In this document: one piece after another, positions 1 through 32,543 of the stretch
How the letters are laid out: each line of letters begins with the position of its first letter
Position numbering within the stretch: the stretch's first letter is position 1
DNA from: Halobacteriovoraceae bacterium
GTDB lineage: Bacteria; Bdellovibrionota; Bacteriovoracia; Bacteriovoracales; Bacteriovoracaceae
Direction: 5' to 3'
NCBI GenBank assembly: GCA_018646195.1
Contig: JABGVH010000234.1
Coordinates: 1-32,543 of the forward strand
Length of the DNA stretch: 32,543 nucleotides
Position numbers and translations under genes: made by a program
The notes under the pieces: generated by a model
What the model was told of the DNA's origin: nothing
The model's database searches: none
What the model saw: the letters and a program-made list of their open reading frames with translations, nothing else

Positions 1-876
1 CATGAACGCCAAAATAGAACCTTTGTTTCAATTCCAACTTATAAAGAGGTAGGGACCAGAAACATTCGTGTCTCAGATAAGCGCGAAGGCGAGCAATGGA
101 ATTGGATTTATCGAAAATTTGGAGGCAAAGTTGTCGCCTTCAACGGAAAAAATCGCCAATTTAAATCTTTCATAGACAGCTTCCCCCGCTCTCAATTTCA
201 TTCCATCACAGTGGCGGAAGAATTAGACTTACCAGATGGCTGTGTTGATTTCATTAATTTGGCGACTCCTCCCCTAAAAGCAAAAATCCCCCTGCTCTTC
301 CTCCCTGGCAATTACAAGACTTGGTTTGGTGCCGGCCGAGGAGGCTGCGGAATTCTGGCCACTGCAGAAGGACAACATAGGTTGACCGGGAAAAAAATAA
401 AATCCCTCAACGAAAAAGAATGGAATAAGTTAGCAATTGCCCTGAAAACCGACGAGCGAGGCACAACTTTTCCTGAAAAGATTCAAACTCATTTTTCTAA
501 AGCCGGATTCTGTTCTGTTGTCGAAAAGTTTGCAGGAGACCGACGCAGTTACCAAAACCTCAAAGAGAGGTTGGAATTGAGTAGCTGTCATAGTTCTTTT
601 TTATGGTGGAATCGTCACGATCGCCAATATTCTCACCAAGAAGCTATTATAAAAGTACTGCAAGAAGGGCAAGGTTTGCCTTGGCGAGCAGTGACAAACT
701 CCTGGGGGCATTACGGCTCTGTGATGGGCGGTAATTCAGGTAACTTTGTTCATATCCCCGCTTTTAAGCAAAAATGGCCCGGCAATGGCACCGAAGTCAG
801 GCTGCTATCCGCCTGCCCCTGCGAGGAACTGAGACTTTATACTCGAGAATTATTGCGATTACGGCCCAATCGCTAG
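1..876 (+). CDS. Unrecognised protein, 5' end cut off by window
   Basis: The reading frame is open from the first base of the window to the stop at 874-876, giving at least 291 residues, so the true start lies upstream. An internal GTG at 211 is not a convincing start because the frame continues above it without a stop. The protein looks soluble: no signal peptide or membrane segment is visible in the part present. It has a cluster of aromatic and charged residues near the C-terminal third (SFLWWNRHD) followed by a Gly/Asn-rich stretch (NSWGHYGSVMGGNSGN). I do not recognise the family. The NSWG string recalls papain-type peptidases, but the rest of that active-site pattern is not convincing. 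The next gene starts 25 bases downstream on the same strand and could be co-transcribed. Confidence 0.75.
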   Translation, partial: HERQNRTFVSIPTYKEVGTRNIRVSDKREGEQWNWIYRKFGGKVVAFNGKNRQFKSFIDSFPRSQFHSITVAEELDLPDGCVDFINLATPPLKAKIPLLFLPGNYKTWFGAGRGGCGILATAEGQHRLTGKKIKSLNEKEWNKLAIALKTDERGTTFPEKIQTHFSKAGFCSVVEKFAGDRRSYQNLKERLELSSCHSSFLWWNRHDRQYSHQEAIIKVLQEGQGLPWRAVTNSWGHYGSVMGGNSGNFVHIPAFKQKWPGNGTEVRLLSACPCEELRLYTRELLRLRPNR

Positions 877-901
877 ATTTATTTTCTAAGGATGATAAGA
901 T

Positions 902-1498
902 ATGGTAATGAAATTTCTAGTTTTATCCATATACTTGAGCATTTTTTGCAATCCACTGCAGGCCAAGATTCGTGAAAGCGGAATTGTCTTTGGAGACGGA
1001 TTCGCATTTTCCTTAACTGCCCCTAGTGGCTGGGTTCTCGACAATCACTCAGGAAATAGCGAGGGCCTTCAAGCTGTTTTTTACCCTAAAGGATCTTCTT
1101 GGGATAAATCTGAAACAGTAATGTACGCCAATATTGCTTTAAAAAAAATCAAAGGTAATGAAAGTGTTAAAAAGGTCATCTCTTTTGATAAAAAGAAATT
1201 TAAAATTAGGTCTGCAAAAACAAGAATCCTAGACGGAAAAAATATTCTTCTTAGCAATAAGAAACAGGCGATCGTCAAAAAATTTATGGGAATCGGCGAT
1301 AAGTATAGCAACTCTGAAGCAGTGGCCTACGTCGACTCAAAACCGGTTATTGCCATACTAGTCCTCGCTTCACGTACCTCTAATGGATTCAAAAAAAATT
1401 ATCCTCAATTTGAAAAGATGGTTAAGTCTTATCGCTTTATTGCACAGGACGTTCGCTTCAAGAAAAAGAAGAGACGGACGAAAAAAAGAAAAAAATAA
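902..1498 (+). CDS. Exported protein with a lysine-rich C-terminal tail
   Basis: 198 residues. The N-terminus is a signal peptide (MKFLVLSIYLSIFCNPLQA, then K), so the mature protein should be periplasmic or surface-exposed. ATG at 902 is preceded by AAGGA at 888-892 with a 9-base gap; a second ATG at 908 is an alternative start. The mature part starts with a segment of the type GFAFSLTAPSGWVLDN, like small exported beta-rich proteins of the PsbP/Mog1-type fold, but I cannot assign a family. The last 16 residues are almost all Lys and Arg (FKKKKRRTKKRKK), a polycationic tail that could bind nucleic acid, LPS or the cell wall. The next gene is convergent, only 6 bases away, with no visible terminator between. 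Confidence 0.8.
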   Translation: MVMKFLVLSIYLSIFCNPLQAKIRESGIVFGDGFAFSLTAPSGWVLDNHSGNSEGLQAVFYPKGSSWDKSETVMYANIALKKIKGNESVKKVISFDKKKFKIRSAKTRILDGKNILLSNKKQAIVKKFMGIGDKYSNSEAVAYVDSKPVIAILVLASRTSNGFKKNYPQFEKMVKSYRFIAQDVRFKKKKRRTKKRKK

Positions 1499-1504
1499 GT
1501 TATT

Positions 1505-2647
1505 TTACTTAGAAATATTCTGAACTTTATTAACCCATTCTACTCCAAACAAGCCGCGATTGATTTGAACTCGCACCTTATCACCAACCTTAAAAGTAGG
1601 TCCTTCTGAATTCTTAGTCGCTGGGTTGCAAATTTGAATTTTGCGCACCGGAAGATTTGATTCAGAGGCGGGAAGTCTTTCGCTTGGATCACTTTCTAAA
1701 TGAAAACAAGACGTACCATTTTTTTGAATTCCAGGGACGAGGTTTTCTATTTTTCTCTCGGCCATTTCTGGAGTCGAAGAATCGAAATAACCATTGGCAC
1801 TAATGAGAGTTTGAAAGAAGCCAAGTCCCCCATAAATGAATACAAAACCAAGAAAGAAAAACTTCTGCACAGCGTGGATTTGCGCCTTCTTCCAAGGAAT
1901 ATAATAAAGTAATGCCGAGGCAATAAGAGTTGAAAGGGCAAAACCTAGGACGAATAATTGGGAGGGATCTACCAAATTATGGAATCCTCCGCGGGTAGAA
2001 ACAAAGAAGGCCATAGTCCAGCAAATAAAACAGGCAACTACAATCCATCGGATTCTTCCTCTCCAAAGCAGTGCTTCCTCGGGAACAATGGGTTGTGCTT
2101 CAACTTCATCTGTATTTTGCGACGGAGGATCAAAATGATTGGCCTCCTGACTTGCAGCACTTGTTGCAGTTGAAAACTCTCGCTCTTCAAAGCCAACTTT
2201 CTGCTTAAGCGTCATCAAGGTACCTTGCATCCCCTCTAAGCTTAACTTGCTACCAAAGATTCGATAAAAGTGATCCCCTAATTGAAGATTAACCTCCATC
2301 GGCACACCATACTTAGGATGAAAAATGGGACCAAAGCTAATTTTATCGACCTCTCGATAAAAGATCACCTGTTCTTTCCAATAAAAGAGCATCATCGCTT
2401 TTGGGACAACCATATGATCTGAGTAGAATTGGATTCTATGATTGAAGCCATTTTCTCGATTAAAAAAGGACATTATTGAAGTGATTATAATGACGGCGTA
2501 GAGGCCTAAAAAGAAGATTTCAAGTGGCCCATTTCCCGGATCTAGAAACAAAAAGATAAAGCCACTTACTCCCCAAAGCATCCAAAGGTACTGGAAAAAA
2601 GCCTTGGGCTCATAACGGCATTCATAAATAGGTTTCTGTGTTTCCAT
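1505..2647 (-). CDS. Multi-pass membrane protein, function unknown
   Basis: 380 residues. Likely membrane helices are at about 17-35, 43-62, 200-217, 231-250 and 262-283. Between helices 2 and 3 is a soluble region (70-190) whose first part, with strands such as RIQFYSDHMVVPKAM and EQVIFYREVDKISFG, resembles bacterial PH-like domains seen in other small membrane proteins. It ends in an acidic, Ser/Gln-rich linker. The C-terminal 95 residues are soluble and finish with a short beta-rich piece (VGDKVRVQINRGLFG). The PH-like reading is an inference from strand pattern only. The gene is alone on its strand here, with the EcsC-family gene 86 bases upstream in the same direction. Confidence 0.75.
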   Translation of the reverse strand: METQKPIYECRYEPKAFFQYLWMLWGVSGFIFLFLDPGNGPLEIFFLGLYAVIIITSIMSFFNRENGFNHRIQFYSDHMVVPKAMMLFYWKEQVIFYREVDKISFGPIFHPKYGVPMEVNLQLGDHFYRIFGSKLSLEGMQGTLMTLKQKVGFEEREFSTATSAASQEANHFDPPSQNTDEVEAQPIVPEEALLWRGRIRWIVVACFICWTMAFFVSTRGGFHNLVDPSQLFVLGFALSTLIASALLYYIPWKKAQIHAVQKFFFLGFVFIYGGLGFFQTLISANGYFDSSTPEMAERKIENLVPGIQKNGTSCFHLESDPSERLPASESNLPVRKIQICNPATKNSEGPTFKVGDKVRVQINRGLFGVEWVNKVQNISK

Positions 2648-2733
2648 AAAATCCTCTAAGAATTATCGGAAATTTATGAGGCGAACTTTACAGTGCCTTT
2701 CATTTTGCAGGCTTAGTTCGATTAAATTTCCCG

Positions 2734-3618
2734 CTATTCCTGAGCTTTTAAGTCGGGTGCAATCTCATTACTTAAGTGATTAAAGATTTTTTTAACTTCA
2801 TCCTCTCCATATTTTTCTTCTAGATTCCTTAGCCCAAAATGATAGCGAGCGGCCTTTGAGAAGTAATCTGTAAAAAGAACATTAATAGTTGCCCCACCTA
2901 CTCCTCCAATAATCGGAACCGCCTCCATAAGTAATTTTTCGGTAACTGCAACTTCGAAATAACTAGCAACTCTAGAAATGAAACTAACAATAATTGGAGC
3001 CGAGCCTTTTTTAACGCCTTTTAATAATTCTTTAGCACTATGTGCTGCCATATATTTCGCACCTTCTTGAATCATTTTTGAAAAGGCCACTCGAGAAGAG
3101 TAATAAGAGGAGTCCATTTCGTCGTCCCAATAGGCCTTATCTGCACCCAGCGTAAATATATAAAGACATTCCAATTTAACTTGATCTGAATTGAGATCCG
3201 CTCCAAACTCTTGCGCGATACTGGCAATTGATCGCATGATAATACCAGTCGTCAATGGCAGCTCCACCGGCAAGGTAAGCAGGCCAAAAAATCCTCCCAC
3301 CCCACCAGTTAAGCCAGAGGCAACGGTGTGGCGCTTCTTCGTTTTATTTGACTCCTCTGCAAGCTCGGCCCAAATATCATCCCCATCTCTCTGCTTCCCA
3401 ACACTTCGAATAGCGATTCGCAGCGCCTTTTCCAGAGACTTCTGAACAGCCTTTCGTACCATCTGCTGATGTTTTTCAGGCAACTTCTCCTGAACCCAAT
3501 CGAGGGGCTTTCCCATTGCGTTGGCAACCCTTAATGCGATACTTGGGCTATCAAGAAAATGCTGTGCCTCTTTGATGAAATGAATTTCATCATCGCTTAG
3601 CTTTGTTTGGCTTTTCAT
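2734..3618 (-). CDS. EcsC family protein
   Basis: 294 residues. The glycine-rich helical core (GGVGGFFGLLTLPVELPLTT) followed by RSIASIAQEFGADL and the acidic YIFTLG segment is the signature of the EcsC family. The family is named after a gene in the Bacillus ecs ABC-transporter operon, and its biochemical role is not established. A second glycine-rich hydrophobic segment (VPIIGGVGGATINVLFTDYF) lies near residues 235-255. The N-terminal 75 residues are helical and charged. No signal peptide is present, so the protein is probably cytoplasmic and peripherally membrane-associated. It is divergent from the MipA/OmpV gene, with only 35 bases between the two start codons, so their promoters must overlap. 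Confidence 0.85.
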   Translation of the reverse strand: MKSQTKLSDDEIHFIKEAQHFLDSPSIALRVANAMGKPLDWVQEKLPEKHQQMVRKAVQKSLEKALRIAIRSVGKQRDGDDIWAELAEESNKTKKRHTVASGLTGGVGGFFGLLTLPVELPLTTGIIMRSIASIAQEFGADLNSDQVKLECLYIFTLGADKAYWDDEMDSSYYSSRVAFSKMIQEGAKYMAAHSAKELLKGVKKGSAPIIVSFISRVASYFEVAVTEKLLMEAVPIIGGVGGATINVLFTDYFSKAARYHFGLRNLEEKYGEDEVKKIFNHLSNEIAPDLKAQE

Positions 3619-3653
3619 AGACTTCTATTCGGCATATTCTAGTAGCTATTTAA

Positions 3654-4520
3654 ATGTTGAAAATTATATCTGACAAAACTATTCTATTATTGCTACTAAG
3701 CTTCTCTTTTGAAGTCACCGCCCAAGTGACCTCAAGCCTGTCTGGTAAGAGCGTTCCGCTATTTGAGGCGGGTGCTGGAATGGTTGTGGCAGATGTTCCC
3801 GATTACCCGGCCTCTGGTCACAACACTACCCATACCGTGCCCTTTCCCACTGCTCTTTATCGGGGCGAAGTAGTCCGTGCCGATGAAAATGGAGGAATCC
3901 GTGGCCGCTTTTTAAAAAGCGAGCAATACGAGTTAAATCTTTCTTTCGGTGGTGCCTTACCTGCGGATAGTAGCGATAATCCAGATCGACTTGGAATGCC
4001 AGATTTAGATTTAATGTTAGAGGTTGGACCAGCACTCTTTATACACTTCCTTCCAAAGGGCCGCTACAAGAACAAGAAATTAACTCTCTCCTTGCCTGTT
4101 CGACAAGTTGCTATGACAGATGGGACATACTTAGAAAATCGCGGTGTGGTTTTCGACCCCTTTCTTTTTTATATCCATGAAAACCTTTTCTTTAAGAACT
4201 TCCTGCTCTTTTTAGGAACCGGTGCTCGCTGGGGAACACGCAAATATATGGAGACATTTTACTCTGTTCCCGATCAATTCTCTAATAGCTCGCGAGAAAC
4301 ATTTTTTGCCAAGGGAGGTTTTCTAGGAAGTCATTTTAATACTGGCTTTAGCTACCTTCTCTCTAAGGATGTCTTGGCCTTTATTGGAATGGAGCATGCA
4401 ATTTACAAAGGAGCGAGTAATGAGAGCAGTCCGCTTTTTGCCAAGAAAAATAATACGACGCTTGCAATGGGATTTGTGTGGTGGTTTTATAAATCCAAAG
4501 CGCAAGGGGTACGCTACTAA
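3654..4520 (+). CDS. MipA/OmpV family outer membrane protein
   Basis: 288 residues with a signal peptide (cleavage near VTA-Q at residue 23). The mature protein has alternating beta-strand character. It carries the MipA/OmpV-type motif in which a glycine-rich strand is followed by DNPDRLGMPDLDLMLEVGP, then a predicted strand with LSLPVRQV. Family members are outer-membrane barrels; E. coli MipA is proposed as a scaffold for murein enzymes, but most members lack a known role. No clear Shine-Dalgarno precedes ATG 3654; a -10-like TATTCT at 3635-3640 would give a short leader. The stop overlaps the stop region of the convergent downstream gene by 4 bases. The family call is good; a function beyond that is not supported. 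Confidence 0.8.
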   Translation: MLKIISDKTILLLLLSFSFEVTAQVTSSLSGKSVPLFEAGAGMVVADVPDYPASGHNTTHTVPFPTALYRGEVVRADENGGIRGRFLKSEQYELNLSFGGALPADSSDNPDRLGMPDLDLMLEVGPALFIHFLPKGRYKNKKLTLSLPVRQVAMTDGTYLENRGVVFDPFLFYIHENLFFKNFLLFLGTGARWGTRKYMETFYSVPDQFSNSSRETFFAKGGFLGSHFNTGFSYLLSKDVLAFIGMEHAIYKGASNESSPLFAKKNNTTLAMGFVWWFYKSKAQGVRY

Positions 4521-5020
4521 TTTTTTATAAACCAAAGCTCTGGCTTTACCATCCAGCCTTTTTTAAATTTAAAGATATATTCACCAGTGGTGCTAATGCC
4601 TTTTACAGACAATGCTACTTGTTTTCGATGCCAATATGGTTGACGAAGACTTACCTCGAAAGACTCGTTTTCCCCTCTTCTTAATCCAAAGGCTTTTTTA
4701 AAGTCTAGCCGTAATTTGTACTTATGGCTTTTCGCTACCCACTCAAATTGACTGCAGACTTGAGGCTCTGACTGTGTTGAATAATTTTTATCGACACAGG
4801 TTCTTTCATAATAGCGGAACTTGAATTGTAAATTCATACTGCCACGAGTACTTGGAGTTCTTTTAAAAACAATGCTTTCTCTTGCAGTGTTGCGACCAAT
4901 TGGCTGCTCCAAACTTCCTAAATCAACAATGCCCCCCGAGAGCAGGACTACTTCACGAGCACCAGCAAGAAATGGATTCATTAGAACAAAAATTAAAAAT
5001 AATTTGGCACCGAAATTCAT
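4517..5020 (-). CDS. Exported protein, unrecognised
   Basis: 167 residues. Signal peptide MNFGAKLFLIFVLMNPFLAGA leads into a mature part of about 146 residues with many short predicted strands and two cysteines (TCVDKNYS and PQVCSQF) about 16 residues apart, which could form a disulfide in the periplasm. AGAGAAG at about 5 bases before the ATG is a usable ribosome binding site. No family is recognised. The gene lies downstream of the threonine aldolase gene on the same strand with a 99-base gap, so it probably has its own promoter. The 3' end overlaps the convergent MipA/OmpV gene by 4 bases. Confidence 0.7.
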   Translation of the reverse strand: MNFGAKLFLIFVLMNPFLAGAREVVLLSGGIVDLGSLEQPIGRNTARESIVFKRTPSTRGSMNLQFKFRYYERTCVDKNYSTQSEPQVCSQFEWVAKSHKYKLRLDFKKAFGLRRGENESFEVSLRQPYWHRKQVALSVKGISTTGEYIFKFKKGWMVKPELWFIKN

Positions 5021-5119
5021 CGCTTCTCTTTGGTTAGTGAATGGCTTAATGATAGCGCCAAAAGGGCTTTGACAGTAGAGGCTAAACCCATTTACTCATT
5101 AAAACGGGACGCTAAAAAC

Positions 5120-6151
5120 TTAAAGCGAAGTAAATAGTGGAAGTACTTGTGCCAAAGGTTCAAGTACTGAGGAGTCGAGACCAAGATGCGTCACGAAACG
5201 AATCCGCTGAGGACCAAACTGAACAGCTAAAATCCCATGCTGATTTAGAAAATTTAAAAAATTCTTTGGTGAATAATTTTTAGAGAGGTCAAATAAGACT
5301 ATGTTTGTTTGCCCATTAAAAACTTCTTTAATATAAGACTGCTGCTTTAATAATTCTCGTAAACTTTCTGCCAATAAATGATCATCTGCAAGTCGTTCCC
5401 TATTGTGTTCAAGAGCATAAATTCCTGCCGCAGCTAAAAAGCCTGCCTGGCGCATTCCTCCCCCCATCACCTTTCTAACCTGGCGGGCCTTTCTAATGGT
5501 TCCTTCATCACCTAAAAGAAGAGAACCAACTGGTGCGCCTAGACCCTTGGATAAACAAATTGAGATTGTATCAAAAAGGCCCCCGATTTTTGCAGTTGGT
5601 ATAGCGGTCTCCGCTAGTGCATTGAATAACCTCGCTCCATCTAAATGCAGCTTCAAATTTTCTCTTTTACAAATCTCAGAAATAGCTTCTAGTTCTTCTA
5701 GCGAATAAGTAGCTCCCCCTCCCCGATTGGTGGTGTTTTCGAGACATACCAAAGTAGTTTTCGGCTTGTGAATGTCGTCAGGATTTATGGCATTCATAAT
5801 TTGATCTTGAGTTAATTTTCCCTGATCACCATTAACCGTTTTGACAGAAGCTCTCGAATTAAAAGCAACTCCACCAACTTCATATTGATAAATATGATTG
5901 CTCTCTTCAATTATAATTTCGGATAGTGGTGGAGCTTGTAAAAAGACCGCAATTTGATTGGTCATGGTTCCAGAGGGACAAAAGAGAGCGGCCTCTTTAT
6001 CAAAAAGCCCGGCTGCCATTTCTTCCAACTTGTTAACACTTGGATCTGTTCCAAAAACATCATCCCCTACTTCGGCCTCCATCATGCACTTCAACATTTT
6101 GGGAGTAGGAGTTGTCACGGTATCACTGCGCAGGTCGATAATTTTTTCCAT
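5120..6151 (-). CDS. ltaE: Low-specificity L-threonine aldolase
   Basis: 343 residues, the usual size. The enzyme is a cytoplasmic fold-type-I PLP protein that splits L-threonine or L-allo-threonine into glycine and acetaldehyde. Family landmarks are in order: DLRSDTVTTPTPKM (6-19), VGDDVFGTDPSVN (28-40), CPSGTMTNQIA (58-68), the PLP-stacking His in ESNHIY (84), LDGARLFNA (170-178) with the PLP-binding Asp, and the Schiff-base Lys202 in LSKGLGAPVGS. All catalytic positions I can check are intact. Glycine made this way feeds one-carbon metabolism. No operon partner is obvious; the next gene downstream is 99 bases away. Confidence 0.93.
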   Translation of the reverse strand: MEKIIDLRSDTVTTPTPKMLKCMMEAEVGDDVFGTDPSVNKLEEMAAGLFDKEAALFCPSGTMTNQIAVFLQAPPLSEIIIEESNHIYQYEVGGVAFNSRASVKTVNGDQGKLTQDQIMNAINPDDIHKPKTTLVCLENTTNRGGGATYSLEELEAISEICKRENLKLHLDGARLFNALAETAIPTAKIGGLFDTISICLSKGLGAPVGSLLLGDEGTIRKARQVRKVMGGGMRQAGFLAAAGIYALEHNRERLADDHLLAESLRELLKQQSYIKEVFNGQTNIVLFDLSKNYSPKNFLNFLNQHGILAVQFGPQRIRFVTHLGLDSSVLEPLAQVLPLFTSL

Positions 6152-6249
6152 GCTTTTTTCTAACCCAAAAACAGGGGCTTAACAACCGACTTTTTTACTC
6201 AAGTTTTTGCCAATATTACCGATACGTTGGGGTACTGGGAGAGCGCAAA

Positions 6250-6753
6250 ATGAGTCACTGGAGACTCCAAATTAACAAGATTCCAAATAAACATGCCTAT
6301 GTTTGGTTCCCCTGGATAGTCGGCCCCGTGCTGCTTATGGGAACAATTGTTACTTTACTATTTTCTTCTGAGACGACAGTAAAAAAACCATCCCCTAAAA
6401 ATTTTAGCGGCATTAATAAAGAGAATGGAATTGATTCCAAACGCCAGCTTTATTATTACGAAGCTCAGATTTCAAATTTAGATAAAAAGGTGAAAAGCTA
6501 TCGTGACGAGCTAGACCAGGTTTGGCTGGATAATGATCGCTACGAAGACACGCTCGACAAATCCAAAGATAAATTATTCAAAATCCTCGCCCATCATAAA
6601 GCAGTTCTCTCGCTATTAAACCAGCAACTAGCTTTGGAACGCAAAAAGAATAGCGAATTACAAACAGTCCTTATTAAAAATAATAAGCCTGACAAAAAAA
6701 ACTTAACCTCGAATTTACCTGCTAAAAACAGTAGAATCCCCGCCTCTAATTAA
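6250..6753 (+). CDS. Single-pass membrane protein with coiled coil
   Basis: 167 residues. A short basic N-terminus is followed by one membrane helix at about 18-39 (WFPWIVGPVLLMGTIVTLLF), a low-complexity linker (41-62), a charged heptad-like region of about 80 residues (65-145) rich in Leu, Lys, Asp and Glu, and a polar Lys/Asn tail. This is the layout of inner-membrane-anchored periplasmic coiled-coil proteins. GGGAGAG just upstream of ATG 6250 is a usable ribosome binding site. No family is recognised, and the protein could be a structural or division-related factor. The gene is divergent from ltaE (98 bases between starts). Confidence 0.75.
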   Translation: MSHWRLQINKIPNKHAYVWFPWIVGPVLLMGTIVTLLFSSETTVKKPSPKNFSGINKENGIDSKRQLYYYEAQISNLDKKVKSYRDELDQVWLDNDRYEDTLDKSKDKLFKILAHHKAVLSLLNQQLALERKKNSELQTVLIKNNKPDKKNLTSNLPAKNSRIPASN

Positions 6754-6800
6754 GATAAACACTGTTGACCTTTGCCCCCTAGTATAGGCATCCTATTGGT

Positions 6801-7220
6801 GTGAACCCTACGATAGAAATTTTAAATCGCTTAAGCCACTCGTCTTTCCGTAGACAATTTAAGCTGACTTCTAATGAGCTTGATTTTATCCGCCAATTTG
6901 GAATGGAACGAGTAATTGATGATGCTCATAATCTGCTGAGGATAGGGCTGCCGTCATTCCACCGAGAAAGTCCCGGTGCTGATTTAATTGGAAAGGAAGG
7001 CGACCCTGCCCGCAAGGCAATGTTGGCCTGTGGACTTTGCTGCCGCCGCTGCCTGGCCTCTTGGCACCAAATTCCTCAAACTGAGGATTTAGTAGAGAGA
7101 GAGCTTCACCACTTTCTCTCGCTCTTACTTAGTTGGTTTCACCAACAAAAACGACGACCAAACTGCAGTGCTTTTGCGCGGTCTCATAGCGCTGGGCCTT
7201 CACAATTGGCACTTTTCTAA
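6801..7220 (+). CDS. DUF4186-like protein with GTG start
   Basis: 139 residues. The order of features matches the DUF4186 family: an N-terminal FRRQFKLTSNELDFI block, an alpha segment with GMERVIDDAHNLLRI, a GKEGDP turn where the family usually has a GKQTP-type sequence, and a cysteine cluster CGLCCRRCLASWH (77-89) where the family has CCRxCLxKWH. The cysteines and His could bind metal, but the function of the family is unknown. The start is GTG at 6801; no good ribosome binding site precedes it. A hairpin (GCCCA, 5-base loop, TGGGC at 7226-7240) follows the stop without a T-run. The C-terminal 20 residues (RRPNCSAFARSH and onward) go beyond the usual family end. Confidence 0.65.
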   Translation: MNPTIEILNRLSHSSFRRQFKLTSNELDFIRQFGMERVIDDAHNLLRIGLPSFHRESPGADLIGKEGDPARKAMLACGLCCRRCLASWHQIPQTEDLVERELHHFLSLLLSWFHQQKRRPNCSAFARSHSAGPSQLALF

Positions 7221-7345
7221 TAATTGCCCATAATTTGGGCGACTAAAATTTAAACAAAATCTTGTTAACTCGCCCTTATTTAGTGAAATTAATCAAAGAT
7301 ATCAGGCTCTTAACTAAAGGACATGATTTTCCTCCTAAAGCCCTG

Positions 7346-7364
7346 GCCGATAGTCGGCTATAAT
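7346..7364 (+). promoter_or_regulatory. -10 box with overlapping small palindrome
   Basis: A perfect TATAAT lies at 7359-7364, 30 bases before the ATG of the cysteine-rich protein gene. Immediately upstream is a small inverted repeat, GCCGA-TAG-TCGGC, at 7346-7358, inside the spacer region. No good -35 box sits at the usual distance, which would fit an activator-dependent promoter or an operator. A purine-rich AGAGGGAG follows at 7380-7387, which is a good ribosome binding site. Confidence 0.45.
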
Positions 7365-7393
7365 AAGAGCTGGATCACAGAGAGGGAGATTCC

Positions 7394-8179
7394 ATGAAGT
7401 TACTTTTATTCGTTCTATGCTCACTTATTGCGACAAGCACCTATGCAGGAAGCTGCGACAGCGACGTTTCGAAATGCCCTAGTGGCCCAGAAAAGACAAA
7501 AATTTGCAACGATGCCGCCGCTCAAATTCAACTCAATTGCGGGGCCAAATCTAATAGCTGTAAGTACCTACATGGCTGCCTTGAGCGCAGAGACACTTGT
7601 GTCAGCGGTCTCTCCCAATCAGGCAATTCAACTGCCGGGGCCTGGGTTCCCAACTCAAAACCCAAGTGTGACTCACTTAAGTCATGCCTTTCTAAAAACA
7701 AAGAAAACTTCAAAAACCCCTATGGGGAATGCAATTACAATTGGCAACCTAAGGGTCCCGCTGGCGAAAGCGGTAGCTGCAGTATCTATTATAATATGTT
7801 CGCTTATCAATACACCTGCCCCGGTCGCCGGGATTATTTTGATGAAAAGAAGGGTGACAAGACTTTCAATTGCCAAGATGTTGTGACTAATTACAATGAG
7901 TTCGAAAAAACCTGTAAAGACCTCAAGACCAAGTATGCTGGCTGCAAGCGTTTTTCTAAGTACAAAGCGGCCTTGAGCGATCACCCCGATAACAGCTGTA
8001 AGTATGCTGCTGATTTCAAAGAAAGGCCTTCAAAGACCTATGCCGTGAAGGGAGACGAAGACTCCTGGATGGACACTACTTTCTCAGGTCTCAAGCGATT
8101 CGTTGGTAATTGGACTAGTAAGGACGAACCCACTCTAGGCCCAGTTAGCGGTGCAAACGCCACAGGCCGCTCAGAATAA
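7394..8179 (+). CDS. Cysteine-rich exported protein
   Basis: 261 residues. Signal peptide MKLLLFVLCSLIATSTYA is followed by a mature protein with 16 cysteines, an even number spread between about residues 21 and 206, usually 5-15 residues apart and often flanked by Lys/Asp. This is the profile of a disulfide-stabilised periplasmic or secreted protein. A helical region with EFEKTCKDLKTKYAGC lies near 178-193, and the C-terminal 50 residues lack cysteine. I do not recognise a family. The gene has its own strong -10 box and ribosome binding site and no obvious operon partner; the following gene is 176 bases away. A long second open frame at 7428-7886 overlaps it but is a shadow. Confidence 0.8.
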   Translation: MKLLLFVLCSLIATSTYAGSCDSDVSKCPSGPEKTKICNDAAAQIQLNCGAKSNSCKYLHGCLERRDTCVSGLSQSGNSTAGAWVPNSKPKCDSLKSCLSKNKENFKNPYGECNYNWQPKGPAGESGSCSIYYNMFAYQYTCPGRRDYFDEKKGDKTFNCQDVVTNYNEFEKTCKDLKTKYAGCKRFSKYKAALSDHPDNSCKYAADFKERPSKTYAVKGDEDSWMDTTFSGLKRFVGNWTSKDEPTLGPVSGANATGRSE

Positions 8180-8209
8180 GACCCATTTCCATTAGATTTT
8201 AGTCCCTTA

Positions 8210-8232
8210 ACCTGTCTATAAAATATACAGGT
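8210..8232. promoter_or_regulatory. Inverted repeat between two exported-protein genes
   Basis: ACCTGT at 8210-8215 and ACAGGT at 8227-8232 are perfect inverted copies separated by 11 AT-rich bases. The interior contains TATA-AAA-TATA, so the whole could form a bulged hairpin. No T-run follows, so it is not a standard terminator. It could be an operator for the lipoprotein gene downstream or a weak hairpin after the cysteine-rich protein gene. Confidence 0.3.
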
Positions 8233-8262
8233 GTCTTAGCCTCCTTTACTTTTATTTGATAC

Positions 8263-8328
8263 ACTGCCCAATAATCCAGGACTTAGGATAATTGTATTTG
8301 GCACAGAACGTGCTTAGTAAAGGGCAGT
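8263..8328 (+). other. Possible three-way-junction RNA leader
   Basis: A 7-bp pair ACTGCCC (8263-8269) and GGGCAGT (8322-8328) encloses two small hairpins: ATCC/GGAT (8274-8277 and 8286-8289, 8-base loop) and GCAC/GTGC (8301-8304 and 8310-8313, 5-base loop). The arrangement would fold as a three-way junction ending 27 bases before the ATG of the lipoprotein gene at 8356, just ahead of its AGGAG site (8344-8348). A leader RNA with regulatory structure is possible; chance pairing is not excluded. I do not recognise a riboswitch class. Confidence 0.3.
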
Positions 8329-8355
8329 CTGAATTAATTTTATAGGAGACCCAAT

Positions 8356-8994
8356 ATGAGAACACGTATCTTTAATTTATTCCTCGTACTAGCTCTAGGC
8401 GCAGGCCTAAGTGCCTGTGGTACAGACAAAGAGGATTCAACAAACAACGCGGCCAATGAGTACTTTAGCTCATTCATCAACTCTGTCGATGGCCAAAAAA
8501 CGGGACAGAAGCTTATTGTCAGTACAACTGGCGCTAGCACAACAGGTACTAATGGCATCGGTGGAACTACTACCTGTCTAGGTACAACAGGAACACAGGG
8601 CTTCGGCGGTGTTGCTACAACAGAACTTATACTCGATTCCAACAGAACTTTTATTGTTTATCAAAACAATAGCAATGTTAACGGTTTTGGTGGTTTTGGT
8701 GGATTCGGTGGACAACCTCAACCGACTACAAATGCCGAAAGTCTAATTAGAGTCGCCGATGGCCAATGGAGCATCGAAGGAAGCCGTCTTGTACTAGAAG
8801 GTTTTGGATCAACTGGAGACTACGGTATTAATAATAATCCTTTTGGAAACCAAACATTTGGACAGACCTTTTTTGGGGCCAATAGCTTCAATGTAAATGT
8901 CGAAGCAGGAATTAATCTCAATACATTTAATCAATTTGGCGGAAATACTGGCGGACAAGGTATCAGCAATACCTTCTCAATTTGTAAGCCATAA
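8356..8994 (+). CDS. Glycine/asparagine-rich lipoprotein
   Basis: 212 residues. The N-terminus is a lipoprotein signal (ALGAGLSAC) with a lipobox LSAC and the acylated Cys at residue 22. The mature protein is strongly compositionally biased: repeated Gly-Phe-Gly triplets (NGFGGFGGFGG, about residues 113-123), Thr/Gly stretches (TTGASTTGTNGIGGTT) and Asn/Gly/Phe-rich stretches near the C-terminus. Two cysteines besides the lipid-modified one are visible (TTTCLGTTG and the final FSICKP), which could pair. The protein is probably an outer-membrane or periplasmic lipoprotein with a flexible, adhesive-looking body; no function can be named. AGGAG at 8344-8348 is the ribosome binding site. A clean intrinsic terminator follows. 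Confidence 0.8.
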   Translation: MRTRIFNLFLVLALGAGLSACGTDKEDSTNNAANEYFSSFINSVDGQKTGQKLIVSTTGASTTGTNGIGGTTTCLGTTGTQGFGGVATTELILDSNRTFIVYQNNSNVNGFGGFGGFGGQPQPTTNAESLIRVADGQWSIEGSRLVLEGFGSTGDYGINNNPFGNQTFGQTFFGANSFNVNVEAGINLNTFNQFGGNTGGQGISNTFSICKP

Positions 8995-9031
8995 AAAAAA
9001 GAAAGAATAAATCTATAAGATAATTCAGAGT

Positions 9032-9061
9032 AAAAGGGTCAGCTAGTGCTGGCCCTTTTTT
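9032..9061 (+). terminator. Intrinsic terminator after lipoprotein gene
   Basis: A run of A (9032-9035) precedes an 8-bp stem, GGGTCAGC (9036-9043) with GCTGGCCC (9048-9055) and one G-T wobble. The loop is four bases (TAGT) and six T residues follow. This is a textbook Rho-independent terminator ending the lipoprotein transcript. Confidence 0.9.
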
Positions 9062-9062
9062 A

Positions 9063-9090
9063 TTGTGACTCTCCCGGATTGCGATATAAT
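9063..9090 (+). promoter_or_regulatory. Sigma70-type promoter for the barrel protein gene
   Basis: TTGTGA at 9063-9068 and a perfect TATAAT at 9085-9090 are separated by 16 bases. The -35 box starts just after the T-run of the upstream terminator, so one transcript ends and the next starts without wasted space. The predicted start site near 9097 leaves a 20-25 base leader with GGAAGGA ahead of ATG 9119. Confidence 0.7.
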
Positions 9091-9118
9091 AAAATCAACC
9101 ACTACGGAAGGATTTGTT

Positions 9119-10084
9119 ATGAAGTCACTAGGATTGATTGCAGTACTCACACTTTTAGCGCCAGCACTTTTTGCTAAGAGTAAAGTCACCGATTTAATGT
9201 TTCGCCCCAGTACCGGAGCGATTGCATTTGAAGGCGGATTTGACTACACAAAAGAGAGCTACAGCATTAAGTCCGCTAGTATCACTACACGTGAAGATGA
9301 CCGTACTGGGTCAAGCTTGAGAGCAGGCGCTACCTACGGTGTCATGGATACCTTTTCATTCGGCTTTAACTTCACTTATCAAATGAGTGATGAGCTTGAG
9401 CAGAATAATAAGTCGGTGTCTCCTTCTATAAAAACAACAAAAAAATCATCTGGATTTAAAGAACCAAATTTCATTGCTTCTTATAGGGCACTCGATGAAA
9501 AAGGTGCTATAGGTCTTCCACTAGATGTCACCGTATTGGTCTCACCTTCATTTTCTGACGGAAAAGAAGCGAATGTTACTACTGAAGGTGACTCTCTCCG
9601 TGGCGGATTCTTGGCCGACGTACAAGGAAAAGTTGGTGGAAAGCTCGAAGGATTTAGCTGGGAAGGACATCTCAACTTATCTTTCCTAGGTTCTAGAAAA
9701 CTAGACAATGCCACCTCTGGCCAAGACGAACTCGACAAAGATTCTAGAATGGATTTTTCTCTAGGTGGACGAGGACAAATTCAGATCGGTGAATCTATCG
9801 CCTTTGATGCTGGGCTCGACTTAGTATTTATCGGTGAAGAAACAACAAAATTAACACTTTCAAATATTACCATCAAGGATGATTCCCATATGAATTTCGT
9901 CCTTTCAGGAAAACTTCACTACTATTTAATTGCCGATAAATTGGCCTTAAATGGTTCCGCTACCTACACAAAAGTTGGTGACTTCGATAGCACTTCAACT
10001 CAAGGGTCTAACACTTCAACCGTTTCACAACGGGTAGATGACAATATAATTGGAATTGGATTAGGCGCTAGCTTCTTATTTTAG
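9119..10084 (+). CDS. Outer membrane beta-barrel protein
   Basis: 321 residues when started at ATG 9119, which has GGAAGGA upstream and begins a clear signal peptide (MKSLGLIAVLTLLAPALFA). An in-frame GTG at 9065 would place the start inside the promoter and is rejected. The mature part is rich in alternating strands (for example SFSFGFNFTYQMSD and SMNFVLSGKLHYYL-like stretches) and ends in a hydrophobic strand with terminal Phe (LGASFLF), the usual signal for the barrel-assembly machinery. The layout resembles transporter/porin-type barrels used for hydrophobic substrates, but no specific family is certain. It is transcribed from its own promoter and ends 6 bases from the stop of the convergent gene. 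Confidence 0.75.
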   Translation: MKSLGLIAVLTLLAPALFAKSKVTDLMFRPSTGAIAFEGGFDYTKESYSIKSASITTREDDRTGSSLRAGATYGVMDTFSFGFNFTYQMSDELEQNNKSVSPSIKTTKKSSGFKEPNFIASYRALDEKGAIGLPLDVTVLVSPSFSDGKEANVTTEGDSLRGGFLADVQGKVGGKLEGFSWEGHLNLSFLGSRKLDNATSGQDELDKDSRMDFSLGGRGQIQIGESIAFDAGLDLVFIGEETTKLTLSNITIKDDSHMNFVLSGKLHYYLIADKLALNGSATYTKVGDFDSTSTQGSNTSTVSQRVDDNIIGIGLGASFLF

Positions 10085-10090
10085 GAGTTA

Positions 10091-10582
10091 TTACTTACCG
10101 TGGACTAAACGTTTTTTTCCACAGCCCATAAAAATTGCCCAAACGTAATCAGGAAAACATTCAGAAACCTTGCCCTTTCCGAAGGTAGGGTGGTCTATAA
10201 TATCTCCGACCTCAAAACGGCCACGAATGGAGTAAGGCTTCCCCTCTCCCACAATCGCATGCTCGACACCTTCATCAACTGGCTCTGACTGATAAAAGCC
10301 CTTAAAGGCACTTCGCTTATTTGGCTTCAAGTCAATTTGAACCCATTCTTTGAAACTTAAATTAAGGCCATCAAGTTTTTCAACTTTTGTTTTCCCAACA
10401 ATCAAAGGTGAGCCGTAGCCTTCGCTAACTCTGTGAATATATATCCATTCATCGGCTTCCATTTCTTGGAAAGATTCAACCATTGTCTTTTTTATTTCCC
10501 AGTTTTTAAGCACTGATCCTTGCCAGAAAGTAGCAAACTTTGGATCGGCCTTTGGACCGCGAACCATTAAATAGAGGGCCAT
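10091..10582 (-). CDS. Cytoplasmic protein with UvrD-tail-like C-terminal domain
   Basis: 163 residues, no signal peptide or membrane helix. The last 45 residues (GRFEVGDIIDHPTFGKGKV, then a strand, then MGCGKKRLVHGK) match the pattern of the small beta-barrel found at the end of UvrD/PcrA-type helicases and in CarD/TRCF-like proteins: a VGD-x-HPxFGxGxV start and a basic xGxKxLVH end. In the helicases this domain binds RNA polymerase; whether this one does is unknown. The N-terminal 115 residues are unrecognised. AAGGTG upstream of the ATG is an adequate ribosome binding site. The gene is monocistronic between a convergent neighbour and a 121-base gap. Confidence 0.6.
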   Translation of the reverse strand: MALYLMVRGPKADPKFATFWQGSVLKNWEIKKTMVESFQEMEADEWIYIHRVSEGYGSPLIVGKTKVEKLDGLNLSFKEWVQIDLKPNKRSAFKGFYQSEPVDEGVEHAIVGEGKPYSIRGRFEVGDIIDHPTFGKGKVSECFPDYVWAIFMGCGKKRLVHGK

Positions 10583-10703
10583 AACAACACCTTGCGAAAA
10601 TTAGAACTCCACTATTCTATCCTAATCCCGACCATTTGGGAAAAGATAAGGCCATCTGTAATCTCAAGAATTAGTGCTTGAGGTCATAGAAAATATGCTG
10701 GTT

Positions 10704-11825
10704 TTAAGAGAGGGAATGGCGCAGTAAATAGGCAACAAATAAGCCGAGATAGTTTCCTACAGCGTATCCGACCAATCCAGCACTCAGCCCACTAGGAATC
10801 AATTGCGGATTATTCAAGGCCTTTGCCACCGGAGCGACTAACGCAGGACCAAAAATACCGGCCACATTGGTAATGATCGCAGTGTCTCTATCTATTTTAA
10901 AGACGTAGGCCATTGTGAAAAAGAGACTCACCGCTAATAAAAAAACAAAAGCAGTAAACTTGAAAATACTGGGTGCCATTTGCATTACAGAGCTAAAGTC
11001 GACCAGTGTACCAATCGAAAGACAAAATACTAAAAGTAGATACTCTCCTAAAAAATAGGAGTTTTTTAACGCTCTAATTTTTTTCCTAGAGCTAGCGAAA
11101 ATTGCCAATGCTGTGATCAATAAAAAATAAAATGGAACAGATAATTTTTCGAAAAAGGCCAAATTAACATAATAAGCAATCAGGCAAATAAGCAAGGCTA
11201 AGATAAGAGCGATAAATCCGTCTCGCCAAGATTTTCGACACCCATTTATTTCAACTGCAAGCCCATCGCTCTTACTGTTTCCTTTGTCGTAATTAGGTAG
11301 GAATAGGGCAATCAACTTAGGACCAATTGAAAGCATAAAAATTATATAGATCGTCGACATTAACATATCGGCGGAATTGAGAGAGAGAAATAATCCATGA
11401 TCGGCGTTGAGCGCTAAACTTATTGCGCTCATATTTGGTGTGCCGCCAGTATAAACTCCTGTTAGCATTCCGGCCCATTGCCAGCAACCGAGCTGATCAG
11501 AAAAGAAAAAATAAGGAATTGTTAAAGTACTAATCACCACGCAGCTGGTAGTTAAACAGAAACTTAAAACCGTCGTACGAGCGTCTTTAAGCCAACCCCG
11601 GAGGTCCAGGGGAAAAAGCATTAATGGAACTGCAATTATCACCATTACCTGTGACAAGCTTTTCGAAACTTCTGAGTGGCCTTGAAAATAAGAAATTGGA
11701 TTGAGAATCATTCCAAGAGCGTAACAAATAAGTACCGAGCCTATCGCGGCAATAAATTTAAATCTTTTTTCTAAAAAAAGTACTAGCCCAGGGATTGTTA
11801 GATGAAATAAAAGGATCCCTATCAT
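10704..11825 (-). CDS. DUF819 family integral membrane protein
   Basis: 373 residues with about ten hydrophobic segments. The central motif GVYTGGTPNMSAISLAL with preceding CWQWAGMLTG, and the C-terminal GIFGPALVAPVAKAL with AGLVGYAVGNYLG, are hallmarks of the DUF819 (YjcL-type) family, transporter-like inner-membrane proteins without an assigned substrate. Its ATG overlaps the stop codon of the TetR-type gene (sequence ATGA at 11825-11822), so the two are translationally coupled and the regulator probably controls it. A regulator and membrane protein pair opposite a lipid-breakdown operon suggests export or uptake of a related small molecule, which is inference. Confidence 0.85.
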   Translation of the reverse strand: MIGILLFHLTIPGLVLFLEKRFKFIAAIGSVLICYALGMILNPISYFQGHSEVSKSLSQVMVIIAVPLMLFPLDLRGWLKDARTTVLSFCLTTSCVVISTLTIPYFFFSDQLGCWQWAGMLTGVYTGGTPNMSAISLALNADHGLFLSLNSADMLMSTIYIIFMLSIGPKLIALFLPNYDKGNSKSDGLAVEINGCRKSWRDGFIALILALLICLIAYYVNLAFFEKLSVPFYFLLITALAIFASSRKKIRALKNSYFLGEYLLLVFCLSIGTLVDFSSVMQMAPSIFKFTAFVFLLAVSLFFTMAYVFKIDRDTAIITNVAGIFGPALVAPVAKALNNPQLIPSGLSAGLVGYAVGNYLGLFVAYLLRHSLS

Positions 11826-12469
11826 TTTATCTCTGCATTCTTTATCAGTTCAGAAACTATATCTAAGGTCCTTTGATGATGTATCGCTGAGGAGCCCTCT
11901 ACTGGGTCCAGTAACGAGAGTAAAACTGAGCCTACAATTACCGGGTGAATCTTAAGCGCCAATCCCTCAACATTAGTCAGTTCTGGATAGACTCCCCTAC
12001 CTACTCCTTGAAATAAAAGGCCAGTTAGTCTAGATCTCATAAGATCGAGGTATTGCGCATGGTAGTCTGCATAATGTGAGTCGATTGAACCTAGGTAGTA
12101 GAAATGGAGGTAAAAACGTGAGTGATGGGGAAAAGTTTTGATCCACTTAAAAGCAATATCTATATAATCGCTCATTCCTGCAAAATTATCACTAGCTAAC
12201 CTCTGCTCTAGTTCAAAATTTATAAACTTAATACTCTCTTGTGAAACATAGCGGATTGAACTTTCCATAAGTCCTAATTTTTCTTTGCCCCCAAAATGAT
12301 AGTGTATGGAACCCAGGCTTAAATTCAGCTTTCTAGCTATCTTATCCATCGTAACTTCACTCACTCCAATCTCAAGACAGAGTGAGAGGTAGCCTTCTAG
12401 GATTTGGATCCTTTTCGAGCTAAGCGGGAGCTGCTGCAGAATTTCTGGTCGATAGTGAGCTGTTTTCAA
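11822..12469 (-). CDS. TetR/AcrR-type transcriptional regulator
   Basis: 215 residues. The N-terminal helix-turn-helix (VTMDKIARKLNLSLGSIHYHF, about 39-59, with GGKEKL after) is the classical TetR DNA-binding signature; the C-terminal 150 residues form the ligand and dimer part, which is not recognisable to a subfamily. The start is TTG at 12469, supported by AGGA at 12480-12477 with a 7-base gap; the first internal ATG would cut into the helix-turn-helix. It is co-transcribed and coupled to the DUF819 gene and divergent from the sphingolipid operon. Two palindromic repeats in the intergenic space are the likely operators, so autoregulation and control of the operon are expected. Confidence 0.85.
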   Translation of the reverse strand: MKTAHYRPEILQQLPLSSKRIQILEGYLSLCLEIGVSEVTMDKIARKLNLSLGSIHYHFGGKEKLGLMESSIRYVSQESIKFINFELEQRLASDNFAGMSDYIDIAFKWIKTFPHHSRFYLHFYYLGSIDSHYADYHAQYLDLMRSRLTGLLFQGVGRGVYPELTNVEGLALKIHPVIVGSVLLSLLDPVEGSSAIHHQRTLDIVSELIKNAEIK

Positions 12470-12493
12470 CTGTAAATCCTTAATATTACGTTA

Positions 12494-12535
12494 TATTTGA
12501 ATTTTTATTCAATTTATTTGAATAACCGTTCAATT
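12494..12535. promoter_or_regulatory. Two tandem 21-bp palindromic operators
   Basis: Two adjacent 21-base units (12494-12514 and 12515-12535) are identical at the first 9 bases (TATTTGAAT) and last 7 bases (TTCAATT) and differ only in the 5 central bases. Each contains a dyad: TTGAAT-TTTT-ATTCAA (12497-12512, perfect) and TTGAAT-AACC-GTTCAA (12518-12533, one mismatch). The 21-base spacing is two helical turns, so dimers would sit on the same DNA face. Conserved half-sites with a free centre are typical of TetR-family operators, and the TetR-type gene starts 25 bases away. Confidence 0.75.
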
Positions 12536-12546
12536 TCGGCCATTAT
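12518..12546 (+). promoter_or_regulatory. Likely promoter of the sphingolipid operon
   Basis: TTGAAT (12518-12523) and CATTAT (12541-12546) are separated by 17 bases and would start transcription near 12553, giving a leader of about 40 bases before ATG 12593. The -35 box coincides with the left half of the second palindromic repeat, so a bound regulator would block RNA polymerase. The element matches are modest (4 of 6 each), which fits a regulated promoter. Confidence 0.5.
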
Positions 12547-12592
12547 GCCTCACGGCGTAGGCCAATTCAAGATAAATTTGGAGTTGCGAAAA

Positions 12593-14734
12593 ATGAACAG
12601 AAAATTAAACGCTCAGCATGTAGTCCTATTTTTTCTTCTGCTCTTTATAATTGGCTGTGGCGTAGATGACCAGGCACCTGAGGATGGACAGGTCTTCAAA
12701 ATTGATGAATTGGCCCAGCAGTGTAAAGTCGATGGAGAAAAGCTTAAACTTTTTTTCCACGAAAAGATTGGCAATGACCTCAATTGTCTAGGTGATGGGT
12801 TAAGAACTTTTTCACAAGTCGTCCTAAGAGAGAATCCTAAGTACATTAACAGACCCGAGTTAAGCGCCTTTTTAAAGAAATTTTTTCCAAATGATTGGGC
12901 CCACTTAAAAGAATATCTTCCATTAATTTTTGAAATTAATTCCTTCTTAACTCGTACTCCTAAAAACCGTATTCAAATAAGCAAAATCAACCATTTCATA
13001 GAATTAATGGTGATTATAAATAGCGGTATAGTCGATATTATAGATATTCAAGAAAGGATGAGTCCGGAAACTTATTTTAACCACCTCCCCTCTTTTCAGA
13101 TTGCTATTACAAACTTTATAGTGAAACTCAATGGGTCAATTCTTAAAGAGGGCCTAGACTACCAACTAAACCTAATTGAAATTCTCAATATTCTAGAAAG
13201 AAATACCCAGGATGATGCAAAAGCCTATAAAAAAATAAAGAGTTTGTTATTTATTAAACGTCTTTTTATAGGAAATAGTGCTGAACTGCTAACGACGAAT
13301 GAACTTTTGAAAAATTTAAATAAAATTCAAGAGCTCTACCTAGCTGCTGATGGCATGCTAAATACAAATTTTAAAAGTTTTTCGAATCAAAAAGAACAGG
13401 CCTCTTTCTTAATTATCAATTTTAAAAAAATACGGGCAGCTCTTTTTCCATGGAACCCTAAAACTAAGATAATAAGTAGTGAAAAACTTCTGACTGCAAT
13501 AGGCTCCTTTTATCAGGGCTTCGATTGGTCAAAGTTAAAAGTTAGCTTTTCAAATTTTAAAGATAAAGTGGTCGGAAACCCCGGCCCTAGTTTTCTCTAT
13601 TCTGATTTCTTAAAAATATTTGATATTGGAAAACTCGGGCTATCACAGTTTTACTTCACCCAAATTTCATTTCAAAAACTCAAAACGTTACTACAAGCAG
13701 GAGTCAAAATAGAGGAGCTTGATTTTCCTGATGGCCCAGAATATGACTTCTTCTCTAAGGCAGAAAAAGACCGTTACTGGAAAATATTTAATACTATTTC
13801 TCTTCAATACCATTACTTTCTCGATAAAGAAGATCAGCAAAGTTTTCAATATAAGCTAAAGAGGAGTGAGAGAGGATTTACATTACTGACTGTCGTTAAA
13901 TGGGGCCTTCGAATAATTTTTGATAGCTACGGAGAGGGAAAGTCTTCACTTTCAAGAAAACAGCTCGCCTACTTTCTGAATCAATACAAAGAAATTCTTG
14001 TCGAATTAAATTTATGGTTAGTCGATAAAAATAAATTAATCAATGATATTGCTGAGGGAACCGATTTATTTCAAATGACTTCAAACGGAAACGGCTTGAT
14101 CGAGGAGGACGAAATAACTCAATTTATATTTACAGTGGTCCATTCAAGAAAGGTCAGTCATAAACTATTTGATTACTTAAAAGATATTTGCCAATATTCT
14201 TCAGCTAAAAAAATTGATCTTTCTTGCTATAGACGTCATTTCTACCCTACTTTTCTAGAGACTCTTGCTTACAAAGAGCAATACCCTCTCCTGAAAAGCT
14301 ATATCTCTCCAATGGCAAGTGAGGCAAAAGAACAATTCCTACGAGATGTAGAAATTAAATCAAGAATCCAGCCTAGCGAAAATATTCCGATGGATAAGAT
14401 TGATTTAACTCGGATTATTAATGCCTTTTCAAACCTAGAAACTTTATATATTCGATTTGATCACGACAAAAATCAAGTTTTAGAAAAAAATGAATTAAAC
14501 CAGGTTTTCAAATTATTTGAAGGTATCATAGCAACCGAGACCGGAAAGAAGATTGGCTCAAAAATTAATCGAAGTCTTTTTATCTATCTTATCAAGAAAG
14601 GACATGCACCTAGTAAGGCACAACTTATAAAATTTCATTTGTTTGGAAGTAAAAGAAAAGCAAAGCTAACAAAGAATAAAGTCGCAAAAATATTATCTCT
14701 ATTTGGCAAAAAGGAGTCATTCAATGACCACTAA
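12593..14734 (+). CDS. EF-hand lipoprotein, first gene of sphingolipid operon
   Basis: 713 residues when started at ATG 12593 (GGAG at 12580-12583). The frame is open from 12497, but that would place the start inside the operators. The N-terminus is a lipoprotein signal, LLLFIIGC, with the lipid-bearing Cys near residue 22. The body is helical and charged. It contains one good EF-hand loop, DHDKNQVLEKNE (623-634, acidic or Asn at positions 1, 3, 5, 9 and 12), and a second near 496-507 (TSNGNGLIEEDE) lacking Asp at position 1; a degenerate third may lie near 444. A calcium-binding envelope lipoprotein is therefore likely, probably at the outer membrane. No enzyme domain is recognised. The next gene starts before this one stops (11-base overlap). 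Confidence 0.8.
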   Translation: MNRKLNAQHVVLFFLLLFIIGCGVDDQAPEDGQVFKIDELAQQCKVDGEKLKLFFHEKIGNDLNCLGDGLRTFSQVVLRENPKYINRPELSAFLKKFFPNDWAHLKEYLPLIFEINSFLTRTPKNRIQISKINHFIELMVIINSGIVDIIDIQERMSPETYFNHLPSFQIAITNFIVKLNGSILKEGLDYQLNLIEILNILERNTQDDAKAYKKIKSLLFIKRLFIGNSAELLTTNELLKNLNKIQELYLAADGMLNTNFKSFSNQKEQASFLIINFKKIRAALFPWNPKTKIISSEKLLTAIGSFYQGFDWSKLKVSFSNFKDKVVGNPGPSFLYSDFLKIFDIGKLGLSQFYFTQISFQKLKTLLQAGVKIEELDFPDGPEYDFFSKAEKDRYWKIFNTISLQYHYFLDKEDQQSFQYKLKRSERGFTLLTVVKWGLRIIFDSYGEGKSSLSRKQLAYFLNQYKEILVELNLWLVDKNKLINDIAEGTDLFQMTSNGNGLIEEDEITQFIFTVVHSRKVSHKLFDYLKDICQYSSAKKIDLSCYRRHFYPTFLETLAYKEQYPLLKSYISPMASEAKEQFLRDVEIKSRIQPSENIPMDKIDLTRIINAFSNLETLYIRFDHDKNQVLEKNELNQVFKLFEGIIATETGKKIGSKINRSLFIYLIKKGHAPSKAQLIKFHLFGSKRKAKLTKNKVAKILSLFGKKESFNDH

Positions 14735-16160
14735 GCATTTATCATGGCCTATACACGGCGATAAACCTGAAAATATTTTGAAAAAATTGGAAGAGAAGAA
14801 AAAGTCCGATATCGACTGGGAGGGCGGGAAGGTTTTCAGCCTCGTATTTAAAACAGATAAGGAACTAGGAGATCTTTCCAAGGCCGCCTATAATATGTAT
14901 TTTTCAGAAAATGCCCTTAATCCTTCAGCTTTCCCAAGTCTCAAAGAGATGGAGAAAGATGTTGTAACCATGATGACCGAACTACTAGGCGGAAATGAAA
15001 ACTCAAGTGGCTCATTTACTTCCGGCGGGACCGAAAGCATTCTCATGGCAGTTAAAACTGCAAGAGAGTGGGCAAAAACCAATCACCCGGAAATAACTGA
15101 ACCAGAAATGATTATTCCTCTTACCGCTCACCCTGCATTTAATAAAGCAGCCCATTATTTTGGAATAAAGTTAATCACGATTGATACTGATCAATCGTAT
15201 AGGGCCGACCTCACACAACTAAGCGACAAAATCTCTTCCCGGACGATTTTAATTGTGGGGTCGGCTCCTTCATACCCTCAAGGAGTAATTGATCCAATAG
15301 AAAGCATGGCCAAGATAGCTAAGGAAAAAAATATTCTATTTCATGTTGATGCCTGTATTGGGGGAGTCTTACTTCCTTTTCTAAAACTAGATGGGGTGGT
15401 TTCCGAAAACTTTGATTTTTCAGTTCCTGGCGTCACCTCTATTTCCGCTGACCTCCATAAGTATGGATATACTCCCAAAGGTTCCAGTGTCGTACTCTAC
15501 AAGGATAAATCTTTAAAGAGATTTCAATTTTTTACTACCACCAATTGGCCAGGAGGAATGTACGGCTCACCGACCGTTACAGGAACTCGCCCGGGAGGAG
15601 CAATCGCTGGCTCTTGGGCAGTGATGCAATACCTCGGTTTTGAAGGTTATCAGAATCTTGCCCGGAAAATTTTTAAAGTCACCCAATCATATGCTGACAA
15701 AATAGATCAATTTGAAGGTATTTCATACGCCATGAGGCCAGAGAGCAGCATAATTTGTCTAACCTCTCAAAAATTTAATATTTATCAAATTGGCGATGAA
15801 ATGCAAAAAAGAGGCTGGCATTTGGATAGGCAACAAAATCCTTCGAGTTTACACATGACGGTAATGAAGGCCCATGAATTTGTACAGGATGAATTTTTTG
15901 AAGATTTAAAATTGTCTCTAGAGGTTGTGAAAAGCTTCGATAAAAAAATGCAAGGCCTAAAAACCTCCATGACAAGAGGAATGATTAAGGCGATGCCTTC
16001 TGGAATGGTTAGCTCTCTGATCAAGGGGAAAGGTAAGAAAATGGGCGAATCAAACCAAGACGAACCGAATACTGCTGCTATGTATGGCATGATGGGGGCG
16101 ATAAAAAAGCAAAGCGATCTTGATAGCCTTATATTAGATGTTATGGAGCAATTATTTTGA
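14724..16160 (+). CDS. Sphingosine-1-phosphate lyase family PLP enzyme
   Basis: 478 residues from ATG 14724, chosen because AAGGAG (14711-14716) sits 7 bases upstream; a TTG at 14703 in frame is rejected. Sphingosine-1-phosphate lyases split phosphorylated sphingoid bases into a long-chain aldehyde and phosphoethanolamine. The sequence follows the family closely: NALNPSAFPSLKEMEKDVV, GSFTSGGTESILMAVK, TAHPAFNKAAHYFG, GVIDP, FHVDACIGG, SISADLHKYGYTPKGSSVV with the PLP Lys246, and GGMYGSPTVTGTRPGG. It lacks the N-terminal membrane anchor of eukaryotic lyases, as known bacterial ones do. Related PLP decarboxylases (glutamate, tyrosine) lack the TAHPAFNKA and HKYGYTPKGSS combination. It overlaps both neighbours, which places it in one operon. 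Confidence 0.9.
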   Translation: MTTKHLSWPIHGDKPENILKKLEEKKKSDIDWEGGKVFSLVFKTDKELGDLSKAAYNMYFSENALNPSAFPSLKEMEKDVVTMMTELLGGNENSSGSFTSGGTESILMAVKTAREWAKTNHPEITEPEMIIPLTAHPAFNKAAHYFGIKLITIDTDQSYRADLTQLSDKISSRTILIVGSAPSYPQGVIDPIESMAKIAKEKNILFHVDACIGGVLLPFLKLDGVVSENFDFSVPGVTSISADLHKYGYTPKGSSVVLYKDKSLKRFQFFTTTNWPGGMYGSPTVTGTRPGGAIAGSWAVMQYLGFEGYQNLARKIFKVTQSYADKIDQFEGISYAMRPESSIICLTSQKFNIYQIGDEMQKRGWHLDRQQNPSSLHMTVMKAHEFVQDEFFEDLKLSLEVVKSFDKKMQGLKTSMTRGMIKAMPSGMVSSLIKGKGKKMGESNQDEPNTAAMYGMMGAIKKQSDLDSLILDVMEQLF

Positions 16161-16816
16161 TAAAAACCCTATTGATCCTTTTATTTATGTTTCCCTCTCT
16201 ATTATGGGCAGAAAAAACCATAGAGGGTGTAACGGTAGCTTCTTTGAAGAAAGATAAAGGACGTTTGATAAGTGCGAAGGCCTCAAAAATATTCGAATTA
16301 GATATTAAAACTGTCAGCAAAAAAGTTATAGATTTTGAAAATAAATGTAATAATGACCTGCGCAGAAAAAGAAAACTTATTTCAAAAGAATCAAATTGCC
16401 TTTACCCCAATAAGAACGTCATTGAAGCGGTAAAACTTCCATCGTTAAAGCCTAATTGTAAAAAATGTTTTCTTATATTTCGGAGAATCTATAATCGTTC
16501 TTATTTCCAGCACTATGACCTAATTGAATCTAGTTCTAGTGGGATTTCTACGATAATCAATCACCGAATGTTATCTAATGAAAAGCTATCCGAATATATT
16601 ACGCAACCAAAGAAAACCAGGTCTGCCTTTAAAAGCTTAAGTGGCCAATTTAAACTTACCAAGCTTGAAGATAAGAAAACTAAGGTGGAATATTTTTATA
16701 AGGCCTATACTGAGAATTGGCTTTTAAACCTTGAAATTACCCAAAATACATTACTAGAAAATGTTGCAAATGGGGTGCGGGCTACAATTGATGCCATTGG
16801 AATAGTTCATGAGTGA
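16157..16816 (+). CDS. Exported protein, possibly START/SRPBCC-like
   Basis: 219 residues. The start is TTG at 16157, overlapping the lyase stop by 4 bases, with GGAG at 16145-16148 and an 8-base gap. This start gives a signal peptide, MIKTLLILLFMFPSLLWA, so the protein is periplasmic or surface-bound. The C-terminal 110 residues alternate strands and end in a long helix (WLLNLEITQNTLLENVANG, then VRATIDAI). This strand-helix order resembles START/polyketide-cyclase folds that hold lipids; ceramide carriers such as CERT use that fold. The assignment is a structural guess without a diagnostic motif. Four cysteines, including the pair NCKKC, could form disulfides. Its position between lyase and ceramidase makes a lipid-handling role plausible. 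Confidence 0.55.
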   Translation: MIKTLLILLFMFPSLLWAEKTIEGVTVASLKKDKGRLISAKASKIFELDIKTVSKKVIDFENKCNNDLRRKRKLISKESNCLYPNKNVIEAVKLPSLKPNCKKCFLIFRRIYNRSYFQHYDLIESSSSGISTIINHRMLSNEKLSEYITQPKKTRSAFKSLSGQFKLTKLEDKKTKVEYFYKAYTENWLLNLEITQNTLLENVANGVRATIDAIGIVHE

Positions 16817-17519
16817 ATTTACGATCATCCCTCCGGAGCCTCATTGCCCATGGTATCAGGCCCATACTTCAGCTCCACCAAATATTGATTGGTGTGAGGA
16901 GAGCCTCTGCAGTTGGATCCATGAGCCGGCCAATACCTGGTCTAACCTTGCCTATTTATTTGTAGCAATTTATCTTTTTAAGCTTCTTCGCAATAGCAGT
17001 AGTGAATTCCGTTGGTTTTCTCCTGCAATGTTTTTAATGGGCCTATTCTCACTAATTTATCACGCCTCTTATAATTTCTACACTCAGTTTTTTGATTTTC
17101 TAGGTATGTATATTTTCACTCTTCACTTATTTTGCCTCAATATATATAGGTTAAGAAAAAAATCAAACTATCCCTTAAAACTATATCTCGGTTTGATTAG
17201 CTTATTTTCAGCAATTACAGTTTTCGGATATATTTACAAAATTAAATTTCAAGTATTAATAATTATTATTGCTGGCATGATAATTTTAAGCGAGTATTTT
17301 TGTTGGAAAATTAAAACAACAGCAATAAATTATCAAAATTATATTATATCACTTTTCTTAATTGTTATTGCTGCAACATTTTCGGTTTTAGATATTAGCC
17401 GAACCTGGTGCGATCCAAAGAATCATTGGCTGCAGGGGCATGCCCTTTGGCATCTCTTTAGCTGCCTTTCTCTCTACTTTTCTTTTCTTTTCTATAGGCA
17501 ATTTGAAAAAAATGAGTGA
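16809..17519 (+). CDS. Alkaline ceramidase-like membrane hydrolase (CREST family)
   Basis: 236 residues, about seven membrane segments. Alkaline ceramidases hydrolyse the amide bond of ceramide to a fatty acid and a sphingoid base inside the membrane. The three signature blocks of this family are present. First, NIDWCEES then HEPANTWSNL, which includes the calcium-site residues Asp27, Glu30 and Glu39 (compare DWCEENY in human ACER3). Second, SLIYHASYNFYTQFFDFLGM with Ser81, His85 and Asp96 at the spacing of the catalytic Ser, zinc His and Asp. Third, GHALWHL with His211 and His215, the remaining zinc ligands. Cys29 and Cys201 match the pair that forms a disulfide in ACER3. It overlaps both neighbouring genes by 8 bases. 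Confidence 0.88.
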   Translation: MSEFTIIPPEPHCPWYQAHTSAPPNIDWCEESLCSWIHEPANTWSNLAYLFVAIYLFKLLRNSSSEFRWFSPAMFLMGLFSLIYHASYNFYTQFFDFLGMYIFTLHLFCLNIYRLRKKSNYPLKLYLGLISLFSAITVFGYIYKIKFQVLIIIIAGMIILSEYFCWKIKTTAINYQNYIISLFLIVIAATFSVLDISRTWCDPKNHWLQGHALWHLFSCLSLYFSFLFYRQFEKNE

Positions 17520-18276
17520 GTTGAAATATCTTTTAGTTTTCGTATTTCTTATATCGCTCAATGCGAATGCTGGGAGTTGGGATAGCAAAGCTACGCAGTT
17601 GGGACGAACCTATCCCCAGGCGGCAGTTGTAGGAGGCGAATTCGGTTATTCCCAAAAATTTTGGAACAGTCGTAAAAGTCCTGTTTTATATGGCCATCTA
17701 AGGCCCGTTTTAAGAGCAAAAAGCTCAGGGCTAGTAAATTCATTTTCAACTGAGCTTAATTTTGCTCCCATTTCTTTCCTCAACTTTTCGATTGGGAGAA
17801 GACAAGTTTTTAGAAATGCCAAAAAGCTTCAAGGCCTAGATTGCGAGAAAATTATCTGCGATGGAAAGGTTAAAAGAGATTATCTAGCTGTTCAATTTGG
17901 AATGGCCTATAAAAAGCTATACTCTTTTCTTCAATTTAAAAGAGCAAAACTAGCACATGCCGAACAACAGAATTTAATTGCAGATGAGCAATCAACTTTA
18001 GTCTATAACCAGCAACAAAACCGCTTAAAACAATTAACTTTCCTGGTTGGTCTCAAACAAGATCCTAAAAACTCCTATGGTCTTCTTTATTTAGATAATG
18101 AGATTGAATTAGAAAATAGCACCACTAAAACTCTGTCGCCCTTTTGGCAGAGGTCATTTAAAAAATGGAAAGTGATGACGCTTCCCGGCATTTTTCAACG
18201 CTCTGACAAAAAAAGATTCCTAAGCCTTATAATTAGGGCGGAATGGACATTTAAAAAAGGCCTGTCTCTTTTTTAA
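17512..18276 (+). CDS. Outer-membrane-type protein, last gene of the operon
   Basis: 254 residues. ATG 17512 is chosen because it directly opens a signal peptide (MSELKYLLVFVFLISLNANA, then G); a TTG at 17521 is a possible alternative. The frame is open further upstream, but that part lies within the ceramidase gene. The mature protein has repeated amphipathic strands such as LRPVLRAKSSG and LNFSIGRRQVF, and ends with an aromatic strand (RAEWTFKKGLSLF), consistent with a small outer-membrane barrel. Two Cys (LDCEKIICDG) may be bridged. The family is not recognised. The overlap with the ceramidase gene (8 bases) suggests it works in the same pathway, for instance as a lipid or fatty-acid channel, which is inference. 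Confidence 0.65.
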   Translation: MSELKYLLVFVFLISLNANAGSWDSKATQLGRTYPQAAVVGGEFGYSQKFWNSRKSPVLYGHLRPVLRAKSSGLVNSFSTELNFAPISFLNFSIGRRQVFRNAKKLQGLDCEKIICDGKVKRDYLAVQFGMAYKKLYSFLQFKRAKLAHAEQQNLIADEQSTLVYNQQQNRLKQLTFLVGLKQDPKNSYGLLYLDNEIELENSTTKTLSPFWQRSFKKWKVMTLPGIFQRSDKKRFLSLIIRAEWTFKKGLSLF

Positions 18277-18376
18277 GCCTAAATTATTGACGCTGCTCCC
18301 CAGCAAAAAGGGACAGAAAAATAAAAAAACAGAAAAATAACAAGACCTTTGGGAATATTTTTATTATTGTCCCGAC

Positions 18377-18907
18377 ATGAAAAAACTACTCTTCATCCTC
18401 TCATGGGGATTCTCTAGCTCGCTACTGGCCGCTCCTCTTGTGCATACGATTGTTCAAGACTCTCTTATTGAAAGGGGTACCATTACATTTAATGTTACCA
18501 AAGTGGGACAGAAAAACATCCTTTCAATAAAATCGAAGGCCAAGACTACCTCCTGGCTGCTAGGTACTAAAAAAGGCGAAACAAAAATTGAATTGCCTTC
18601 TCATTACCTAAGTGAAGAAGGTTACCGAAAATTAGAACAAGACGGTCATTACAAAGATCATTATGTCTCATTAAAGTTTAGTGGCAGAAAAGATTTTGGC
18701 CCTTATTATGACTGTTATAAAGTTTCGATGAGAATTAATAAAAAGCCAGGTTGGAATATGCGCTTTACTTACTGTCCTGAAATACCTGCACTCGGTTGGG
18801 GTGAGGCGACTCTTTTCGTTCCAAAAATCCCATTTTATGGGGCACATACCTTTAAGTCTTATTGGAACCGAATAGATCCAAGTTACATTAAGCTAATCGC
18901 AAACTAG
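18377..18907 (+). CDS. Exported protein, unrecognised
   Basis: 176 residues with a signal peptide (MKKLLFILSWGFSSSLLAA). The mature part has two cysteines (YYDCYKVSM and FTYCPEI, 20 residues or so apart) that could pair, and is rich in beta-forming segments. There is no Shine-Dalgarno ahead of ATG 18377. A -10-like TATTAT at 18362-18367 would place the transcription start within a few bases of the ATG, so translation may be leaderless. The 100-base gap from the operon contains a 12-base direct repeat (ACAGAAAAATAA at 18313-18324 and 18329-18340). The stop overlaps the convergent gene's stop by 4 bases. Confidence 0.7.
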   Translation: MKKLLFILSWGFSSSLLAAPLVHTIVQDSLIERGTITFNVTKVGQKNILSIKSKAKTTSWLLGTKKGETKIELPSHYLSEEGYRKLEQDGHYKDHYVSLKFSGRKDFGPYYDCYKVSMRINKKPGWNMRFTYCPEIPALGWGEATLFVPKIPFYGAHTFKSYWNRIDPSYIKLIAN

Positions 18908-19278
18908 AGTATTATCCTAGAGCCTACTAAAATAGAAATTACTAAAAAGATAAGCCAGGCTGGGTGACGCCCTCTAGAAACTAAAAAAGATATCAGAAAC
19001 GAAAGTGCAAAGGTGACAGTACTTGCCCGATAAAGGAATTGATATTCGAGCGTCGGTTGTTCTGCTAAATGGTAAAATAAAAAAGAAAAACAAAATCCAA
19101 AAACCCCTACTATTAGCCAAACAAAATGCAGAGTTCTTTTTGTTAAGAGACTACTATTATAGGCATTTGGAATTCCCTCTGTTCCTTTCCAGGGACGAAA
19201 GATCCAAAATTCTCCGTAGATAGTATGACCTAAGGCCAATAAAAAAGTTAAGGCCGCTGCCCAAATTAATAAATTCAC
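18904..19278 (-). CDS. Small four-helix membrane protein
   Basis: 124 residues, nearly all hydrophobic, with about four membrane helices and short loops. A loop with YGEFWIFRPWKG (about 21-32) after helix 1 and a central basic TKRTLHFVW motif are the only distinctive sites. I do not recognise a named family; similar small proteins occur as uncharacterised membrane proteins. It lies 5 bases downstream of the last ABC-transporter gene on the same strand, so it may be the final gene of that transcript. Confidence 0.7.
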   Translation of the reverse strand: MNLLIWAAALTFLLALGHTIYGEFWIFRPWKGTEGIPNAYNSSLLTKRTLHFVWLIVGVFGFCFSFLFYHLAEQPTLEYQFLYRASTVTFALSFLISFLVSRGRHPAWLIFLVISILVGSRIIL

Positions 19279-19283
19279 GGTAT

Positions 19284-20021
19284 CTAATGAAGGATTTGGC
19301 CAAGAAATTCTTTTGACCTTTCACTTTGTGGATTATTAAAAAAGGTTTCGGGGTCGGCTTCTTCTACGATTTGCCCCTCATCCATAAAAATTACGCGGTC
19401 TGCAACCTGCCGGGCAAATCCCATTTCATGGGTTACGCAAAGCATAGTCATTCCATCCTCCGCAAGCCCAACCATCACATCTAAAACTTCTTTAACCATT
19501 TCAGGATCAAGTGCTGAGGTAGGCTCATCAAAAAGCATCACTCCAGGCTTCATGCAAAGAGCACGAGCGATGGCCACTCTCTGTTTTTGTCCACCCGAAA
19601 GCTGCCCCGGGTACTTAAGCGCCTGATCCCCGATTTTTACTTTTTCAAGATAGCCCATTGCTACTTCTTCGGCTTGGTCCTTGGTCTCATGTCGAACCCA
19701 GACCGGCGCCAGGGTTAAATTTTCTAAGATAGTCAGGTGGGGAAAAAGGTTAAAATGTTGAAAGACCATTCCAACTTCTGCTCTTATTAAATCAATATTT
19801 TTTAAATTATTTGTTAGCTCTGTACCGTTGACGAAAATTTTTCCGTTCTGATGTTCCTCTAAACGATTAATACAACGAACGAGGGTCGATTTCCCAGATC
19901 CAGAAGGTCCACAGATAACAATTTTTTCACCCTTCTTAACTTCCAGGTTAATATTTTTTAGCACATGGAAGTCGTCGTACCACTTATTCATGTCTTGCAT
20001 TTGTATAATCATTTCACTCAT
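19284..20021 (-). CDS. aapP: Amino-acid ABC transporter ATPase
   Basis: 245 residues, the usual size for polar amino-acid ATPases (GlnQ/AapP). It powers uptake by hydrolysing ATP at the cytoplasmic face. Walker [10 protein letters not shown] (38-46), Q-loop Gln88 in [12 protein letters not shown], signature [15 protein letters not shown] (141-155), Walker [13 protein letters not shown] (161-172) and switch His198 in VTHEMGFA are all intact. GGAG is placed about 8 bases before the ATG. It is the fourth gene of a binding-protein, permease, permease, ATPase order, which is the aapJQMP layout; the symbol follows that order. Confidence 0.93.
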
Positions 20022-20033
20022 ATATGCTCCGTC

Positions 20034-21125
20034 CTAATGACTTCTCGAAGTGGTCAATTCATATTCTAAACGTCTCGAGTATTTTCCCATTGAAAAACAA
20101 AAAATAAAATATATCAAGGCCACAAATAGATACCCTTCAACTGAGAAACCTAACCAATTACCATCTTTTAATGCCGTCTTAGTAGTATTCAGCAAATCAA
20201 AAAGGGCGATGATAAGCACTAGAGAAGTATCTTTGAACATTCCGATGGCGGTATTAACTGTAGGGGGGATCACTATTTTTAGTGCTTGTGGAAGAATTAT
20301 AAGGCGCATAATTTGAAAAAAGCTAAGTCCAAGTGCTTCTCCTGCCTCATATTGCCCCTTGGGGATCGCCGCCAGCCCACCACGCACGACTTCTGCCATA
20401 TAGGCCGCCACAAATAAAATAATTGCAGCCTGGGCCCGGAGCAATTTGTCGATGACAACGCCTTCTGGCAAAAAAAGTGGAAACATAACAGAGCTCATAA
20501 ATAATAAACTGATTAGCGGCACTCCACGAATAAGTTCGATATATCCGACACAGAAAGCCTTAATTACCGGCATTTTACTTCTTCGCCCTAACGCTAAAAG
20601 TATCCCAAACGGATAGGAGAATACAATCCCGACAAAAGAAAGCATTAAGGTAAGCGGAAGCCCGCCCCATTTATTAGAGGGAACTAACTCAAACCCAAAC
20701 ATCCCTCCACGCATTAGAAGTATCCATAGAAAAACATAAACTACCCAGCGCCTGACTAATCGCTTGCTCCATCGAGATGGCTCTTTTGAATACCAAAGCA
20801 TACAAATGAATAAACCAATGGCCGCGATCGGTCGCCAAAGGTATTCCCTTGGATAGAAGCCGAATAAAATAAAAGTAAATTTTTCCCGAATAAAAGCAAC
20901 ACAAGCGCCACTTGCCTGACGGCAATCGTCAGCACTTCCTAACCAAACCGCATCGTAAACGAACCAGTCCAAAAAGGGAGTCAGCATCTTTAGAATTAAG
21001 CTAAAAAGAATAATTGAGAGCATGCTTTGGGCAGGAGTAGGAAATAAATTTTTCTTCATCCATTTTGCCATAGCCTCCCCTGCAGGAAGGGATCGGCTCT
21101 CAGGATTTTTAGTCCATTTATACAT
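20034..21125 (-). CDS. aapM: Amino-acid ABC transporter permease (AapM-type)
   Basis: 363 residues, with several membrane helices. The cytoplasmic EAA loop reads EAGEALGLSFFQIMRLIILPQAL, which contacts the ATPase. The long N-terminal extension with an extra periplasmic loop (residues about 55-90, containing DDCRQASGAC) distinguishes AapM from shorter GlnP-type permeases. It pairs with the upstream permease as a heterodimer. The start ATG overlaps the stop of that gene by one base (TAATG), which suggests translational coupling. Confidence 0.9.
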   Translation of the reverse strand: MYKWTKNPESRSLPAGEAMAKWMKKNLFPTPAQSMLSIILFSLILKMLTPFLDWFVYDAVWLGSADDCRQASGACVAFIREKFTFILFGFYPREYLWRPIAAIGLFICMLWYSKEPSRWSKRLVRRWVVYVFLWILLMRGGMFGFELVPSNKWGGLPLTLMLSFVGIVFSYPFGILLALGRRSKMPVIKAFCVGYIELIRGVPLISLLFMSSVMFPLFLPEGVVIDKLLRAQAAIILFVAAYMAEVVRGGLAAIPKGQYEAGEALGLSFFQIMRLIILPQALKIVIPPTVNTAIGMFKDTSLVLIIALFDLLNTTKTALKDGNWLGFSVEGYLFVALIYFIFCFSMGKYSRRLEYELTTSRSH

Positions 21126-22288
21126 TATCGATCCACCAATGCCATTTTGCGATTAAACCAATTCATAAAGAACGAAGTCAATAAACTAAAAGTTAAATAA
21201 ACTGCCATGATTAGGCCTACAACTTCTACCGCCTGTCCCGTTTGATTAAGAGTGGTATTCGCAATATTTACAAAATCAGGGTAGGCGATAGCTACAGCTA
21301 GAGAACTATTTTTAGTTAAGTTTAAAAGCTGGGAGGTAAACGGAGGAATTATTACTCGAAGTGCTTGTGGAAAGATAACCAATCGCAGTGACTTAAAGCG
21401 AGAAAGTCCAAGGGACTCCGCTGCCTCCCATTGGCCTTTGCGAACGGACATAATTCCGGCCCTTACAATCTCAGCATTGAAGGCCCCAGTGTATAAAACA
21501 AGTCCCAAAAGTAATGAGAAGAACTCCGGAGAAAGGTTATAGCCTCCACTGAAGTTAAACCCCTGTAGCTCAGGAACACTTAATTTAGTAGGCGCGCCCC
21601 CTAGAAGCCATATTAAAACTGGGAATAGAAAGAGAAGACCGATGCCCCAAATTATAATTGGAAACTCCTGACCAGATTTAGCCTGACGTTTTAATCCGAA
21701 ATGATTGGCAAAAAAAGTGAGAGCAATACCAAGGAAAAAGGCAGCGATCACCCATGACCAGATTGGATGGTCTGCCATGACCGTGAGAAAAAGCCCTCTA
21801 TTACAAATGAAAAAGCCTTTTATAGGCATCATCGCTTGGCGTAGTCCCGGTAATATTTCTGTAAAAATGGCATACCAAAAGAAGAGCTGGAGAAGTAATG
21901 GAATATTCCTAAAGGTCTCGACGTAGGTTTTCGAAAGCGTTCTCACCATCCAATTTCGCGAAAGTCCTAGAATCCCTATAAAAATACCTATCAAGATGGC
22001 GAAGAAATTTCCTACAACCGCAATTTTAAAGGTATTCAAAAAACCAACTTTTAAAGCACCAAAGTAGGTAGAGGAAGAATCGTACTCTACGACAGACTCC
22101 CCTATTTCAAAGCCTGCTTCTTGGGTAAAGAATTCAAAGCCGGTGGCAATATTTTGGCGTTGTAAATTAGCCTGGGTATTGGAAAATAAATACCAAGAAG
22201 TAAAAATCACAATGACAAAGGCTAGAACCTGAAAAACGATTGAGCGGTTTTTCGGATCCTGCCAAAAAGGAATTTCGTTATTATTCAT
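21125..22288 (-). CDS. aapQ: Amino-acid ABC transporter permease (AapQ-type)
   Basis: 387 residues. A first membrane helix (about 14-32) is followed by a periplasmic domain and then a permease core; the EAA loop reads EAAESLGLSRFKSLRLVIFPQAL. A large extra segment between helices (roughly 155-250, including a Trp/Pro-rich part) is typical of AapQ rather than of the shorter GlnP-like permeases. Downstream it is joined to the second permease by a one-base overlap. It follows the binding-protein gene at 12 bases. Confidence 0.9.
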   Translation of the reverse strand: MNNNEIPFWQDPKNRSIVFQVLAFVIVIFTSWYLFSNTQANLQRQNIATGFEFFTQEAGFEIGESVVEYDSSSTYFGALKVGFLNTFKIAVVGNFFAILIGIFIGILGLSRNWMVRTLSKTYVETFRNIPLLLQLFFWYAIFTEILPGLRQAMMPIKGFFICNRGLFLTVMADHPIWSWVIAAFFLGIALTFFANHFGLKRQAKSGQEFPIIIWGIGLLFLFPVLIWLLGGAPTKLSVPELQGFNFSGGYNLSPEFFSLLLGLVLYTGAFNAEIVRAGIMSVRKGQWEAAESLGLSRFKSLRLVIFPQALRVIIPPFTSQLLNLTKNSSLAVAIAYPDFVNIANTTLNQTGQAVEVVGLIMAVYLTFSLLTSFFMNWFNRKMALVDR

Positions 22289-22300
22289 GTTAGAAGAATT

Positions 22301-23308
22301 TTACCTCAAAGGAGGGGCATACATCAAACCGCCTTTTGTCCACAAGGCATTGGGCCCTCTTTCGAGCTTAAGAGCAGTATCTTTTCCCACATTGCGTTCA
22401 AAAATCTCTGAGTAATTCCCCACCTGCTTGATGACATTATAGGCCCATTTCTCATTGAGGCCTAAGGCCTTGCCATTTCCTTTGGTTTTTCCAAGCAAAC
22501 GGCTTATTTTTGGGTCTTTGGATGACATGAATTTATCCACATTTCTAGAACTAAGTCCATATTCCTCAGCTGCTAACATTGCGAAGACTGTCCACTTTAC
22601 GACATCAAACCACTGGTCATCACCATGTCCCACGGCCGGGGCCAAGGGCTCTTTTGAAATAATCTCAGGTAAAATCATATAGGCGTTAGGATTTTTAAAT
22701 TTTGTCCGCTCACTGGCCAATCCAGAGGCATCTGTCGTGAAGGCATCGCAACGTCCCTTCACAAAGGCCTGAACAACTTCGTCATTATTTTCAAAGGTCA
22801 CCGTTTTAAATTTCATTTTATTGGCGCGAAAGTAATCGGCAAGCCCGAGCTCTGTTGTAGTTCCCTGTTGGACACAGATTGTGGCGCCATTTAAGTTAAG
22901 TGCTGACTTAATCTTATCTTTTTTCCTTACCATAAATGCCTGGCCATCATAGTAAGTAACAGGAGCAAAATTCAGTCCCATCTCAGAATCTCTTCTTAAT
23001 GTATGAGTAGTCACTCGGGAGAGGATATCGACTTCACCAGATTGAATTGCGGTAAATCTCTGCTGACTAGAAAGAGAAATGTATTCTACTTTTTTGGGGT
23101 CACCAAAAACTGCTGCCGCCACTGCCTTGCAAACATCTACATCTATGCCTTTCCAATTCCCTTTAGAGTCAGGGGCCGAAAATCCAGGTAATCCTTGGGT
23201 AACCCCGCAGCGAACCTTCTGGCGCTTCATTATATTTTTAAAAGTTTTCCCGGCCAAGGCCTGACCGCTGAATAATGTGAACAGTAGCAAAATACTTAAT
23301 TTTTTCAT
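22301..23308 (-). CDS. aapJ: Amino-acid ABC transporter periplasmic binding protein (AapJ-type)
   Basis: 335 residues with a signal peptide (SILLLFTLFSGQALA). The mature protein follows the AapJ pattern: VRCGVTQGLPGFSAPDSKGN, GIDVDVCKAVAAAVFGD, the ligand-facing LSSQQRFTAIQSGEVDIL, and CVQQGTTTELGLADYF. Aap systems import a broad range of L-amino acids. AAGGAG just before the ATG is a strong ribosome binding site. A possible promoter (TTGCAG, 17 bases, TTTAAT at 23365-23338 on the minus strand) lies upstream, next to two small palindromes. Confidence 0.93.
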   Translation of the reverse strand: MKKLSILLLFTLFSGQALAGKTFKNIMKRQKVRCGVTQGLPGFSAPDSKGNWKGIDVDVCKAVAAAVFGDPKKVEYISLSSQQRFTAIQSGEVDILSRVTTHTLRRDSEMGLNFAPVTYYDGQAFMVRKKDKIKSALNLNGATICVQQGTTTELGLADYFRANKMKFKTVTFENNDEVVQAFVKGRCDAFTTDASGLASERTKFKNPNAYMILPEIISKEPLAPAVGHGDDQWFDVVKWTVFAMLAAEEYGLSSRNVDKFMSSKDPKISRLLGKTKGNGKALGLNEKWAYNVIKQVGNYSEIFERNVGKDTALKLERGPNALWTKGGLMYAPPLR

Positions 23309-23328
23309 TTGAACTCCTTGAGAGGGGA

Positions 23329-23387
23329 AAGCGCTTAATTAAAACAATTTGCCCCCTTAACTGCAAGGATTTAACAGGATTTAATCC
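23329..23387 (-). promoter_or_regulatory. Possible promoter and palindromes for aap operon
   Basis: On the minus strand TTGCAG (23365-23360) and TTTAAT (23343-23338) are spaced by 17 bases, giving a start near 23331. Next to the start lies the 8-base palindrome AAGCGCTT (23329-23336), and just upstream of the -35 box is the 11-base palindrome GGATT-T-AATCC (23377-23387), whose first half is repeated 10 bases away (23367-23374). The -35 match is only 3 of 6. The palindromes could bind a nutrient-sensing regulator. Confidence 0.35.
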
Positions 23388-23471
23388 GACGCTGGCATTG
23401 CCATGACTAGATTCCAATTGATAGCATTGGCTAAATTTAAGACGAATCTATCAACCAACTAGGATCATTCC

Positions 23472-24371
23472 ATGAAAAAGTTAGGACTACTTACCCTAAT
23501 TGCCGCCTTTTTCTCAACTTCGGCAATTGCAGATACCCAAACACGTAATTTTTTAATGCGCCAACTCGGAAACCGGGGCCCTTCACTTGAAAAAGTTCAA
23601 GCGATCGATGCTCTACGTGTCCACCTAGGTAACAGCCAAGTGCGTCGTACCCTAGAAAACCTTATTTCAAACTCCAGTGAAGACAAGAACGCCAGACTAA
23701 TGGCGGTAAGGGTTCTCTCACTTGCTTCTAATACCAATTCAACGACTTTGCGGGCGCTGAAGAGAGCACATAATGGCTCTAACGACATCACCTTTAGAGC
23801 GGCCGTACTGCGCTCTTTTTACCGCAGTACCCTTAATGATCGCGACCTATACAGTACTTTAACTCGCAACCTTAATAGTAATGCAGACCTACAAATTAAA
23901 TTAGCTTCCGCCTATGGTCTAAAAGACGCTGCTGGAAGAGACCAGGTAAGCCGCGCATTAGTAAGTGTTTTGAACAACCCCAGTCAAAATACCGAACTTC
24001 GAATTGCCGTTTTGAAATCCCTTTATATGGATAGAGCAGACAACCGACTTCAACAAAACATCCGTTACTTGGCGGCCAATAGGGCCGAACCTGCCTCTCT
24101 AAGGGCAGCGGCCATTCGCTTTAGTAAGACATTTAATATTTCCTCTCGAAGCCGAAACCAGGCGCTTCAGCTGGCCAACGGGATAGACCTACCGGAAGTA
24201 AAGGCCGCCGCCTATGATGCTCTAACCTTTCGCCTCGACGAAAAAGACATAATCTGGCTAAACCTCACGGTCGACCCACGCAATGGCCAGTATCGCGACG
24301 CTTTAGATCACCTGCATCAAGGTGGTCATATTGCAGTCCCTACTACTGGCAACGCCGGGCACAACTTATAA
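23472..24371 (+). CDS. Exported HEAT-repeat protein
   Basis: 299 residues. Signal peptide MKKLGLLTLIAAFFSTSAIA ends before DTQ. The mature part is helical and made of repeating helix pairs with Ala/Leu/Arg heptads, as in HEAT or PBS-lyase-type repeats: SLEKVQAIDALRVHLG, NARLMAVRVLSLAS, TFRAAVLRSFYRS, IKLASAYGLKDAAG, ELRIAVLKSLYMD, SLRAAAIRFSKTF. Five or six units are visible. Such repeats usually form protein-binding solenoids, and in the periplasm they often serve as scaffolds. AGGATC before the ATG is a usable ribosome binding site. A GC-rich hairpin (24380-24410) follows the stop without a T-run. The target partner is unknown. Confidence 0.75.
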   Translation: MKKLGLLTLIAAFFSTSAIADTQTRNFLMRQLGNRGPSLEKVQAIDALRVHLGNSQVRRTLENLISNSSEDKNARLMAVRVLSLASNTNSTTLRALKRAHNGSNDITFRAAVLRSFYRSTLNDRDLYSTLTRNLNSNADLQIKLASAYGLKDAAGRDQVSRALVSVLNNPSQNTELRIAVLKSLYMDRADNRLQQNIRYLAANRAEPASLRAAAIRFSKTFNISSRSRNQALQLANGIDLPEVKAAAYDALTFRLDEKDIIWLNLTVDPRNGQYRDALDHLHQGGHIAVPTTGNAGHNL

Positions 24372-24416
24372 TAAAACCTTCCCCTCTGCTTTTTCTCAAA
24401 GAAGAGGGGATTGAAA

Positions 24417-24445
24417 TTGGCATAATTAGTATTCTTGGCTATAAA
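24417..24445 (+). promoter_or_regulatory. Promoter giving a probably leaderless transcript
   Basis: TTGGCA (24417-24422) and TATAAA (24440-24445) are spaced by exactly 17 bases. Transcription would start at about 24452, next to ATG 24453, and no Shine-Dalgarno precedes that ATG. A leaderless mRNA for the fused enzyme is therefore likely. Confidence 0.6.
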
Positions 24446-24452
24446 TTGGGTC

Positions 24453-26627
24453 ATGAAAAAAAAAATACTCTGCACCCTAGGACCTAGTTCACTCAACCGT
24501 AAAGTTATCAAGCGCCTTACCGACCTTGGAGTTGATCTATTTCGAATTAACCTCTCACATACCCAGTTAGATGAACTGCCAAACGTTATCGATGAAATTA
24601 GAAAACATACCCTCGTTCCAATCTGCCTCGACTCCGAAGGCGCTCAAGTCAGAACCGGAAATTTTTCTTTTGATGAATTAACAGTTAGCGACAATAGTCT
24701 TTTATATTTAACTAAAGATAAAAATAAGGAATCAGAAAAATACATAACTTTGAATTATCCAAGACTACTCGATCAAATTGAAGAGGGAGACTTTATCAAT
24801 ATTGATTTCAATTCAGTTCTCGCTCAAGCTGTCGAAAAAAGTGGCGATGATATTCTTATACGTATATTAAATGGCGGTAAAATCGGAAAAAACAAAGCTG
24901 TCACTATTCAGAAGAGCATCGAAATGCCGGCCTTAACAGATAAAGATAAGGCCTGTTTTAAGTTAGGTATCGAAAAAGGTATCGCTCATTTTGCCCTTTC
25001 TTTTGCCAACCGAGCTTCAGATGTTTTAGAGACACGAAATATTATTGGAGAGGATTCCTTCTTAATATCAAAAATCGAATGTACCAATGGCCTACTTAAT
25101 TTAGAAGAGATTACTTGTGCCAGTGATGCAATCTTGATTGACCGAGGTGATTTATCAAGGGAACAACCGATCGAAAGAATCCCTATGCTTCAGAGGCATA
25201 TCACCAGAGAAGCAGTTAGACTCAATAGAGAAGTTTATATTGCCACAAATTTACTAGAGACAATGATTGATTCACCTCAACCAACAAGAGCTGAAGTTAA
25301 TGATATTTATAATAGTCTTAGGGATGGAGCTGATGGGCTAGTACTTGCAGCCGAAACGGCGATCGGGAAATACCCTACCGAAGCGGCTTCAATGGTTGTT
25401 AAATTGATACATGAGTTCGAAAACGAAGACCAAGCCTTATTCGATGACCGGAGTTATTACCACGCTGATCCAATGTCCTTATTAATTCCTCCTCATGGAG
25501 GGAAATTAATAAATCGATACCGTCCAAATTATGATCTAAGTGGCTTAGAAAAGGCCCCACGCTTAACCGTTCAACTAAATGACTTGATGGATTGTGAACA
25601 GATAGCTTTTGGTACCTACTCTCCCGTAGAAGGATTTTTTACAAAAAAAGAATTAACTTCTGTGCTTAGTAACTATCGCCTTCCCTGTGGCACGGTCTGG
25701 CCACTACCACTTGTCTTGGCCATAAGCGATCAGCAGAGAAAGGGACTTAAAATAGGTCAAAAAGTTATATTACAAAGTGAATCGCTGACCGAACATGCTG
25801 TACTTGAAATTGAAGATCTCTATCAAATGGACCTCGATAAAATGGCCGAGGCATGGTTCGGAACTAACTCCATGGATCATCCGGGAGTTCTTCGCCTTCA
25901 CCAACAAGGAAATAATTTTATTGGTGGCAAAATACAATTAGTTAAGAAACTAGTTTCTTCTACTGGCCAGTATGAACTTACTCCTTACCAAACTCGTTTT
26001 ATTTTTAAAGCAAAGGGCTGGGCTAAAGTAGTAGGCTTCCACACCAGGAATATTCCTCACCGCGCCCACGAGTTTATTCAAAAAGAGGCCCTAGAGCGTT
26101 CCTTTGCGGACGGTTTGTTTATAAGTCCGGTTACAGGTCCAAAAAAGAAAGGCGACTTTAAAGGGGAGCCTATTTTAAAAAGCTATCAGGCACTCATCGA
26201 TGCCGGATGCTACCCAAAAGATAAAATTCTTCTCGGGGCATTCCCTACTTTCTCTCGTTATAGTGGCCCTAGAGAGGCGGTCTTCACCGCTCTTTGCAGA
26301 AAGAACCTAGGCTGTAGCCACTTTATAATTGGAAGGGATCATACCGGAGTTAGTAATTTCTATGGCCCTGATGAGAATTTTAATTTATTTAAAAAACTAG
26401 GCGAAATAGAAATTGAACCCGTCTTTTTTAATATTGTTGGCTATAATCCTGAAAAAGAAAACTATGAAGAATCAACAAGTGCTACTAAACATTTAGAAAA
26501 TATTAGTGGTACCCAAGTGAGAGATGCCCTCAAAAAAGATAATCCCCTTCCCACTTGGTTCATAAGAGAAGAAGTTCAAAATGTAATCCGTGAAGAAATT
26601 CAAGTCGGCAAGCAGGTTTTCTACTGA
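24453..26627 (+). CDS. Pyruvate kinase-ATP sulfurylase fusion
   Basis: 724 residues from ATG 24453, where the pyruvate-kinase start KKKILCTLGPSS fits; a TTG at 24435 would add six residues. Residues 1-325 are a pyruvate kinase barrel: FRINLSH (30-36), LDSEGAQVRTG (59-69), LISKIE with Lys207 and Glu209, IDRGDL with Asp233, and Thr265 in IATNLLETM. The C-terminal pyruvate-kinase allosteric domain is absent, and Lys of the usual TKGPE motif is Glu62. Residues 350-724 are ATP sulfurylase: FHTRNIPHRAHEF, GRDHTGVSNFYG and ISGTQVRDAL are the nucleotide and sulfate motifs. The sulfurylase makes APS from sulfate and ATP. The kinase domain could regenerate ATP from PEP or be regulatory, which is inference. 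APS kinase follows with a one-base overlap. Confidence 0.88.
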   Translation: MKKKILCTLGPSSLNRKVIKRLTDLGVDLFRINLSHTQLDELPNVIDEIRKHTLVPICLDSEGAQVRTGNFSFDELTVSDNSLLYLTKDKNKESEKYITLNYPRLLDQIEEGDFINIDFNSVLAQAVEKSGDDILIRILNGGKIGKNKAVTIQKSIEMPALTDKDKACFKLGIEKGIAHFALSFANRASDVLETRNIIGEDSFLISKIECTNGLLNLEEITCASDAILIDRGDLSREQPIERIPMLQRHITREAVRLNREVYIATNLLETMIDSPQPTRAEVNDIYNSLRDGADGLVLAAETAIGKYPTEAASMVVKLIHEFENEDQALFDDRSYYHADPMSLLIPPHGGKLINRYRPNYDLSGLEKAPRLTVQLNDLMDCEQIAFGTYSPVEGFFTKKELTSVLSNYRLPCGTVWPLPLVLAISDQQRKGLKIGQKVILQSESLTEHAVLEIEDLYQMDLDKMAEAWFGTNSMDHPGVLRLHQQGNNFIGGKIQLVKKLVSSTGQYELTPYQTRFIFKAKGWAKVVGFHTRNIPHRAHEFIQKEALERSFADGLFISPVTGPKKKGDFKGEPILKSYQALIDAGCYPKDKILLGAFPTFSRYSGPREAVFTALCRKNLGCSHFIIGRDHTGVSNFYGPDENFNLFKKLGEIEIEPVFFNIVGYNPEKENYEESTSATKHLENISGTQVRDALKKDNPLPTWFIREEVQNVIREEIQVGKQVFY

Positions 26628-27157
26628 TGGCACTTGTTCTTTGGCTGACTGGCTTATCTGGTTCCGGAAAGACCACTTTGGCTGAATACGCTGCGAAGGA
26701 ATTATCTGAAAAAAAGACGTCCTCTACTATTATTGATGGAGATGATGTTCGCGATTCTTATCCAGAAAAACTAGGTTTTTCAAAAGTAGATATTCTTAAA
26801 AACAATCGCTATATAGTCGAGCTCTGCCAAAAAAAATCGGACCTTTTTGACGTCATATTTGTCCCGGTCATTTCGCCATACGAAGAGTCGAGAGCACATG
26901 CACTTAAAACTCTGGGAAAAAGCTGCAGTATTATTTATCTCAATGCCGATCTAGCATCTGTAGAAAAACGCGATGTAAAAGGCCTCTATAAAAAGGCGCG
27001 CGCCGGGATTATAAATAATATGATTGGATTGGCCGATTCAAACCCCTACCAAGTCCCCTCTTCACCGGACTTAATACTAAGCACTGGCCTTAATGGAGAC
27101 GCCCCAGAGGCCAGCCTCAAACAACTATTGGCCTTTATCGAGCAAAAATTATGCTAA
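26627..27157 (+). CDS. cysC: Adenylylsulfate (APS) kinase
   Basis: 176 residues. The enzyme phosphorylates APS to PAPS, the sulfate donor for sulfotransferases. Walker A GLSGSGKTT (9-17), the DGDDVR box (37-42), ISPYEESR (82-89) and VKGLYKKARAG (117-127) match the family. The C-terminal NPYQVPSSPDLIL is also typical. The start overlaps the stop of the fused sulfurylase by one base (TGATG), so sulfate goes to APS and then PAPS in coupled fashion. No CysH, CysD or CysN gene is near, so PAPS may serve sulfation of glycans or lipids rather than cysteine synthesis. Confidence 0.92.
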   Translation: MALVLWLTGLSGSGKTTLAEYAAKELSEKKTSSTIIDGDDVRDSYPEKLGFSKVDILKNNRYIVELCQKKSDLFDVIFVPVISPYEESRAHALKTLGKSCSIIYLNADLASVEKRDVKGLYKKARAGIINNMIGLADSNPYQVPSSPDLILSTGLNGDAPEASLKQLLAFIEQKLC

Positions 27158-27189
27158 AATAAGAACAATCTCTTTCAGGAAGAAAAAGA

Positions 27190-27453
27190 ATGTTCAGCAA
27201 GCAAGAAAAAGACAAGGAGCGTCAACAACTCAATCGCCACAGCTTCCAAATTCGCCAGGCCCTAGGCCTGCTAATACTTGCCACCTTTTGCCTTTACTTG
27301 CTCTTTTCACAACAAATTGACCTTATCAGCGCCATTGGAATCGTGACACTGCCCGTCATCACCTTAGAGTTGATGGCCTCTCTGTACCGACAATGGGCAA
27401 AAAAAGAGGGCTTAACAAAGCGCTGCAATAATGTTTATACTGAGCGTAAATAA
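27190..27453 (+). CDS. Small two-helix membrane protein
   Basis: 87 residues. A charged N-terminus of 23 residues (many Lys, Glu, Gln, Arg) is followed by two likely membrane helices, about 24-40 (LGLLILATFCLYLLF) and 46-64 (ISAIGIVTLPVITLELMAS), and a basic tail. AGGAAGA before ATG 27190 is a good ribosome binding site. It lies 32 bases after cysC and may share its transcript. No family is recognised; helper subunit or transporter accessory are both possible. Confidence 0.65.
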   Translation: MFSKQEKDKERQQLNRHSFQIRQALGLLILATFCLYLLFSQQIDLISAIGIVTLPVITLELMASLYRQWAKKEGLTKRCNNVYTERK

Positions 27454-27475
27454 ATATCAGTTCAGGGGCCAATTT

Positions 27476-27769
27476 ATGAAGATTTTTCTAACTACAGTCT
27501 TATTATCACTATCATTTAGTGCCATTGCATTAGACCTTGGAAAAATACCTACCAATAAGAGCTATCCTGGAGTTAAAGAAGACCCTATCAAAGTTCCTAA
27601 CTTCAAAGAACGCAAGGGCACTGAAGATGTTGACCTTATTTCGACAAATACCTTTCGCTGGAGCTTAGAAGAAAATTCTCCTTGCACTGTAAAAGTAACA
27701 AATGTCCATACTGAAGTTTCTTTCACAGATTCTACTCTATGTGAATCAGTTAAGACTCGCCGTCTGTAA
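27476..27769 (+). CDS. Small exported protein, unrecognised
   Basis: 97 residues from ATG 27476, supported by AGGGG at 27464-27468; an in-frame ATG at 27431 is rejected because it overlaps the upstream gene and hides the signal peptide. Signal peptide MKIFLTTVLLSLSFSAIA, then LDLG. The mature part has two Cys (SPCTVKVTN and STLCESV), likely bridged, and a proline/lysine-rich early stretch. The 3' end overlaps the convergent glycosyltransferase gene by 20 bases, an unusually long convergent overlap. No family is recognised. Confidence 0.65.
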   Translation: MKIFLTTVLLSLSFSAIALDLGKIPTNKSYPGVKEDPIKVPNFKERKGTEDVDLISTNTFRWSLEENSPCTVKVTNVHTEVSFTDSTLCESVKTRRL

Positions 27770-28832
27770 TTTTATCAACATTTCGTTTAAATGAATTTTT
27801 AAATTTTATGGCGTGATAACGCATGGCTTGGCCACGCAATTTCTGTGGCCTATAGTTTATTGAATTTTGATCGAGCTCTCCAATATTTCTTTCGAGCTCA
27901 CTAAAATCACTGGCAAAAGAAATCCCCTCTCCTTTAAAAAAATCGCGATTACGGTCCCCTTGATCAACGATAACCGGTCGGCCAGAGGCAAGCCCCCAGA
28001 GAGCGAGCTTGGGAAAATTCAACTGACCATTTTGTAATTGATCAATATCTACAACACCCCGTGCACCAGAGAGGATTGGAGAAAGATCTCCCTCTTCTTT
28101 AGGTCCTAAAAAACGAGGGTCACTGCTGCTTCTCTTTAGTGAGTCTAGGTGTTTGTCAGCCCCTACAAAATAATATGTATCTCCGGACTTCTCAAAGATA
28201 CTAATTAATTGGCCAGCACCAATCCCGGTTAAATTCTCGGCATTAACTGCATAATAATCGAGCTTACATGCGGCGCTAGGACCTTTCTCCACCTGAGGAT
28301 TAAGGGAAAATTGGTCTATCTTAAACCCCGGCTCTAGAACTTTGATATTTTTGTTTAAGTTGCTAAATTTATTTTTGAGTCCCTCTGTTGCCACCCAAAG
28401 TTCATCACACTGTCCTAGCTTGTTTTGGGACCAGTTTCTCAAATAACTTCCAAAAAATTTTTCTTTCCAGGTTTTTGGTCCGACCCTTTCGTCGAAAAGG
28501 TAAGTTATTTGTCGGGTCTTTTGGCATTTTTTAATTCCATGAGATAAACCAGAGGAGACGTTTATAATCAGATCAACACTACATGGGATAAAAAGTCGGT
28601 CAGCGGCGGTAGGAACCATATAAGCTGCTTTTTGAAAGCCTTCAAAATTTTCTACTTTATGGGAAATAAAGGATGAATTAATCTTTCTCTGCTCAATAGC
28701 ACCGCCGATTGAATGGGCCTTATGCGCCAGAGTATATACCTCAGCATCTTTGTACATTTCACAGAGCAATTCAAAGACTTCATTGGCCCGACTCTTTTCG
28801 AGAAGTTGGTCGCAGGTTAAAACTATTTTCAT
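27750..28832 (-). CDS. Glycosyltransferase, GT4 (WbaZ-like)
   Basis: 360 residues, GT-B-type fold. The N-terminal half contains ADRLFIPCSVDLIINVSSGLS, resembling the WbaZ-type GT4 enzymes of O-antigen and capsule synthesis; the C-terminal half has the donor-binding region FPKLALWGLASGRPVIVDQ. It would transfer a sugar from a nucleotide donor to a lipid-linked or polysaccharide acceptor at the inner membrane. The start ATG overlaps the stop of the UDP-glucuronate decarboxylase gene by one base (TAATG), so UDP-xylose or a related sugar could be its donor. That link is inference; acceptor and linkage cannot be told. Confidence 0.75.
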   Translation of the reverse strand: MKIVLTCDQLLEKSRANEVFELLCEMYKDAEVYTLAHKAHSIGGAIEQRKINSSFISHKVENFEGFQKAAYMVPTAADRLFIPCSVDLIINVSSGLSHGIKKCQKTRQITYLFDERVGPKTWKEKFFGSYLRNWSQNKLGQCDELWVATEGLKNKFSNLNKNIKVLEPGFKIDQFSLNPQVEKGPSAACKLDYYAVNAENLTGIGAGQLISIFEKSGDTYYFVGADKHLDSLKRSSSDPRFLGPKEEGDLSPILSGARGVVDIDQLQNGQLNFPKLALWGLASGRPVIVDQGDRNRDFFKGEGISFASDFSELERNIGELDQNSINYRPQKLRGQAMRYHAIKFKNSFKRNVDKITDGES

Positions 28833-29815
28833 TAGGAGTTGGAGGCCATTTCTTTAAAATAATTGGCGGTACGTGTAATTCCGTCCTCAAAACCAATGAC
28901 TGGAGCATACTCTGAAATGGCCTGTAGCTTGGCCAAGTTGGGACGGCGTTTTTTAGGGTCATCTTCTGGTAGCGGGTGGTAGCTTAATTCCGACTTACTA
29001 CCAAGCACCTTAATAATTGTTTCAGCGCACTCTGTAATACTGTATTCATCAGGGTTGCCACAATTAAAGGGAGTGTGAATATTTGAAAACATAACATTAT
29101 GGATGGCCTGGGCCAGGTCTGTTACAAAGCAAAAAGAGCGAGTCTGAGTTCCATCGCCGTAAATTGTAATATTCTCATCATTCATCGCCTGGTTTATAAA
29201 GTTGGGAATCACTCTCCCATCATTAGGACGCATGCGCGGGCCATAAGTATTAAAAATACGAACAATTCGAGTATCTACATTATAACGACGATAGAAAGTC
29301 ATCGTCAGAGCTTCGGCAAAGCGCTTCGATTCATCATAACAGGCACGAGGTCCAATCGGATTAACACATCCAACATACTCTTCAGTTTGCGGATGAATTT
29401 CCGGGTCACCGTAAACTTCAGAAGTCGAGGCTTCCAAAAAGCGCGCCCTTTTTTCTTTGGCCAATTCTAATAGATTAAGAGTTCCTTCAGAATTAACTCG
29501 CATTATTTCAAGAGGTATCTCTTTAAAGTCAATCGGCGAAGCAGGAGAAGCAAGAGAATAGATATAATCTATATCAATTCCCTTAAAATCCGGGAGTCCA
29601 TCAATAATATTAATTTCTTCAAAACTAAAGTTCGAATTCTTAGAAAGCAACTCAACATTTGAACGACTTCCTGTAATGAAATTATCGAGGCCTATAACTT
29701 TCGCCCCGAGTTCTAAATAAATTTCGCAAATATGAGAAGGAACGAATCCGCCGGCTCCTGCCACCAAAACTGTTTTTCCTTCTAGAGATTTAGGTAGCTG
29801 TACATTTTGTGGCAT
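28832..29815 (-). CDS. uxs: UDP-glucuronate decarboxylase-like SDR enzyme
   Basis: 327 residues. Members convert UDP-glucuronate to UDP-xylose using bound NAD. Sequence landmarks are ASTSEVYGDPEIHPQTEEY (129-147), VNPIGPRACYDESKRFAE (151-168) with the catalytic Tyr160 and Lys164, and RIFNTYGPRMRPNDGRV. The NAD-binding site GAGGFVPSH (20-28) departs from the usual GxxGxxG: the third glycine is Pro26, which may alter cofactor hold or indicate a related epimerase. It overlaps the glycosyltransferase gene by one base and follows the EamA gene 10 bases apart, so these form one transcript. The alternative is another UDP-sugar epimerase or dehydratase. Confidence 0.82.
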   Translation of the reverse strand: MPQNVQLPKSLEGKTVLVAGAGGFVPSHICEIYLELGAKVIGLDNFITGSRSNVELLSKNSNFSFEEINIIDGLPDFKGIDIDYIYSLASPASPIDFKEIPLEIMRVNSEGTLNLLELAKEKRARFLEASTSEVYGDPEIHPQTEEYVGCVNPIGPRACYDESKRFAEALTMTFYRRYNVDTRIVRIFNTYGPRMRPNDGRVIPNFINQAMNDENITIYGDGTQTRSFCFVTDLAQAIHNVMFSNIHTPFNCGNPDEYSITECAETIIKVLGSKSELSYHPLPEDDPKKRRPNLAKLQAISEYAPVIGFEDGITRTANYFKEMASNS

Positions 29816-29825
29816 GTTTTTCCCT

Positions 29826-30725
29826 TTAGTAATGCTTAATTTGTATTACCGTCGAGCCTATTAACAAAAGGCCTCCCCCTAAAAGCTGAGTGCTATCAAG
29901 GGTTGCTCCTAAGAATACCCAATTCACGCCAATTGCGCAAAAGGGGAAGAACATTTCTGCCAGTGCGCACAATCGGGCCGGCAATCGCTTAAGGCCTTGA
30001 TAATAAAAATACATCCCTAGAAGCCCTGATAGCACTACCATAACAAAAATTTTGGACCAAAACTCAGGCGCCCATTGCCATTCGAGTTCTCCAGACATGA
30101 CTACTGGGGTAAGACAAATCATTCCCATCAGGAATCTTCCTGACATAATTTCTTTTTCACTATATCCATCAGTACTCAGTTTTTTGCCAAATACAGTTGA
30201 GCTCCCCCAGCTAACCACCGCCAACAAGGCCAGACTGTAACCAATTATAGAGTCGACACTGGCCATGTCCGAATCAAAAGAGAGACCATTAGCTCCTGGC
30301 CAAAGGTCTTTAAAGGAAATCATTAAGCCGCCAACTAAACAGAGCCCGGCCCAGAAAAAATACTGACGCCTTAGTGGCTCCTTGAGATAAATACGAGCTA
30401 AGAATATCGCCACAAGTGGCTGGAGCTTTTGCAATAGTATGACGAGTGATGGATTAATAAGAGTAAATGCTTTAGTAAAGGCCAGGGTTCCAATAGCTGA
30501 ACCAAAGCCACCGATAGCGAGAAAGTGTAAAATATTGGAAAGTTTTGTCTCTAAAATTTTTTGACGGGCACGATATAATATCGGCAAACAACAAAAAACC
30601 AAGAGCAAGTGTTCTGCAAAGACTATAAATTCTGCTTGTTCACCTAATTTAAGCAGAGGGTAACGAAACAAGGTATCAACTGCCCAAAGTACACAAGCTA
30701 CAATAACAAAAAGTACACCAACCAT
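29826..30725 (-). CDS. EamA/DMT family transporter
   Basis: 299 residues with about ten hydrophobic helices in two related halves, the size and arrangement of drug/metabolite transporters. In the first half the motif LAFTKAFTLINPSLVILLQKLQP and ARIYLKEPL is typical of EamA proteins, and the second half repeats it as MYFYYQGLKRLPARL and FFPFCAIGVNWVFL. Substrate is not predictable; relatives move amino acids, sugars or nucleotide sugars. The ATG directly follows the trmFO stop (TAGATG). Given the neighbours, a role in sugar-nucleotide or lipid-linked sugar movement is possible. Confidence 0.85.
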   Translation of the reverse strand: MVGVLFVIVACVLWAVDTLFRYPLLKLGEQAEFIVFAEHLLLVFCCLPILYRARQKILETKLSNILHFLAIGGFGSAIGTLAFTKAFTLINPSLVILLQKLQPLVAIFLARIYLKEPLRRQYFFWAGLCLVGGLMISFKDLWPGANGLSFDSDMASVDSIIGYSLALLAVVSWGSSTVFGKKLSTDGYSEKEIMSGRFLMGMICLTPVVMSGELEWQWAPEFWSKIFVMVVLSGLLGMYFYYQGLKRLPARLCALAEMFFPFCAIGVNWVFLGATLDSTQLLGGGLLLIGSTVIQIKHY

Positions 30726-32084
30726 CTATAATTCAACTTTGATTTTATCGAAGGCCAGGCGGGCCCGTGCCGCAACTTTACCTTTTTTAATTTTTTTTCT
30801 TGTTTTGCGATTTTTCCGCTCTTCCTTAGTCAATGTCACAGGAGGAAGTAGTCCATGATTAATATTTGATGGGCTCGGCTTATTATTAGTCATAATATAA
30901 TTGAGCAAGGCCCCTATTCCAGTTTCTACTGGCCATTCTAAGGGAGTTTTCCCACTAATTTTTCGCCAGATTTGAGACGCAGCATAAAGACCCATGGCAG
31001 CGCTTTCTGTATATCCCTCAACACCGGTTATTTGACCAGCAAAGTAGAGTTGTGGGAACTCTCGGCTACTTAAATCTCTTCTCAGTAATTTTTTTGCATT
31101 GAGAAAGGAGTTACGGTGAACCGAACCAAGATGAATAAAGCTGGCCTCTTCAAAGCCCGGTATTTTACGAAAAACTCTCACTTGTTCCGGATACTTGAGA
31201 CGGGTTTGAAACCCTACTAAATTAAAGGCACTTCCCAGCAAGTTTTCTTTTCTGAGTTGCACACAAGCATAGGGTCGCTTTCCATCAGGTAACTCAAGTC
31301 CGATCGGCTTCATACAAGAAAAACGAGCTGTTTCCTCTCCCCTCTCGGCCATGATGTCGATGGGAAGACAGCTTTCAAAAAATTTGTATTCTTCAAAGTC
31401 CTTGGACTCAACTTTTTCGGCAGCTACTAATTCACTAATAAAATCGACATACTCATCTTTAGTAAATGGAGCATTAAGATAGTCTGCTTCTATTCCCTCT
31501 TCTTCCGGAACAGGCTTGTGGCGATCTTTATAATAAAGTTTTTCATAATTTAGAGAATCAGCATCTACTACTGGTGCAATTGCATCATAAAAGTAGAGAT
31601 CTTCTTTACCAAGAGTCTTTTGCATCCATTCTTCTAGTGCTTCTGAAGTCAATGGACCGGTGGCAACTATTATATACGAGCAATCATATTTTAGGCCCCA
31701 GTCTAGTGGATCACCAACCACTTCTTTAACAACTTCAATTAAGGCATGATTTTCGAGTTTTTCCGTGATTGCCAAAGAAAATTTCTCTCGATCCACCGCC
31801 AAAGCGTCTCCAGCGGGAACTTGATTTTGGTAAGCCGCCTCTAGCACCAGAGAGCCCATAGCATTCATTTCATATTTTAAAAGACCATGCCCACTCGAAG
31901 GGTCCATGGATTTAAGGGAGTTTGTGCAGACTAATTCACCAAATGATTTTAATTTCTGTGAAGGATTTGGGGTTTTAGACTTACCCTCCACCAGAACTAC
32001 CGGCACTCCTTTTCCGGCCAAGAACCAAGCGGCATCGCTGCCGGCAAGACCTGCACCTATCACTAAGACTTTTTGATTTTTCAT
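30726..32084 (-). CDS. trmFO: Folate-dependent tRNA uracil-54 methyltransferase TrmFO
   Basis: 452 residues from ATG 32084; GTG at 32096 would add four residues. The enzyme makes 5-methyluridine at position 54 of tRNA with methylene-tetrahydrofolate and FAD. The FAD site VIGAGLAGSDAAWFLA is at 8-23. ELVCTNSLKS and SCLPIDIMAERGEETARF carry the conserved cysteines, and MKPIGL and GQITGVEGYTESAAMGL complete the family pattern. A basic C-terminal stretch (RKNRKTRKKIKKGK) is longer and more basic than I expect and may help tRNA binding. It is followed without a gap by the EamA gene and is divergent from nadE. Confidence 0.93.
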   Translation of the reverse strand: MKNQKVLVIGAGLAGSDAAWFLAGKGVPVVLVEGKSKTPNPSQKLKSFGELVCTNSLKSMDPSSGHGLLKYEMNAMGSLVLEAAYQNQVPAGDALAVDREKFSLAITEKLENHALIEVVKEVVGDPLDWGLKYDCSYIIVATGPLTSEALEEWMQKTLGKEDLYFYDAIAPVVDADSLNYEKLYYKDRHKPVPEEEGIEADYLNAPFTKDEYVDFISELVAAEKVESKDFEEYKFFESCLPIDIMAERGEETARFSCMKPIGLELPDGKRPYACVQLRKENLLGSAFNLVGFQTRLKYPEQVRVFRKIPGFEEASFIHLGSVHRNSFLNAKKLLRRDLSSREFPQLYFAGQITGVEGYTESAAMGLYAASQIWRKISGKTPLEWPVETGIGALLNYIMTNNKPSPSNINHGLLPPVTLTKEERKNRKTRKKIKKGKVAARARLAFDKIKVEL

Positions 32085-32106
32085 GCTATAGTTCACTTGT
32101 TATTTG

Positions 32107-32117
32107 ACCCATTGGGT
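32107..32117. promoter_or_regulatory. Palindrome between trmFO and nadE
   Basis: ACCCA-T-TGGGT is a perfect 11-base palindrome in the 67-base gap between the divergent starts of trmFO and nadE. It sits where both promoters should lie, so it may be an operator, but no regulator is known here and chance is possible. Confidence 0.3.
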
Positions 32118-32151
32118 AGCATGATTAGCCCACTGTGGCCATGGGAGTCGT

Positions 32152-32543
32152 ATGCAAATCCATTGCTACCAAACGAAGCATTCAATAGCAGATTTCGAGG
32201 GGTTTTTTGAAACTCTTTGGAGTGCACTTATTTCAAAAGATGGTGCAGGTCTTCACCTTTTTCCAGAGCTATTTCTCTGTGGTTATCCATTGCAGGACCT
32301 CTGTCTAGAGCGCTCTTTCCTATCCGGTTACAATAAACTTCTTCTAAGGGTTAACACCGAGAGTCAAAAGCTCCCAAAAGACAGTACTAAAATCCTGCTT
32401 CTAGGTGGCCTCGACTATCAGATGGAAGGGGAACTTCCCTTGAAGATCGAAAACTGCATTTTCCAGCTTTCTCCGGGTTCAGCTCTCAAAAAAATTTACA
32501 CCAAACAATTACTGCCAAATTACGATATTTTTGACGAAAAAAA
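32152..32543 (+). CDS. nadE: Glutamine-dependent NAD synthetase, 3' end cut off by window
   Basis: At least 130 residues from ATG 32152, open to the end of the window; GGGAG at 32143-32147 is the ribosome binding site, with a short 4-base gap. The part present is the N-terminal nitrilase-type amidase domain, which frees ammonia from glutamine for the NAD synthetase half. Glu39 in LHLFPELFLCGYPLQDL is the catalytic Glu, and the Lys in YTKQLLPNYDIFDEK is the second triad member. The catalytic Cys and synthetase domain lie outside the window. The call rests on these two motifs and their spacing. The gene is divergent from trmFO. Confidence 0.85.
   Translation, partial: MQIHCYQTKHSIADFEGFFETLWSALISKDGAGLHLFPELFLCGYPLQDLCLERSFLSGYNKLLLRVNTESQKLPKDSTKILLLGGLDYQMEGELPLKIENCIFQLSPGSALKKIYTKQLLPNYDIFDEK

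Follow-up and report, generated by a model that had tools for sequence, protein, structure and literature searches.

Do the genes at this locus form a dedicated bacterial pathway for the breakdown of ceramide-type lipids, and whose lipids would it act on? Ceramidases and lyases of the kind encoded here are best known from animals and fungi. The window (the whole stretch of DNA analysed, 32,543 nucleotides) is a complete contig of a 254-contig assembly, and the genome measures 3.8 Mb. It contains five successive open reading frames on the plus strand, overlapping by 11, 4, 8 and 8 bases, and the original prediction of an overlapping five-gene operon was accurate in both coordinates and overlaps. 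The conserved unit is larger than these five genes, and includes a regulator and a transporter gene on the minus strand that were missing from that account:

10704..11825, minus strand: DUF819 membrane protein, probable transporter (PF05684, 125.8 bits); position kept in relatives
11822..12469, minus strand: TetR-family repressor, divergent from the operon (PF00440, 31.7 bits, cut-off 24); position kept in relatives
12497..12533, no strand: tandem pair of operator-like palindromes (TTGAAN6TTCAA, spacing 21 bp), seen as sequence repeats
12593..14734, plus strand: gene 1, 713-residue lipoprotein, candidate EF-hand protein (lipobox LFIIGCG); first gene of the module also in relatives
14724..16160, plus strand: gene 2, PLP-dependent lyase of the sphingosine-1-phosphate (S1P) lyase superfamily, PLP lysine K246 (PF00282, a domain of PLP decarboxylase type; PDB matches)
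16157..16816, plus strand: gene 3, exported protein of predicted START fold, probable periplasmic lipid carrier, TTG start (AlphaFold2 and Foldseek)
16809..17519, plus strand: gene 4, alkaline-ceramidase-type membrane hydrolase (CREST) (PF05875, 68.9 bits; Zn-site residues)
17512..18276, plus strand: gene 5, probable outer-membrane beta-barrel protein (signal peptide, C-terminal Phe, conserved Cys pair); last gene of the module also in relatives

The DUF819 and TetR genes overlap by 4 bases in the window, and in related genomes the same divergent pair, again overlapping or abutting, precedes the block. The order DUF819-TetR, followed divergently by EF-hand lipoprotein, lyase, START protein, ceramidase and outer-membrane protein, is kept in assemblies of Halobacteriovorax, Bacteriovoracaceae and other Bdellovibrionota, and its gene-by-gene recurrence across genera shows that the arrangement is not due to chance. 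A few loci depart from the scheme: L094 has the module without the START gene, and in L092 and L093 the START gene is absent and the ceramidase gene lies beyond TetR, with DUF819 located downstream in L092. The gene at 18377 was considered as a sixth member and rejected, as related loci have no homologue of it. The DUF819 gene also adjoins, or lies very near, a related lyase gene at nine loci in six other phyla (Planctomycetota, Myxococcota, Bacillota, Nitrospirota, Chloroflexota and Bacteroidota), and the linkage of transporter and lyase therefore extends beyond this family. A sequence search of the PDB returned no solved relative of DUF819.

Elsewhere in the window, a single frame at 24453-26624 (plus strand) encodes a pyruvate kinase barrel (PF00224, 240 bits) together with a PUA_2 domain and an ATP-sulfurylase (PF01747, 229 bits), a fusion that is to our knowledge unusual; an APS kinase gene follows directly at 26627-27157 (plus strand). 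A threonine-aldolase-type PLP enzyme (PF01212, 320 bits) is encoded at 5120-6151 (minus strand) and is unrelated to the module.

The divergent intergenic region suggests how the unit could be regulated. The neighbouring protein has a TetR_N domain, and the exact tandem pair of palindromes is unique in the genome, where the next best site has 3 mismatches. Similar single or double palindromes are present in the gap between the same two genes of relatives. A local TetR repressor that binds these repeats and controls both transcripts would be the natural explanation.

Base composition had been taken as a hint of horizontal transfer. Four genes of the operon are indeed richer in AT than their surroundings (GC 0.33-0.375, against 0.417 over 21 flanking genes); the lyase gene, at 0.407, is not. 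Recent transfer was rejected: codon use falls inside the range of the flanking genes, relatives share the cluster, and the module lyases form one coherent clade (SH-aLRT 91). A phage origin of the ceramidase gene was likewise rejected, as no viral match was found.

Judged by its sequence, gene 4 encodes an alkaline-ceramidase-type (CREST) hydrolase, with ceramide hydrolysis as its putative activity. Its match to the Pfam family Ceramidase lies well above the gathering threshold (32.5 bits), while Per1 and SID-1 remain under their cut-offs, and the best PDB match of the A3 alignment profile is human ACER3 (6g7o, E 6e-4). The Zn site of ACER3 is formed by H81, H217, H221, D92 and S77 (PMC6303388); these residues align with H85, H211, H215, D96 and S81, all of which are invariant in alignments A1 and A3. 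The Ca site (D19-W20-E22-N24-E33 in ACER3) is retained less completely, with D27, W28, E30 and E39 present, N24 replaced by S32, and the residue corresponding to E33 changed to Asn in two relatives. A Cys pair (C29, C201) is present at the location of the C21-C196 disulfide.

The lyase encoded by gene 2 is also related to the eukaryotic enzyme, and the homologies claimed for both enzymes are supported. In the PDB it matches human S1P lyase best (330 bits); MfnA, a tyrosine decarboxylase, reaches 137 bits, and an MfnA-type decarboxylase was rejected on account of this much weaker match. With Table 3 of PMC6148460 as the source of reference residues, the PLP-site residues K246, H245, D209, C211 and H136 are kept, and Ser353 is replaced by Thr. 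The substrate-phosphate site is altered: two of its five residues are conserved (N126, here N63, and K317, here K252), and A/T103, Y105 and H129 are replaced by L40, F42 and N66. All 92 bacterial homologues scored have Asn or Ser at position 129. Not every enzyme that bears the name S1P lyase has His129: in the Burkholderia pseudomallei enzyme this position is Gln (Table 3, PMC6148460). In the tree, which contains only two references, the bacterial homologues are set apart from both Symbiobacterium S1P lyase (StSPL) and human S1P lyase. Because of this separation and the altered phosphate site, we assign the protein to the S1P lyase superfamily and do not call it an S1P lyase, although its closest solved relatives and PLP residues are those of that enzyme. 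The replacement of His129 by Asn or Ser is shared across a large bacterial S1P-lyase-like subfamily (80 loci, L084-L163), with many members in Chloroflexota and Bacteroidota.

The three remaining proteins are envelope candidates. Signal peptides are visible in the translations of genes 3 and 5. Gene 3 has no Pfam family or PDB match by sequence, and the START-like character proposed for it is borne out by its predicted fold instead. In the AlphaFold2 model (pLDDT 80.7), the protein adopts a START helix-grip fold, and Foldseek places START domains at the top of its PDB matches (ACOT11, STARD10, StAR, the ceramide carrier CERT and a bacterial START protein; E 4e-8 to 3e-6, TM about 0.5). The predicted fold resembles that of carriers of ceramide and sterols. 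On the basis of this model it is a probable periplasmic lipid carrier. For gene 1, the lipoprotein assignment holds, but a canonical EF-hand is not supported: PF13405 scores 17.4 bits, below the Pfam cut-off of 25, and EF-hand-like loops are limited to residues 496-507 and 623-634. The AlphaFold2 model (pLDDT 81) consists of repeated helix-loop-helix units, two of them with these loops, and an attempt to identify the protein by fold yielded no significant PDB match. Genome G005 encodes a second homologue of the lipoprotein (L043, 2-1774, plus strand), some 6 kb away from its module. Gene 5 has no Pfam match; its terminal Phe, on which the proposal of an outer-membrane-type protein was based, is seen in the translation.

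Among 291 genomes of the phylum, the lyase is found in 46. The ceramidase is present in 44/46 of these and in 47/245 of the others (Fisher p 4e-24, uncorrected for kinship). The two genes lie no more than about 4 kb apart in 11/11 module genomes, and this linkage, together with the presence of the module in other genera, bears out the expectation that the genes co-occur in related genomes. In two other families, f8 and f20, six genomes have lyase and ceramidase as an adjacent two-gene pair. A homologue of serine palmitoyltransferase (SPT) is also encoded in 11/11 module genomes, in agreement with the suggested link to the cell's own sphingolipids; the ten other copies are 66-73% identical to that of the window genome. 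The latter has Sphingobacterium SPT as its best match (380 bits), and its top NCBIfam match is the SPT model, although under the equivalog cut-off (487 of 640 bits). Behind the SPT homologue comes a conserved gene for a GNAT acyltransferase-like protein. Many SPT-bearing relatives do not have the module. Conversely, 15 same-family genomes outside the module clade carry lyase and ceramidase and gave no SPT match at the threshold used. Own-lipid use is therefore not general for these enzymes, and for these 15 genomes a foreign substrate is more likely. Lyase and ceramidase genes stand in separate places in same-family genomes without an SPT match (G020, G023, G004, G018, G039, G120, G190, G218 and others), and their lyases, where present in the tree, belong to another lineage.

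No kinase gene is found in the module. The single DAGK-family kinase of the window genome was rejected as a missing sphingoid kinase, because it sits in a separate conserved cluster of eight genes that occurs, complete or partial, in two genomes lacking the module as well. Moreover, the DAGK-family kinase is absent from three module genomes of genus g47 that are 92-100% complete. The kinase step expected in such a pathway is unsupported: either another kinase family provides the phosphate, or the lyase needs none. The eight-gene cluster itself (L083, 962-13037; L186-L190 and L192; partly L191) encodes a PPDK/PEP-utiliser, a UbiA-like protein, an AMP-ligase and a formyltransferase, with a DAGK-type lipid kinase, an SDR, an acyl-ACP-reductase-like protein and a DUF3419 protein in its divergent half, and may represent a lipid pathway of this family that is still uncharacterised.

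Bacterial sphingolipids reside in the outer membrane. We propose that the locus is a self-contained, TetR-regulated module that moves and breaks down ceramide-type lipids, mainly those of the cell itself, for turnover or detoxification, and give this reading a probability of roughly 0.55. The outer-membrane protein and the EF-hand lipoprotein would work at the outer membrane, with ceramide carried across the periplasm by the exported START protein. The intramembrane Zn ceramidase would then strip the N-acyl chain. The sphingoid base released in this way, in phosphorylated or some other activated form, would be the substrate of the cytosolic PLP lyase, whose retro-aldol cleavage would yield a long-chain aldehyde and a product of the ethanolamine type. 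DUF819 may serve as the inner-membrane transporter of a product, a substrate or a counter-ion. TetR, bound to the tandem operator, would keep both transcripts repressed and would be released by a sphingoid base or acyl product. We infer these transport steps, substrates, ligands and the direction of flow; the gene set and its conservation, the family homologies, catalytic residues, operator-like repeats and genomic SPT homologue can be read directly from the DNA. The proposal is based on the conserved module, the linkage of lyase and ceramidase, the co-occurrence with SPT, the ACER3 residues, the START fold and the operator-like repeats. Counting against it are the altered phosphate site of the lyase, the kinase-free module, the SPT score below the NCBIfam cut-off, the replacement of ACER3 N24 by S32, and the SPT-bearing relatives without the module.

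The same chemistry could serve to scavenge foreign sphingolipids from prey, neighbours or eukaryotes, with the outer-membrane and START proteins importing them and the products feeding fatty-acid and ethanolamine metabolism. Import would fit the outer-membrane and periplasmic partners, unlinked lyase and ceramidase genes are found in the SPT-negative genomes of the same family, and there is a precedent in Pseudomonas, where a sphingosine-induced regulon includes a secreted ceramidase (PMC5150637) and a predicted PLP aldolase, SphD (PMC11893366). We nevertheless consider this use unlikely for the module, which encodes no secreted neutral ceramidase or sphingomyelinase and is accompanied by an SPT homologue in every sampled genome.

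Other doubts concern the enzymes themselves. The lyase may possibly cleave a free sphingoid base, a lyso-sphingolipid that bears a head group (for example a phosphonolipid) or a sulfonate analogue, in which case no kinase would be necessary. The changes at positions 103, 105 and 129, the last without His in all bacterial homologues scored, point in this direction, as do the g47 genomes with a module and no DAGK-family kinase and the sphingophosphonolipid contained in Bacteriovorax stolpii (PMC6148460). We hold this to be doubtful, given that N126 and K317 are kept, that the Gln129 of the Burkholderia pseudomallei enzyme weakens the argument from His129, and that a kinase of another family could act. 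A more specific version, which we likewise regard as improbable, is a kinase-free bacterial ceramide breakdown in which a lyase subfamily with a rebuilt head-group pocket cleaves the free or head-group-bearing base, fed by a START shuttle and controlled by a TetR sensor. Very unlikely, in our view, is a role of both enzymes outside sphingolipid metabolism, with the CREST protein hydrolysing another amide lipid (an N-acyl-amine or aminolipid) and the lyase being a different PLP decarboxylase or aldolase. The CREST and group II PLP families are broad in function, and relatives of the lyase are common in Chloroflexota and others; however, the scores of the lyase against human S1P lyase and MfnA, the best match of the ceramidase profile, the START fold and the co-occurrence with SPT all point to sphingolipids.

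The routes by which bacteria synthesise sphingolipids have recently been worked out. The breakdown of a bacterium's own ceramides is little described in the open-access papers searched, and the conserved cluster makes the question testable. The module also points to possible roles for DUF819 and for the alkaline ceramidases of bacteria, and it raises the possibility that many of the bacterial proteins now annotated as S1P lyases act on something else. A dedicated bacterial operon of ceramidase and lyase with envelope partners was not known to be described, and we found no description of this operon or gene combination in the open-access literature; the components belong to known families, and the lack of a description is not proof of novelty.

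Compared with eukaryotic catabolism (ACER3, sphingosine kinase and SGPL1/Dpl1), the module uses the same two enzyme superfamilies with conserved Zn and PLP residues, and START carriers such as CERT are part of the same lipid pathway. It differs in that the genes are clustered and probably co-regulated, in being kinase-free, in the changed phosphate site of the lyase and in its envelope partners. Among the bacterial systems described so far, the Pseudomonas SphR regulon (cerN, sphBCD) comes closest; it resembles the module in combining a ceramidase with a predicted PLP aldolase. Its secreted neutral ceramidase is of another family, its regulator is of the AraC type, it includes a periplasmic oxidase and cytochrome, and it acts on host lipids. 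StSPL (3mad), a bacterial S1P lyase, shares about 39% identity with the window lyase over 421 columns and has the PLP-site residues in common, but its A103, Y105 and H129 correspond to L, F and N in the window lyase. Finally, ceramide synthesis in Caulobacter depends on Spt, bCerS and CerR (PMC11087976). The SPT homologue of the window genome and the acyltransferase-like gene behind it would be a plausible counterpart of that synthetic system, whereas the module itself is proposed to be degradative.

Follow-up and report, generated by a model that had tools for sequence, protein, structure and literature searches.

A pyruvate kinase-type barrel fused to ATP sulfurylase appears to be one form of a small, mobile module that probably supports sulfate activation

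Fusions of ATP sulfurylase with inorganic pyrophosphatase occur in diatoms, Phytophthora and haptophytes, as described in passages of two papers (PMC2275785, PMC3734648), and APS kinase-ATP sulfurylase-pyrophosphatase fusions are described for diatoms in a passage of the second paper (PMC3734648). Fungal ATP sulfurylase carries, according to an excerpt of PMC2275785, a regulatory APS-kinase-like domain. With regard to PAPS synthesis in the test tube, sections of PMC9885120 indicate that pyruvate kinase and PEP are added because APS kinase is stalled by the ADP that it produces; when pyruvate kinase/PEP was left out, human PAPSS1 yielded ADP and hardly any PAPS, and regeneration was needed because ADP together with APS blocks APS kinase. 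An enzyme-ADP-APS dead-end complex of APS kinase is described in a passage of PMC3734648.

The locus described here encodes a pyruvate kinase barrel fused to ATP sulfurylase, in a gene that overlaps a separate gene for APS kinase. As the cited passages describe them, ATP sulfurylase-pyrophosphatase fusions likewise carry an accessory enzyme by which sulfate activation is drawn towards its products, but they remove PPi, whereas the barrel here would remove ADP and regenerate ATP. PAPS synthases hold APS kinase and ATP sulfurylase in one chain and carry out the same two reactions, which are here assigned to overlapping genes; the locus thus encodes not a single-chain PAPS synthase but two polypeptides, one of which carries a pyruvate kinase barrel as an extra part. 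In vitro PAPS regeneration, as outlined in parts of PMC9885120, uses pyruvate kinase/PEP to recycle the ADP of APS kinase, as we propose for the natural module, but is a mixture of separate enzymes with an ordinary pyruvate kinase. Fungal ATP sulfurylase also has an extra nucleotide-enzyme domain, but in the excerpt cited (PMC2275785) this domain is C-terminal and a relative of APS kinase, whereas the present chain has an N-terminal pyruvate kinase barrel with its catalytic residues kept. The parts are covered by known kinds (ATP sulfurylase with an accessory enzyme; pyruvate kinase, EC 2.7.1.40), and the combination and the altered barrel are not described in the literature searched; among open-licence PMC papers, no published description of either was found. 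To our knowledge, the pyruvate kinase fold is known almost only from glycolysis.

A preliminary description of this DNA had proposed, from the sequence alone, a pyruvate kinase barrel without its C-terminal domain fused to ATP sulfurylase in the window (i.e., the whole stretch of DNA that was analysed, 32,543 nucleotides of a Halobacteriovoraceae bacterium contig). This observation was confirmed: its coordinates for the gene are right, Pfam models PF00224, PF14306 and PF01747 match in one frame (Table 1), and PK_C (PF02887) is not matched by Pfam in the fusion chain and is matched in the same genome's other pyruvate kinase.

Table 1. Positions of the fusion gene, its parts and the overlapping APS kinase gene in the window
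Feature	Position	Strand	Evidence
Pyruvate kinase barrel - PUA-like - ATP sulfurylase fusion gene, 724 aa	24453..26627	+	single open frame; Pfam; same chain in G007, G095, G102 and two rhizobial plasmids
Pyruvate kinase barrel with B-domain lid, residues 2-311, without pyruvate kinase C-terminal domain	24456..25385	+	PF00224 E 6e-71; AlphaFold2
Asp230 codon, motif DRGDLS (Ala in ordinary pyruvate kinases)	25140..25142	+	D in 11/11 module barrels, A in 53/53 ordinary pyruvate kinases
PUA-like N-terminal domain of ATP sulfurylase, residues 345-498	25485..25946	+	PF14306 (PUA_2) E 9e-38
ATP sulfurylase catalytic domain, residues 506-714; HxxH, GRDH and SGT kept, FQTRN changed to FHTRN	25968..26594	+	PF01747 E 7e-68; motif counts
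TGATG, fusion stop overlapping APS kinase start	26625..26629	+	sequence
APS kinase (cysC), 176 aa	26627..27157	+	PF01583 E 4e-38; TIGR00455 143.1 bits (cut-off 138.7)

The fusion reading frame runs from the ATG at 24453 to the TGA at 26625-26627 without an internal stop; an in-frame TTG at 24435, 18 bases before this ATG, is a possible true start, and no strong ribosome-binding site was seen by eye. The barrel scores 239.6 bits with PF00224 (gathering cut-off 30), and PF01747 and PF14306, taken as criteria for ATP sulfurylase of the Sat/MET3 type, are both over their cut-offs. With TIGR01064, the NCBIfam pyruvate kinase equivalog, the fusion scores 285.6 bits, below the cut-off of 306.4, and with TIGR00339, the NCBIfam ATP sulfurylase model, 313.6 bits, below the cut-off of 322.95; the latter is passed by the fusion of genome G102 (329.7 bits). 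No pyrophosphatase domain was found in the chain by Pfam. Elsewhere in the window, an epimerase family gene (Pfam) lies near the fusion gene, and positions 12497-16160 hold a frame of 745 aa that no Pfam model matched and, behind and overlapping it, a gene resembling PLP-dependent decarboxylases.

The concern that an assembly or frame error had joined two genes can be set aside with near certainty, as full-length homologous chains exist in five other records, two of which are complete circular plasmid records. The same fused chain is present in three other genera of the window family (genomes G007, G095 and G102) and on two rhizobial megaplasmids, and identity between the fused chain and these full-length chains is 47-53%. 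In a sample of 59 relatives, the G007 fusion is intact (48% identity over residues 5-723), and G044 and G054 have a barrel-only pyruvate kinase adjoining a separate ATP sulfurylase gene. When 368 genomes of the phylum were searched with the ATP sulfurylase half, eight had a match; the fused form is present in four of these (G000, which is the window genome, G007, G095 and G102) and a separate form in the other four (G044, G054, G292 and G310), in which the ATP sulfurylase gene is directly followed by a barrel gene. In G310 this barrel gene is itself fused to APS kinase (498 aa; TIGR00455 158.7 bits at residues 321-496, behind the barrel), and the barrel has thus swapped partners, being fused to ATP sulfurylase in six sequences and to APS kinase in G310. 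Among plasmid records, 187 had any match and two covered at least 80% of the protein, both with 47.6% identity (Sinorhizobium chiapasense pA and Ensifer adhaerens pCTYH.Ch1_1); the gene next to the fusion on the S. chiapasense plasmid encodes APS kinase. Genes of the module overlap or nearly so. The reading of the fusion as a structural scaffold, or as a chance joining without function, is very improbable: nothing positive favours it, and against it stand the same fusion at this level of divergence in six sequences from the window phylum and Pseudomonadota plasmids, the separate-gene version in four more genomes, and the invariant catalytic residues described below. Viral scans revealed no relatives of the whole fusion protein, of the separate-type barrels or of the ATP sulfurylase, matches in phage records were no better than 34% identity over at least a third of the protein, and a scan of genome contigs with the single protein returned one ordinary pyruvate kinase only.

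As a control for chance adjacency, we used 299 genomes from the phylum of Lachnoanaerobaculum, 60 of which had ATP sulfurylase; 30 loci with flanks of about 1.5 kb and eight further stretches, one of them a repeat, gave 37 distinct loci. APS kinase was found at 13 of the 30 loci of the first set and at four of the eight further stretches, and a pyruvate kinase barrel at none of the 37 sat loci, as compared to eight of eight genomes in the window phylum with the barrel fused to or beside ATP sulfurylase. That the barrel serves sulfate activation is therefore well supported by gene context, including its alternate fusion to ATP sulfurylase or APS kinase, and the preliminary description's proposal of an ATP supply for an uphill sulfurylase, or of a regulatory use of the barrel, is to that extent supported. 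As judged from these sequence comparisons, the fusion appears to be one form of a small, mobile module that pairs a specialised pyruvate kinase barrel with sulfate activation.

Residue conservation was counted in an alignment of 11 module barrels (six fused, four separate and one from a phage) and 53 ordinary pyruvate kinases of at least 400 aa; the latter include many near-identical sequences from viral contigs, which are not independent, and 33 are left after thinning at 70% identity. All 11 module barrels share R31, N33, H36, D60, R67, K148, K207, E209, R231, D233, T265 and E301 without exception. The window protein has each of the residues that the preliminary description had listed as retained (R31, N33, S35, D60, K207, E209, D233 and T265), while S35 is Ala in three of the four separate-type barrels. 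For rabbit pyruvate kinase we take the catalytic residues to be numbered R72, N74, D112, R119, K269, E271, D295 and T327. As in muscle pyruvate kinase structures, positions 228, 230 and 297 presumably surround the methyl group of PEP/pyruvate in its pocket. Position 230 is Asp in 11/11 module barrels and Ala in 53/53 ordinary enzymes, and position 297 is Val (seven barrels, including the window protein) or Gln (four) as compared to Met in 53/53. In addition, position 235 is Ser in all 11 barrels and Gly or Ala in ordinary enzymes. A literature search on the role of pyruvate kinase Ala292 gave nothing useful. The altered TKGPE box was also read correctly at the outset, with E62 and Q65 present and Q65 standing where muscle pyruvate kinase has the Glu of its potassium position; position 65 is Gln in 7/7 barrels of the fused type plus phage, Lys in the four separate barrels, and Lys (45) or Glu (8) in ordinary enzymes. 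The module barrels thus have an intact catalytic set and an altered pocket.

An AlphaFold2 model of the barrel, made with 16 other alignment rows, has a mean pLDDT of 91.9; the nearest solved fold is that of E. coli PykF, with about 32% identity and a Foldseek TM (normalised by the model) of 0.88-0.91, and muscle pyruvate kinases align with it at a VIA-align Z of 40.4 (rmsd 2.9, 330 aligned). In a full-length AlphaFold2 model, the ATP sulfurylase half, for which there were no alignment rows, is mostly below pLDDT 50. The barrel shares with glycolytic pyruvate kinases (E. coli PykF/PykA) the barrel plus B-domain fold (TM about 0.9) and the catalytic residues, but differs from them in lacking the C-terminal domain, in having D230, S235 and V297, in having EGAQ where TKGPE or LQGPK stands, and in its sulfate-activation gene context.

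The sulfurylase half of the fusions has also diverged, since two of its motifs are changed in all six: FQTRNP has become FH[TSG]RN[IVL] (His530), the Gln being kept in 4/4 separate-type and 34/35 clostridial enzymes, and the His of GPREAxFH has become Thr (612), the other 39 enzymes having His. HxxH, GRDH and SGT are retained in the fusion sulfurylase, but given this divergence it may or may not be active. The separate ATP sulfurylase of G292 has GRDQ in place of GRDH.

These changes bear on an alternative that we regard as possible, though improbable, namely that the barrel is catalytic in sulfate activation but acts on another substrate, with the methyl pocket rebuilt around the new Asp and with a donor and acceptor other than PEP and ADP. 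D230 and S235 in 11/11 barrels and Val or Gln at 297, as compared to Ala, Gly/Ala and Met in 53/53 ordinary enzymes, would fit this alternative, as would the Q530H and H612T changes in 6/6 fusions and the existence of two genomes that have no detectable APS kinase and a CDP-glycerol-phosphotransferase-like gene adjoining the pair (see below); however, all catalytic, metal and phosphate residues that could be named, and likewise the lid lysine K148, are kept in 11/11 barrels, the one exception being S35 in three of them, and no partner enzyme points to an alternative substrate. If the altered pocket does mean a new substrate, the pyruvate kinase fold would be shown to support a new reaction. 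Rather less probable is a regulatory barrel, the other use suggested in the preliminary description, that binds PEP or a nucleotide as a sensor and tunes sulfurylase or APS kinase; while the fused regulatory domain of fungal ATP sulfurylase, as described in part of PMC2275785, provides a precedent and the altered pocket would be compatible, a pure sensor should in time lose its catalytic residues and yet these are kept in 11/11, and the barrel also occurs as a separate gene and fused to either partner.

In phylogenetic analyses, the fused-type barrels, including the phage barrel, formed a single group (100/100), and so did the separate-type barrels (100/99). A shared origin of the two groups received 98/96 in a first tree, which carried a long-branch warning, and 72/84 in a tree with the DRGDLS columns dropped and more pyruvate kinases added, which carried the same warning. 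An ATP sulfurylase tree, for which 16 of the 35 clostridial enzymes of the motif count were taken, placed fused and separate types together as against those 16 (100/97). Either outcome for the barrels would be of interest: they would represent a single specialised family, or else D230 and S235 would have arisen in each of two recruitments.

The phage barrel is a stand-alone barrel of the fused type, with 46% identity to the window barrel, on the 88.8-kb viral contig IMGVR_UViG_3300027779_001649, where its neighbours include T4-type genes (PHROG matches to late sigma factor and to SbcD-like and SbcC-like subunits). A kinase/nucleotidyltransferase pair lies just ahead of it, both members matching phrog_10255 'kinase', and the same phage stretch (L115:2526-5972) also holds a radical SAM gene. 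A broader proposal, which we offer tentatively and consider somewhat less likely to be right than wrong, is that these barrels constitute an apparently undescribed pyruvate kinase-type subfamily that moved from glycolysis to sulfate activation, with an active site rebuilt around the invariant Asp230 that would provide either a new phosphoryl-transfer specificity or a PEP-driven coupling for PAPS, and that this subfamily swaps between ATP sulfurylase and APS kinase as partners, has a T4-like phage among its carriers and is transferred from one phylum to another.

Another, full-length pyruvate kinase is encoded in each of the eight ATP sulfurylase genomes (in the window genome on a different contig), and we therefore rejected the possibility that the module barrel is the cell's glycolytic enzyme. 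Sulfate assimilation for cysteine was likewise rejected. We take PF01507 to cover both CysD and CysH; its matches are weak (20-28 bits; over the cut-off in six of the eight genomes, those listed representing four loci with frames of 457-536 aa), and as the best reaches only 28 bits, CysD and CysH were taken as absent. APS kinase is present in six of the eight genomes and was not detectable in G292 (94% complete) or G054 (93% complete). Sulfotransferase families were found in four of the eight genomes (Sulfotransfer_3 in G007, G095 and G310; Sulfotransfer_1 in G102 and G310), in each case inside or near the module and in three directly adjoining it: the sulfotransferase gene is the next gene upstream of the fusion in G095, the next gene after APS kinase in G102 and the next gene after the pyruvate kinase-APS kinase fusion in G310, and in G007 it lies beside APS kinase, about 11 kb away. 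Neither Sulfotransfer_1 nor Sulfotransfer_3 was found in the window genome. Glycan-related genes also occur at these loci, including NeuB, a cytidylyltransferase and ABC export with a Wzt domain in G292, an O-antigen-ligase family gene in Sinorhizobium and the epimerase family gene near the fusion gene in the window. PAPS for sulfation would be the natural reading of this context.

With regard to PPi, soluble pyrophosphatase (PF00719) is present in one of the eight genomes and membrane pyrophosphatase (PF03030) in all eight. The ATP-supply logic initially put forward for the barrel is the weaker part of that proposal: more ATP would not on its own overcome the equilibrium of ATP sulfurylase, which is a pyrophosphate problem; ADP from APS kinase would be a more sensible target for the barrel than the sulfurylase equilibrium. 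The overlapping APS kinase gene, the invariant D230 and the changes in the sulfurylase half had not been named in the preliminary description.

Taken together, these data suggest that the barrel probably has a dedicated supporting role in the production of the reagent that the cell uses for sulfation. The best reading, with a probability of roughly 0.5, is that it draws on PEP to regenerate ATP and remove ADP while PAPS is made. The fusion and the overlapping APS kinase gene would form a PAPS-making module with its own energy helper, in which the ATP sulfurylase half would produce APS and PPi, APS kinase would convert APS and ATP to PAPS and ADP, and the pyruvate kinase barrel, attached to either of these enzymes, would use PEP to turn the ADP back into ATP, with PPi left to the membrane pyrophosphatase. 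Without its C-terminal domain, the barrel would escape the allosteric control to which glycolytic pyruvate kinase is usually subject, and the PAPS would be destined for sulfotransferases acting on surface glycans or other metabolites, rather than for cysteine synthesis. ATP regeneration is favoured by the linkage (8/8 vs. 0/37), the partner swap and the overlapping genes; by the catalytic residues kept in 11/11 barrels, the confident pyruvate kinase fold and the separate pyruvate kinase in 8/8 genomes; by sulfotransferase families in 4/8 genomes along with no PF01507 match of CysD/CysH strength; and by biochemical precedent, as given in the cited portions of PMC9885120 (pyruvate kinase/PEP with PAPSS1) and PMC3734648 (the ADP-APS dead-end complex). 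By contrast, the strongest facts against ATP regeneration are G292 and G054, in which ADP recycling has no obvious job, and the changed pocket (A to D at 230 and M to V/Q at 297 in 11/11), with which PEP may not be the substrate; S35 being Ala in three of four separate barrels and the lack of either sulfotransferase family in the window genome also argue against it. If ATP regeneration is correct, a natural fusion of helper and ATP sulfurylase (or APS kinase) would represent a ready-made PAPS generator and would show cells paying for sulfation from PEP.

The ATP sulfurylase and barrel pair may have a different job in G292 and G054. In both genomes, the pair (L034:7193-10452 in G292 and L036:7804-10975 in G054) adjoins a CDP-glycerol-phosphotransferase-like gene (PF04464), and in G054 a sulfatase-family gene (PF00884; L036:5713-7344) lies upstream of the pair. 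Sinorhizobium (L037:14815-16071) and G310 (L033:12828-14138), which belong to different phyla, both have a gene of the Na+/H+ exchanger family (PF00999) close to the module, and this may be coincidence. In G044, contig 68, which carries the module, also has a second copy of the membrane pyrophosphatase gene (13750-15857); this copy is divided between two frames, one of which contains a TAG. Finally, the full-length pyruvate kinase of the window genome (L002:1447-3180, contig 36) has a C-terminal 4Fe-4S ferredoxin-like extension, with Fer4 matches behind PK_C, and many members of the family have pyruvate kinase frames of similar length (about 560-578 aa).
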